Positions 1-64,000 of a stretch of DNA of 64,000 bases are shown here, one piece after another. The stretch is from Chionoecetes opilio (lineage: Eukaryota; Arthropoda; Malacostraca; Decapoda; Majidae), in the NCBI GenBank assembly GCA_016584305.1, contig JACEEZ010001805.1, positions 147,501 through 211,500 of the forward strand, read 5' to 3'. Within the stretch, counting starts at the first letter, position 1. The number at the start of each line of letters is the position of its first letter. The notes beneath the pieces are model-generated. The model was not told the DNA's origin. It worked only from the letters and a program-made list of their open reading frames with translations, and did not search any database. Made by a program: the position numbers and the translations under genes.

Positions 1-122
1 GTTCTTAGGCCACTCGACGGTGCAGAAATATTTCAAGTGGATTTATGGGTCTCACTCGGGATCTAACTCGGGTCTTCGAGAACGCCACTCGGTGACGCTA
101 ACCACTCTGCTACCGCCTCCCC
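1..122 (-). mobile_element. tRNA-derived SINE (5' head)
   Basis: Read on the minus strand, this begins GGGGAGGCGGTAGCAGAGTG. It contains a pol III A-box-like segment (TAGCAGAGTGGTTAGC) and a degenerate B box (GAGTTAGATCC), then a tRNA-unrelated tail ending at the window edge. The head resembles a Ser/Leu-type tRNA with a long variable arm, so I call it a SINE rather than a functional tRNA. It is cut by the window start. Confidence 0.5.
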
Positions 123-237
123 TAAACTGCATCTCTTGGTTTTCACTCCGGCATATCATGCCCTCACAACCTTTTGTGTGAACATGTAAACAGAAAGTCG
201 GCAAAAAATAATGTATCTCGGCATATTGATGTTATTA

Positions 238-378
238 CTGCATCTCTTTGCTTACACTCGGCATATCCTCAGTCGCATAAAGTCGTGTTTTTGTCCTTTT
301 GACCCTTTCCTGCAGGTTCAGGCTCTTCAATTTCATTCCCTTCCTGCTGGAGACACCCTTGCGTGATGGAGCTGACAT
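238..378 (-). pseudogene. Mirrored Tigger transposase N-terminus
   Basis: This is the minus-strand counterpart of the frame at 801. It starts at ATG 378-376 with the same MSAPSRKGVSSRKG residues. After about 30 residues (QERVKR) it leaves the family sequence and ends in unrelated codons. It is part of the palindromic arm, not an independent gene. Confidence 0.5.
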
Positions 379-1121
379 CTTGAAATACAGTACTGTATGA
401 TGTAATCCCAAAACACATAAAATAGGTGGCAAAGTAAAGCAAAGGTCGGGTACCAGCGCGTAGGCTGTCAGCTGCTGAGCTGTGTTTATGTCGTCCAAGC
501 ACCGTCTTGGATACGAATTCCGGTCTTTTTCGAAATTTTAAAAGGATTGGTTTCTGCTTCAAAAACACAACATGCTTGGTAGGAGCCGAAATAATAATCA
601 ATGCAAGACATTGCAAACAATATCACAAAGTAGTATAACACACATTTCAGCAAGTGTTATTGGATTGGGATTCGTAATCCAAGACGGTGCTTGAACGACA
701 AAAACACGGCTCAGCCTACGCGCTGGTATCCGACCTTTGCTTTACTTTGCCACCTATTTTACGTGTTTTGGGATTACATCATACAGTACTGTATATCAAG
801 ATGTCAGCTCCATCACGCAAGGGTGTCTCCAGCAGGAAGGGAATGAAATTGAAGAGCCTGAGCCTGCAGGAAAAGGTGAAAGTGCTGGCAAGGTTGGATG
901 CAGGTGCGTCCATGCGTGCTATTTGTGCTGAGTTTGATATCAAATCCAGCACATTCTACCCGTTCACTGGTATGTGTAGTTTTTGTGCTTTTACAGTACT
1001 GTAGTTACATTTTTTTTTTTTTTTTTACCCATATCAGAGGAGGACATTGCATAACTCGGCACATTGAATAACTCGGCAAGGGCCAGAGCCCCTATTGTGC
1101 CGAGTTATAAGGCTTTTACTG
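300..1121. mobile_element. Tigger/pogo-like element with inverted duplicated 5' part
   Basis: The right end (rc CAGTAAAAGCCTTATAACTC) is followed by TA at 1122-1123, as expected for a Tc1/mariner/pogo element. The segments 300-522 and 668-882 are inverted copies of each other around a ~145-bp spacer. Both carry the first codons of the same transposase, facing outward. The left terminus is not clean; related CTCGGCATAT motifs recur at about 150-265. It is a dead, rearranged copy. Confidence 0.5.
801..1004 (+). pseudogene. Tigger/pogo transposase N-terminal HTH, truncated
   Basis: The reading frame starts at ATG 801 with MSAPSRKGVSSRKGMKLK, followed by EKVKVLARLDAGASMRAICAEF. That is the basic N-terminus plus first helix-turn-helix (Psq/CENP-B type) of Tigger transposases. 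The match stops near residue 57 (STFYPF). No CENP-B HTH2 or DDE domain follows, so the roughly 400-500 residues usual for the family are missing. The mirrored copy at 238-378 has nearly the same N-terminus. It probably cannot transpose; at most it could make a short DNA-binding peptide. Confidence 0.55.
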
Positions 1122-1122
1122 T

Positions 1123-2363
1123 ATAAGAATCCTGCCTGCGCCACCACGGGCGAGGACCAACCATCAGAGCCCTCAAGTGAACCTCCAGAGCCTACCATCC
1201 GAGCCTTGGGTCACCACTGCCTACAGGCGCTATAGGCACAAATGTAAAAAAAAAAAAAAAAAAAAAAATTGTTTTACACATTGTAATCATAATGTGTGTA
1301 TTCACCTATTTGTATTATACAGGAGTTCTGTCTCCATATCATTTTGTCATCTTCAATTTTAACAACGGGCTAGGGTCAACCATCACAGCCCTCCAGAATA
1401 TGCAGGGCCAACCACCTGAGCCCTCAAGGAAGGAAGATAAAACCCAACAGACGCTATAGGCTAAAAAGAAATATATATATAAATAAATAAATAATTAGAT
1501 AGATAAATCAAAGTCAATAATAGGCCATGTAACTTGGACATAGAGGCATGTAGAACGTAATATGAAGCTCCAGAGTTGCATGTCAAGAGCGTTCGGAAGA
1601 TGTTAGTGGAGGCTGTAACGCATTCCTGTAAGTAGCTGTGTTTGAGTGGTGAAGCGAAGGCGACCATCTAGATAGCTCCAGATATTGATGAGTTGTGGTA
1701 AAGGCACTGTATAAGAAATCACCAATGCCAGAAACTTTAAGTGGTGGGGAACCTGTAACAGAAGCCTTAGAATGGCCACGTATCTCGCCCGGATGCCATC
1801 TACAGTTTAGCGAAGCCTTCCCTGCAGTGGATAGAAAGAAAATGGAATGGAGTCAGCTGAGTCAGACGATGGTATTCTTCACCGCTGGAAGATAGGTAAA
1901 TATTTTTATTTTGCAGTGTTGACGTTATTTCAAATCTTGTGTATTCACCCACTGCAACTATGAATGCCTGTGAAAGTAACATGTAAAATATGAAATTCGG
2001 TTAATGCCTATTTACCGGTATATCCAGGAAGGTAAGGGCACAACTTCAATGTAGGGGGACTATAAGATCAACATGGCTACTGTGGTCGGGATTAATACTT
2101 AATCATGATTTTTTTTAGCACACTATAGAGTTTAATTTTAATGATAAGATTTGATATCTTATATCAAGATTATTAACTGGTGTGCCTCCATAATATTGGC
2201 GGTGCTTAGGGTGCTTCATTAATTCAATTTCTACTTTATCTATTTCTACTTTATTGTTATCATATGTGATTTTTAAGCCTGTAATTTTGGGTTTAAACAT
2301 GTGATTTCAATATAGCCTATTACTCTGCAGTATTATAATCGTCAGTTACGTTCATTTTGTTTA
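1123..2363. other. No gene seen; simple and low-copy repeats
   Basis: This holds an A-tract at about 1246-1268. A short motif (CAACCAYCASAGCCCTC) recurs imperfectly at about 1160, 1375 and 1408. The segment 1698-1775 reappears inverted at 14445-14518. The open frames are short and I recognise none. Confidence 0.4.
1698..1775 (+). repeat. Dispersed repeat, inverted match at 14445-14518
   Basis: The stretch beginning CACTGTATAAGAAATCACCA matches the reverse complement of 14445-14518 with few changes. The element boundary is unknown. Confidence 0.55.
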
Positions 2364-2365
2364 TA

Positions 2366-3148
2366 CAGGGAGGTCCCGTTATACGAGCATTCGGTATACG
2401 AGAATCCGATGATATGAGATGTGTAAATTAGGGTCTATTTTCAATATACGAGATCGAAAATCCAATGATACGACATTCAAACTGGGGTGAGTAAAATTAT
2501 CAAGTTCAAAATGCCCGCCCTACCACTCCCAGGCTAGACAAAGGGGGATTTGGTTGACCCCAGTGAGGTCACCTCTAGCAAGCCGTGACCTGAAGGGTAA
2601 TTAAGCATATGGCGCGGCCTGACCTTTAGGGGTAGTTAGCAGATGTGCGGCTCTAACCTTGGGACTGCAGTCAGGTCACCCCTAGCAAGGCGTGACCGGA
2701 AGGGTAATTAAGCATATGGCGCGGCCTGACCTTTAGGGGTAATTAGCAGGTGTGCGGCCCCAACCTTGGGACCGCTACACTACCTTCTCTTGTATCACGC
2801 GGCATCCCCTACATTACAACGTCTTTTTTGCTTGTTATGCATGTTTTATGTTTAATTTATGTGCAGTTATGTTATTTTGTGTGCTACTTTCTCTTTCAGA
2901 ATGCTTTTTCTACAGAATAGGTAGTACAGTGTGGGTAATATAGACGCTGTGTGTTTGTTGTGTTTGCTATAGATTATTTTTAGCTTGGAAAACATGTCTT
3001 TTTTTTTTTCTTTTTCTTTTTTTTAAATTGATGGGGTCCTGGAACCATACCTATATTTTACCATTAGTTATGTGTTTCGTTATACAAGATTTCGCTTTAC
3101 GAGTATGCCAGGTGGAACCTAACTGCTCGTATCTTCGGGACCTCCCTG
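2366..3148 (+). mobile_element. Non-autonomous TA-element, family A copy 1
   Basis: Inverted ends CAGGGAGGTCCCG lie between TA dinucleotides (2364-2365 and 3149-3150), as in pogo/Tigger MITEs. Subterminal sequence is rich in TATACGAG/ATACGAGA motifs. The interior has two ~107-bp tandem units and no transposase frame. Related copies lie at 26115-26212 (left end only), 32884-33769 (inverted, three tandem units) and 37416-37889 (right part). Confidence 0.75.
2567..2775 (+). repeat. Two ~107-bp tandem units inside family A
   Basis: Units starting GGTCACC at 2567 and 2674 share the core GGGTAATTAAGCATATGGCG and a CCTTGGGAC end. Three units are present in the copy at 32884-33769, so unit number varies between copies. 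Confidence 0.7.
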
Positions 3149-3316
3149 TATTGAAAATCATTTTGAGCCCCTAAATGGAGGCAATGTGTTTTGTGAATCA
3201 CACTCGAAAAGCAGGCTATCCATAGGCATACAATTTTTGTTTATGCCAGATAGCACATAGTTGTATTTTTATATAATAAAAAATGCTACATAGGGTACAT
3301 AGGTTAAAGTTGTTTT

Positions 3317-3840
3317 TATCAATCAATCAATCAATCATTGGGGGCATACGCCGGGGGGCGCGTCGCCTCGCCCACCCTACGACGCCATTTCTGGGAGTCC
3401 CCACGCGCGAGTCTACATACAGGCTCCCTTCCCATACCAACCAACTCTCAACAAGACACATCAACTTTCCACAGCCACGAGCCTTGTGGGCGCCCCCTTA
3501 GCCTCCTCCACGCCGGATTGTCTCTTATAGATACAACCCGATGGGAAGGATCGGTTTCAGGGTAGCATGCCACATGCCCATATAGCCGAAGTTGGCGCTG
3601 ACGTACTTTGCAGGTAATAGGCCTCGATTCAGTCTAACGGTGCAATCGCTGATTTGACACGTAATCATCACAGCGATACCCCATGAATCTGCGAAGACAC
3701 TTATTACCAAAGGCATCGATTCGCTTCTTCAAATCGCTATTTAGTGTCCATGTCTCACGACCATAGAGTAAGACAGGGATTACAAGCGACTTGAAGATCC
3801 GGATCTTTGTCCTACTGCACAGGTACCGACAACGCCAAAT
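3317..3840 (-). pseudogene. RTE-type LINE 3' end (RT C-terminal region)
   Basis: On the minus strand the frame reads RTKIRIFKSLVIPVLLYGRE, then LRRFMGYRCDDYVSNQRLH. This is the conserved C-terminal region of RTE-clade reverse transcriptases. A downstream frame ends with GRVGEATRPPAYAP, the usual end of such ORFs. An (ATTG)n tail follows at 3317-3337, typical of RTE elements. The copy is 5'-truncated and interrupted at 3840/3841 by the MITE that follows. Frameshifts separate the two segments. Confidence 0.6.
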
Positions 3841-3841
3841 A

Positions 3842-4261
3842 CAGGTTGAAGTTCCCAAACTCGGCAACCTCGGGACCAGCGCCGAGCCGAGTAATGGAAT
3901 TTTCCGACTTTTAGAACGTAGATATATTAAGGGGAAAAAACCCCATGAAAATCAGCCTTTTCTTTTCACTTCCACCAGTAGGTGTTCCTGGACGTTTGGG
4001 AGCCATAATACTAATAACAGACCTGTAGAAGTACACAAAATAACAGTGTACACAACTCTACAGTCACAACACCACTGAACAATAACAACAAACTAATCGG
4101 CGGGAGAAACCAAGCGGCCTAGTGTGGTGGCACCTAGCAGCCGACCCGGCAACTACGCGCCGGGTTTTGGGTGTTCTGCCGTGTTTTGGAAGATCCGGAA
4201 CCATAGCCGAGTTTTGGGTGTTGCCGAGTCTTGGGATGCCGAGTTTGGGAACTTCAACCTG
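3842..4261 (-). mobile_element. Tigger-derived MITE, family B copy a
   Basis: Inverted ends CAGGTTGAAGTTCCCAAAC sit inside TA target duplications (3840-3841 and 4262-4263). It is one of five copies here. It keeps a degraded minus-strand trace of the family's 5' leader and transposase start codons. It is inserted in the RTE remnant. Confidence 0.75.
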
Positions 4262-4309
4262 TACTCCTGCTTCAGCAGGAGTACAGGTTGATTCCATAAT
4301 TCCATAACA

Positions 4310-5090
4310 CTGTGGGCTATGCCAAAGTTGTTTTATGGTTGCAGGAAATAGCCAATGAATCAAATATTGATTTTCCATTATCAATACTCCACTAGGAGTA
4401 CGATTTGCTTTGCTGAATAAATGCTGCTAAGAATGATCACACACATCGATCATAGCATCTGTAATTCCCAAACAATTACACTGGTTTAATACTTTCAGCT
4501 TATTGAACCTACCGACTGAGATGACTGCCTTGATGATGGTTGCATGAGCTACAAGTATAATATTAGAAGAAACAGTGTTGGACATTTCACCAAGAATCAA
4601 ATCAGTCAAGTGGTGGGTTTTCTTTATCAGCCATGTTCCCATGATCAGAGAAAAGTACATCCAGCTTTACCTTAGGAAACTAGGTTAAAGTTATTTTGTG
4701 GTAGCTAGAAATAACCAATGAATTAGATATTGATTTTTCATTGATAATTATTAATCCACTATTAGTACATTTTGCTTCCCTGAATAAATGGTGCTAAGAA
4801 TGATCATGTGACCACATGTAACCACATAACTCGATCATAGCATCTGCCATCCCCAAAGAATTACACTGGTTGCAATCATTCACTTAAGTTTAAGGGAGAC
4901 TTCATAAGTTTAAATAATTTCAGCCTATTGAACTTACCGACTGAGATAACTGCCTTCATGATGGCTGCAAGAGCTACAAGCATGATAGTGTTGGACGAGT
5001 CACCTCAACCTCAAAAATCAAATCAGTCAAATTATCTTACTAGTTAAGTGGTGTGTTTTCTTTATCAGTCATGTTCCCATGATTAGAGAA
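4310..5090 (+). repeat. Imperfect ~370-bp tandem duplication
   Basis: The blocks 4310-4650 and 4690-5090 share ordered segments (GAATAAATG.TGCTAAGAATG, CGATCATAGCATCTG, TACCGACTGAGAT, GTTTTCTTTATCAG). Indels separate the copies. No coding frame is recognised. This could be two diverged copies of one repeat or a segmental duplication. Confidence 0.6.
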
Positions 5091-5288
5091 GAATACACCA
5101 GCGCATTATTATATTTCATTTTGTCTATTATTTCTTATTATTTTTTTGCGTTCAAAGGTGACCTGCCAATGGCAACAAAACACATAGAAAAAAAGGGCAG
5201 TAACGGTTCCCGCAAAGGAAAAGAGGAATTCCAAAAAGGGAGGTCAAATCAAAGGTGCAGGTGTCTTGAAACTCCTATCTTTGATAAG

Positions 5289-5400
5289 TTCAAGTCCTAG
5301 GAAGGTGGAAATACAGATTCATGTAGATAGTTCCAGAGTTTACCAGTAGAGAGGAAGAAAGTGTGAAGAGGTTAACTCTTGCAAGCCTGTTCCACTAAGA
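5289..5400 (-). mobile_element. Fragment of the 9.3-kb LINE family
   Basis: The stretch with AGTTCCAGAGTTTACCAGT and TTAACTCTTGCA matches the 3' coding end of the LINE at 9283-10708, with many substitutions. It is an old copy of about 110 bp. Confidence 0.5.
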
Positions 5401-5508
5401 CAAATGAGTATCACTTTCTCAGTTAATATTTGATGGCTTTCATTCACTAATCTTTGAGAGCTAAAAGAGTTAGCAATGCACTTATACAGCATAACTCAGT
5501 CTCAAGAG

Positions 5509-5539
5509 AATTGAGGCACCCCGCGGCAGAAGGGTACTA
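5509..5539 (+). repeat. Left terminal inverted repeat of the transposon
   Basis: AATTGAGG followed by CCGCGGCAGAAGGGTACTA is the partner of 13098-13126, with about three mismatches over ~30 bp. Confidence 0.7.
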
Positions 5540-5939
5540 AGCGCCACTGGGGCCAAAAATGAGATTTTTACATCGACACAGATCTCAATTCCCGCTCTAC
5601 AGGATGGTGGAGTTAGCATCCTTCTTCCGACATTTCCATAAGGTCGAAAGTCCTATTGTTTACAAAGGGATTTTCTGCTTCGATTACTTGGAACAGGTGC
5701 AGGCAGGGAGTGCCGTGGCAAAAGGGTACTATCTCCACACGTGCTCAACCAGCCAATGGGAGACGAGACGCACTCCGTGACGTCAGAGCGTTGAGCCAAT
5801 GAGAGCGTCGGATCCCACCACTGCCCCGTCTTCCTTCCTTCCCTCCCTCCCTTCCCTCCCTCCTCAGTCCTGTTGCCGGGACTTGACGGGAAAGCAACGA
5901 GTGCTTTCTCTGGATTTACGCATTACTTTCGCCATTATC

Positions 5940-6393
5940 ATGGATTATTCCAGCAGTGACAATAGTGCCAGTAACACCGAGAGCCCGCCCCCCCCCTTCA
6001 CCTGGCGCTGTTGGCCCCTCGCAAGGCAGGAAACGGGCTCCAAAACCTGAAAGTTGCAAGCGTGCAGTCGCCAAGGCAAAACGCAACAAAGGTGCAGCCT
6101 ACTTCAGCCCCTCCAGCCAGCGTGCTATACCTCTGCGTGCTATAGGCCCACCTTGTCGTGATGGATGTTTCGACAAGGTAACCCAGGCAGGTGTCCAGTC
6201 TATTTTACAGCATTTTGGGGGACTCGCTGACTACAATCTCCAGAATGCTTACATTCAGAAAATGATCAACGTTGTGCCAGTGAAACGAAAGCGTACGACG
6301 GCTGAAGTAAGCAGGCGATCGGTCACCCGCGTGCACCATGTGAGCTACAACATGCGTACACAGGTGTGCTTGTCTGTGTGTCGCCCACATTGA
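5940..6393 (+). pseudogene. Transposase-like gene, N-terminal segment
   Basis: ATG 5940 opens MDYSSSDNSASNTES. A C8+ run (about 5985-5995) then shifts the frame. The next frame is a basic region (CKRAVAKAKRNKGAAYF) followed by a Cys/Phe-containing block (GPPCRDGCFDKVTQAGVQ), an aromatic/Gln-rich helix and RSVTRVHHVSYN. In animal proteins carrying the SDNCAGQN-type C-terminal domain, I know a similar order: basic tail, C-x-C-x4-CF block, then an RxxSxxYxxP-like block. A possible donor (ACAG/GTGTGC) lies near 6362, or the exon is simply interrupted by the later insertions. The joined product would be about 600 residues. Confidence 0.5.
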
Positions 6394-6529
6394 CTGTGTG
6401 CTCCACAGTCCTGGTTACTCTGCTGCCACCACCCACATTAAGTGTGAAAAAAAATAAATGAATAAAATAAAAGATGTAAGTACTGGTTGGATTTAAATAA
6501 TAATTCGTTAATAAATCAGGCTTAATATA

Positions 6530-9171
6530 CCGTATTTGCCGGCGCATAAGACGCACCTCCGCATAAGACGCACCCCTATTTTACAAAGAGGTCTTGAGAA
6601 GAAAACAATATTGGTGTTTTTGAGGGAAACAAAAAAATCGTAAAATTATCAAGTTTTTAAAAAAAAAAAAAGGATTTATAGGGGAAAGCAAATGATTATG
6701 AGCATGTACCTAAATACAATATTCACAGTGCAGGGAATGTGAATGAAAAATTATACTAATTAAAATGTAAAGAGAATGACAGGGTAACCAAAATCGGTCA
6801 TAAATCATAATATATTGCAGGATGCCCCCACGAATTGATATTCTAATATTTTGCTACCTATGACATATAGCTTAGATTTAATGTTGTAGGTATGCCTTTG
6901 TTGCTTTTCTGCTATGTGTTTAGACTTTGTGGAAAATTTGCAGTATAGATATTAGTTTTATTTTGGTAGTAGGCTTTCAAAAGTCCTAGGACTCTTACCG
7001 ACACCATCGTGTAGCTTTCTTCATTATGAGTATTTTGAACCCCATTTCCCATGGCGCAATTGAATAATAATGGCATTACACGTACTACCGAAAATCTACC
7101 GTTACTTCAGCCAGAAAGTTAAGTTAGGTTAAATCAGATTTGGTTAGGTTAGAGGTGGGGTTTTGCTTAGTAACAGAAAATATAGAGAAATAAAGAAAAT
7201 TACCAATAATATGGCAGTGTGAAGCGTAGCAATGTTTGCGGGGCGGACCTGGAGGGGCAGGTTGCCTCCCCCACATACACACATGTAAACTAACATTGAT
7301 TTCCGACAAAAACGAGAGCCAGATTAATTCAAAACACATCAAAACTATTCAGGAGGACTTAAGTCTCGGCCTCAAAATCGGTGGTTGTCCAATAACAAAA
7401 ATTCACGAAGATATTTAGATAACACTGTAAGGTAACCATCTCTACCTTGTTGTTATTGTTGTAATTGTTGCAGGGCACCGTTGTCGGGATCGACGATATT
7501 TGCACTAGTTTACACCTATGAATCTATCACAGTCGCGAGGGTTGATTAGTCTTCTTCAGGAAGGTACAGGTGATGAAATCACGGCAGCGTTCCGTTAGCC
7601 GTGCCTTGTATTCACACTATTCGTCACGGTTCCGTCATTTTTGGCAGTTCCTGCTCACCCTCTAAGCAGACATGGTGCCTCAGAGGCTATGCTTGAAGAA
7701 ATTTGCATTAATAGCACTTCTGTCGGATGAAGAAGAGGAGTTGAACTCTAAAAGACATTGTTTTGGGTACATAAGGCCTTGAGAAAACGACAATTATCAG
7801 TACGGCACAGTCTCATTACATTAAAATATTCTTCCCCAGGAACAGTTACGTGACAGGACAGTGATGTATTGGAGCCGTGACGGCGGCGCACCGTTTAGTG
7901 TAACACGTCTATTTGTTTGAATGTAAGAAATTCTAACGGATGTGATGAGACGGTGCCCTGTCACCAATTTCACCATGATGATATGGTGTGATTCGGCCTT
8001 GAGGCGGACGGTGTGGCGCCGTGAGGGGTCTTGGTCTTGGTGTACCGTGTGGAAGACTTTTGTCCCGTCTACAGGTACCATTGCAGCCTTTTTACTAGCA
8101 CTCTTTCATACATAGTTTCCTTATCCGTAGAGGTACACTGGTGAGGATTGAGGGGTCGAGGTGGTACAAAGGACTATGCTGTCCCACCTATGCCTATCCC
8201 ACCTTTCTTACCACTGTAGCGGCGCTAACACACACACGCACATACACACCTGCATCGGCTTAGGCCACCCCCCTGTCTGGGACCAGGATTAGAGGCCTGA
8301 GGGTGACCTGATGCTGACCTGACTTGTTCTCGCCGACACAACTGCAACACCAGCCAGGTAAATCAAGCAGCCAAAGGACACACAGAGACACACACGCCGC
8401 GCACCTTTTGTCCCCACGTTGTACAATGACTCGCTGTCAAATAAACTACAAAGCCACGACACCCTTTCTCCATCCTTGTGTGTATAAACAGACTCCCCAA
8501 GATACTACACCACCCTCTCACCGCTCACACTCCTTCAAATAAAACTTTAACACGCTCCTTGTTTCACTATTCCATTTATCAAATATACTCACTCCAGCGA
8601 AAATTCCAACACTATTTTCTGCCTCCCTTCTATCATCTCATTTCAACTGTTGTGTCAACTTGTGTGGCCCGAGTCGAATGTGGGTTAAGGCGACATCTAA
8701 TATGCGGGATGTTTGTCTTTTCCATGGGTGCGGGGAGGAGTCTGAGCGGTAATGACCCATGGTGGGTGCGCGGAGGGCGTCGCCGAGTGAAGTATCCCAG
8801 GTGAAGCGGCAGACTTGAGATATCAGACGTTTTACAATGGAGAGCAGCAGTGGGGTGTGAATGATGTTTACATCTGACACGGCCATCTTGGCAGCAACAA
8901 TCGCTATCTTGTTGCCCCAGCTCTTATTTTCTCTTAAACTCCAACCTTTTCTTAGTATTATGCATTACTGTTGATAACACAGCTACAAATTTGTGCTCAG
9001 TGAACTACTGCTCAACACAGATAGCTCCAGACCCCTTTAGTAATACACCACCGGCTGTTTTGCATTCTCTGCCCGACCTCGCATGCGCTAATATGGCCGC
9101 ATTAGACGCAGGGTGAACTTTGCATTCCTTTTTAGGGGAAAAAAGCGCGTCTTATGCGCCGGCAAATACGG
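6530..9171. mobile_element. 2.6-kb TA-flanked element, ends CCGTATTTGCCGG
   Basis: Inverted ends CCGTATTTGCCGGCGCATAA lie at 6530 and (complement) up to 9171, with TA on both outer sides. GCGCATAAGACGC repeats occur near both ends. These ends are typical of a Tigger-type family. No frame in the 2.6 kb resembles a transposase, so it is non-autonomous or its gene has decayed. It includes a CACACA tract near 8230 and the block 8670-8905 shared with 17262-17470. It lies inside the transposon at 5509-13126. Confidence 0.7.
8670..8905 (+). repeat. Dispersed block, second copy at 17262-17470
   Basis: Both copies share CCATGGGTGCG.GGAGGAGTC, TAATGACCCATGGTGG, GAGGGCGTCGCC and GTTTACATCTGAC in the same order and orientation. 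I recognise no coding frame; this is likely internal sequence of a DNA element. Confidence 0.6.
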
Positions 9172-9282
9172 TATTTGTCACTTTACTGTATCACTTTCTA
9201 ACTTGTATACATTCACAAGTTGTCTTAATTCTAAGTCTTCTTATCCCCTAACGATACGCACACGTAGAGCTCAAGTCGGTAT

Positions 9283-10708
9283 TTTTTTTGGTAACACAAA
9301 GCCCGCTTACTTGCCAGTCCCTATAAAGAAGACAGTAAGAGAATAAAATAAAAACAGAGGGGTAGGCCAATTTAGTTCGGGAGGTGTCTTGTTACTCTTC
9401 TTTTGAAAAGATTTAAGTCATAGGAAAGTGGAAAAATAGAAACAGGAAGAGAGTTCCAGAGTTTACCAGTGAAAGGGATGAAAGAGTAAAGATACTGATT
9501 AACTCTTGCATTAGGAAGATGGACAGAATAGGGGTGAGAATGAGTAGAAAGTCTTGTGCAGCGAGGCCGCGGGAGTGGGGGAGGCATGCAGTTAGCAAGT
9601 TCAGAAGAGCAGTGAGCATGAAAATAACGGTAGAAGAGAGCAAGAGAAGCAACATTGCGGCGGTGATTTAAGGATTGAAGACAGTCAGTCAGAGGAGAGG
9701 AGTTGATGAGACGAAAAGCTTTTGACTCAACCCTGTTTAGGAGAGCTGTATGAGTGGATCCTCCCCAAACATGTGAGACATACTCCATACATGGGCGGAT
9801 AAGGCCCCTGTAGAGAGCAAGCAATTGGGAGGGAGAAAAAAAAGGACGCAGATGCCACAGGACACCTAACTTCTTAGCTGTTTTAGCAAGAGATGAGATG
9901 TGAGATTTCCAGTTCAGATTTTTAGTAAAGGATAGTCCTAGAATGTTCATTGTAGAAGAAGGAGACAGTTGAGTGTCATTGAAGAAGAGGGGATAGCTAT
10001 CTGGTAGGTTTTGTAGAGTAGATAGGTGAAGAAATTGGGTTTTTGAGGCATTGAACAAAACAAGGTTTGCTTTGCCCCAATCAGAAATTATAGAAAGATC
10101 AGAAGTTAGGCGCTCGGTGGCATCTCTCCGTGAATCACTTAGTTCCTGTTGAGTTGAACGTCTAATAAACGACGTTGAAAAATGCAGGGTAGAATCATCA
10201 GCGTAGGAGTGGATAGGGCTTTGAGTTAGACTTAGAAGATCATTAATGAATAATAGAAAGAGAGTGGGTGATAGGACAGAACCCTGGGGAATACCACTAT
10301 TGATAGATTTAGGAGAAGAACAATGTCCGTCTACAGTAGCTGCAATAGAACGGTTTGAAAGGAAACTTAAAATGAAGGTACAGAGAGAAGGATAGAAACC
10401 GAATGAGGGTAGTTTGGAAATTAAAGATTTGTGCCAGACTCTATCAAAAGCTTTTGATATGTCAAGGGCAACAGCAAAAGTTTCACCGAAACCCCTAAAG
10501 GAGGATGACCAAGATTCAGTTAGGAAAGCTAGAAGATCGCCAGTACATCGCCCTTTACGGAAACCGTACTGACGATCAGATAGAAGATTGTGAGCAGATA
10601 GATGCTTAAGAATCTTCTTATTAAGTATAGATTCAAAAACTTTAGAAAGGCAGGAAGTCAAAGCTATAGGACGGTAGTTTGAAGGATTAGAACGGTCACC
10701 CTTCTTAA
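9283..10708 (-). mobile_element. 5'-truncated LINE copy with 3' UTR and A tail
   Basis: It extends from the A8 tail at 9283 to the break at 10708 within a short tandem repeat. It is the best-preserved member of this LINE family in the window and has no stop in about 1.3 kb, so it is young relative to its neighbours. Confidence 0.7.
9372..10708 (-). pseudogene. LINE reverse transcriptase, C-terminal half
   Basis: A single open frame of about 445 residues begins KKGDRSNPSNYRPIALTS (RT motif). In order it has FAVALDISKAFDRVWHKSL (catalytic Asp), SGIPQGSVLSPTLFLLFIND, the YADD box (bases 10194-10205) and the thumb/C-terminal region ending RVTRHLPN. This is a Jockey/I-group non-LTR retrotransposon RT that would copy RNA at a nicked target. 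The endonuclease and the first RT motif are absent: the copy is 5'-truncated at about 10708, and upstream codons belong to the LTR. A 3' UTR with CAAAGCCCGCTTACTTGCCA and an A8 tail reaches 9283. The same family recurs at 48200-50590, and tails occur at 16262-16380 and 55860-56095. Confidence 0.8.
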
Positions 10709-10715
10709 TATATTT

Positions 10716-10925
10716 ATTATTATATTCTATCCTAATAAAGTTTGTTATCTCTGTTAACTTCAGTCGTACTGTTATCCCGCTAACGATACGCACACACAGT
10801 GCTCAAGTCGTTATCCTATCCTAATGTAGTCTGTTATCTCTGGTAACTTCAGTCGCACTGTTACCACATCAACGATACGCACACTTAAGTGCTCAAGTCG
10901 TTATCCTATCCTAATGTAGTCTATC
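10716..10925 (+). repeat. ~80-bp tandem units in the LTR
   Basis: The units share AACGATACGCACAC, GCTCAAGTCGTTATCC, TATCCTAAT and AACTTCAGTCG. There are about 2.5 copies here and another part at 9235-9282, across the LINE insertion. Units of this kind are common inside LTR U3 regions. Confidence 0.65.
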
Positions 10926-11338
10926 ACACTTCCAAAGTTTCCCTCTCACTCTTTTTCTGTTCCCTTCCCACTCCTTTGCCTCACACGGCTGGCTGTAATA
11001 CGCTGCAGTTTCACCCACTGCTAATTCGGGACCGCCTGGTCACCAGGTACACCAACGGCTCCTACCTTGGGACCGTTTTCCAAGGGCAAGAATATCACCT
11101 CCTCACAGGCGACTTAACTCAGAGAGCGTCTGGCTGCTTCTAAGGCTATCATGACGTTAAACTCCCCTTCTCACTTCGCTTCGATACGTGGCCAACTACC
11201 ACTGGTCGAAAATATAACCCTCTCTCACTAACCAGTGATTCAGGACTGAGGAGTGGAGGAAAATTACTCGTTAGTTAATTGATAATTATAAGTTACTTCA
11301 TCTCTTCCCCTATTAACGTAATTTCCTGCGTTACATCT

Positions 11339-12798
11339 GGATTCATGGCGATGCATAACATCACCAAGAAACGCATCGACAACGCTATATGCAAGATGAC
11401 GCATACTGCCACACCACTGCTTGACCTCCGTGGCCGCCACAAACCTGCCAACAAGATTGTGGGTCGCAAAGCAGAGCAGGTCAGGGAACACATCTGTCTC
11501 CTCCCTGCCATGACAAGCCATTATAGCAGGGCCAAAGCACCCAACAGGCTGTACCTCGATAGCACCCTCAACATCAGGAAGTTATACGACATGCACCTGA
11601 CCTGGATGTCCCAACAGTACGCACAAGACGAAAGGGTGTCTTTTCGTTATTATAGTGATGTGTTCACCCATGAATTTAACATCAGTTTCGAGCCCCCAAA
11701 AGTGGACACCTGTACCATCTGTGACACGCTGCCAGATGGCACTGAGTAATGCCACCACCGAGCAGGAGAAGGCCGATCAGCAGGCGAAATTGGACGACCA
11801 CCAAAGGGAAGCTAAGAAGGCCCAAGACTACATGAAGTGCCTTCAGGATGACAACGATCCTGAAACCAGAGCAGTGTGCATCGATCTGCAGCAGATTTTA
11901 CCAACACCGAAGCTGCATACAAGCGCTGCATACTACAGGCGTAAACTTTGGACGTACAACTTCTGCATCCACAACCTCAAGACCACGGAGAGCACCATGT
12001 TCGTGTGGGATGAGACTGTGGCCAAACGTGGGTCCATTGAGGTGGCCAGCTGCCTGCATAAGTGGTTGGAGCTCGAGTCTGCTAAGGGTGACTTTGGGCG
12101 GCTCGTCGTCATCAGCGACAACTGTGCAGGACAGAATAAAAACATCAATCTTGTCCTGATGTACTTGAGAGAGCTTCACTCCAAACACCTGTTTGAGGTC
12201 AACCACGTCTACCTGGTACCTGGACACAGCTACATGGCCTGTGACCGGGCGTTCGGCAACATCGAGCGTAAGATAACAAACCAGGGGGTCATCTATACGC
12301 CTGATGATTACATCGACGCCATCAAAAACGCGGTAGCAGCTGGTTTCCCTGTCATCAAGATGACCCAGGACGACTTCTTCAGTTTCGGCACTCTCTCCAA
12401 GTACATTACCAAACGTAAAGCGCCAGGCAGCACATTCAAAAACAGCCGCAAAATCCTCCTGCGTTTGGCGTTCCGTGAGGGCTACCTACTGAAGTCAGAC
12501 TACGAGGCTGACAGCGAGAACATCACCGAGGTCAGACTGCAGAAGGGACGGGCAGCCTGGTCCCGTAAGGTGTTTGACCTCTCTGTCCCCTGCCTCCCCA
12601 AGCACTACAGCAGCCCCTTAGCCCTCAAAAAGGTAAAAGTGCGTGACCTTCAGTACCTCCTCGATCGACCTCATGTCTGTCAACAAACAAACTTTCTACA
12701 ACAACATAATCGAAGCACACAACACAGTTGGCCTAACCGAAGACCTCCCACCTGACGAGGACCCCGATGACCTGGACGAGCTGTTGGAGTACGAGTAA
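11339..12798 (+). pseudogene. Transposase-like gene, SDNCAGQN catalytic-type domain
   Basis: The block starts just after the LTR segment with FMAMHNITKKRIDNAICK and LLDLRGRHKPANKIV. It continues through SHYSRAKAPNRLYLDSTL and a Cys pair (DTCTICD), then a charged coiled stretch. The core has FVWDETVAKRGSIEVAS, VVISDNCAGQNKNINLV, PGHSYMACDRAFGNIERK and the acidic end DEDPDDLDELLEYE before TAA 12796. The DE, SDN and HS..CDRAFG..E blocks look like an RNase H-fold nuclease with acidic residues; the family resembles DUF7869 proteins of arthropods and cnidarians. There are two frame breaks, near 11740 and 12660. Nuclease activity is inferred, and as written the gene is broken. Confidence 0.6.
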
Positions 12799-13126
12799 AG
12801 GCATGGAGGGTGGGGTGGAAGGGTTGAGGGGAAGGGAGAGGGGCAAGGGAAATGAAAGTGGAAGTCAAGACTAGGCTTAGGCTGTCTACGCATGGATGGG
12901 TGAATAGAAAGAAAATAAATAAGTACTAATAATAATTTGTGATTATAATTTTTTCTACGTCAAATGAAAGCAGAGTTCCTCAGCTTTTATTTGATATACA
13001 ACACTTCATTCTAAATCAAACAGTTCTTGAGATAGTCATTCCCAAACATTCCCAATCTTTAACTGCATTTTCTGACGAATATTGATTTTGTTGCATAGTA
13101 CCCTTCTGCCGCGGCGCACCTCAATT
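12799..13126 (+). other. 3' flank and right terminal repeat of the transposon
   Basis: Non-coding sequence with AATAAA at about 12915, followed by AT-rich sequence. It ends with the right inverted repeat at 13098-13126 (TAGTACCCTTCTGCCGCGG). Confidence 0.55.
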
Positions 13127-13274
13127 GTGAGTGTGGAGAAATAGCACCCACATATCGGAAAACGGGTTTATTGTGTCAATAGATTATATACTTTTTCGAT
13201 ATATGGGTGTAATCATTCCAAGGTATAATATTGATCAGTGTGTTTCTCATTCCAGGAGATTGAATTTTCGAGTA

Positions 13275-13660
13275 TCCAGTACTGCTTTATCTGCCAGAAA
13301 TCAGCTGACGAAGACAACGGCCTCAAAGAATTTAATAAAGAATAATAAAGGAGCAAAGTAAAGAATGTTGCTACCTTGCGCAAACTCTTAAGTCAGATAT
13401 GTACTCTGAGATTACTGCAAAGATACTACAAAGTAATGAGGAATTAACTCATTATTGTCACACTTCTTGTCATAAGTATTACACTGCAGTGAAGTGCCAA
13501 AAAAATGCTTCAACAACTGATGGTACGCCCCTTGCCAAAAAACCTAAAATTCAGACAAGAACCAGCAGTGTCCTCCCAAAAGATGAGGAACTGAAAGAAA
13601 ATTGTCTGGGATTTTTTCGGCTTCTGGCAGGGATGTCCCACCGATGAAAATATCTTGCAG
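13275..13660 (+). pseudogene. Zinc-binding protein fragment (C-x2-C ... H-x4-C)
   Basis: The frame starts YCFICQKSADEDNGLKEFNK and stops. After a frame change it continues ECCYLAQTLKSDMYSEITAKI, ELTHYCHTSCHKYYTAV, a basic linker, SSVLPKDEELKE and NCLGFF. The CxxC and HxxC pairs suggest a treble-clef-like zinc site. I know similar N-terminal segments in unannotated arthropod proteins next to transposon-derived domains, but cannot name this one. It lies just outside the transposon end and is cut by the MITE at 13663. Confidence 0.4.
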
Positions 13661-13662
13661 TA

Positions 13663-14151
13663 CAGGTTGAAGTTCCCAAACTCGGCATCCCAAGACTCGG
13701 CAACACCCAAAACTCGGCTATGGTTCCGGATTTTCCAAAACACGGCAAAACACCCAAAACACGGCGCGTAGTTGCCGGGTCGGCCGCTGGGTGCCACCAC
13801 ACTAGGCCGCTTGGTTTCTCCCGCCAATTTGTTTGTTGTTATTGTTCAGTGGTGTTGTGACTAGAGTTGTGTACACTGTTATTTTGTGTACTTCTACAGG
13901 TCTGTTATTGGTATTATGGCTCCCAAACGTCCAGGAACACCTACTGGTGGAAGTGAAAAGAAAAGGAAGAACAATGTGTTAACTATTTCTGAGAAAATTG
14001 ACCTTTTGAAGAAGTTGGATGGCGGAACCTCAGTTTTTCAGTGATTTTCATGCTTTTTTTCCCCTTAATATATCTACGTTCTAAGTCGGAAAATTCCATT
14101 ACTCGGCTCGGCGCTGGTCCCGAGGTTGCCGAGTTTGGGAACTTCAACCTG
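13663..14151 (+). mobile_element. Tigger-derived MITE, family B copy b (longest)
   Basis: Ends CAGGTTGAAGTTCCCAAAC are flanked by TA (13661-13662 and 14152-14153). At 489 bp it is the longest of the five family B copies. It keeps the 5' leader with GGCGCGTAGTTGCCGGGTC and the transposase start at 13916. Confidence 0.8.
13916..14044 (+). pseudogene. Tigger transposase stub inside family B
   Basis: This 42-codon frame begins MAPKRPGTPTGGSEKKRK and continues VLTISEKIDLLKKLDGGTS before TGA. It is the basic leader and first helix of a Tigger/CENP-B HTH (compare EKLxLLxxIxxGxS in the family). The sequence then jumps to the 3' terminal region, as in an internally deleted MITE. Copy d keeps the same start but is deleted six codons earlier. 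Confidence 0.6.
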
Positions 14152-14153
14152 TA

Positions 14154-15216
14154 CTAATTCTAGATACACAACATTATGCTGAACATTTGTAGGTGGTTTC
14201 ATTTAGTAAGCTCATAAGCTGATGATCTAAGTCTGCTACCGTCAAGTTTCATATTTCGCCAGACGTCATATATTTTATATTTTTAGCATAACTGATGACT
14301 TAGATGTGCCCATGAAAGACAATTGACACATATTTTTTCACTGGCACATAAAAGTCACAAGTTATGCTAAAAATTTAGAATAAATGACGTCTGGCGAAAT
14401 ATGGAAAATGGCGAAATTTGAAAGTTAACAGTGAGGGGCGTGGCCATTTTAAGGCTTCTGTCGCAGATTCCCCACCACTTAAAGTTTCTGGCATTGGTGA
14501 TTTCTTATACAGTGGACAATGCTGAACAATATGAGAGTGGTTTCAATCGGTTAGGTCGTGAGCTGAGCTAGCTCAATTTTTGGGTACTAGTTTTTGGTTT
14601 CTGCCGGGGGTTCCCCCCCGATAAAAATTTCTGTCATGTATCATTAATGTTACATTGAAACAAGCTGCTTATGGTATGATAAGTTTTAAATGGTTACATA
14701 ACAGAGCTAATCTAGCTCAATTTTTTAGTACCTTGTTTTTGACCCTGCAGACCACGCCCACCAGCGTGTGACCGGCAGAAATCCATTTCTGTGTATAGGG
14801 AAGTATGTAGAACGTTGCTATACGCAGGAAAATTGGTTAGCTTTCCAGCTAAGCTGAACCCCCCGGGCTCCCACTCTATAACAGAGCAGCCTGACTCCCT
14901 GACCATAATCAAAACTCATTAGTCCTCCATGAGAACGTTGAAGAAGAAAGGTCTAAGGATGCTGCCCCAGAGGAGTGCCGTTGACATAGTCATACCACAC
15001 GGACACACAACGGACAATTTACCCACACGGAAATCGGCTATGGCCAGCTAATCACTAACCTGGTCTGTGGTGACGTATTACTGTTCTTTGATGGCGGTGA
15101 CAGTGTTCTACTTCGCCATGTCCTTCAATACCGTTCTCCCGTGGTTCGTGTGTGACGATGCGTGGGCGGACGAGAACTGCGTACACGCCTCCGACGCCAG
15201 ACGAAGATGAATTACA
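14154..15216. other. No gene seen; one hairpin and an old repeat
   Basis: It contains the inverted pair at 14250-14403 and a repeat shared with 1698-1775. AGCTCAATTTTT motifs recur at about 14572 and 14714. The remaining frames are short and unrecognised. Confidence 0.35.
14250..14403. repeat. Inverted repeat (hairpin), about 44-bp arms
   Basis: CATATTTCGCCAGACGTCAT at 14250 is mirrored by ATGACGTCTGGCGAAATATG ending at 14403. The match continues inward through TTTTTAGCATAACT. It may be the core of a MITE. Confidence 0.6.
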
Positions 15217-15757
15217 AACATGCCCTCGGTTTTCGAACATAATTCGTTCCCCAAAGTTGTTCTAAAACCAAAACAATTTTTCCATAAGAAACAATATAAA
15301 ATGGATTAATCCGTTCCTGACCCTCAAAATAAAGACCTTTTTTTTTTTTTACCTTTTTAAGCTGTATTTCATGCATAAAAATGCCTATAAATACAATGTA
15401 ATATTATACCAGTAAGACGCCTTAGTCGGCGAAGGACGAGCGAGCCCGTAGAAACCCGATTGCAAGGAAATTTGTCTGCAGTCATCTAAACTCCATTTAC
15501 CTTTGCCTTTTTATGCTGAAACTGTTGTTTTATATATTTGCCTAATTCAACTTTTTTCCACCACTCTGCTTAGTTACTCACCTGAGACTTTCTGTGGCAT
15601 TAGTTAACAACACAGTCCGCCGCGTGAAGGCTGCCACAATGGAATGCACCGTCGCTTTTTGTTAACCCAGAAGGAGGTCCCGGCAAGTGGCGGAAAGTCA
15701 GCACCGAAGCTTGCCGAGTGAACAAACTGGGACTGGATAGGATGGTCAGGTCTGCAG

Positions 15758-16010
15758 TTAGGTGGATCTCTGCAGGCGAAGGAGCAGGTTGTCAATCTCC
15801 CGTCGCTTGTGCTGTCCGTCACTGTTGTTGATCTTGCGGAAGCGGGCCCACTGGACACTGGCAGGGTCGGCTGGGCTGAGCAGGATCCCCCGTAGTGACG
15901 TGGCTCGGCTCAGCGCCACAAACGCCAGCCCGAGCGCAAACTCCTTGGTGCCGATGTCCACGCTGATGGTTGGTCCCGTATCCAGTGAGGACTCTCGATA
16001 GCAAGGAAAT
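15758..16010 (-). pseudogene. Helitron Pif1-like helicase C-terminus
   Basis: The minus frame reads ISVDIGTKEFALGLAFVALS, then RATSLRGILLSPADPASVQW and KINNSDGQHKRREI. GLAFVALSRATSLRGI is the final conserved helicase motif (VI) of Pif1-type Helitron proteins. The usual C-terminal tail follows. Only about 80 of more than 1,200 residues are present. A second trace of the same end (TCATCTA-GACTCCATTTACC) occurs at 15481 and 16020, so the piece was duplicated. Confidence 0.6.
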
Positions 16011-16261
16011 TTGTCTGCTGTCATCTAGACTCCATTTACCTTCGCCTTTTATGCTGAAACTGTAGGGATTGAGTGGGGCTATCAGATGGCGAAGACTGCT
16101 TGTCAATCGGAAGTGGGATTCCAAAGATATAAGCTCCTGAAAAGCGTGATGGTCGGTTGGGTCGGGTCGGCCGCTTATCCCGGAAAAATCTGAGTGAAAG
16201 AGGACTCACGAGCGCTTTGCGCTCGCTCGTAATAATATTTTTTATTATATCATTTTTTTCA

Positions 16262-16385
16262 TTATAACTTTTTGTATTCTCTTACTGTCTTCTTTATAGG
16301 GACTGGCAACTAAGTGGGCTTTGTGTTACCTCTTTGTTGTGCCCTGGGCCAGTCCTTTGTGATGTAAAAAAAAAAAAAAAAAAAA
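16262..16385 (+). mobile_element. LINE 3' UTR with A tail
   Basis: GGGACTGGCAACTAAGTGGG and GGCTTTGTGTTACC match the 3' end of the LINE at 9283, in the opposite orientation. It ends in A20. Confidence 0.65.
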
Positions 16386-16499
16386 TTGTTCGGCAACCGA
16401 GTTATCTTACGGCAACCGGTGCAATTATGAGTTTGAAATTCAGTTCACGAACCGATTTGTTCGAAAAGGGAGGTGTTCGAAACCCGAGGTTTGACTGTA

Positions 16500-16587
16500 C
16501 ACACAAACCTCATTTTCCCGGACTAATAGGGGGGAGCACTGGTCCGGGAACCGCAAAAGTCCGGGAATCGCAAGTCCAGGAATTAAC

Positions 16588-16622
<35 letters not shown>

Positions 16623-17025
16623 GATGCCATTACCTACACCAGGACGTTTATCCTACTCTAGTATTTGGCGGGAGGCAGCAGAAAGTGTTCAATAGTCTCA
16701 GAGATGTTCCTGCACCAGGGGCAGTGGGAGTCAGGGGACTGACGGAGGCCGTGCAGGTGAACCGTGAGTGTCGTGTGCCCAAATGTAAACAATACGACCG
16801 CTGAGCATGCTGCCACCTGGCAGGAGGCACGGACACTGACCAGGAGTGACAGGAGACACTCGGACCGCCGGACAACTTTGTCAATTTACGAACAGGACCA
16901 GGCATTTCAACGTAAAAAAAAAAAAAAAAAAAGTCTGGAACTCTTGACATATCCCTGGACCTCGGATTTTGTCCGGCAAATCCGATGTCCGGGAAATGGA
17001 GGTCCGGGAAATCGAGGTTTGTGTG
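16500..17025. mobile_element. TA-element with ends CACACAAACCTC
   Basis: The left end CACACAAACCTCATTTTCCC and the right end (complement) GTCCGGGAAATCGAGGTTTG close on TA at 17026-17027. CCGGGAA motifs are repeated near both ends. The A-tracts at 16590-16618 and 16914-16932 and short frames are not coding. Its left TA is shared with the element ending at 16497. A right-end fragment of this family is at about 26215-26256. Confidence 0.65.
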
Positions 17026-17787
17026 TATTTATATCTAAATAATTCATGGTAAATAACATCTTTTATCTATTCTATTGTCTTTTGTAGCAAATTGCTGTTA
17101 ATGTTTCATGTAATATTTCTTTGCTTTTAAGCAGTTAAAGTACGAAAATGGAGGTCAAAAAGATGAACTCGGGCCTCATCAAAGACTAGGCTCGTCGTCA
17201 GGTGGGCCGTGAGTGTTGTGCATGTCAGTGTGGCGGCAGCCTGCAGGCAAGTGAGGGAAACATTCAAGAAGCGGGATGGTTTTCTTATCCATGGGTGCGA
17301 GGAGGAGTCTGAGCAGTAATGACCCATGGTGGTGGCATGGAGGGCGTCGCCTAGCGAGGTATCTCAGCTGAAGCGGCAGACCCGAGATATTAGACGTTTT
17401 ACAGTAGAGAGCGGCAGCGGGAAGGGTGTGATGTTTACATCTGACGGCCGTCTTGGCAGCAGCAACCCATCGGCGCCTAACTCTAAACAATTCATGGTAA
17501 ATAACATCTGTTATCTACACAGCGCGCCAAAGCATTGTTCGCGACATCATAACACAGCGCTTCCATACGGGAATTCAGAAAATGTACTCTATGGCAGCCT
17601 ACTGACTTCCGAGAGAGATATCTTACATATGGCAGCTTGTTTAAGGCACGGGCAGTCCATCAAGACCGTTGAGGAATGTTCAGATGCCACTTGTCAATTA
17701 TAGACGAAGCATTTAAAAAAGTATCGCCTTCCTTCCCGCGAGTAATTTGAACAGACGCGCATTGGTATAAATATCATTATTTGCATA

Positions 17788-18060
17788 ATGAGTGGCAAGA
17801 AAGACCTAACAAAGGAGCAAATTAAAGTTATTGTATCTCTACACAAGGCAGAGAGGCCAGTGGAAGAAATATCAAGGATTGTGGATGTTACGAGGAGATG
17901 TGTGCATAAGTGGGTGGAATGTTTCACGGTGGGTTGGCGGTGTCGCGGCAGCCGCGACACCAGAACATTATAAGTGGCCAGGGCGAGGATGTAAAACCTC
18001 AGCAAGCACCCTAAATGTCATGAAATGTCAAGTGGATGCCCATCCTCAATTAAGAGCAAG
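17788..18060 (+). pseudogene. Tc1 transposase N-terminus, left arm
   Basis: ATG 17788 gives MSGKKDLTKEQIKVIVSLHK, then VEEISRIVDVTRRCVHKWVE, the first helix-turn-helix of Tc1/IS630 transposases. After a frame break near 17940-17970 the centre continues TSASTLNVMKCQVDAHPQLR, which fits the second HTH. The DDE catalytic domain is absent. It could bind ends but not cut. Confidence 0.65.
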
Positions 18061-18099
18061 AAAAATATTGCGATATGACTTTTACATCCTCGCCCTGGC

Positions 18100-18288
18100 C
18101 ACTTATAATGTTCTGGTGTCGCGGTTGCCGTGACACCGCCAACCCACCGTGAAACATTCCACCCACTTATGCACACATCTCCTTGTAACATCCACAATCC
18201 TTGATATTTCTTCCACTGGCCTCTCTGCCTTGTGTAGAGATACAATAACTTTAATTTGCTCCTTTGTTAGGTCTTTCTTGCCACTCAT
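18100..18288 (-). pseudogene. Tc1 transposase N-terminus, right arm
   Basis: This is the mirror frame, starting MSGKKDLTKEQIKVIVSLHK at 18288. It is identical through the first HTH and differs mainly near GWRCHGNRD. It lacks the second-HTH codons that the left arm keeps at the centre. Confidence 0.65.
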
Positions 18289-18854
18289 TATGCAAATAAT
18301 GATATTTATACCAATGCGCGTCTGTTCAAATTACTCGCGGGAAGGAAGGCGATACTTTTTTAAATGCTTCGTCTATAATTGACAAGTGGCATCTGAACAT
18401 TCCTCAACGGTCTTGATGGACTGCCCGTGCCTTAAACAAGCTGCCATATGTAAGATATCTCTCTCGGAAGTCAGTAGGCTGCCATAGAGTACATTTTCTG
18501 AATTCCCGTATGGAAGCGCTGTGTTATGATGTCGCGAACAATGCTTTGGCGCGCTGTGTATTGTCTTTTGTATTGCTGTTAATGCTTCATGTATAATGTC
18601 TTTGCTTTAAACAGTTAAAGTATGAAAATGGAGGTCAAAAGGGTGAACTCGGGCCTCATCAAAGACTAATGGATAATTTTCCCATTGAAAGTACTATTCG
18701 CGTTTGTCGAAATTCACTTTTGGCGATGGTTTGACAAGAATCTTCAAACGTGAGGGACCACTGTAATAAACAAACTATTTAATGAACTAGGCTACACACT
18801 AACAAACAATAAACTAACCACCAAAACATATAAATAGAATATTTAGAGATACAT

Positions 18855-19400
18855 ACAGGATGTTGAAGAATATTAGAGTGAAATTTCATTACATGGACAA
18901 TAATATGACTAAAAAGATAATTACTATAATGATCCGACCAAAAATGGAATATGCTGCTATTGTATGGTCCCCATATAAAAAGAAGCATGTGAAAAAGTTG
19001 GAGAGGATACAGAGAATGGCAACAAAGATGGTACCAGAGCTAGAAGAACTTTCTCATGAGGAAAGGTTGAAGGAAATAAAGTTACCAACACTTGAGCAGA
19101 GAAGAGAAAGAGGAGACTTAATAACAATTTTTAAACTGATAACTAAGATGGAAGAAACAGACAATGAGAGACTACTGACTCGGAAACAAAGAGAAGGTCG
19201 ATACACAAGAGGACATACAAAAAAACTAGGATAAGAAAGATGCCTCAACAACAAAAGAAGTACAGCTTCCCTCATAGAAATGTCGAAGTTTGGAATGGAA
19301 TAAATGAGGTGATATCGGCACATAATGTGCACCAATTGAAAGAAAGACTGGATAAATGTAGATACGGAGACGGAACCACGAGTGTAACTCAGGCCCTGCA
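18855..19400 (+). pseudogene. CR1/Jockey-like LINE, RT C-terminal end
   Basis: The frame reads IITIMIRPKMEYAAIVWSPY, KLERIQRMATKMVPELEEL, LPTLEQRRERGDLITIFKL and RYTRGHTKKLG. After a frame break it continues YSFPHRNVEVWNGINEVISA and RLDKCRYGD. This is the conserved region after the RT domain of crustacean LINEs, matching the copies at 54950-55430 and 56250-56640. The 5' part is missing. Confidence 0.65.
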
Positions 19401-19729
19401 AAACACAACTACTATGCGTTTCAGAGGCCGTATTACATCGTTTTTCGGGAATAACTATGTAACAAACTGTTGGATTAGTGTCATATTTTGGCAAAGATAG
19501 TTTCAGGCCTTCCGCTAATATTCTCAATGTGGTTTTATCACAAAAAATGTATAATTAAGGCACCTCTCTCTTGACTATAACGTTAACTTCCTGGGTGACA
19601 AACTGGCAACCGACACGAGGCTACCGTGACGTTGCTGTGACGTCAGTCCAGTCTCCACCCGCTATCTATCGTTTGCAAAAAATGTATATGTACATTGTAC
19701 ATGGAAACTACGGCCATTGGCGCATGATT

Positions 19730-19857
<128 letters not shown>

Positions 19858-19944
19858 GAAGCATGCATTGTAGACGATGAAAGGAAGCGGAGACATGATG
19901 GGTGTACAAATCATGCAAACAATAAACTCAGTACATGGTATATT

Positions 19945-20415
19945 TTATTCCTCGTCATTATCAAGAAACAAATCTTCCTCGTCCTCGTCATCGACGGTGA
20001 GGCTGATGATAACGGGTTCCACGGACTCGTGGATGTTGTCGGTGGACCAGGAGGCATCTTCAAAGTTTCGTGATTGTCGGACCGCAGCTACCCACACCTC
20101 TTCAGTGGCGCAAAGCCTGGCTTCCTTCAGCCTGGCCTGCAGGTCTGCCCGGGTGAAGCGGTGTAACAAGGAGCGCACGTGCCGTTTCATGCATCCCCAC
20201 ACCTGCTCGCTGGCGTTGAGCTCAGGATGAGCGGGTGGTAGGCGGACAACCTCGTGTCCCCACGCGAGGATGATGTTGTCAACCGTGTATTGTGGCTTTG
20301 GCCGGTTCCGCTTGCAGATGAGCAGCAGCTCAGGCCGTCTGGCGTCAAGTGGAAAGGGTAGCCTGTGGTTCTCCAGCCATTTAATGAGATCCGCTTTCTT
20401 GATTCCTATGCGTTC
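19945..20415 (-). pseudogene. IS630/Tc1-like transposase, C-terminal DDE part
   Basis: The minus frame begins around 20415 with GIKKADLIKWLENHRLPF. It continues LILAWG-type codons, HEVVRLPPAHPELNASEQVW, GCMKRHVRS, RFTRADLQARLKEARL, FEDASWSTDNIHESVEPVII and an acidic tail DDEDEEDLFLDNDEE. PPAHPELNASEQVWG corresponds to the LPPYxPxLNPIExxW block carrying the last catalytic acidic residue of DDE_3 (IS630/Tc1) transposases. The first two catalytic Asp residues and the HTH are missing. Confidence 0.65.
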
Positions 20416-20719
20416 CTACAGCCACGCGGACAATGTATCATGCTAGCCATAATTGTCACCATTGTAGCCAAAGCCATAAACTGCTAAACGAAACTACTAA
20501 ACTGCCGCTGCTGGTTGGGGCGGAGCCTACAGACTGACGTCACAGCAACGTCACGGTAGCCTCATGTCGGCTGCCAGTTTGTCACCCAGGAAGTTAACGT
20601 TATAGTCAAGAGAGAGGTGCCTTAATTATATACTTTTTGTTAATAAACCACATTGAGAATATTAGCGGAAGGTCTGAAACTATCTTTGCCAAAATATGAC
20701 ACTAATCCAACAGTTTGTG

Positions 20720-22011
20720 TTAAGCCCCACGACGCACTCTGCGGGGGGAGTAGTGCGCGGAGGCTCAACGGGGAGTTGAAGCTCCTGTTTAGCGGCCCCC
20801 CAACCCGCTACGGTTCTATCCAATCGGCCGCTGACATGGCAATGACAACTAACCCCAGCACCCCTACCTGAAGGTGCTGAGTTGGGCATATCTCCTTGTG
20901 AAAGGTAAACGGGGCAGTGCCCGTGGCTTCAGAGATACGGGGGGCTTGTCTCCCCAGGCTGGTAAACGCCCCGGCATTGCCAGGGGGGCGACCCTCCCTG
21001 TCCCTCCCGAGGTCCCTAGCTTGCATAGTTACCCAGGGGGCATCCATTAATCGCCCCCCCCCTGTCATGCACTGTCAATCATATGAATACATCACCATCT
21101 GCTGCGTAGCCTCCTGGTGGGCCTGTACGTGGCACGCAAGGGGTCCTCTCAAACCCTGCTGCGTGTGTCTCGCCATTCCCCTGGGTTCCAGGGGGAACCC
21201 AGGGGAAGCCTCCTGGTGGAGGTGTCTAGTAGGGCGTCGTAGCAGCGTAGAGTTTCACCACCTCACCCTAGCCCGCCGCTAGTGTCTCGCCCCAATGCCC
21301 AGTGGTCCCCCGAGGGCCCTGAAGGGAAGCCAGAGGGGCAGGTAGTGTTGTAGGACGTCGCGGCTTCGTATAGTTGCACTTACCTACCCCCTGGGGCAAA
21401 GCGGAGCACTCCTTCGTCTCCCCACGGCAGCCCCGGGAATCCCTGTGGCCCCAGGAGAAAAGCCACAGGGGCAGGCTGTGTTGCAGGGACGTCATGGCCT
21501 CATAGAGTTGCACTTCCCGCCCCGTGGGACAAAGCAGGGCACTCCTTCGTCGCCCCACGGCGGCCCCGGGAATCCCTGTGGCCCCAGGAGAAAAGCCACA
21601 GGGGCGGATTGTGTTGCAGGGACGTCGAGGCATCATATAGTTGCACTTACCCACCCCGGGGGCTATGCGGGGCATTCCTTAGTCACCCCGCTGTGGCCCC
21701 GTGGTCCCTGGGGCCCAGGAGAAAAGCCACAGGGGCGGGTTGTGTTGCTGGGACGTCGAGGCATCATATAGTTGCACTCACCCGCCCCAAGGGGCAACGA
21801 CAGAGCGCTCCCTGTTTGCCCCAATGCAGCCCCGTCATCTCAGGGGCCCAGGGGAAGCACAGGGGCAAAGCCACAGGTGCAGGCGCTCCAGCAGGGCGTC
21901 GCAGCAGCGCAGAGTTGAGTAGCACCTGCACCGTGGGACAAACGGAGCAGCGGACGATGAGGCGTCAAGGGCGTGGCGTGTGTTGGCGTGGTAGTGTGGG
22001 ACTCAGCCAGG
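20720..22011 (+). repeat. GC-rich block with ~130-bp minisatellite
   Basis: From about 21230 to 21930 a unit with GGGACGTCGAGGCATCATAT, AGTTGCACTTACC, GTGGCCCCAGGAGAAAAGCC and ACAGGGGC repeats with a period of about 130 bp (anchors at 21353, 21485, 21619 and 21750, plus degraded ends). The 5' part (20720-21230) is GC-rich with GGGGAAGCC/CCTGGTGG motifs and no recognised gene. Long frames exist on both strands because the repeat is open, not because it is coding. Confidence 0.75.
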
Positions 22012-22013
22012 TA

Positions 22014-22080
22014 CAGTCAAACCTCGATATAACGGACCTCGATGTAACGGACTTCGGATATAACGGACTCCATTTGCGGG

Positions 22081-22154
<74 letters not shown>

Positions 22155-22756
22155 TGAGACCGCTTATCGCCGCTTGAATTGTCAACTCAACATAATTGTA
22201 TTATTTTCTCATTTTACTTTGGAATGCTTGGGTTTTAAGGAGTTTTGATGTATCACATATTAAGATATAATATTATAAGGAAGGAGCCTGTGTTGCTAGT
22301 GATTTAGTGGTAGAAGGTGTGTATTGTTTAAAATAGTGACTATTAGTGTTATGGCGTGGCCGCTGCTACGTCTCCCTGTCACCTCAACACCCTAAATCAC
22401 CCTTATCTAAGGTGACACGCAGTGCTACACTGACATAAATAGTGACACGTGTATAGAACTGCACTTCACAACCATATAATATATATAATAATGAGCATTA
22501 GTCATGATAATAAGCAATACCTTTAGAAGCCACGGCTGAATCTGGCTCATAGTAATTTGTTTACCTTTCACTAGAGCTTGAGCTTGACTAGCTACACAGT
22601 CTGGTTGTGTTTGGGATTATTTCTCATTTATTTCAGTTTTTCAGTTTTTTTCATATATTTTTCCACCCTTGGGAAAATACCCTCGCTATAACGGACAATC
22701 GGCTTTAACGGACCACACCACACACCCCTTAAGTCCGTTATATCGAGGTTTGACTG
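22014..22756. mobile_element. Pogo-like MITE with long T run
   Basis: Inverted ends CAGTCAAACCTCGATATAAC are flanked by TA (22012-22013 and 22757-22758). ATAACGGAC motifs repeat at both ends. The T run at 22086-22152 is about 66 bp long. No transposase frame is present. Confidence 0.75.
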
Positions 22757-23035
22757 TACTTGAGCGCGGGTACCTGGAAGGAATACCACGTATCTCGCTC
22801 GCTGCACTTAGACAAATACTCTTCTCGTAGTCACTTATCACTGATCGCCGTGAAGCACGTCTCCCCACACACATAGCCAGAAGGAATCTCTCCCTGTCCT
22901 CTCTGTTCAGGGAGAGGCCAGGCGTGTGTTGGTGGTTACAGGTCTAAGGGTATCTCAGTGCTGACAGTTATGAAGTGGGGTGCGAGGTGACGGCGAGGAG
23001 TGAGGAGTGTTGGCTAAGCAATATTCTTATCCCTT

Positions 23036-23200
23036 CTACTCGCCTTCTCTCTCTCACTTTCTCTCACTCTCCCTTCACCTTCTCACTCTCTCTCCTTCTC
23101 ACTTCTCTCACTCTCTCTCTCCTTCTCACTCTCTCTCTCCTTCTCACTTCGCTCACTCTCTCTCTCCTTCTCACTTTCTCTTCCCACTCCTTCTCATCGT
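23036..23200 (+). repeat. CT-rich low-complexity tract
   Basis: TCTCACTCTCTCTCCTTCTC-type units repeat for about 160 bp. The open frames across it are repeat artefacts. Confidence 0.8.
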
Positions 23201-23399
23201 GGGCGCTGAATACCTATGTCAGCATTATCTCCCCTCCGTGGTAGATAAAGAAGTGTGGTGTAAGCACAACATTATTGCCTCTCTCTCTATCTACTAACGT
23301 TAGCAGTATTCTCTCTCTCTCTCATTCGCCTCCTCCATTCCCCCATTTATCCTTCTCTTCCCTCCTATTCCTCATTCTCCACGTTCCCAGCCCTCACAG

Positions 23400-23480
23400 T
23401 TTGTTACATAGTTATTCCCGAAAAACGATGTAACACGGCCTCTGAAACGCATAGTAGGTACAACTAGGTAAATACCAGGC
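23400..23480 (-). mobile_element. Repeat fragment matching 19409-19461
   Basis: GTTACATAGTTATTCCCGAA through AACGCATAGTA is the reverse complement of 19409-19461 with one or two changes. ACAACTAGGTAAATACC, the unit that ends the CR1-like LINEs here, follows it. Confidence 0.55.
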
Positions 23481-23762
23481 TACACATTATCATCATCATT
23501 ATCAAAAACCCGTCTCCGTATGTTTACATGGGTAGACAGGGTAGAGGCTCAGGGAAAGAGAACAAACAGTAGGAGAAGGAAAGATCACCCAGTGAAATGG
23601 GTCACACAGCCTTTCACTCTCCTATTCAAGCCCTCAGAGATCATCGACTTTCCCCCAAACGCACATTTTCCACAACATAAGTCGCTTCACCTGAGTGTGA
23701 AGCTACACACCAATAAATACAAAACACTCAACCTTCAACTTTTAGTCTTCCACTACTTGCAA

Positions 23763-24240
23763 CTAGTCGGCTTTTTCTTTTTGTCTGTGTTTTCGTTGAG
23801 ACACACACTTGCACTGGTTTTTTTCACTGGCATGCACTTCACTGTTCTTTTCTTTACTATAATTAGATGTGAAGGCATTGAACAGGGCACCCGCTATTGA
23901 GAAGTACACCTTCTCGAGAAAACTGTGGTTGTTGGCACAGCGCAATGTGGCCAGCGTGTCGTCTTCCTCCCCAAGGGTGACAATGACATTCTGGAAGGCC
24001 GCCTTGGGCTTGGTGCAGCCGAACATAGCATACCTCGTTGCCTTCTCCTTTCAAAGCCACCTGCATATGTGGCACACGTCCTTGGTGAGAGAGACAGCGA
24101 ACTGGGAGAGACACACCAGCCTCCTGCGGTTCAACAAATCTGTGAATGATTTCACGGACAACCACATCCTGCCCGCGTAACTCCACATCCTCATCGTCGC
24201 CCACTTGTACGTTCACCTCGGCATGTTCATGAGGAGGTCG
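23763..24240 (-). other. Possible coding remnant, unrecognised
   Basis: Both strands are open here. The minus frame has MFGCTKPKAAFQNVIVTLGE, DTLATLRCANNHSFLEKV and FSIAGALFNAFTSN. The plus frame has a Trp/Leu-rich reading with MWHTSLVRETANWERHTSLL. GC content is higher than in the flanks, which suggests former coding sequence, but I cannot choose a strand or family. Confidence 0.2.
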
Positions 24241-25135
24241 TAGCAGGACCCACACTTGTGAATGTTTAAGACCGAACGTGCCAGGTTACCTGGTTTTACA
24301 CCTGGTTACCTGGTTTACACCCCTGGTTTTTATAGTGAAAAGGTGTTTTGAATAGAAAGCCTATGGTTGCTAAATCTCCAATAGAATAATTTTAGAGAGA
24401 GAGAGAAGTAATAAACATGTGACAAAACATATAAAAGAAAATCTAGACTGACAACAATCCCTCATATTCTCCTTCTGCCGCGGCACCGTCAGTAGCCTGC
24501 CATGGAGAGGGGAGGGGGTGACGCCTTCCCTCCCCCTTTCTCGCCTGGCCCCGGGTACCACCTTTCACTCAGTCGCTGCCCCTTCAGTGGAGGTGGGGCC
24601 AGGGCCAGATACTATCTGACCCTTAGTGGGGCATCGTCTGATCCACGATATTGTCTCCTTCCACTTTACACTGCATCCTCATACAACACGTTTTTTTTGG
24701 CGACACAGCACGCTGTGTTGTACGAAATTGTGTTGTACGAATCCTAGAAAACAATGTTATAATGTACTTATGGTGGACACCAAAATTTTGTCCTTTTTCC
24801 CCGATATTAACACATTGAAATACATACATTGCCTTTACAATAATCAATATATAGTAAACATACACTCATCTTAGTCCCTTACCTTAATTCTAATGGTGGG
24901 AGAAAGTTTGGAAAGAAATTTCTAAGAAAAAAATATATAAATAAAGATTTTCTACCGGTAGTAAAATCTACCCATTTTCTCGGTAGGCGGTGGTCTTTCT
25001 ACTGCTCTGTTCCAATGTTCTTTGGCATATCGTACAAGTTTTAGCTTGTATGCGATAGTACGTATTAGTAAATAGTTTTGATGAATTCGCCATGGGTGAT
25101 AATTTCCAGGACTGAAAAGAGCTTGTGATACGTGT

Positions 25136-25498
25136 GTGATAAGATGCAATGTATATAAAACAATTAACCCTGAATTTAAAGTACATGACATTTATGAAAA
25201 GAAACATGTAATTAACAATCTACATAGGATGTCGTTTACACGTTTTCGAGTCTGTGGTCATAGTTTAGTAGTGGAAACGGGACGCTGGAACAGGCGCGGA
25301 CGTGGTCGCCTTCCTCTCGAGGAGCGCCTGTGTGTATGTGGTGACATACAAACAGAACAACATGTGGTAGAGGTGTGCCCCATAACACAACACATTAGAA
25401 ACCTTTACAGATTTAATACTGTTCATGACGTATTCTCTAATTTCAGTGATGTAGTAACATGCAAAATTATTCATGAAGTTTTAAATAGTTATACTTAA
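25136..25498 (+). pseudogene. LINE C-terminal CxC-H-C segment
   Basis: The frame includes NNLHRMSFTRFRVCGHSLVV and LPLEERLCVCGDIQTEQHVV, then EVCPITQHIRNLY. The CxC...H...C array is the zinc-binding end found after the RT/RNase H region in several I/Jockey-group LINEs. After the stop, an AT-rich 3' UTR ends in AATAAATATCTATCTATCT, a short tandem tail. The 5' part is missing, and the preceding codons from 24960 may be earlier parts in another frame. Confidence 0.5.
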
Positions 25499-25747
25499 GA
25501 AATGCATATTCTTTTCCGTTAATAGTTTATTTCATTTTTTGTCTTTCATAGGGACGTAGATCAAGCTGGCTGCTTGTTGAATTTTATGTGTTTAGTAGTT
25601 TATCGTAGTAGTAGTAGTTTTAGTAATTATTTTTTGTTGGACTAGTTTGTTACTCAAAATTTGTGGGAATGTTTCATTTTTTGGACATTAAGTGTTTTGT
25701 CTATTCATTAATGATATTATGTGTAATTTATGTATAAAGCTGTGGTC

Positions 25748-25777
25748 AATAAATATCTATCTATCTATCTATCTGTG
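25748..25777 (+). repeat. (ATCT)n LINE tail
   Basis: About five ATCT units follow AATAAAT directly, consistent with a LINE 3' tail. Confidence 0.7.
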
Positions 25778-26114
25778 ACAGCCTGGTGGTAAATGATACA
25801 TCAACAGTTTAACTCTAGCAGACGATAGATAGCGCTGTTGGCAGCAGTCTCAGAGGCTGAACGTAAACATCAGAGCGTGAGAACAGATTGATTTGAATGT
25901 CTTATGGCATTTGAAATACTTGAAACAGGTAAGTACTGAGTACTGGGGAAGTACTCAAGTTGCGTGCTGTGCAATGCGGGTAATGGCGGAGTTGCCTTGC
26001 TTTCGGATCGCCAGATCGTGTTGTATGAATACGAATAGTGTTGTGCGGATGAAGTGGGTTGCTCAGACCCCCACCGTGTTGTACGAACCCGTGTTGTACG
26101 AGGATGCAGTGTAC

Positions 26115-26256
26115 AGGGAGGTCCCGTTATACGAGCATTCGGTATACGAGAATCCGATGAAACGAGATGTGTAAATTAGGGTCTATTTTCAATAAACGAG
26201 ATCGAAAATCCAAACTGGCTTGAAATCCGAAGGTCCGGGAAATCGAGGTTTGTGTG
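26115..26256 (+). mobile_element. Chimeric MITE: left end of family A, right end of another
   Basis: 26115-26212 matches the first ~100 bp of family A (CAGGGAGGTCCCGTTATACG). The next ~42 bp, GTCCGGGAAATCGAGGTTTG plus TGTG, match the right end of the element at 16500-17025. The join is abrupt, and Gypsy-1 LTR sequence follows immediately. Confidence 0.55.
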
Positions 26257-27651
26257 TAATACCCTCCCCGTTGATTATATTTATGAATGAAATTTTCCTT
26301 CGTCAAATTAAGAGAATTGTGTTATAGTTACTCATTTCGTAGGTATATCTGCTTCCCCAGCTAATAAGAAACATTCGACACTTCGTGTCCTCGTGGATAA
26401 AGACTCTGGTGAGTATTTGAACACTCGTTAATTCCCGCGGTTTAGCTGTCCTCAGTCCTCCATGAAGGGTCATGCAGCGGCATTAGTTTCTTCCCGTCTC
26501 CCAGGTAAGGTGTTATCGTTTTCGTCTGTAATACCTTTTTTTTTTTTGTGATATGATATCTTAACCAGTGTTAGTCTCCCCCCCCCCCCCCCCCCGTTTA
26601 ACAGTTTACTTTCTTCACCGTCTCCCAGATAAGGTACGCGGATAGATTTATCAAGCGGAATACGTGTTTTCCACATGGTCGCGACTCGCAAACAGTTTTC
26701 ATTACTCTCACATTTTCCCTTCCCTATGTTCTCCATGTACAGGTTGAAGTTCCCAAACTCGGCAACCTCGGGACCAGCGCCGCGCCGAGTAATGGAATTT
26801 TCCGACTTTTAGAACGTAGATATATTAAGGGGGAAAAAAGCATGAAAATCACATATGAAAAAAATCAGTAGGTGTTCCTGGACGTTTGGGAGCCATAATA
26901 CCAATAACAGACCTGTAGAAGTACACAAAATAACAGTGTACAGAACTCTACAGTCACAACACCACTGAACAATAACAACAAATAAATCGGCGGGAGAAAC
27001 CAAGCGGCCTAGTGTGGTGGCACCTAGCGGCCGACCCGGCAACTACGCGCCGGGTTCTGGGTGTTCTGACGTGTTTTGGAAAATCCGGAACCATAGCCGA
27101 GTTTTGGGTGTTGCCGAGTTTGGGAACTTCAACCTGTATATCTTAGGTGTTTATCTTGTATGTAAGTAGATGGTAGGTCTAGGAATATAGTCCAGTGAGG
27201 CAGGTTATGCTCTTTAGAAGCTTTCCTTCACTAAATTAAACCATACATGTACTTAAGTTTTCAACCAGGAATAATTTCTTGTTAAATAAACCAAATGAGT
27301 TAAAGTAGGCATTCTTTTTTTTTCTTGCAAATCCCCAGGTGACTATTCTCTGTTATGGAAATACTTCCCCACGTCCCGAGAGAGGTTCAGACTTACTCGG
27401 TATACTAATAGTATCCCCACGACTACCGTAATCCTTATATATTAAATCGTGTTCAAGGGGTAGACCATAGGAATACCCGCTTGGACTGGTGGCAGCAATT
27501 CCCTACTAAATTAAGTTCATTCCAATTCAGTTGTAACGAGAAGAATTTATCCGTCAGTGGAGATTAACAATTAATAATTCAAATTCATATAACCAGTTCA
27601 AATCAGAGAGAAATAAGCAAAGTAAATTAGGGGAAAAACTCGGGCATCACA
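26257..27651 (+). repeat. Gypsy-1 5' LTR (start truncated)
   Basis: From ATACCCTCCCCGTT onward it matches 36418-37414 at high identity. The first ~540 bp present in the 3' LTR are missing, replaced by MITE fragments. It ends CATCACA at 27645-27651. The MITE at 26740-27136 is absent from the 3' LTR. Confidence 0.8.
26740..27136 (-). mobile_element. Family B MITE copy c, inside the 5' LTR
   Basis: Ends CAGGTTGAAGTTCCCAAAC and TA duplications. The 3' LTR at 36890-36910 has the uninterrupted CTCCATG-TA-TATCTTAGG site, so this copy inserted after Gypsy-1 had integrated. Confidence 0.85.
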
Positions 27652-27652
27652 C

Positions 27653-27673
27653 TGGTGACTTAAGCGGTGGAAC
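27653..27673 (+). promoter_or_regulatory. Candidate primer-binding site of Gypsy-1
   Basis: TGGTGACTTAAGCGGTGG lies one base after the LTR end, where the tRNA primer of reverse transcription would anneal. I have not matched it to a specific tRNA. Confidence 0.4.
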
Positions 27674-27749
27674 ATTATTTCCTACAAATAACAGCACCAG
27701 AATCTCACCTTGGGAAAGTAGCTAAATAGAGTTAAAAAAATCAGGAAAT

Positions 27750-28296
27750 ATGTACAAAGTCTCATTGGTAGGACACAGTCAACTTCCCCAATCATTCGAT
27801 GTCCCAGGAACTGAAATTAGGATTTTCAGAGCTTCGGGAGGAAGGGCAAATTCCTTTTTCTCAGATGAGACTAAATAGTGTCCTGGAATGGCCACATGAC
27901 CTGTGCATTTTGTGGTTAGGTAGCAACGATATTGCCGATGGCATAGATCCCGGTTCTCTTACTGACACTATCAAGGAAATTACGCGCACAATAGAGAGGA
28001 ATTGTGAGGCGGTAGTGTGCATCTGCTTAATAGAACCACGCATTTATTCAGAAAGAGGACCCATTAGTACGGATGATTATAAAAAGGTACAAAATTCAAT
28101 AAATAAGAAAATAAAGAACTCAAGGAACAACCAAATTATTCACTTTAATACCTCACTATACGTAAACACCTTGGCATCCGACGGTGTTCATTGGATAAAT
28201 GAGGGAAGAAATAAAGTAAATAACAAGCTCATAACAGTAATCAGGGGTCATCTGGAGATGAATGAACCAGAAATCGCGGAGAACCACCCTTATTAG
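27750..28296 (+). pseudogene. SGNH/GDSL-hydrolase-like domain upstream of gag
   Basis: ATG 27750 opens MYKVSLVGHSQLPQSF, an SGNH block I with the catalytic-type Ser in GHS (27771-27779). Block II is the Gly-containing RASGGRAN (about 27828-27850). A frame break near 27870 then leads to LCILWLGSNDIADGI (block III, Asn in GSND, 27919-27930), and the frame ends with block V LASDGVHWINEG (Asp and His, about 28170-28205). All four blocks are present in the usual order over about 180 residues, the length of a single SGNH domain. Function in the element is unknown: acyl-ester hydrolysis or a structural role are both possible. Gag follows within 20 bp. Gypsy-3 has the same blocks. Confidence 0.65.
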
Positions 28297-28311
28297 TCAC
28301 GGGAAACCCGA

Positions 28312-30366
28312 GTGTCCTTGTGTTGGCCGACGGAACATGAGAATCAAGTCTCTACCCGCGTCTATAAGAAGTTTTTCTCCAACGTAATCATGAGTTGGGA
28401 ACAAGGCATGTTTTCCGGTGTAAAAACGGAGGAGGAGGAGGAAGAAGATGGAAACAGAGTGACACAGTTAGAAAATTTAGTGGAGGAATTAAGGGCACAG
28501 TTGAATCAAACCAACCCTTTCCATACCTATCAATTATCCATGGATAACAAAAAAACCGAGATATTCCAATATTAGAGTTATATCAATTACAAGGCCTTGA
28601 CGCAACGGCCCGCCTCCAAATGTTCTTTGAATTAATAGAACAATGTAGCTCGGACGACACGACGCGCATCCAAATTACAAAAGGGAGAGTGAGCTCAGAA
28701 CTCTCAATCTTAATTCACAATTATCAAACGAACCATAAAGTAGAAACATGGGCGGCACTTAGAAATTTTTTCGAGACCGAATTCGCCATCGAAGTGAGTG
28801 TTGATAGAGCCTGGCAGGAATTGGAGGCAATGCATTATGACTGGGGGGAATCTCCTCAAGCTTTCACCCATCGTTTCATCTGTCAACATGCGGTAATTAG
28901 AGAGAACTGAAACTCGAGAAATGCCAGTGGTCGCTGGCAGTTTTAACTCAAAGGTTGGTCTACTGTGTTTTGGCTCCGCGACTAATATTTTTCATAAATC
29001 AATTTCGCGATAAACATTGATGCACCGCATCTGAATACCAAAAAATATAGTTCTTCTGTTGTTCTACTAATTATATGGATGACATTCATTACGATGGAAC
29101 GTTCTATAATAGCAATTTAATGCAAATTACTCGCCTCGAGTAGCAAAGCTTAATATATTTTTAACATGTATATTGTGGCATGTAAAATTTGGGTGATGTT
29201 CACACTGTTTTCTAAGACAGTACTGCTGCGTCTGGCAAACGCTTGTCAAAATACAATAAGCAATGCCTTGGAAAAACGAAGAATAAAGAATGCCGAAATC
29301 GGCTTGTTGCTGCGACAATGTAGGTTATAATTGTGGAGGCGACACGCCGCGGCGGGGAGTGGTGGGTGGGGAGATTGTGGCGGGGAGATTGAATCAAAAC
29401 ATTGCCACTTCACGCGTCGACTCATTGCACTTCCAGGCTTTCTATCTGATTGATACACAATAATAACAGGAAAATATGACTGCCTAGATATAGATAACTT
29501 CTAAACATACGTTATTGACTATATAATATCATAGAGTAACATTTACCTCGCCTCCTCAACTATAACCTACTTGGTTATTTGGTTAAATGCATGTTTTACA
29601 GACTCAGGCTTCTATACAATATACATATAGAAGAAAATCGTTCTTAAAATTATACTTTTGTGTTTTAAGTGCAGTGGAATAAGCCCATATTTTTCTTTCA
29701 AGTTGACCAACTTTTCACCAAATTGTGAGTTAAAACTGCCAGCGACCACTGGCATTTCGGAGTTGCAGTTCTCTCTAATTGCGACGAAATTTCCAAACGA
29801 GAAATTCCCAAACCGTGATAAGACCATAAAAAGGAAACTATGGTACGGTCTACCAGTCCCGTCACGAGAGAAATTAGAAGGATTCCTGGATGAAGGATAT
29901 CCCCTAAAAAAATTCTTAGACCGTCTCGAACACGAACGCCAACTGCTCGAAGACCCATCCCAAGGATTAACATGATCCCAACACCGAAGAGAGAAGGAAA
30001 GGGATTAGACGGGAAAGGAAGCGATAGGTACACACGCTCCCCAAACCCCGAGACCACCAAAGACGAAGTGGAGGAACTAAAACAACAAGTCCGAGAACTT
30101 AAGGCCCGTTTGGCCCAAGAGAAAACAGAAAAACCACACCCCAACACGGGTCCTTCACAAATTGAAACACCCACTCGCAAGTACTGCGCTTATTGTCAGA
30201 CACAAACACATAACCTTCCGGAATGTTGGAGAAAACCTCCATTAGGTCATTGTTTCGACTGTCGCAAACCCGGTTGCCGGAGGGGAAATCGAAATTGTCC
30301 TGGACGTGCCCAGGCAAGTAACACTCAAAATCCGAGTCAAACCCAAAACTCAAAACAATTATCATG
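28312..30366 (+). pseudogene. Gypsy-1 gag (capsid and zinc knuckle)
   Basis: Three open segments are interrupted by a frame change at an A run near 28550 and by a MITE (28899-29775). Segment 1 has an acidic run and a coiled stretch NRVTQLENLVEELRAQL. Segment 2 is capsid-like (IQITKGRVSSELSILIHN, VETWAALRNFFETEF, WQELEAMHYDWGESPQAFTH). Segment 3 continues FPNEKFPNRDK and LPVPSREKLEGFLDEGYPL, then a basic linker. It ends with a zinc knuckle CAYCQTQTHNLPEC (C-x2-C-x4-H-x4-C, 30183-30224) and a second Cys-rich unit. Removing the MITE plus one TAATT restores the reading frame across the join. Confidence 0.7.
28899..29775. mobile_element. 877-bp MITE in gag with TAATT duplication
   Basis: The ends AGAGAGAACTG and CAGTTCTCTCT continue inward as GAAATGCCAGTGGTCGCTGG and its complement, about 55 bp each. 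The target copy TAATT is at 28894-28898 and 29776-29780. There is no transposase frame. The 5-bp duplication and ends separate it from the TA-type families; superfamily unknown. Confidence 0.75.
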
Positions 30367-32134
30367 ACTAGACGGTGACGATATTTCACCTATTATCCAT
30401 GTAAATATTAATGGGAAAATAGTAGAAGCTATAGTAGACACAGGGAGTGGTTATACAGGTTGAAGTTCCCAAACTCGGCATCCCAAGACTCGGCAACACC
30501 CAAAACTCGGCTATGGTTCCATATTTTCCAAAACACGGCAGAACACCCAAAACCCGGCGCGTAGTTGCCGGGTCGGCCGCTAGGTGCCACCACACTAGGC
30601 CGCCAATTTGTTTGTTGTTATTGTTCAGTGGTGTTGACTGTAGAATTGTGTACACTGTTATTTTGTGTACTTCTACAGGTCTGTTATTGGTATTATGGCT
30701 CCCAAACGTCCAGGAACACCTACTGGTGGAAGTGAAAAGAAAAGGAAGAACAATGTGTTAACTATTTCTGAGAAAATTGACCTTTTTTTCCCCTTAATAT
30801 ATCTACGTTCTAAAAGTCGGAAAATTCCATTACTCGGCTCGGCGCTGGTCCCGAGGTTGCCGAGTTTGGGAACTTCAACCTGTACTTTAATCAAAGAATG
30901 TACCGCCAAACGAATCAGAGGGGAAATAAACTTACGATGGAACCTTCCTCAACTTGTGGGAATCACAGACACCCCGTTGAAAATTCTCGGTATGATATGG
31001 GCAGAAATCGAAATCGGTGACGGACAAAGGTTTAAAAAATGGTTCCCCGTTATTCCAGACTCTTATCTCAACGGCGATGTGCTTCTTGGTTGTGACATTC
31101 TCACAAAGGCCACCCTCACCTGGGATGGGAAAAGTAGAGCGATGCGTTGGGGTGACACCCCGCATACCGTTAATCACCTTCGTCGAAAAAGAAACAAAAT
31201 CAAAAGGATACACCGAAATCCTGTGGAACTCGCGAGCCAGCCACGGAAATCTTCACAAATAAACCTTCTCAATCCGGTGAAAGTAAACCCTTACCATTCC
31301 CTGTTTATGCCGGTAAACGTAAACGAGATCCCAGGTTCTGACCTACTTGTCTATCCTCAGGAAAAAGTTAGCAAAACTAGTCACCCCTACTTAGTACAAG
31401 TGACATCAGAAAGTTCTATCTTCACAAATAATACCAAGAAGGAAAAGTTTTTTTGCAAAGGTACTATACTCTGGTCATACGACAAAGTAGAAATTCCTCC
31501 AGCGAAAATAATCAATTCCATTCATGAAATACACAATGACTTAATACCGGAAAACGATAAAGCACAGCCAAAAGGAACCCGAACCCAAAGGCTGAAAGAA
31601 TTAATCAAGGGACAAAAATGGAAACACTTGACAGCTTCAGAACAACAAGAGTTACAAGAAGTAATTCTCGAGAATGATCCGCTTTTCATCTTAGACCAAA
31701 ATGAATTAGGACTCATAAGTGGTCCTCCGGTTCATATAAAGGTGGATGACCCTCAACCCAGTCGAGGACCTACGTACCGTTATCCCGAGAAAGCCAAGGA
31801 GCTAATTTCACATATGCTTCAAGACATGGAAGAACAGAAAATCATAAAAACGTCCACGGCCGCATGGTTGTCACCAATTGTCTTGGTAAATAAACCGGAT
31901 GGTAGTAAGAGAATGTGTTTAGACTATCGACACATAAATAAACATCTCGCCACAGACATCTATCCTCTTCCACGATTAGAAGAATTGGTAGAACAAGCCG
32001 CGGGTCAAAAGTATTATGTTACCCTAGACATGCGCGAAGCATATTTCCAGATATTACTCGATGACGAAAGCCGCGATCTCACCACCTTCAGCGATGGTGT
32101 CACCCTATATCGTTTTCGACGCCTACCGTTCTGA
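30366..32134 (+). pseudogene. Gypsy-1 pol: protease and RT N-terminal part
   Basis: After the gag stop, pol reads IIHVNINGKIVEAIVDTGSG, the retropepsin active-site motif. A MITE (30456-30882) interrupts it one codon later. It resumes LIKECTAKRIRG and VLLGCDILTKATLTWD (protease C-terminal part), then a linker. The RT begins with PTYRYPEKAKELISHMLQDM and has STAAWLSPIVLVNKPDGSKR, MCLDYRHINKHLATDIYPLP and YYVTLDMREAYFQILLDDES (first catalytic Asp). It stops at RRLPF where TGA (32132-32134) replaces the Gly codon expected in the LPFGL motif. The protease and RT would process polyproteins and copy the RNA. Confidence 0.8.
30456..30882 (+). mobile_element. Family B MITE copy d, inside the protease codons
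   Basis: Ends as in copy b, with TA at 30454-30455 and 30883-30884. It splits the protease one codon after DTGSGY. It keeps the stub MAPKRPGTPTGGSEKKRK (ATG about 30695). Confidence 0.85.
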
Positions 32135-33963
32135 CTAAACTGCTCACCCGCTATATTTTCCCGGCGGATGGCTTCAGTATTAACTCCCCTCCTTCAGAAG
32201 GGGTGGGTAAAAAACTACCTAGACGACTTAATTCTATGGGCTCCTACGTTCCCTCTTCTTTTGGAGTGCCTTAATCAGCTTTTTGAACTCCTCACCACGA
32301 ATGGGGTGAAACTTAACCTCAGTAAATGTACTTTTGGACTAAAAGAAGTCACTTTTCTAGGTCATCGAATCTCAGAAGGAAGTAAGCCGGATTTGAAAAA
32401 TGTGGAAGCAGTATCAAAAATTAAAGCTCCCAAAACGGTCAAGGAAGTCCGACGTTTCTTAGGGATGTGTGGTTTCTATAGGAAACATGTTCCCTCATTT
32501 GCGAACGTTGCTGCTCCACTTACTAACTTAACTAGAGCTCACGTCATTTTCGCCTGGATGAATGAATGCCAACACGCGTTCAAACATCTCAAAGCGTGTC
32601 TGATTAACGCGCCGGTCCTGGTTAGGGCGCAAATACATGAACCTTTCATCCTTACGACGGATGCAAGTAACACCCACGTCGGAGGCGTCCTAAGTCAAAT
32701 TCAATCAAATGGTTCAAACTGCCCCATAGGGTATTTTTCCAAGAAATTAAATTCCTGCGAGACCCGTTACTGCGCTACCGATAAAGAAGCGTTGGCAATA
32801 GTTCTCACCTGTAGAATTTCCATCATTATCTCTGGGGTTCGAAATTCTCGATCGTCACGGATCACCAACCTCTCACCAGTATACAGGGAGGTCCCGAAGA
32901 TACGAGCAGTTAGGTTCCACCTGGCATACTCGTAAAGTGAAATCTCGTATAACGAAACACATAACTAATGGTAAAATATAGGTTTGGTTCCAGGACCCCA
33001 TCAATCAAAAAAGAAATAAATAAAAAAAAGACATGTTTTTCAAGCTAAAATAAACTATAGCAAACACAACAAACACACAGTGTCTATATTATCCACACTG
33101 TACTACCTATTATGTAGAAAAAGCATTCTGAAAGAGAAAATAGCACACAAAATAACATAACTGCACATTAATTACACATAAAACATCCATAACAAGCAAA
33201 AAAGACGTTGTTATGTAGGGGACGCCGCATGATACAAGAGAAGGTAGTGTAGCAGTCCCAAGGTTGGGGCCGCACACCTGCTAATTACCCCTAAATGTCA
33301 GGCCGCGCCATATGCTTAATTACCCTTCAGGTCACGCCTTGCTAGGGGTGACCTGACTGCGGTCCCAAGGTTGGGGCCGCACACCTGCTAATTACCCCTA
33401 AATGTCAGGCCGCGCCATATGCTTAATTACCCTTCAGGTCATGCCTTGCTAGGGGTGACCTGACTGCGGTCCCAAGGTTGGGGCCTCACACCTGCTAATT
33501 ACCCTTAAATGTCAGGCCGCGCCATATGCTTAATTACCCTTCAGGTCACGGCTTGCTAGGGGGTGACCTAACTGGGGTCAACCAAATCCCCCTTTGTCCA
33601 GCCCGGGAGTGGTAGGGCCTGCATTTTGAACTTGATACTTATACTCACCCCAGTTTGAATGTCGTGTCATTGAATTTTCGATCTCGTATATTGAAAATAG
33701 ACCTTAATTTACACATCTCGTATCATCGGATTCTCGTATACCGAATGCTCGTATAACGGGACCTCCCTGTATTTAAAAGAAAAACTAAATCTCCCCGGAT
33801 GACCAGATGGATCCTAGAAATGCGCGAATATAACTATGTGGTTAAATACCTGAAAGGTAAAGATAATTTCGTCGCCGATCATCTGTCACGCCCCGTTGGG
33901 GTGATAACCCGTCGGCCCGAGACTACTTGGCTAGGACTAAATCAACAACATTTCAAACTATGA
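32135..33963 (+). pseudogene. Gypsy-1 pol: RT YLDD, RNase H
   Basis: The same frame continues after the TGA: LNCSPAIFSRRM, then NYLDDLILW (YLDD, 32216-32227), thumb motifs TFLGHRISEGSKPDLKNVEA and RRFLGMCGFYRKHVPSFA. RNase H begins FILTTDASNTHVGGVLSQ and YFSKKLNSCETRYCATDKEA. A +1 break near 32815 leads to FHHYLWGSKFSIVTDHQPL. The MITE at 32884-33769 follows, then TRWILEMREYNYVVKYLKGK, DNFVADHLSRPVG and a stop at 33961. The order is a typical Ty3/gypsy pol. Confidence 0.8.
32884..33769 (-). mobile_element. Family A MITE copy 3, inside RNase H
   Basis: Inverted ends CAGGGAGGTCCCG with TA at 32882-32883 and 33770-33771, opposite in orientation to the copy at 2366. It has three tandem ~107-bp units at about 33265-33590. 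It splits RNase H shortly after TDHQPLT. Confidence 0.85.
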
Positions 33964-33978
33964 CAACGGGAAGAACCC

Positions 33979-35265
33979 GTGTGGAAAGAATTAGTGGAAT
34001 ATCTGGAGGGAGGTAGAGTTCCTACGAAACGCATACCGAAAGCCACTTTAGATCTATTTACAGTAATAAATGACATACTGTACTATGTCCGAGAAAAAAC
34101 AGATGGAAGCCTGCAATATGTCCTCATAATTCCTCGTAGTATGATTATCCCCGCTCTCCAACATGCGCATGAATTATCAGGTCACTTAGGACAAAAGAAA
34201 ACTATTAAGAAGGCCGAGGAACTATACTATTGGACAAATCTGAAAGTGGATGTGTGTGAATATGTCAAGAATTGTGTAACTTGTCAAAGATTTAAAGGAA
34301 ATAGCGGGTTACAACAACCCTGGAAGGAATTACCCCCAGTGGATAAACCTTTAGAGAGGATAGGGATAGATCTCACTGATATGGTAGCCGGAGCACAAGG
34401 TTACCGCTATGTTATGACGGTAGTCGACCATTACAATAGGTTTGTTAGGTTTCTCCCCCTTAAGACCAAACACACTACACACATAATAAAGACCACGTGG
34501 CAGTACCTGGCCGACTATGGGGCACCCCGCAACATCGTCCTGGACAAAGGAGAATTCACCAGCAAGGAGTTCCAGCAGTTCTGCACACGACACCAGATCA
34601 CTCTCTGTTATACGACCCCCTACCATCCTCAAGGAAACTCAGTGACCGAGAGGATGCACAGGACTCTTAAGTCAGTCCTCTCGACCCTGTGTCAAGGTCA
34701 CCCTCTTCGCTGGCCCACGTTGTTGCAGCCGTGCCAAATCACCATGAATCAAGCGGTACACACCTCCAAAAGACAACAAACCTATTTCGCTTTCTTCTCT
34801 CGCCATGCCCCCAGGCTAGTTGGGACATCCTTACCCGGCGTTGAGGGAGAACAAGACGACATGAACGTGGCCCACGCCCTAATCCGGGAGACGCATCAGA
34901 AAATGTCGCGTCGGTACAGAGACGTCGCCAACCGAAAGCGGAAAAATCAAGTGGTGGAGGTAGGAGCACTGATATGGGTCAGGAAAGAGACCACCATACC
35001 AGGCACATGCCATAAACTAAATGTGAAATGGGATGGGATCTATAGGGTAGTGGAGGTACGTTTGAGTGGGAGTGTATATGTGTTGAAAAATGTTTTCACG
35101 GGAAAGGAAGTGCAACGGGCCGCCGAGCAAGTGAAGCCTTATCACGGCAGTGAAGAGTGGTTAGTGGAACCGGTGGAAAGTGTCTTACAACCCAATCCGG
35201 TGGATGGACAATTAGCCCCTCGTATAAGGAGACCTCCTAGAAGGCTCATCGAGGAAGACTGAGTG
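33979..35265 (+). pseudogene. Gypsy-1 integrase with GPY/F-like C-terminus
   Basis: An intact 427-residue frame. The HHCC zinc domain is H...HELSGHLGQKK...CEYVKNCVTCQ. The catalytic core shows Asp in RIGIDLTDM, Asp in VLDKGEFTSKEF and Glu in NSVTERMHRTLK, so all three DDE residues are present; the usual SDNG is LDKG here. The C-terminal part has GALIWVRK and KLNVKWDGIYRVVEVRLSGS, like a GPY/F module, and ends in a Pro/Arg-rich tail. Only a TGA at 33961-33963 separates it from the RNase H region, so it would be part of the pol polyprotein, not a separate gene. It would insert the cDNA. Confidence 0.8.
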
Positions 35266-35876
35266 AAATTTTAGGTTAAGATGTGTTAGGAGTAGATACT
35301 GAATCACGGAGGTGAGTGTGTGTCGGACTAGATAAAACAATTTGGCCTAGGAGATTTCTCATTTCTAGAATTCGGAGTATCTATTTTCACGGGCTCAGCC
35401 TGGTTCAGTGAGAGGAGTATTTTGATTCGAGATAGTAGTACTTGCTACTCAACCACAGTCAACCAGCTTGCGGTGTAGCGGATATTTCAGGACTTGTTAG
35501 GCTCTCGTTATCTAACCATGAGGGTAGCCGGCGTGCACTTATGGGACGTTCCTAGCGACGAGAATACGGGTACTGAGTCAGGGTTTGACGACCACGTTAC
35601 TACCCAGGTAAGAGGTTGATTGGGATACTTTCCTCTCAGTGGATTATTCGTGTAGTTTATGCACATTCCGGTATCCCCATGAGGTATATACCGACAGATA
35701 CCCGTTCAAAGAATAGTAGGATATCCAGTAAATTAACCATAAATACGTCCCATTCACACACATTCTCTTGACATAGATTTCGAAAGGAAACGGAGGGTCA
35801 GTATGTAGTTAATTTGATGTTAAAAAATTTAATTCTCCCGGAGGATAAACGTGTGTAGTGCCGGAAAATTCCAAGA
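35266..35876 (+). other. Gypsy-1 3' untranslated region
   Basis: About 610 bp lie between the pol stop and the 3' LTR, with no long frame and no env-like gene. A polypurine tract is not obvious; GGAGGATAAACG and GGAAAATTCCAAGAG near the LTR are candidates. Confidence 0.5.
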
Positions 35877-37414
35877 GTGTGATGGAAATTTCCATCACAC
35901 AATTTCTGAGTTATATGTCTATGAAAGGAAAGAGAAGGTTTCAATAACCATAGGTTTAGTCTAGACTAAGTGTTGCCTAAATCCAGTATATAGGGGAACA
36001 GGTTATTTATTAGAATAAGGCCATTCAAATTATTTCATTTCTCGTATTATTTATCTTTCATTCGTATGCTTCTCTCTCTCTCTCTCTTGCATTCCTATCT
36101 CCCCCCCTCCATCCTCCTTCTTCCCCCCCCAAACGCCAGAGCCACGAGGTATAATATGCGAGACATTAATTTCGCGATTGCCAATAACTTGTAGTCAAAA
36201 CTTCTTATTCCCCCCTTACCCTCCTGGCAGATCGAATAACACTCTTAGATTCTGAGTATCCTTAAAAAAAGGACAAAATAGAGTTGTGTTTCGCATGTTA
36301 ATGCATAGATTAGTAGAGTCAGTCGCTTGAATTAAGAGTCGGCCAAGATTCTATCACGCTTCAAAATACCCTGCCACTGTGAAAAACGCGTTCGTATGGC
36401 CGTTCTGGATTAAGTTTGATACCCTCCCCGTTGGATTATATTTATGAATTAAATTTTCCTTCATCAAATTAAGAGAATTGTGTTATAGTTACTCATTTCG
36501 TAGGTATATCTGCTTCCCCAGCTAATAAGAAACATTCGACACTTCGTGTCCTCGTTGATGAAGACTCTGGTGAGTATTTGAACACTCGTTAATTCCCGCG
36601 GTTTAGCTGTCCTCAGTCCTCTATGAAGGGTCATGCAGCGGCATTAGTTTCTTCCCGTCTCCCAGGTAAGGTGTTATCGTTTTCGTCTCTAATACCTTTT
36701 TTTTTTTTGTGATATGATATCTTAACCAGTGTTAGTCTCCTCCCCCCCCCCCCCCCCCGTTTAACAGTTTAGTTTCTTCACCGTCTCCCAGATAAGGTAC
36801 GCGGATAGATTTATCAAGCGGAATACGTGTTTTCCACATGGTCGCGACTCGCAAACAGTTTTCATTACTCTCACATTTTCCCTTCCCTATGATCTCCATG
36901 TATATCTTAGGTGTTTATCTTGTATGTATGTAGATGGTAGGTCTAGGAATATAGTCCAGTGAGGCAGGTTATGCTCTTTAGAAGCTTTCCTTCACTAAAT
37001 TAAACCATACATGTACTTAAGTTTTCAACCAGGAATAATTTCTTGTTAAATAAACCAAATGAGTTAAAGTAGGCATTCTTTTTTTTTCTTGCAAAACCCC
37101 AGGTGACTATTCTCTGTTATGGAAATACTTCCCCACGTCCCGAGAGAGTTTCAGACTTACTCGGTATACTAATAGTATCCCCACGACTACCGTAATCCTT
37201 ATATATTAAATCGTGTTCAAGGGGTAGACCATAGGAATACCCGCTTGGACTGGTGGCAGCAATTCCCTACTAAAGTAAGTTCATTCCAATTCAGTTGTAA
37301 CGAGAATTTATCCGTCAGTGGAGATTAACAATTAATAATCCAAATTCATATAACCAGTTCAAATCAGAGAGAGAAATAAGCAAAGTAAATTAGGGGAAAA
37401 ACTCGGGCATCACA
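35877..37414 (+). repeat. Gypsy-1 3' LTR
   Basis: It starts TGTGATGGAAATTTCCATC (locally palindromic) and ends CATCACA, giving 7-bp inverted termini over about 1.54 kb. 36418-37414 matches the 5' LTR. It is directly followed by a family A fragment, so the outer duplication is not visible. Confidence 0.7.
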
Positions 37415-37415
37415 C

Positions 37416-37889
37416 TAGCAAGGCTTGACCTGAAGGGTAATTAAGCATATGGCGCAGCCTGACCTTTAGGGGTAATTAGCAGGTGTGCAGCCCCAACCTT
37501 GGGACCGCTACACTACCTTCTCTTGTATCACGCGGGGTCCCCTACATTACGTCTTTTTTGCTTGTTATGCATGTTTTATGTTTAATTAATGTGCAGTTAT
37601 GTTATTTTGTGTGCTATTTTCTCTTTCAGAATGCTTTTTCTACAGAATAGGTAGTACAGTGTGGGTAATATAGACGCTGTGTGTTTGTTGTGTTTGCTAT
37701 AGTTTATTTTAGCTTGAAAAACGTTTTTTTTTTTTTTATTTATTTTTTTTTTTATTTTTTTTTAGTGATGGGGTCCTGGAACCAAACCTATACATGTATT
37801 TTACCATTAGTTATGTTTCGTTATACGAGATTTCGCTTTACGAGTATGCCAGGTGGAACCTAACTGCTCGTATCTTCGGGACCTCCCTG
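37416..37889 (+). mobile_element. Family A fragment (right part)
   Basis: It starts within a tandem unit (AGCAAGGCTTGACCTGAAGG) and ends with the family right end GGGACCTCCCTG plus TA. The left ~300 bp are missing, and the Gypsy-1 LTR abuts directly. Confidence 0.7.
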
Positions 37890-38300
37890 TACCTCAGTGC
37901 CCTCCCCCGCCTCTGGGACCTTGGGAGGCTTGGCAATACGTAACAATATGTTACGCCAATTATTTAATGTGTGTAAGGGTGATGTGTGGGGGTGGTCAGC
38001 TGTCCAGTATGTGAGGAAGGTGACAGGGTTTGATTTGTGTCTACGGTGAACAGAATGTGAAGTGTGTCTAGGTAGGGTTGAGGAAGATGAGTGGCTGTGT
38101 GTGTTTTGGTGTGTACTTTTAAGTGTTATGTTTGGATTGTGGGGTGTGAGTAAGTCGTGAATGCATAGGTTAAAGAGAATGACTGACAATACGAAGCCTC
38201 GAGAGGGACAGTTTATGTAGTTACTCATGTTCGATGACAGGCCAGCAAATGACACTTAGGAATTTCAAGCCACAATGTAGTTAGCCAGTCATATTTTTGT
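37890..38300 (-). pseudogene. LINE RT fragment
   Basis: The minus frame reads SFAGLSSNMSNYINCPSRGF, then VLSVILFNLCIHDLLTPHNP and NITLKSTHQNTHSH. This matches the RT motif around xPQGxVLSPxLFNLYxHDLP in Jockey-like LINEs of this type. Gly/Gln of PQG are replaced (SRG), and the YADD box that should follow is not readable. It is a short old piece. Confidence 0.5.
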
Positions 38301-38640
38301 TATATATTTCAGTTATGAGGTAGTGGAGGGGGGGTTGTCATTGAGCTATAATTATGTCTAGTGTGATAAACTGTTCCATGTTGGGGTTTAACTGAATTAA
38401 TCCCATCATAAATTTGTCAGGGGAAGTGTGTTGGAGTGTGGTGTAGAGGCCTGAAAACCATGGAGGAAAATCAGACTTATTGAGGAAATGGTTGAGCTAT
38501 GGAGGCAAGTAAGTGGACATTTGTTACATACTTATCAATATTTATAGTGTTCCATTATGTAATTACTTTGATTTTGGATGTGTGTAATATTTTTTCTGGT
38601 ATATGATTTTGTTACAGTTTGTTATTCATGCCTTTTTTTT
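38301..38640. other. No gene seen
   Basis: AT-rich single-copy-looking sequence with short frames only. Confidence 0.3.
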
Positions 38641-39213
38641 TAAGGTGGACCGGATATTCGCATCCACATCCCCGGATATCCACATCATATTTAACATCCG
38701 CATCTGCATTGATGGATGCGGGTATCTTGAATAACTAGACACTGTACATGTCGGTTGGAGAGAGAGAGGGAGAGAGAGAGACTCGAAATAATGTGCAACT
38801 GGTTAAAAAGAGGAAATATTCTGGAATGTGTTTATGCAGATGAGTGTGTGTCACTCACTCCTTGCCCGCCTCCCGCACCCTAACGATTCCTGATCAAACC
38901 TGTTGGACTGGTGGTGGGCCGTTCATGTGTAGCGGACTGTCACTTGTAGGAAATCAGTTGCGTTACAGTGCTTGCGTAGTGGTAACATAGATAATGCAAA
39001 TTGTAACAAAATTTGATTAGTAAATTCTTGTTTCCCCTATTTCTTGATAGTATAATAACGATACACTTTTACTCATCTCTTAACATCCTTAAATTTCAAT
39101 AATTTGTGGCTAAAACTCTTGATGGTTAGAAATATCCTCATCCACAAATATTGAAAATGAATATCCACATCAACATCCGCAACTAGTGAAAAATCGACAT
39201 CCGGTCCACCTCT
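38641..39213. mobile_element. hAT-like MITE, ends GGTGGACCGGATATTC
   Basis: The left end GGTGGACCGGATATTCGC and right end (complement) GGTGGACCGGATGTCG are inverted. Subterminal CATCCGCA/ATCCACATC motifs repeat on both sides. No transposase frame is present. The end sequence fits hAT non-autonomous elements, but no 8-bp duplication is clear. Confidence 0.55.
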
Positions 39214-39536
39214 ACTTTTTCTACCCAATTGTACCCTAGCTTGTCTTTCCCTTCCCTATCCTACCCATCCCAAATTTACCCCGTTTTACCCACCCTTGCC
39301 TCACCTACCCCACCCCATCCTACCTTACCCAACGTCACGCTAGATTTGCCCAATAGTTTCCATTTATTCATCAAACTTAACGTCACCATCATCATCATAC
39401 CAGAACATCACACAATTAATTATGTAAGGTAACACAGATCCAGCCAATATCCTCTTTCATTATAGTTTTGTGATATAACGCCGTAAGACTCTTAATTACT
39501 TCTTTAATCGTTGGCATCTACAGAAGAAATATAATA

Positions 39537-39936
39537 CAGGTTGAAGTTCCCAAACTCGGCAACCTCGGGACCAGCGCCGAGCCGAGTAATGGAATTTTCC
39601 GACTTTTAGAACGTAGATATATTAAGGGGAAAAAAAGCATGAAAATCACATGAAAAAAATTCCTGGACGTTTGGTAGCCATAATACCAATGACAGACCTG
39701 TAGAAGTACCCAAAATAACAGTGTACACAACTCTACAGTCACAACACCACTGAACAATAACAACAAACAAATTGGCGGGAGAAACCAAGCGGCCTAGTAT
39801 GGTGACACCTAGCGGCCGACCCGGTAACTACGCGCCGGGTTTTGGGTGTTCTGCCGTGTTTTGGAAAATCCGGAACCATAGCTGAGTTTTGGGTGTTGCC
39901 GAGTCTTGGGATGCCAAGTTTGGGAACTTCAACCTG
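39537..39936 (-). mobile_element. Family B MITE copy e
   Basis: Ends CAGGTTGAAGTTCCCAAAC inside TA (39535-39536 and 39937-39938). It has the same interior as copies a and c, with the transposase start lost by deletion near 39660. Confidence 0.8.
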
Positions 39937-40969
39937 TACTAATAGGACTGCATTGCTGTGAAACACCGTCCTGACTCCCTACTCTTCCCATCCCTTCTCC
40001 CCCTTAACTCACTGCCATGGATTTATGGTTCACATTTCATACCTGGAGTGGAAGACAATAAGTTGACTTTATACGTTTAAAAAGGTCATCTTATAACCAA
40101 ACATATGGAAAGAAATAATATATTACCTGACTTATCTGCTTGACGGTGCTTAGATTTTACTCATAAATTCACCTGTGTTTCAAGCATCATTTGATATAGG
40201 ATTAAAGGTTTATCCAAAGACTACTCTATACTGGACTTGCTACTCGTTCCCCGCGTCAACCCGCCCATGACCAGTTGAGGCCAGTTTTGCGATTCCTGCC
40301 ATTTTAGAACATCACCCCTATTTCCCTTCCTGTGGTTTATCAGTATATATGATATACCGTTATCTTCGTAAATGTTTGTTCTATAATATTATCAAATAAA
40401 AAACAGTAAAATACACTAAAGAAATGCCATTATGAGAGAGTGAAGAATTATGCATGACCTCAATATTTACTTTAAACTCTTCGCCATTTAATATTTGCGA
40501 GAAAACATTTTAGATGAAACCTATCAATAGAAGCGGATTTTCTTTAGCTTTCCATGATATATTTCGTTTTCTGATAATTAAATTAGAACCAGCATAAATA
40601 ACGTTAACTAAAAAATAACATCATCAATCGGTCGGCAAGTAAAAAAGTGTTCCATGAATACAGCAGACTATGGCTTATCAGTATAAATGATACATGTTAT
40701 CTTCGTAAATGTTTTTTTCTATAATTTATCAAATAAAAAACTGAAAAAAATACACTAAAGAAATTCCATTAGAACTCTGAAAAAATATCATGAACTTTTA
40801 TTCACTTAAACTCATCGCCATTTAATATTTTGCGTGAAGACTTATTACATGCAACAAAATCAATAGAAGCAGAATTTTATTAGCTTTCCATTAATATATT
40901 TCGTGTTCTAAAAAATGAATTTAAAAACCATGCAAAAAATTAGCGTTAACTAAATAAATAAATCATCAA

Positions 40970-41030
40970 TCAGGTAATTTTCCCAATAGATTTATTTTTT
41001 TTAGTTAACGCTAATTTATGCAGGTTCAGT
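40970..41030. repeat. Palindrome centre of the left foldback half
   Basis: Sequence on both sides of about 40985 mirrors (TTAGCGTTAACTAAATAAAT and its complement). The equivalent centre in the right half is near 46320. Confidence 0.6.
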
Positions 41031-41400
41031 TTCATTTATCAGAAAACTAACTATATCAATGGAAAGCTAATGAAAATCCACTTCTATTGATAGGTTTCAT
41101 CTAAAATGTTTTCTCGCAAAATATTAAATGGCGATGAGTTTAAGTGAATAAGTATGTTCATGCATATTGCTTCACTCTCTCATAATGACATTTCTTTAGT
41201 GTATTTTACTGTTTTTTATTTGATAGTATTATAGACTAAACATTTACGAAGATAACTGTATATCATATATACTGATAAACCATAGGAAGGGAAAAGGGAG
41301 TGATGTTCGAAAATGGCAGGAATCGCAAAACTGGCCTCCACTGGAAATAGCCCAAAATGAGTAGCAAGTCCAGTATAGAGTAGTCTTTGGTTTATCCAAA

Positions 41401-41581
41401 TGTTGTAACTCAGGTTTCAGGGGAAGGACACAACAGGGGAAGTCCATGCGTATATTGAGGCCGTGTACACAGCTAGGCGGCTGGGGCTGAACTGCTCCTC
41501 TAAGCTCATTCCCTAAGCTCGTAGTTCGTTAAGTCACGAACAGTATTCGAACAATACTAAACCCCCTAACGGTTTACTACA
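41401..41581 (-). repeat. Gypsy-2 3' LTR
   Basis: It is paired with 45895-46077 with few changes (AAGTCCATGCGTATATTGAG shared). The minus-strand start is TGTAGTAAACC and the end is GAGTTACAACA. Confidence 0.85.
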
Positions 41582-42059
41582 TTCCTCCATCGTAGATACA
41601 AACAACTGCCAAACACTTAACAAAAGAACAACAGAACAAAAGTTACTTCCTAAAAACATTAAAGATATAAATTGATAAACTGCATTCAAATATACTACAA
41701 TCAATATCCATATCTATCTGGCTTCCTTGACATCCTCGATGAACGCCTTAGTGGCGTCGTGACAGACGTCACCGTGGGCGACTCCCTCTCTACCGGCTGC
41801 TGAGGAGGCAATGGATAGTTAGGCTCCCGTCTTTGATGATCCTTTGGCCTCATTGTGCTCATTTCTGGTAAGAAACTTCGCTGGGTATGGATGAGGCAGC
41901 ATGACTAATGTGGGATGGTTCAATGGGTCGTGTGCTCACTTAGACGGGGACCTCGGACTCTGAACCAGACTCTTGTTCTGTCGTGTCCTCCTGCCCGCGT
42001 CGGGGACCGCTGCTCGGGCACCATTGAGGCTCTGTAGGTCCTGGAAGATTCATAGTCCT
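41582..42059 (-). other. Gypsy-2 3' region
   Basis: This lies between the integrase end and the 3' LTR. It contains residual coding-like text with Asp/Arg-rich residues in short frames, and no env-like frame. Confidence 0.4.
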
Positions 42060-43678
42060 GAGTCTTATGTGACAATATGCCTCCTAAATACTCTACCGTC
42101 CCCTTCCAGCGTTACCACACATCCGTTCCTTGACAAGCCGACACTGTCCCCGGGCAACCACTTAGGCCCACCTAGCCTGGACACGCTGGATACGTAAACT
42201 CCGTCTCCCACTGTGAATGATCTGGTCGAGATGTTGATCATATCGCACCTTTTGAGCCCACTGATACTTCTCCACTCTGCCTCCAAATATCTTGTCTGAG
42301 CAGATCCAGGTGTTTCCTCATTGGACGGTTGAATAGCAGCTCGCGGGACTTACGCCTGTTCCCAGTATGAGGAGTAACAGCGATAGTTAAACAAAAATCT
42401 AGCAACCCTAGCATCCAGGCTACCACCTCTTTGTTTCTTCAGTCCCAATTTAAAAGTTTGCACTGCACGTCAACTAGTCATTACTTTTAGGAGACAAGGA
42501 GGAGAATTTATATGCTGAACCATTACGCTGAAAAAACGACTGAAATTCCGAGCATGTGAAGCAGGCAGCATTGTCTGTTACAATGGTCTCAGGAAGGCCA
42601 AATTGGCAAACTTTGTCTGCACTTCTCAATAGTCACATATGCTAAAGGGGACGATGCTTTATGAACATCCAGCCACTTACTGTGTGCTCAGTATGAGCAC
42701 CACATTGACCCTCAAAGGGGCCACAATATCCAAATGCAGACGACACCAGGGTTTCTGAGGCCAACTCCAGGGATGCAGCTCTGAAGGGGGAACCAAAGGC
42801 TTGTGCTCCTGACACACATGACACTGCTTGGCTGTGTTTTCTATCTCCCAATCAACTCCAGGCCACCAAAAATAGGCTCTACAGCGACTTTTCATGCGGG
42901 ATGCCCCAAAATGCCCTTCATGTAACTCAGTCAATATGGCATCCCGACCCTGAGGAGGTATTACTATTCTACTCCCCCACATGAGACAACCCTCATGAAT
43001 GCTTAACTCATCCAACCTGCTTTTATAAGATCCAACTTCAGCAGATGAGGAAGATGAACTTGCGGGCCAACCTTCATGAACGAACCGGAGAACAGCCGAC
43101 ACTACAGGGTCACGTCTCGTTTCCCCTCCCGAACCTGGGCAAGCGACACAGGGACCAGATTCCATAAACTCCATCAGATGAAGAGTCTCAGCAGGTGTAG
43201 GTACAGTCTGGGGCGTGTCACTGAGGGGTAGACGACTTAAAGCATCACAGTGGACATGTTGCTTGCCAGGAGAATGAATATACAAGACGAAACTTATAGG
43301 CGGATAATAGCAAAGCCCATCTAACTACCCGAGGAGATGCTAATACAGGAACGGGTTTCTCTTCCCCGAACATTCCCAGCAGCGGCTTATGGTCAGTTTC
43401 AATTGTGAAGGGTCTTCCGTACAAGTAGTAGTGAAACTTCTTGACTCCCACAATGATACTAAGGGCTTCCCTATCAGTCTGCGCGTATCTTCTCTCCGTT
43501 TCATTAAGTGACCTAGAGTAGAATGCCACTGGTCTTTCCACTCCGTCAGGGTTAGTCTGGGGGCAGCACACAGCCAACTCCATAAGGACTGGCATCACAA
43601 GCAAGGGTAGTTTCCAAAGTTACATCAAAATGGGCTGGCAGGGAGGACTAGCTTTTCAATTCTTCGCCTTATTGAATG
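42060..43678 (-). pseudogene. Gypsy-2 RNase H and integrase
   Basis: RNase H: VERPVAFYSRSLNETERRYA, QTDREALSIIVGVKKFHYYL and FTIETDHKPLLGMFG. After a frame change come HVHCDALSRLPLSDTP and the integrase HHCC domain (LHEGHFGASRMKSRCRAYFW, then CHVCQEHK). The catalytic core is mostly deleted after LHLDIVAP. The C-terminal part survives: RELLFNRPMRKHLDLL and SFTVGDGVYVSSVSRLGGPK, WLPG. The missing DDE core makes it inactive. Confidence 0.75.
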
Positions 43679-44460
43679 CTACTTCTTGTTTCCTTTCCCC
43701 ACATCCACTGCTTTTCCTTGTCGAAGCAGCATGTACCAAAAAGGGGTTAAGACGTTTTCAATATCCTTGAGGAACTTTTCCAAAAATAATTTAGCATCCC
43801 AAGCCACGCCTTTTGAGACTTCACACCGGGAGGAAAGGGGCCTGACTAATAGCTCTTGTTTTTCTCCCGTGTAGGATCTATTCCCACGGCCATTAAACAC
43901 ATGTCCTAGATAAGTTAACCTTTGCTTAATCTCAGTTGGCATTTTTCCCGATTCAGGCGTAGTCCCCGCTTGCCACATTCTTCGTAGTACTTCCTCCAAC
44001 AAGGCGTCGTGCTCCTCCCCATCCTTTCCACCGACGACGACATCATCCAGAAACACCGCCACATGAGGAAGTCAGAAAGAAGATTAGACAATATTTTCTG
44101 AAAAATAGCCACTGCTGAATGATCCCAAAGCAAGTCTTGTAAACATCTTCAATCCCCTAGGGGTGTTGACCCACCACATACTTCTGTGAATCTTCATCAA
44201 GCTCTATTTGATTGTAGGCGTGACTCATGTCCAACTTGGCTAATACTTGACAACCAGACAAGGAAGTAAACAGTTCCTCCACCCTGGGTAATGGATATGC
44301 TCCAAATGCTGCGGCCTTGTTCACTGTCAGCTTAAAAAACACCACACAGTCTTTACATTACCAGAAGCCTTGGGTACGACAACAAGGGGGGCCGCCCCAA
44401 TTACTGTAGCTAACAGGTTAATTACTCCCTGAGACTCTAATCTTAAGTTCCTTATCCATT
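43679..44460 (-). pseudogene. Gypsy-2 reverse transcriptase
   Basis: Segments in two frames read FKLTVNKAAAFGAYPLPRVE, LAKLDMSHAYNQIELDEDSQ (first catalytic Asp) and VAVFLDDVVVGGKDGEEHDA (the YxDD-type box is FLDD). TYLGHVF follows. Frame changes lie near 44150 and 44060. It resembles the LDLSxAYxQI/YLDD pattern of Ty3/gypsy. Confidence 0.7.
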
Positions 44461-44928
44461 TTATCTTGCAAAAAAAGAGGAACAGGCCGGCTTTAAAAAA
44501 ACGTGGCGTAACTGTTTTGTCAATGAGGAGCTGGCCTTACCACCCTTATAACAACCTAACTCTTCCTTAAACACGTCCGCGTATACCTTTTCAGCATAAA
44601 GACAACGCACCTGTTCTTCACCCAACAACTTGGACCCCTGAAACTTTACGAGTCTCATCCAGTTTTCCCGGCCGATCAACCCTGGACCTCGGCCTTGAAC
44701 TATTTCAATAGGCAACTTCTTTGTGACCACTCCTTCAACAGCAACATCCACGTCTGCAACACCTAAAACGTTAATTTTCTCACCAGTGTACGTCTTTAAG
44801 CTGCGCTCTGAAGCCCCTAGTGGGACAACGTCTCCAACCAAATTTACGGAAAAACCGTTTCCCCCATAACTGAAGCAGATGCTCCGGGCCAAGCTCCATC
44901 TGCGTCCATTGTCCATCAAGCTGCACTT
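44461..44928 (-). pseudogene. Gypsy-2 protease region
   Basis: The frame has VPLGASERSLKTYTGEKINV, VDVAVEGVVTKKLPIEIVQG and GPGLIGRENWMRLVKF. This is the flap and C-terminal part (GRxWL-type) of a gypsy retropepsin. The DTG active site should precede it near 44900, but the start, ICFSYGGNGF, is not a canonical DTG, so the active site is mutated or in another frame. Confidence 0.55.
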
Positions 44929-45896
44929 CTAACATGACAGGGGCTCATACGGGTTCCCCGCGGACGAGATGAATCCATAGAACAGTTTATATACATCGTT
45001 GTCGTCCGCTGGCTCGGATGGGGCATGGTGAGGTGTATAATCATCCAACTCCGGTGAAGCAGCTTCATGCTCCACCATGAACACAGAGCCAGCTTTGTGT
45101 GCAGCCCTGGTGTGCCCCACCTTTCTACACTCAAAGCAAATCTTGTTCCTAAAGGGGGGATTACGGCAGTTATGCCTCGTACTTAAACAACGGAAGCACC
45201 TTGATGAACCCTTCTGCGAAAACGAACCTTCAAACCCCGAATCGTCTTGCAGCACTTCGTGATACAGGGGCGGATGGTTCCTCCATTCGACACACTTCAG
45301 ACTGAAGCTCCGGGTTCGGCTGGAGAGAGTGCTTCAGTTCTCGGGCATTTGTTCCCAGCTGTTTCCATGGCCACTGCAATTTCAACTGCCTTATCCAGTG
45401 AAAAAATCAGCCTCAGCCAAATAACTTGCTTTTAATTCCCCACTATCAAGGCCACAAAACCAGACAATCTCTTATCATTTCTTGCAACATCCCTCCAAAC
45501 TGACACACAGCCGAGAGTTTCCGCAACCGAGCCACAAATTCTTGAAAAAGATTCGTTACCAGTCTTCCTACAAAGAATTGAATCTGAAGCGCGCGACGAC
45601 AACAGAAGGGTTCGGCGCGTAGTGGGCACTGCAACAGCTCCACCAACTCTGGGATGGCCAAATTTCCCTTTGGCTTCTTCGGGCTGCAAAGGGAACACAA
45701 GGTACTGTACGTTGCTGCCCCCACCGAAGACAGGAACACTGCTCTCTTCACGGCCATCGTCTTGGACCTTGTTGGCGAGGAAAATACTGCTCCAGTCTCT
45801 CGCACCATTCTCCCCACGCTGACTTGTCCGGGCTCGTCGAACTCCCACAATGTGTCCAAACAACGGCATGGCTCATAGATTTTCCTCGTCGCCATG
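44929..45896 (-). pseudogene. Gypsy-2 gag
   Basis: It starts MATRKIYEPCRCLDTLWEF at the LTR edge. It continues FFVGRLVTNLFQEFVARLRK-like capsid text in overlapping frames. It ends with zinc knuckles CFRCLSTRHNCRNPPFRNKI and CFECRKVGHTRAAH (C-x2-C-x4-H-x4 with the last Cys lost, reading HTRAAHK). At least two frame changes separate the parts. Gag would package the element RNA. Confidence 0.65.
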
Positions 45897-46077
45897 TTGT
45901 AACTCAGGTTTAGGGGAAGGACACAACAGGGGAAGTCCATGCGTATATTGAGGCCGTTTACACAGCTAGGCGGCTGGGCTGGAACTGCTCCTCTAAGCTC
46001 ATTCCCTAAGCTCGTAAGTTCGTATAAGTCACGAAACAGTATTCGAACAATACTGAACCCCTAACTGGTTTACTACA
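45895..46077 (-). repeat. Gypsy-2 5' LTR
   Basis: Same sequence as 41401-41581. The ATG of the gag frame overlaps the primer site directly inside it. Confidence 0.85.
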
Positions 46078-46769
46078 AAAAAACACTAAAGAAATTCCAT
46101 TATGAGACTCTGAAGAAATATGCATGAACTTTTATTCACTTAAAACTCATCGCCATTTATATTTTGCGTGAAGAAATTATACATGCAACCATATCAATGA
46201 AGCAGAATTTTTTTAGCTTTTCCATTGATATATTTCGTGTTCTAATAAATGAATTAAAACCATGCATAAATTACGTTAACTAAATAAATAACATCATCAA
46301 TCGGGTAATTTTTCCCGATAGATGATATTATTTTTTTAGTTAACGCTAATTTATGCATGGTTCAGGTTTTATTTTTCAGAAAACTAAATATATCAATGGA
46401 AAGCTAATGAAAAATCCGCTTCATTGATAGGTTTCATCTAAAATGTTTTCTCGCAAAATATTAAATGGCGATGAGTTTAAGTGAATATTAAGTTCATGCA
46501 TATTTCTTCTCTCTCATAATGACATTTCTTTAGTGTATTTTACTGTTTTTTATTTGATAGTATTATAGACTAACATTTACGAAGATAACTGTATATCATA
46601 TATACTGATAAACCATAGGAAGGGAAAAGGGAGTGATGTTCGAAAATGGCAGGAATCGCAAAACTGGCCTCCACTGGAAATAGCCCAAAATGAGTAGCAA
46701 GTCCAGTATAGAGTAGTCTTTGGTTTATCCAAAGACTACTCATGTATAGAGTAGTCTTTGGTTTATCCA

Positions 46770-46900
46770 AACACACATTGTTTATTGTAACTCTCATAGT
46801 GTTAGAAATAATTCAGTAATCAAATTAATATGAATCGCTTGATTAATATTCATTTGATTACTGAATTATTTCCAACACTATGAGTTACAATAAACAGTGT
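46770..46900. repeat. Near-perfect hairpin
   Basis: ATTGTTTATTGTAACTC and AATAATTCAGTAATCAAAT on the left are mirrored by complements on the right, with arms of about 60 bp. It is the same kind of compact inverted repeat as a short MITE, inside the foldback's right half. Confidence 0.7.
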
Positions 46901-47045
46901 TTTGATAAGCCTTTGATCCTATATCAAATGATGCTTGAAACATAAAGATGAATAGTTTGTAAATCTAAACACCATCAAGCAGTTAAGTCAGGTAATATAT
47001 TATTTCTTTCCATATGTTGGTTTATAAGATGACCTTTTTTTATAG

Positions 47046-48190
47046 GGATAAATACACATTAGAATCATAACTGTCTGTCCCCCTCTCCATGCAGTCTCTC
47101 AGGTTGCCTTCCTCACACTTCCGTTTACACACAGGTGTCCTCGAGTCTGCTGCCGCGGCCACACGCTTGCCCTTCACCCCGGACTGGGAGGGACTGAAGA
47201 ACATCACCCCTATATATAAAACCCTGGATGAAAACATGAAGATTATACCATGTAACATCTCAGACTCCTCAGTACGTATGTTACATCCTTTACTCCTGTT
47301 AGCACCAGTATCATGGTCAGTATCACGGTCCTCTCAGCACTTTAGTACAGCTGCGACAATGTGGCTAAAACTTGGGTGAAACAAGAATGACTCCTTTTTG
47401 GGATATTATATAATGACAAAAACGGGACATCCAGGGAGGATTCCAATGAGGCAGAAGTGCTGGGGACAGGTTATGCTGCACTATGTGATTTCTTGTTAGG
47501 GGATGGCAGCCAAATTTTAATTTGGTATGTCTACTTTTTGTATGTGTATTTTAGAATCTCTTTGATCGCACCTCACACACACACGATGCAAATATTCAAA
47601 GGGTAAATTTTTTATTTTATTTTTATTTTTATTTCCAGGGTGTAGTTTAAAGAGCAAGGTTTGAAAAAAAAGACAAGCTGGAAAAATGGGGACAACCTAC
47701 CTCGAAAAGGCAAGCAGTGTATCCCCACTTACAAGAAACAGATGTGTAAGATTGTTGGCTGGTGTTTTACCGGAAAAATGAGCTGCCACATTTTAAGTCA
47801 AAGACTCCCCAGCTATTTTTTAAATTTTAAATTTTTTTTTTTCTTTAAAAAAAAATCCCATGCAATTTTGTTTCTTTAATTTTAAAAAGTTTCTTTTTCT
47901 GTATTTCCTTTAGACCGTACAGTAACTGCGGAGTCTTTAAAGTAACCCCCCTTGTGGGTTTTATGTATCGCCCTTGCATTGATTAACAGCTTTCCAACTC
48001 CCCCTCTAAATATTTCACCAAAGCACTGAGGCAACTGGGAGTTCCTGGGGAGGTTGTTTGAATGGAAAATGTAAAACTGGGGGGAAAAATTTGTCTTTAT
48101 ACTGCAAGGAGAGTGATTCCTTTATTTTCTTCCATCGGTAACCCAGAGCTTCGACACTGCATACTACATACTAATTTTTTTTTTTGTTTT
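47046..48190. other. No supported gene
   Basis: A GC-richer patch at 47085-47230 is open on both strands (minus: SQSGVKGKRVAAAADSRTPV; plus: RLPFTPDWEGLKNITPIYK) and may be an exon remnant, but I do not recognise it. Homopolymer runs become frequent from about 47600. Confidence 0.3.
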
Positions 48191-48199
48191 TTTACACAC

Positions 48200-50590
48200 A
48201 AAGGACGGGCCCAAGGGGCACAAAAAAAAATGGGTAAACAAACCCCGTTAGTTGCCAGTCCCAAAAAGAAGACAGAAAGAAAAAAAATAAAAAAGAGGGG
48301 TACCCAATTTAGTTCGGGCGGTGTCTTGTTACTCTTTTTTTAAAAAGATTTAAGTAAACAAAAGTGAAAAATAGAAAAAAGGAAAAAGTTCCAGATTTTC
48401 CCAGTGAAAGGGATGAAAGAGTAAGTACTGATTAAACTCTTGCATTGGGAAGGTGGCAGAAAGGGTGAGAATGAGTAGAAAGTCTTGTGCAGCAGGCCGC
48501 GGGAGGGGGGGGAGGCATGCGTTAGCAAGTTTAGAAGAGCAGTGAGATGAAAAATTACGGGAGAAAAGGGGCAAGAGAAGCAACATTGCGGCGGGGATTT
48601 AAAGATTTAAGGGCAAATCATTTAGAGGGGGGGAGTTGAGAACGAAAAGCTTTTTACTCAACCCGTTTAGAAGACTGTATATGGATTCCCCAAAATGTAG
48701 ACAACTCCCCAATGGGGGGATAAGGCCCTGTAGAGAGCAAGCATTGGGAGGGAGAAAAAAAAAGACGCAGATGCCAAGGACACCTAATTTTTAGAAGCTG
48801 TTTAGCAAGAGATGAGATGTGAGTTTCCCGTTTAGATTTTTAGTAAAGATAGTCCTAGAATGTTCTTGTAGAAAAGGGGGAATTGAGTTCATTGAAAAAG
48901 AGGGGATAGTTATTGGTAGGGTTTTTTCGGTAGATAGGTGAGAAATTTTGTTTTTTAGGCTGAACAAAAAAAGGTTTTCTTTGCTCCAATCAGAAAATTT
49001 TAGAAAAATCAGAATTAGGCACTCGGGTTGGTCTCTCCATGATCATTGTTCCCGTTGGGGTTTGGCGTCTAATAAAACGACGTTGAAAAATGCAGGGTAA
49101 ATCATCAGGTAGGAGTGGATGGGCTTTGAGTTAGCTTAGAAGATCATTAATGAATAAAGAAAAAAGTGGGTGATGGGACAGAACCCTGGGGACCCCTTTT
49201 TTGATAGTTTGGGAAAAGAACAATGTCCTTTACAGTAGCTGAAATAGAAGGGTTTGAAAGGAAACTTAAGATAAAGGGTACAGGAAAAGGATAGAAACTG
49301 AATAGGGTATTTTTGGAAAATTTAAAGATTATCCAGACTCTATCAAATGTTTTTGATAGTCAAGGGCAACAGCAAAATTTCACCGAAACCCAAAAGGGGG
49401 ATGAACATATTCAGTGGGAAAAGCAGAGATCGCTAGTAGACCCCCCTTTAGGGAAAAACCGTACTGACGATCAGAAAAAGATTTGAGCGATAGATTTTAA
49501 GAATCTTCTTATTAAGTATAGTTTCAAAAATTTTTAAAAGGCGGGAAAGTCAAAGTATAGGAGGGTAGTTTGAAGGATTAAAAACGGTCCCCCTTTTTGG
49601 GAAAAAGGTGGAGGGAAACCAAACTTCCAGCAAAAAAGGAAAGGTGGAAGTAGAAGACAAAGAGGGAAAAAAGTTTGACCAGGCAAGATGCAAGCACGAT
49701 GCACATTCTGAGAAAAATAGGAGGGACCCCGGGCGGGGACCTAAGCCTTTGAGGATCTAGGCCAGAAAGGGCAAAAAAAACATCATTCCAAAGGATTTTT
49801 GGGACGGGTATAATATAGTCAGAGGGGGAGGAGAAGGAGGAGCAACCCTTCATCAACCAAGGGTTTTTTTTAGCAAAGGTTTGAGCGAAGAGTTGCTTTA
49901 GAAGTAGATGAGACAGCTGGGAGCCATCGGGTGAAATAGGGGGGAAAGAGAAGAAAAAAAATTGTTAGAGATGTTATTTGCTAAATGCCAGAAGTCACGA
50001 GAGGAAATTTTATTTAGAAAGATTTGTATTTTCTATGAAGAAAAAGTTTTTTGTAAGCTGAAGTAAAGTTGGGATGATTTCGGGGAGAAATAAAAAGGGC
50101 ATGAGTTTCAGGGGATGGAGCTTACGGTACCGTTTGTGAGCCACCCCTCTATCCCCGGGCGCATGGAAAAAAACAGAGTTAAACCCAAAGGGTTTACGGG
50201 CTTTAGGAAACGTTCTTGGACGTTCCCCAAATCTACACCCGCTATGATGAGGCCCCATCGCTCGTAGTAGCGGGTGTATCTTATGGGGACGTCCCGGGAA
50301 AACCTCTTTTGATGCATGCAGGCCTGGTTCGCTGCGGGAAAAAAAAAATGGCATCCCTCCCGCCTTCTTCCACAAAATTTCCCTCCAGTTATATCTTGGG
50401 CAGGGCAAGGATACATACCTTTTCCCAATGGATAAAAGACTTTCAAGGCATCCCCGAAGGGGAAGACTGAAATTTTTAGAAGATAAAAGGGCAGCATGAT
50501 GAAACACAAGGAGTGAATGGGGGAGAACGATAAACTTTCCTGACAACGAACGCCCAAACACATGGAGAAGAGTTGGGGGGTAAAACAATA
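48200..50590 (-). pseudogene. Degraded LINE, second copy of the 9.3-kb family
   Basis: From the 3' UTR (TTAGTTGCCAGTCCC, GTGTCTTGTTACTC at 48250-48340) the minus strand follows the RT of the copy at 9372 throughout, with dozens of 1-2 bp indels. It extends further 5': at 49578-49856 the frame reads PSDYIIPVPKILWNDVFFAL, SGLDPQ and CLVKLFSLF, the start of the RT domain. At about 49990-50130 it continues the linker (KRYRKLHPLKLMPFLFL). The region to 50590 is probably endonuclease text, frame-scrambled. No intact segment exceeds about 90 residues. Confidence 0.65.
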
Positions 50591-50699
50591 CAAAACCTTT
50601 TTTCCCTATACGTTTGTGTTTGGGACTGTTGCTGTTGTCATACATGCTAAGGGGGAAATAAGCGTGATAATTGTCGTCATTTTTGTTCATGTTTTGTGT

Positions 50700-51930
50700 T
50701 AGGTACTGCCCTCACCACCTACTATGCGTAATAAAAACACTAAAATGAATGCTGTATTTTTCTAAATGCTTCCCAGAACGACCTATATTCTAAAACCCGA
50801 GTGAGATAAAAATTTTCCCTCAAGACAAATGATTTCTCAAACTTCCTACAACAGATAGCAGAAGATCGCTTAAAATGACAAAAAGGAAGAAGGATATGTA
50901 GTGAACCCTAACTATAACACAACCTTATACCAGACATTCAATACCGGTTATCAAGACAAACCACATGCTAAGGAATTTCAGATAGACAAATGCAATGAGC
51001 TTGAGCAAAAGGTGGTATTTTAAGGCCTTAACGACAACTAACCCTCACTGGTCAAGTGGTTGTGCGGATTTGCATAGAAATGAGGGGGGGGGGATTGTGT
51101 GCCTGTCAGTGAGTGGTGATGGGCGTGTGTGGTAGGGGGAAGAGTGGTGATAATATAACACACTGTAGCCATCCAGTGTTACTTAAAATTTTGTCACACA
51201 AGCAAAAACTTCCATATGATTGTCACACTTCACCCGACCAGCGAGGGTTGAAAAGTTACTCAAGAATATTAATTCTATTAGAACTAAGCACCAATCTCTT
51301 AATGCCCCTCAAGGCTTACAATATTGTTCATGCAAACAATTGAATATGCTTGTAAACTAAATAAGTTAAGCACAAAATATTACAATTACATTGCATACAG
51401 AAAAATTTTGAATTTGATAGATAAGAATCTTCAAAAGAAATAATGAAATCAAATCAGAAAATTTTAAGAGTAAAACACCTGCAGGGAATTCCTTTAAAAC
51501 ATGAAATGTTGCCAAAATTCTAAATGAAGTGCAAGTTGTACCTTTAATTCTGTGGACCAAGAATTGAATTCCTGAGTAAATGGAATTAAATGGGCTTCAA
51601 GGCATACGATATCATTAATGTACAAAATTAAATACAATAATAATCAATAATTCAAAATAAGCATTACCTTTAAAAAAAAAAAAAAAATCAACTAAGATCA
51701 TTCATGAGAAAAAAACACCTGCAGTAAATTCCTTTGAACATGAAATAATAGATTAAACCACAGCTCATGAAGTACTGTACTCATAACTCCTTCAATAGTG
51801 CAGAACAAGTAATACATTGACAACCAAGATTATGTGCAAAACAGTAATACAAGTAACTACAGCTACAAACAAACCCAGGCATAAACACCACCACCACCAC
51901 AGCCCTCCACCACAAGGCAAAAATAAACAC
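50700..51930. other. No supported gene; AT-rich, intron-like
   Basis: There are no transposon ends or repeat copies from elsewhere in the window. Two related AT-rich stretches (about 51430-51600 and 51680-51790: ACACCTGCAG..AATTCCTTT..AACATGAAAT) look like an old local duplication. This may be intron or 3' flank of the gene at 52688-53359. Confidence 0.35.
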
Positions 51931-51934
51931 TTAC

Positions 51935-52023
51935 CATTCTTGTAAAAGACTTTCCACACACTTAACTGAAGCTTGAATGAGGATGGTGATCTTGACCTTG
52001 CTTTTCTGGCAGGGATGAGGGCG
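51935..52023 (-). CDS. Possible 89-bp internal exon
   Basis: On the minus strand the segment lies between CGTGTCTCCCGCAG and GTAAGTG, a good acceptor and a near-consensus donor. Two frames are open; one reads KSKVKITILIQASVKCVESL. It lies downstream of the stop of the BTB-like gene, so it would belong to another transcript or an alternative end. Confidence 0.2.
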
Positions 52024-52687
52024 CTGCGGGAGACACGATAGGTCAGGTAAGGCCAGATAGCTGTCAGAATATGTATAATGGTAATGTTCATGTCAGGACC
52101 TTCTACCAAACATGTGAAGTGGCGCCAAACACACACAGCTATGAATATACATGTAAGATTAAGTTCTTTCTGGCATAAAAAACAACAACTTAATATCAAT
52201 ACACAAGGACACACGTAGAGAATATGAATAAATAAATAAAAAAGAATACTCTAGTTGCTAAATTTTGAATAGATGAGAATAATTTTTATTCACTATTCAA
52301 CTTTTTCAACCTTTTACAATGATTCTACTTTTCTCTTGTCTGTTTGAAAAAGAGGAAAACACTAATCTGTATATACATTAAATACTTGTGTGTGTAAAGC
52401 TTGAGAATGATGGGGAATTGCAGCACACATCAAAGCACATGGACTAAACAAAGGTTTAATGGCATAGAAGATTCTATGAATACCATGAAACACAAATCGA
52501 TAACTGCACAAAAAATAACGTTTAAACTAAATCTAATATACAAACTTATCTGGGTCTTCTCTCTTTCTCTTTCTCACAAAGTTTCTCAGCCTTGTTTTTG
52601 CCCCTCTGTTGCCTGCACCCTCTGCCACACACACACATGACCATCTTCCCAAACACTCCCTCACAGCACACAATTACCTTCAACTTC

Positions 52688-53359
52688 CTAATCCTCCTCT
52701 TGCACTGCTCCCTTACAAGCTTTCTTGCCACGTTTCTTTTTCTGTCCGTTGCCTCTAGGTTTGGCAAGGGACTCCTCGCCAATCACCAGTGCAAGGGAGG
52801 CGGGTCTGGAAGCCAATATATCTGCTGGAACACTGCTGCAAGGGTGGTAGTCATTAGCCTGGTGTATGTGTGTGTGTGTCTCCTGCCCCACATGCCTCAC
52901 CACACCCCTGGACAGCAATGATTCATGGGCGTCTACTGTGTGTGTGTGTGAGAAGGGGGGGGATTAAAAATATGCTACATGCTCAAACATATGAAAAAAA
53001 ATAATTACTTATGTCCCTCACATTTCAATATCCTGCAGCACCTTCAGTACGGGGTGGTCGTCAATGTTGATGCGGAGGTGGCGGGCAGCGTCCAGTACGT
53101 GTCTGATGTGTCGGCAAGGCAGCTCCAGCCCAAAGCCGTATATCAAGTCCAGCAGGTGTATCAGGTATGGGCTGTGGACTAGCACCAGGTATATCTTGAT
53201 CAGCCATCGCCTTGGTATCCATCGCCCATGCTGCAGCCATTTGACACACCCCACCTCCCTCAGATCGACCACGGGACTCAACTTGGACACAATGCAGGAG
53301 TGGACTAAGAACTCACGATGGTCATAGGACACCAGTAACCAGTCAAACTCTCCTCCCTC
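52688..53359 (-). CDS. BTB/POZ-like protein, last two exons
   Basis: Exon 53359-53022 follows an acceptor (CCTACCCTTGGCAG) and ends at a donor (AAT/GTGAGG). Its open frame, EGGEFDWLLVSYDHREFLVH, SCIVSKLSPV, then LLDLIYGFGLELPCRHIRHV and LDAARHLRINI, fits the BTB pattern (FxVHxxILxxxSP...L..fIYG...NIxxVLxAAxxLxI). The final exon 52907-52688 follows TTGCTGTCCAG. It joins in phase and continues GVVRHVGQETHTHIHQ, PADILASRPASLALVIGEES and a Lys-rich end QKKKRGKKACKG before TAG at 52688-52690. The intron would be about 114 bp. BTB domains mediate dimerisation and Cullin-3 or chromatin roles; the partner domain lies upstream and is not visible. It is the best host-gene candidate here. Confidence 0.4.
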
Positions 53360-53383
53360 CTGCCAAGGGTAGGTACATGTTAT

Positions 53384-53397
53384 ACACACACACACCA

Positions 53398-53429
<32 letters not shown>

Positions 53430-53471
53430 CCACACACACAAACACCCCCACACACACACACACACACACAC
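53384..53471 (+). repeat. (CA)n microsatellite
   Basis: CA repeats interrupted by ACC and AAC units, about 88 bp, directly upstream of the BTB-like exon on the minus strand. Confidence 0.9.
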
Positions 53472-53484
53472 AATTTACACCGAA

Positions 53485-55485
53485 GGAATAAATAGTTATG
53501 TTCCAAGGATAGTTATCAGTGAAAAGAAAAAAAATGAATGGTTTAACAGAAAATGTGAATTAGCAAGACTAGAAAGAGAAAAAACATGGAATAGTTGGAG
53601 GAAAAAAGGAGGTATCAAGCTTTGGGAGAAGTACAAAACAACTAGAAATGAATATGTAAGAATCCGAAGAGAAGAAGAAAGTAACTATGAGAGAAATATA
53701 ATAGAAAAATGTAAGAACGAACTGAAACTTTTCTAGATATATATTAATGGAAAAATGAAGAACAAGGAAGGAATAGATAAACTGAAGGTAGAAGGCATAG
53801 TGTATGAAGATGCATTACAACAGGCTGAGGTGATGAATAAGTGCTTACAGACTGTATTTACAAGAGAAAGTTAATTTAAAACGAAAAATATAATAGCAAA
53901 AGAAAATATAAAGGAAGACATAAAAGTAGACGTAATAGAAGTAAAAAGGCTAATGGAAAGTCAAGATGTGAGAAAAGCCCCGGGTCCAGATGGAGTGTCG
54001 AACTGGATAATGAAAGAGTGCAGTAACCAATTAGCAGGAAAGTTACATAGTGTAATTGAGAGTTCACTCAAAGAGAGCAGTCCCGCTTGATTGGAAAAGA
54101 GCAAATATTGTGCCAATTTACAAAGGAGGAGACAAAGAAGAACCACTAAATTACAGGCCAGTATCATTAACAAGTGTAGTGGCAAAAATGTGTGAAAAAA
54201 TTGTGAAGGACAGATGGTTGAAATATTTGGAAGACAAAAACACACTCACAGGTGGCCAGTTTGGATTTAGAGGAGGAATGTCATGTACAAACGAATTTAT
54301 AAGCTTTTACTCGAGAGTGATCGATGTGACACAGGAAAGAGAGGGGGGGTCGATTGCATATATTGGACCAAAAGAAGGCATTTGACAAGGTACCTCATAA
54401 GAGACTGCTCTGGAAGCTAGAACATGTAGGATTGAAGGATGGTTTGCTGAAGTGGATGGAAGATTTTTTGAGCAACAGAGAGATGAGAACAGTAATAAAA
54501 GATCAGAAGTCAGAATGGTGCAGTGTGATAAGTGGAGTTCCTCAAGGATCAGTATTGGCCCCAGTGATGTTCTTGGTCTATGTAAATGATATGACAGAAG
54601 GAGTAAATAGTTATATGAGTTTATTCGCTGATGATGCAAAAATTTACTAAGAAAAAGTAGAAAGTAAAGAGGACTGTGAGGATTTACAAAAAGGATCTAG
54701 ATAAGATTTTCAGATGGAGTCAACTATGGGAAATGGAGTTTAATGCTAAAAGTGTAAAGTGATGGAAGTGGGCAGTAGCAAAAAGAGACAGAGAGGAAAG
54801 TATTCGATGGGAAATTAATGGATAATCAAAACAGGGTCGAAAATGATCTGGGGGTATGGATTACGGACAATTGTCACCAGAGAAGCATATAAACAAGATC
54901 ACAGGAGATACATATCAGTTGCTGAGGAATATAAGAATGGCATTAAAATTTATCTGGATGAAGAGATGTTTAAGAAATTGATAACATCTTTGATTCGACC
55001 AAGGTTGGAATATGCGGCAGTGATTTGGTCACCACATAAAAGAAGGATATAAGGAAGATTGAGAGAAAAAAAAGAGCAGCCACAAAAATGGCTCAAGCCT
55101 GAGAGTTTTACCATATAAGGAAAGACTTTCAAGACTAAAACTCCAACTCTTGAGAAAAGAAAGAAAAGGGGAGATTTATAGCAGTGTATAGAGCATCAAT
55201 GGGTCTGGAAAAAATTGATAGAGAAGATCGTTTTGTGGGACGATAGAAGTGCAAGAGGCCATGAGAAGAAATTGAAAAGGACAACATGCAAGAGGGATAT
55301 AAAAAATACAGCTTCCCCTATAGAAGCATAGAAGCCTGGGAACAACCTTGATGCAAAAGTGATTAATGCAAGAAGTATTTAGGACTTCAAAGGCAAGCTG
55401 GATAATAGTAGATTTTGGAGACGGGACAGTACGAGCATAGCTCTTTTCCTGTAAAGTTACAACTAGGTAAATACAACTAGGTAAA
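53485..55485 (+). pseudogene. CR1/Jockey-like LINE ORF2, RT and 3' tail
   Basis: The linker after the endonuclease (KKNEWFNRKCELARLEREKT, WNSWRKKGGIKLWEKYK) is followed by RKAPGPDGVSNWIMKECS and WKRANIVPIYKGGDKEEPLN, then YRPVSLTSVVAKMCEKIV. Next are GGQFGFRGGMSCTNEF, AFDKVPHKRLLWKLEHVGL (catalytic Asp region), SGVPQGSVLAPVMFLVYVND and LFADDAKIY (FADD box, about 54625). The C-terminal end has IRPRLEYAAVIWSPHKRR. Frame changes occur near 53735, 54090, 54350 and 54650. The 3' tail GTTACAACTAGGTAAATAC is at 55452-55485. It is 5'-truncated. Confidence 0.75.
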
Positions 55486-55490
55486 TAAAA

Positions 55491-55548
55491 AACCACACAC
55501 ACACCACACCACACACACACACACCACACAACACACACACACACACAC
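55491..55548 (+). repeat. (CA)n microsatellite at the LINE end
   Basis: ACACACACC-type repeats follow the LINE tail. Confidence 0.8.
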
Positions 55549-55774
55549 TATGGATTACGGATTATGCGGATACGGGAGTTGGATTACGGACAATTTGTCA
55601 CCTGAGAAGCATATAAACAAGATCACAGGAAATACATATCAGTTGCTGAGGAATATAAGAATGGCATTCAAATATCTGGGTGAAGAGATGATTAAAAAAT
55701 TGATAACCCTCTTTGATTGACCAAGGGGTTGGAATATGCGGGAGTGATTTGGTCACCACATAAAAAGAAGGATA

Positions 55775-56097
55775 CAGGAGAACCTCGTTTAAAACCCGGC
55801 ATTCAAAACAACGGCAGCCTCAAAACAACGGCACTAATCGACCCAGGCTTTTGTTTTTTTTTTTTTTTTTTTTTTTCCCACTGATAAACTCTGGAACTCT
55901 CTTCCTGTTTCTATTTGTCCACTTTCCTATGACTTACATCTTTTTAAAGAAGAGTAACAAGACACCTCCCGAACTAAATTGGCTCACCCCACTTTTTTAT
56001 TTTTTTCTCTTACTGTTTCTTTATAGGGACTGGCAACTAAGCGGGCTTTGTGTTACCCATTTTTGGGTTTTGCCCTTGGCCGGTTCCTTGTGATGGG

Positions 56098-56133
<36 letters not shown>

Positions 56134-56234
56134 GATTTTTGGGGGATTCCATAAGAGTAACTCTCAAAAAAACGGCAAAATGAGTTATCGGTATGCGCTC
56201 CCCCCGTGGGTGCCGGATAAACGAGGTTCTCCTG
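55775..56234. mobile_element. TA-element in the LINE, ends CAGGAGAACCTCG
   Basis: Inverted ends CAGGAGAACCTCGTTTAAAA and (complement) CAGGAGAACCTCGTTTATCC lie between TA at 55773-55774 and 56235-56236. The LINE copy at 55040 shows the same site empty (GAAGGATATAAGG). The interior is mostly the 3' end of the 9.3-kb LINE family (55880-56095, plus strand) with its A-tract. Confidence 0.8.
55880..56130 (+). mobile_element. LINE 3' end captured inside the MITE
   Basis: AACTCTGGAACTCTCTTCCT, GTAACAAGACACCTCCCGAA and GGGACTGGCAACTAAGCGGG match the LINE at 9283-9480 in inverse orientation. A long A run follows. Confidence 0.7.
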
Positions 56235-56699
56235 TATAAGGAAGATTGAGAGAATACAAAGAGCAGCCACAAAAAAAGGCTCCAAGCCCTGAGAGATTTA
56301 CCATCTAAGGAAAGACTTTCAAGACTAAAACTCCCAACTCTTGAGAAAAGAAGAGAAAGGGAAGATTTTATAGCAGTGGATAGAGCATCAATGGGTCTGG
56401 AAAAAATTGATAGAGAAGATCTGTTTTGTGGGACGATAGAAGTACAAGAGGTCATGAGAAGAAATTGAAAAAAGGGCAACATTGCAAGAGGGACATAAAA
56501 AAATACAGCTTCCCGTATAGAAGCATAGAAGCCTGCAACAACCTTGATGCAAAGTTTATTAATGCAAAAAAGTATTAGGACTTTTAAAGGGGAAACTGGA
56601 TAATAGTAGATTTGGAGACGGGACAGTACGGAAACTTTCCGAGCGTACTCTTTTTCCTGTATGTTACAACTAGGTAAATACACACACCCCACCACACAC

Positions 56700-56889
56700 T
56701 ATGGATTACAGATTATGTCGGATACGAGAGTATGGATTACGGACAATTTGTCACCTGAGAAGCATACAAACAAGATCACAGGAGATACATATCAGTTGCT
56801 GAGGAATATAAGAATGGCATTCAAATATCTGGATGAAGAGATGATTAAGAAATTGATAACATCTTTGATTCGACCAAGGTTGGAATACT
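56700..56889 (+). mobile_element. Third CR1-like LINE fragment
   Basis: TGGATTACGGACAATTTGTC through TTGATTCGACCAAGGTTGG repeats 54860-55010 with high identity. The SINE interrupts it. Confidence 0.65.
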
Positions 56890-57190
56890 CCGTTGGTACT
56901 CCGTAGTGTAGTGGTTAGCACGCTCGGTTCACAACCGAGAAGTCCCGGGTTCGATCCCCGGGCGGAGCGGAAACATATGGGTTGTTTCCTTAAAACCCCA
57001 GCCCCTGTCCACCCAGCAGTGAATGGGTACCGGGTGTCAGCCGGGGGTTTGTGACCCCCCTCCCGGGGTGGTGGCTTCGGCCAACACTAAAAAGATGAAT
57101 GAGAAAAATAAATATTGATATGGAGACGGGGCCATACGAGCGTTGCTCTGGCCCTGTAAAATACAACTAGATGAATACAACTAGATGAAT
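56890..57190 (+). mobile_element. tRNA-Val-derived SINE with LINE-type tail
   Basis: A tRNA head (56898-56969) is followed by a tRNA-unrelated body: CCCAGCAGTGAATGGGTACC, GGGTGTCAGCC. The 3' end is GGAGACGGGGCCATACGAGC, then CTGGCCCTGTAAAATACAAC and repeats of ACTAGATGAATAC. The last part is the 3' end of the CR1-like LINE next to it, so the SINE probably borrows that LINE's machinery. Confidence 0.75.
56898..56969 (+). tRNA. tRNA-Val(CAC)-like head of the SINE
   Basis: Cloverleaf parts: D-arm/A box TAGTGTAGTGGTTAGCACGC, anticodon stem CTCGG/CCGAG with loop TTCACAA (anticodon CAC), T-arm CCGGGTTCGATCCCCGG and an imperfect acceptor stem (CTCCG/CGGAG). The first acceptor pair is mismatched. 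It lies inside a SINE, so it is unlikely to be a functional tRNA gene. Confidence 0.6.
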
Positions 57191-57783
57191 ACACACAGAA
57201 ATGTATCATAATTTTTGGTTTGAAGGAAAAAGTGCTGCCCAAGAAAAACATAAGGGAAGAGGAAGAAAAGAAAGTGGCAAAAGAAATATTTAAAGTAGTA
57301 GAAGAAAATATGGTGATAGAAGAAGAAATAGAAGAGATACATAGGTTAGGCAAATATGAGGAGGGAGGGGCCTGCCCCTTAAAAGTTAAGTTCAGGTCAC
57401 AAAATACAGCACTAGATATATTGTCTAAGGCATGGAAACTGGCAAAGACAGAAGGATATAAGAAAATATGGATAAGAAAAGATATGAATGAGGAAGAAAG
57501 AGCCAGTTTGAATGTACTGTTTAAAGAAGCCAAAGAAAAATACGAACTGAGAACGGAAGAGGAAAAAACCGAAATTCTATTGGAGAGTTTTGGACCAAAA
57601 ACTGAAGAAGTGGTATCTAAAAGAGAAAGAATAGGAGAAGACAGTTCAAAGGAAAATGAAAAAAGGATGGCAGGTATCGTACACAAATATAAATGGGCTA
57701 GTGTCAACATTAACAGAAGTAAACGATTACCTGAGAGCCAAGAAACCAGACATATTGGGTTTAGTAGAAACGAAGCTGAGTGA
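57190..57783 (+). pseudogene. LINE ORF1
   Basis: The frame begins IIIFGLKEKVLPKK, then a very charged helix, IEEIHRLGKYEEGGACPLKV and KFRSQNTALDILSKAWKLAK. FGLKE...RLG...PLKVKFRS...LDIL matches the RRM-like core of LINE ORF1 proteins (L1/CR1 type), which bind the element RNA. The N-terminus is not in place, so it is a 5'-truncated copy. The stop at 57781 overlaps the ORF2 start. No zinc knuckle is visible. Confidence 0.55.
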
Positions 57784-57872
57784 TTCTGAGGATGTGCCAG
57801 TTGGGGAGGGTCAATATAATGTATGGAGGCGAAACAGAAATCAGAAAAAGGGAGGTGGTGTAATGGTGCTAA
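57656..57872 (+). pseudogene. LINE ORF2 start: endonuclease domain
   Basis: MKKGWQVSYTNINGLVSTLT, VNDYLRAKKPDILGLVETKL and GGGVMVL are the first motifs of an APE-type endonuclease (TNINGL, then the ETKL acidic Glu). The frame is cut at 57873 by the Gypsy-3 LTR. It overlaps ORF1 by about 125 bp in another frame. Confidence 0.6.
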
Positions 57873-58500
57873 TGTAACGCGAGAAATTACATTAATAGGG
57901 GAAGAGATGAAATAACACATAAGTATCAATAAGCTAACGAGGAATTTTCCTCCACGCCTCATTCCTGAATCACTGGTTAGGCTTATATTTTAAACCAGTA
58001 GTAATTAGACACGTAGCGAAACGAGGTGAGAACGGGGATTCTAGGTTAGAATAATTTTAGAAGCAGCTCAACGTTCGTTGAGTTAAGTCGCCTGTGGGGA
58101 GGTGTATTCCGCCCTTGGAAAAGGTATTTTAAAATTTTTGTTAACAAAGGATGTGAATGACTTACGGGTGATTTTTTTTGTTGCCAAGACTAATGAATGC
58201 ATTCTTAGGTCCCAAGTAGGATCTGTTGGGGGACCGGGGGGCCAAGCGCTCACAAATTAGCAGAGGGGGCAACCACAACAGCACACCACCCCGTGTGAGG
58301 AAAAGGAGAAAAAAAGGGAAATAAAAAAAATAATGAGGAAACATTTGGGAAGGGGATAGGAACTATATACATTTTTAGGAAACGCTTGGTTACATAGCGA
58401 CTTAAGGGGTAACAGTCGACTAAGTTAAAAGATGAAACTTTGGATCGATTGACTTTCGCGTCTTTGGGGGAGGGGGAAGACTTAATTTAAGATAACGGGA
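57873..58500 (+). repeat. Gypsy-3 putative 5' LTR
   Basis: It matches the minus-strand LTR segment ending at 11335 (for example CAGTTAAGTCGCCTGTG-like, CTAATTAGCAG, CGTGTGAGGAAAAGGAG). The end is not determined; the units GGTAACAGTCGACTAAGTT near 58410 correspond to the tandem repeat at 10716-10925. Confidence 0.5.
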
Positions 58501-58849
58501 ATGTTAATTTTACATAAGGGAGCGAAAAAGATTTAATATTTTAAAATTTAGAAATATGTTTAACCTTTTTATCTTCTGTTCCAACCATCCTTACTATTTT
58601 CTTAAATCTTTTTTTTGTTCAATCATATATTTTTTCCCACTTATGGGGGGGTGGCACGGAAAAAAGGACTGTGGGGTACACTCCCAAGGGTGGGCAACAT
58701 AATGGTAAAAAAGGGTTGAAGGCAAAAGACCATTTTTTTTTGGTGAAGCTTTTTTGGATCCTTCGATGTTTCCGCTTACCCCGACCAACAAACTCCTTGT
58801 TAGTTAATTATTTTTGAAAGTGCCAGTACACAGGGTCATACCATGTAAA

Positions 58850-59295
58850 AGGTATTTTTATGGGACATACCAGATCCCCAGATGTGGAGGTGTGACCCTA
58901 ACGTAACAGTAGAATTTTACAAGCGCCGGGAGGAAAGGCTAAAACCCTTCCTTGTAGAGGGACAGACTAAAGGGAGTATTACAGAAAGAATTTGATTTGT
59001 TCCTATTTAGGCAGTAATGATTTAAAAGGAAACGTAGTGAAGCAATATGGAAGATTTAGGAAAGTGTAGAAACTTAAAGGAAACGTCCGATGTGAGAAAG
59101 GTTTGTATATAAACATAGGATCTACAACCTTACCTAGGAAGTAGAACAAAAAAATTATGATAAAAAAAGAGGGCAATAAACAATAAATTAAATAAAAACT
59201 ACGCGTATGGGAAAATTTAAGCTTTAACCCAAACCCTTTTCCCGGGCTTAGCGTTGACGGGGTGCTTTTGGGTGGGACGAGCGGGGGTTTTAAAT
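58850..59295 (+). pseudogene. SGNH-hydrolase-like remnant of Gypsy-3
   Basis: Readable in different frames and in order: IFMGHTRSP (about 58854, like VGHSQLP of block I), APGGKA (58923-58940, block II), CSYLGSNDLKG (58999-59030, block III) and DGV with LGGTSGG text (59256-59285; with one base added it would fit DGVHFGWDERG, block V). Spacing between blocks is close to that in Gypsy-1 (about 70, 76 and 257 bp against about 60, 85 and 260). Confidence 0.5.
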
Positions 59296-59299
59296 GAAA

Positions 59300-61470
59300 G
59301 CTAGAAAATGAAATAGGACAAATATCAGGCTGGGCGGGCAGTGCGGCGTTAGGAGGGCCTGGCCCCACCGAATTAGGAAAAAAAATCGTAATAAGTGTTG
59401 GGGTTTGGAAACGCCCCAGAAAGAAAGCATTTTGGAGGGTTGTCGTGGGTTTAATAGCCACCGGGGGAAGCCAACCTAGTTGGAAAAAATCGGGGAAAAA
59501 TATACTTTTTTTTTATTTAGGGAAAGGAAATTTTTTTTTTAAGATGGAGGATTAATGGATTTTTAAATGAGGATTTGGAGGATTTCCCCCCAAAGGAAGC
59601 AAAGGGTAGCGGCTTAAGAAGGGGGAAAGGAGTAAACACACGAGAAGGCAAACCAGTCCCGAACAATGCACGATTAAAGTGGATGAGTCAAGAAAAAGAA
59701 GTAGCAAAGACAAAAAGAAAGGGTTGATTTTTTTTTAAAAAAGGAGGAGGAGCGGAATTGGAGCCCAAATGAGATCTTTAATAAAACCGAGAGATATACA
59801 AAACTGAACCTGGGATTTAAAAAGGTATCGAACAGGGGGAAGGTTGACAGTTTTCCTTTCCCAGGTAAAAATTTTGTTCAAAGGGATTTGAAGAGAAAAA
59901 GGGATCTTATGTATAGAGTAATCCGCATTAGCCTTTTGATACAGAAGCCCTCAGTCAGCATGATTTTAGATCATGGAACCCCAAAATTTTTGTTTATACG
60001 AGGGCTAACAGACAAAAATTGACAGAATCCTTAACAGTTTTTCTGAAAGCCAGTATGACGGATGGAAATCCACAAAATTTAAAATAAACTAAAATGCAAA
60101 AACGCCATACTGGAAGCGAAGTCAAATACCCAGGAAAATTTTCCCCGTAGGGATAAAATCATTAAAAAAAAAACTTTTTCGGGTTTCCCAATCACAGTAA
60201 AGATAAATTAGAACTTTTTATGGATGAAAAATCCTAAAAAAAAATTCATAAGAGAGGGAGACCGAAGGGCCTTTGCCATGGGAAGAGACCCCCGACAAAT
60301 TTCGGGGAAAAACCCCAGCAGCCGTCGAAATAACCCCGCTTCCAGAGTACCTCCCAACACAGGGGAACAGTCACGGGGAACTGTGGGCTAGTCAGTCAAG
60401 GTTAGAGAACTGCGTGCACAGAGGGGAAGGGGGAGGGGAAGGGGAAAATTACAACCGGGAAAGTATGAAACGACCAAACCGTCGGTTTATTTGGAAAGGG
60501 ATTCACGATTTTTTTGTCCCTATTGAATAAAACAACCCTCAGCCGCAGACTGTCGAAGGAAAAAATGCAACGCTTGTTTCGTTGGGGGAAATGGGATGTA
60601 GAAGGGGAACCCAAAATTTGCCCGGGGGAGGACGGATCTTCCCGTGACATTTAACATAAAATCCCCAAAAAATCCCCTTAGCCATTAATGATAACGTCAG
60701 GAATTTTTTAGACCAGGAAGCAAATATTCATTTATAAAAAAAGTGCAGCTTTAGTTTTTTACACAAAAAATAAGAACCCCAGTAACATCCCTATTTAAAC
60801 CCGGGTATACGGGAAAAGGGTTGGGTCTTAGGTCAAGAAAGGGTAAAAATCCCCTTGGAATAGATGAAAATAGAAGTTTTGATTTTAGCTGTTAAAAGAT
60901 CAGTATTTATCCACCCAAGCCTGATGGGGAAACAAAATGGGCTAAAAGAATAACTATAAATTACAAAAAAAAAAAGTCATGGGGGCAACCCTAACTTTAT
61001 CCCTAAATTTTTGTTAAAAGGGGGGGGATACGGTACCATCAAGCTTTTAAGATTTGAAAAGTGCAAGGGGAGGCAAAAATAAAAGCTGTCATAAAAGGGA
61101 TACAACAAAGTGTGACCAAAAACCAAAAAAACTAAAGGGTTTTAAAAATTGTCAGTGACGAGGTAGGGGGAACCCCTTTGGGTGACCAAAAAAACAAGGC
61201 AAAATGCACCTGTATGCATCCAGTTACAAAAGAAAGAACTATCTTTCTACCAATTTTTAATAACATAGGGACAGCTGAAGTTACGCCCTGGTACAATTTT
61301 AGCAAAATATAGAGTAGTAAACCAGAAAAAAATTCAAGCCCAATTACGGCAGAAACACTTTGTCTCCCCCTAGGATGGAACGCAAGTTACCCGATAGTGA
61401 TGGTAGCGAGGGTAATGGTACTCGACCGGAGCGAATACAGGCAATTCTAAAAAAAGGAGACTAAAACATT
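59300..61470 (+). pseudogene. Gypsy-3 gag/protease region, scrambled
   Basis: By position this should be gag and protease. Short pieces are plausible but none is diagnostic: a charged stretch near 59570-59700 and a frame at 60273-60530 with TPAAVEITPLPEYLPTQGNS. I see no clear zinc knuckle or DTG. Part of the interval (60760-60960) may be other insertions. Confidence 0.3.
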
Positions 61471-61479
61471 TAAGTGAAC

Positions 61480-62360
61480 AGGAGAGGCATCATCTTTCGC
61501 CTTGAAAAAAGAGCCCATGAACTTTTTTATCTTAGATGCAGGAGAACTGGGTACCTGAAAACTGAACCCGCTCATATTCAGGTGTTAGTCCAAAAATTGT
61601 AGAGGAGTTCCATTAGGTATCCGGAGAAAGCTAAGAACTAATACAAAAATGTTGAGAGAAAGGAAGAGAAGGACATAATAAAAATTTCCAGCTGCGGGGG
61701 TTAACCCTATTACGGGTTAAAACCCAATGGGGAAAAAAAAGGATGTGTCGGGGGTATAAAAAGGTGAATAAACTTTTTACCCACTGATATACCCCCCTCC
61801 CTAAATTGGGAAGAGTTAGTAAAATTTCGGTACGGGCTATGAAACTAGGGCCACCCTAGATAAAAAGTGCGTATTATAAAGTACGTTAGGAAAGTAGTAA
61901 AGACTAACAACTTTCAGTAAAGGGTATCCTTATATAGATTAAAAAGACTTTCCCTTTGGTTTAAAATTGCAGTGCAGCAATTTTCTCACGCAAATTAGCC
62001 CAATCTTAACCCCTTTCGAAAAAAAATTGGCTTAAAAATTATCTGGATGACTAACCCTGATGGCACCCTTTTACGAGAAATTTTTGAAAGGATCAAAATT
62101 ATTTGGACTCTGACAGATTTGGGTAAAATTAAATCTGCCCAAAATTTAAAAATAGCAAAAAAAAGTTAATTTTCGGGGACATTTATGAAAAGGGAAGGTT
62201 CCAACCCAACCAACAATATGGCGCCGTAGATAAAATAAAACCCCAAAAATGTCAAGGAAACCAGAAGATTTCTAGGTATGGTAGTTTCTATGGGAAGTAC
62301 ATAAAGGTTCGCAAGATGCAGTGCCTATCACAATTTGACCAAAAAAGAAACCCATTAAAA
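61480..62360 (+). pseudogene. Gypsy-3 reverse transcriptase remnant
   Basis: Read across frames it parallels Gypsy-1: LDAGELG, EPAHIQV, SGESxELI, DVSGV (the C-L-D-YR motif, mutated), and NYLDD at 62036-62050 (AATTATCTGGATGAC), then TRRFLGMVVSM. The YLDD box is intact; the frame is not. Confidence 0.55.
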
Positions 62361-62436
62361 TGGTCAGGGGAAAACCGCAAGTTTTCAATTTTAAAGGATA
62401 AACGACTAGTGCCCCCATCTTAACAAAGGCCCAAAT

Positions 62437-63960
62437 TTAATAACCATTTGTTGGATACCGATGCAGCCAAACCACGGGGAGCATAGGGGGGATGCAGTAT
62501 AGTGATGAGGGCAACCCAAAAGTAATCTCATTTTTAAAGAAATTAAAACCATTTGAGACGCGATACTCGCGACAGTGGGAACTTAGGAATGTTTTAGCTT
62601 GCAGACAGTTCATCTTTTCTTGGGGGGGAACCAGGTGATCATCAGAAAAACCCAAAAACCGTTAGTGTCAGTCTTTAAACAACGACCAAGTCCCCTAGGA
62701 TGAAAAATGGATCCAAGATGAGAGACTATAGTTCAGATAAGTAAAAAGCGGGAAAAAAACACTGTAGAAACCCAAAACTTAGTAGACCAGTAAAATCATT
62801 CGATTCAATAGAAGAGAGGTGGTTAAAAAAACAAGAAAAAGTAAAAATGCAAGAGGGGCCCATAGAGGGAGAAAATGATAGAGTATTAAAGGGAGGCAAT
62901 ACCCAGATCAAAAATACCCCAGAAAACTTTAGATCAATTGAAATAAAGGGGAAATTTTATATTTAACTAAACCCAGTTCGATAACAGTATACATATTTTT
63001 GGTTTTACCTATGAACGAAGCGAGGGGCTTGGAATTAATTCACAAAAAAGGAAGGGTCTTTTAGGGCAGAGAAATCAATAAAAAAGCAAAAAGGCTATTT
63101 TTTTTGGGCCCCAACCTGAAAAGGGGTTGAGAGAATAGGGGGAACTTTTGAAACCCAAACACAAAAGGGGTAGTCGGGGGACCCAACAAAAGGGCAAGAA
63201 ATCCCATCATAAGTAAACCTCTAGAGAGGAAAGATAGACAAAACAGACTGGGAACGGGACCCCACGGATCCGCTATGTATTCCCCATAATAGATCTATAG
63301 TGGGTTTACTACTTTTTTAAATTAAGGACTAGGAGACCGACGAAGTAGTAAGAATTTTGGGGGAAATGTCTTTTATTTGGAGCCCCAATACCTTGTTATT
63401 GGAAAAATGCAAGGATTTTTCGTCACAACAATTCAAAGAGTTTTGTACTCATTGGATACAATTAGGATACCCACCCCTTCCCAAAACCAAAGGTAAAGTA
63501 CTCAGAAAGGTGCACCGAAAAGAAAACATTTTCAAGCCGTGAAAGGTTTCCCTAGGTGGCCCCAATTATCTTTTAGAAAAAAAAAGAGTTTAAATAGTGC
63601 AGTGCGAAAATGGGCCCAACCTTTCTAGCTTTTTTTTCCCGATACCTCCAAGGTTGATTATGTAAATTACCACAAATTGCTCAGGGGATAAAAAACATTT
63701 GGCACCGAAAAAAACAAAGAACAAATTTGGAGAGAGGTAAAAAAATGGGGGGAAAAGTTAATGTAAAAAGGAAAATAAAAGGTTGGAAAAAGACGAATTG
63801 GCGGGGGGAAAAAAGAAACTTTTTGAAGGGGCCCCAAATAAAAATTTTCATTTAAGTGGTTGGGACCTCAAAGTGGGGGAAGTATTGAGAGTGGGGTTCA
63901 TATGTATTAAAAATATTTTGACGGCAAACATGTACGCGCGGGGCCGAGAAAATTTAAAGC
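62437..63960 (+). pseudogene. Gypsy-3 RNase H and integrase remnant
   Basis: RNase H: LLDTDAAKPRGA, FETRYSRQWELRNVLACRQF and IIRKTQKPLVSVFKQR parallel the TDAS, ETRY..TDKEAL and TDHQPL segments of Gypsy-1. Integrase: FSSQQFKEFCTHW at about 63420-63455 parallels FTSKEFQQFCTRH, and SYVLKIF near 63900 parallels YVLKNVFTGK. The catalytic Asp and Glu motifs are not readable in one frame. Confidence 0.5.
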
Positions 63961-64000
63961 GTTGTAGGAAAATGGTGGCTTTGAACCACAGAGATAGTAG

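What the first reader, a model, noticed from the sequence alone, without database searches (positions are those of the whole stretch)
27750..28296. SGNH-hydrolase domain carried by a gypsy-type retrotransposon, ahead of gag
GHSQ, SGGR, WLGSND and DGVHW occur in the order, Ser/Gly/Asn/His content and length of one SGNH (GDSL) domain. They lie between the primer-binding region and gag of Gypsy-1. Esterase domains of this family are known from ORF1 of some CR1-type LINEs; a gypsy-type element with its own upstream SGNH frame is, as far as I know, unusual. It could act on lipids or acetyl groups during assembly, or be a structural relic.
Basis: partly seen in the sequence, partly recalled or inferred. 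Interest (0 to 1): 0.85.

Follow-up and report, generated by a model that had tools for sequence, protein, structure and literature searches.

The report
SGNH enzyme ORF preceding retrotransposon gag
In what is very probably the snow crab genome, a jumping element related to retroviruses carries an extra gene for a probable ester- or fat-cutting enzyme ahead of its capsid gene, and other such elements, including ones of a second superfamily, carry the same extra gene in apparently intact form.

The parts
26259..27653 (+). 5' LTR of element 1, split by a ~395-bp insert at 26740-27134
   Evidence: 97.7% and 98.1% identity in two pieces to the 3' LTR; insert has an inverted relative in 30483-30885
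27653..27670 (+). primer-binding-site-like TGGTGACTTAAGCGGTGG at the LTR end
   Evidence: sequence; the same in L030, variants of it in L031, L032, L038; no tRNA was matched to it
27750..27875 (+). SGNH ORF, first piece (block I GHSQ, block II SGGR), followed by TAG in its frame
27856..28296 (+). SGNH ORF, second piece in another frame (WLGSND, LIEPR, DGVHW), TAG stop
28390..30367 (+). gag remnant with CX2CX4HX4C knuckle, frame-shifted and interrupted by a ~0.87-kb insert near 28908-29775 (by eye); ends in TGA, after which the protease frame goes on
   Evidence: the piece 28572-28907 is 94%, 91% and 86% identical to L030, L031 and L032 gag
30368..30455 (+). start of protease frame (DTGS), cut by an insert
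30845..32935 (+). reverse transcriptase and RNase H frames
   Evidence: RVT_1 E 3.4e-8, RT_RNaseH_2 E 9.7e-28
33979..35262 (+). integrase frame
   Evidence: Integrase_H2C2 E 3.3e-18, rve E 3.2e-15
36419..37416 (+). 3' LTR of element 1
57872..58734 (+). 5' LTR of element 2 (partner outside the window at L029:760-1648, 79% identical)
58848..59330 (+). degraded SGNH remnant of element 2 (ends approximate, by eye; GHT, APGGK, LGSND and DGV remain, in several frames)
   Evidence: tblastn only of its first part, 58857-59024, best E 5.3e-5; frames read
59544..59870 (+). gag remnant of element 2
   Evidence: matches the gag part of P0084, E 3.7e-4
62010..62626 (+). RT/RNase H remnant of element 2
   Evidence: 30% identity to element 1, E 1.1e-7

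Best explanation
It is the decayed copy of a self-standing SGNH-hydrolase ORF ('ORF0') that is the first gene of several LTR retrotransposon lineages in this crab: LTR, primer site, SGNH, gag, pol, LTR. SHOWN: SGNH fold by prediction for a relative, conserved catalytic residues, position before gag, low dN/dS, and presence in both Ty3/gypsy and BEL/Pao elements. INFERRED: the protein is an active esterase or lipase that binds or cuts phospholipid or acyl groups at a membrane; there it helps to place, assemble or release Gag particles, as proposed for the LINE ORF1 esterase; and it was passed between LTR superfamilies as a module. This window copy itself is dead.
Against: No activity, expression or localisation data. 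Catalytic residues are lost in some open copies: of 19 own-genome ORFs, Ser is kept in 18, block-II Gly in 16, Asn in 19, Asp in 17, His in 19; the two Petrolisthes proteins have Gln for the His. Block I is GHS, not the usual GDS. The intact lineage-A ORF of L030 stays under both Pfam cut-offs. The dN/dS copies were picked among the best matches, which lowers the ratio; one pair reached 1.11 at dS 0.035. Exchange between superfamilies rests on relative identity: the AU test does not reject all gypsy SGNH as one group (p 0.317). The profile match to PDB sequences is weak (best E 0.009, to a designed protein).
Confidence: 0.72

Rival explanations
1. The SGNH domain is kept for binding rather than catalysis: a membrane, RNA or Gag adaptor, like the Oskar OSK domain, with hydrolysis irrelevant.
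For: Ser, Gly or Asp lost in some open copies and His in two Petrolisthes proteins. Two of 8 relatives also touch the OSK model below cut-off (E 0.00079 and 0.0017).
Against: Catalytic residues are nearly invariant over 98 proteins; Asn and His hold in 19 of 19 own-genome ORFs.
Confidence: 0.17
2. SGNH acts in entry, exit or cell-to-cell passage as a substitute for an envelope gene, as suggested for rotifer GDSL ORF3 and proposed for MDG1-group pre-gag sORF2.
For: No env-like frame seen between pol and 3' LTR in the decayed element 1 (reading of three frames); pre-gag place shared with MDG1 sORFs (PMC11952523, passages); proposal for GDSL ORF3 (PMC5408684, passages).
Against: No transmembrane or fusogen features were searched for; absence of env in one decayed copy is weak; no expression data.
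Confidence: 0.15
3. A passenger host gene captured once by chance near the LTR and carried along without function.
For: This copy and element 2's copy are broken.
Against: Several lineages, no stop in 18 of the top 20 matches, dN/dS 0.12-0.18 in three lineages, two superfamilies.
Confidence: 0.04
4. The domain was borrowed from a LINE (CR1/L2-type) ORF1.
For: The same genome has many LINE SGNH ORF1s upstream of APE-RT: 26 of the 28 best PF00657 loci.
Against: Only superfamily-level similarity to those (hhalign probability 76.6, E 2.1e-5), very long branch between the groups, different block I (GHS against GDS).
Confidence: 0.06

Closest known systems
GDSL esterase/lipase ORF3 of bdelloid rotifer Vesta LTR retrotransposons (PMC5408684, abstract and passages seen)
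   Same: SGNH/GDSL enzyme ORF in LTR retrotransposons; catalytic residues kept; ORFs shared between retroelement classes
   Different: there it follows pol in the env place (ORF3); here it precedes gag. No Vesta sequence was on hand, so kinship was not tested
Esterase domain of CR1/L2/RTEX LINE ORF1, ZfL2-1 ORF1p (PMC3905857, abstract and passages seen; PDB 4c1b)
   Same: SGNH fold, first ORF of a retroelement, ahead of the polymerase; reported to hydrolyse esters and bind acidic lipids
   Different: LINE without gag; part of a coiled-coil ORF1p; block I is GDS in the own-genome LINEs; only distant similarity to those
Pre-gag sORF1/sORF2 of MDG1-group LTR elements (412) in Drosophila (PMC11952523, passages seen)
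   Same: extra ORFs between LTR and gag, implicated in envelope-free soma-to-germline passage
   Different: sORF2 is a 63-107 aa transmembrane FAST-like protein; ours is a ~180 aa SGNH enzyme
Texim SGNH genes with Helitrons in fish (PMC4021074, abstract and passages seen)
   Same: SGNH gene carried with a mobile element
   Different: DNA transposon; intron-bearing gene, no reverse transcriptase linked
Oskar OSK domain (recalled; PF17182)
   Same: SGNH-like fold (recalled) used in germ-plasm assembly
   Different: catalytic residues are kept here; match below cut-off

Membership tests
SGNH (GDSL) hydrolase superfamily | profile match in intact relatives | tested here: met
   8 relatives scanned: 8 hit PF13472 at E 1.2e-5 to 5.2e-9, 7 of 8 also PF00657; 5 of 8 exceed at least one cut-off. 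Own-genome ORFs: L033 exceeds one, L030 none
SGNH (GDSL) hydrolase superfamily | invariant Ser, Gly, Asn, His in blocks I, II, III, V | tested here: met
   90 of 92, 94 of 94, 97 of 98, 85 of 87 letters; block I reads GHS instead of GDS
SGNH (GDSL) hydrolase superfamily | SGNH (flavodoxin-like) fold | tested here: met
SGNH (GDSL) hydrolase superfamily | esterase, lipase or acetylhydrolase activity | not testable with these tools
   needs protein
Ty3/gypsy LTR retrotransposon (element 1) | two LTRs, primer site, gag knuckle, DTGS protease, RT-RNaseH-IN order | tested here: met
   frames are broken
Ty3/gypsy LTR retrotransposon (element 1) | target site duplication | tested here: inconclusive
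   flanks printed show no shared short repeat by eye, but the exact LTR ends are unsure
BEL/Pao LTR retrotransposon (L033, L034 with L040, L041) | DUF1759 gag, Pao peptidase A17, RT, H2C2 integrase, LTRs | tested here: met
   pol was seen for 2 copies (L040, L041), the other BEL loci are assigned by gag match
LINE ORF1 esterase (CR1/L2) | followed by APE endonuclease-RT, no LTR | tested here: not met
   gypsy or BEL gag follows in 16 of 16 loci; APE-RT follows the other, LINE-type SGNH loci, 26 of 28
Vesta-type GDSL ORF3 | located after pol | tested here: not met
   located before gag

The most novel reading that the evidence does not exclude
A mobile SGNH 'ORF0' cassette is swapped between Ty3/gypsy and BEL/Pao elements and works as a lipid-acting, envelope-free device for membrane assembly and cell-to-cell or germline passage. 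It is expressed ahead of Gag or, in one lineage, by splicing in frame with Gag.
Probability: 0.22. Interest if true: 0.9.

Novelty: new variant of a known kind. Interest (0 to 1): 0.77.

Why it matters
LTR retrotransposons are generally taken to need only gag and pol, with env as the usual extra. A conserved hydrolase gene placed before gag, in two superfamilies that split long ago, suggests a shared and perhaps exchangeable function around Gag and membranes. With LINE ORF1 esterases and rotifer GDSL ORF3s it would be a further association of SGNH enzymes with retroelements (independence not tested here), and its many open ORFs make the question of what lipids do in retrotransposition testable.

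Tried and rejected
Chance motif match: rejected. LINE origin of the window frame: none of the 28 best-ranked PF00657 loci of this genome matches the GHS-type queries; 26 of 28 are LINE-type SGNH with APE-RT, 2 (L019, L027) are distant SGNH without it; the other 28 of the 56 PF00657 matches were not looked at. SGNH-Gag fusion as the general form: P0084 (a C. opilio gene model) looks fused, but in the DNA (L052) SGNH stops at TAG and gag starts 153 bp later; the model skips this as an intron. That intron's donor GTAAAT is kept in 4 of 4 lineage-C copies and a Y-rich CAAG acceptor in 3 of 4, so real splicing stays possible there. Stop-codon readthrough from SGNH into gag: the frame after the TAG is open to gag in the window and L031 but not in L030 and L032. 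How Gag is made in the other lineages: unresolved. Troyka superfamily: no SGNH mention found in that paper (abstract seen and terms searched). Viral and prokaryote contig scans: no relatives. Rfam on one lineage-C spacer (L037): one chance-level hit (E 0.83). AU test for BEL SGNH nested in gypsy SGNH: not significant. Literature: searches at (5 of 5 papers listed; 1 of 1; 8 of 8; 15 of 96; 16 of 16; 10 of 10; 10 of 87; 10 of 164; 6 of 7) listed no title or abstract start that reports SGNH ahead of gag; term look-ups found no SGNH, GDSL or esterase in PMC3118150, PMC10454600, PMC3587641, PMC6338049 and only rotifer GDSL in PMC6431247 and PMC5718144. Other listed papers (such as PMC9025612, PMC7599744) were not opened. 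Subscription papers and Repbase were not searched.

Full report
WHAT IS IN THE WINDOW. Element 1 has LTRs at 26259-27653 (split by a 395-bp insert) and 36419-37416, 97.7% and 98.1% identical in two pieces. At 27653 lies TGGTGACTTAAGCGGTGG, a plausible primer site. The SGNH frame begins at ATG 27750 and runs to 27875; the remaining domain continues in another frame from 27856 to the TAG at 28294-28296. The gag ATG is at 28390; gag is broken and interrupted by an insert. RT, RNase H and integrase follow. I saw no env-like frame in 35262-36418 (three-frame reading of a decayed copy).

HOST. P0084, annotated GWK47_015517 of Chionoecetes opilio, sits on a 160,658-base contig; locus L052 lies on contig C16398, also 160,658 bases, and P0084 is letter for letter L052's SGNH (1-166) plus its gag start. 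So G000 is very probably the snow crab assembly, and P0084 is no independent species.

INTACT RELATIVES IN THE SAME GENOME. With P0003 as query, 151 matches at E <= 0.001 (150 of 1244 first-look candidates scored, so a lower bound); of the 20 best, 18 have no stop in the match. I fetched 10 places with flanks, 2 downstream stretches and 12 shorter places. In L030, L031 and L032 (lineage A, that of element 1) the SGNH ORF is 182 codons from 901, stop TAG 1447-1449, and gag starts at 1543, with RT-like frames downstream. L036, L052 and the fragments L035, L037 are a second gypsy lineage (C), L038 a third (D); L050 is a further gypsy copy by its gag match. Element 2 of the window resembles lineage C: LTRs 57872-58734 and L029:760-1648 (79% identical), SGNH remnants 58848-59330, gag 59544-59870, RNase H 62010-62626; its 5' LTR is 80-82% identical to sequence ahead of SGNH in L036. 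No integrase match was found for element 2.

BEL/PAO CARRIES IT TOO. In L033, L034, L039, L048, L049, L051 and L053 the gag after SGNH is of another kind. L033's has DUF1759 (E 3e-21); pol behind the L034 copy, L040, has Pao Peptidase_A17 (E 9.9e-46), RT and integrase, and L041 likewise. The 204 columns before the L034 SGNH recur behind pol in L040 at 95.6%, and L033:68-866 matches L040:3992-4783 at 86%, so this is an LTR; in L033 SGNH starts 34 bp after it, behind a primer-site-like TTTGGTGCCCTGAG. Thus of 16 loci with downstream DNA (L030-L039, L048-L053) 9 are gypsy and 7 BEL/Pao. These loci were chosen by SGNH match; the frequency of elements without SGNH is unknown because the gag-first search did not complete.

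SELECTION AND HISTORY. Pairwise Nei-Gojobori dN/dS, as summed ratios: lineage A SGNH 0.18 (28 pairs of 8 sequences, including the window's second piece), BEL 0.12 (21 pairs of 7), lineage C 0.17 (6 pairs of 4); gag of the same lineages 0.22 (3 pairs), 0.34 (3), 0.27 (1). The copies were among the best matches, which favours low values. L042-L045 (A) and L046-L047 (BEL) have no downstream DNA and were placed by SGNH similarity alone. SGNH identity: A-C 41%, A-D 49%, C-D 35% within gypsy; A-BEL 43%, D-BEL 45%, C-BEL 37%. Gag A-C is 37% and A-D 39%, but A-BEL gives no match (E 0.24), and integrase A-BEL is 26% (E 4.6e-5). A protein that changes about as fast as gag should not have stayed so similar since the gypsy-BEL split, so I infer exchange of the module. 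Trees (19 own-genome rows, 38 or 16 hand-picked P rows, 2 LINE rows) put BEL SGNH in one clade (99/99) and, on a very distant LINE root, between lineage C and lineages A and D, but the AU test does not reject gypsy as one group (12 rows against 9, p 0.317). BEL and lineage C also share a C-terminal W-x-x-x-QALGG tail that A and D lack.

HOW IT MAY WORK. The ORF is first on the element, so SGNH should be made from the full-length message (inferred). Gag must then come from reinitiation, internal entry or splicing. Lineage C has a conserved fold between SGNH stop and gag ATG (z -5.15 and -5.96 in L035 and L037, -2.45 in L036) and conserved splice-site-like ends; lineage A (L030-L032, z 0.25 to 0.46) and BEL (L033 -0.46, L049 0.87) show no such fold, and the L048 stretch given lay mostly in the end of its SGNH ORF and says nothing. 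For function I lean on the ZfL2-1 esterase, which hydrolyses pNP-acetate and binds acidic phospholipids (PMC3905857, passages), and propose membrane targeting plus slow acyl hydrolysis around Gag assembly. The pre-gag place recalls MDG1-group sORFs (PMC11952523, passages). Each step from fold to function is inference.

NOVELTY. GDSL ORF3 after pol in rotifer LTR elements (PMC5408684, passages) and LINE ORF1 esterases are the precedents. The pre-gag place, the BEL/Pao carriers and their sharing of the module with gypsy are new as far as my searches go (partly capped listings, open-licence papers only).

Noticed in passing
L031:2647-2649, L032:2668-2670, L036:2767-2769, window 30365-30367: gag ends in TGA and the next (protease) frame continues in the same frame in 4 of the 6 copies looked at; L030 has a frame break inside gag, and in L038 the pol frame differs. 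Suggests gag-pol readthrough of a TGA.
   Followed up: partly
L035:1493-1585, L037:1501-1588, L036:1498-1585: Strongly folding, conserved ~90-nt element between SGNH stop and gag ATG in gypsy lineage C (z -5.15, -5.96, -2.45); no Rfam family (L037 searched). Could be an internal ribosome entry or packaging signal.
   Followed up: partly
lineage C loci L035, L036, L037, L052: Donor GTAAATG near the SGNH end (4 of 4) and Y-rich CAAG acceptor at the gag ATG (3 of 4) would splice SGNH in frame to Gag.
   Followed up: partly
L034 (C6745:525032-530800): Two BEL-type SGNH ORFs 2.3 kb apart on one strand, each preceded by the same LTR end.
   Followed up: no
window 28908-29775: ~0.87-kb insert in gag whose two ends read as inverted repeats (by eye); looks like a non-autonomous DNA transposon.
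   Followed up: no
window 26740-27134 and 30483-30885: Two copies of one insert in opposite orientation, 95-98% complementary, in the 5' LTR and in the protease-RT region.
   Followed up: no
window 33252-33572: Three tandem 107-nt units (98% and 89%) between RNase H and integrase, also present inverted at 37415-37559.
   Followed up: no
own genome, L001-L018, L020-L026, L028: Abundant LINE ORF1 SGNH domains (GDS type) ahead of APE-RT, so this genome has two separate retroelement SGNH stocks.
   Followed up: partly
window 56897-56970: tRNA-Val(cac) gene call.
   Followed up: no
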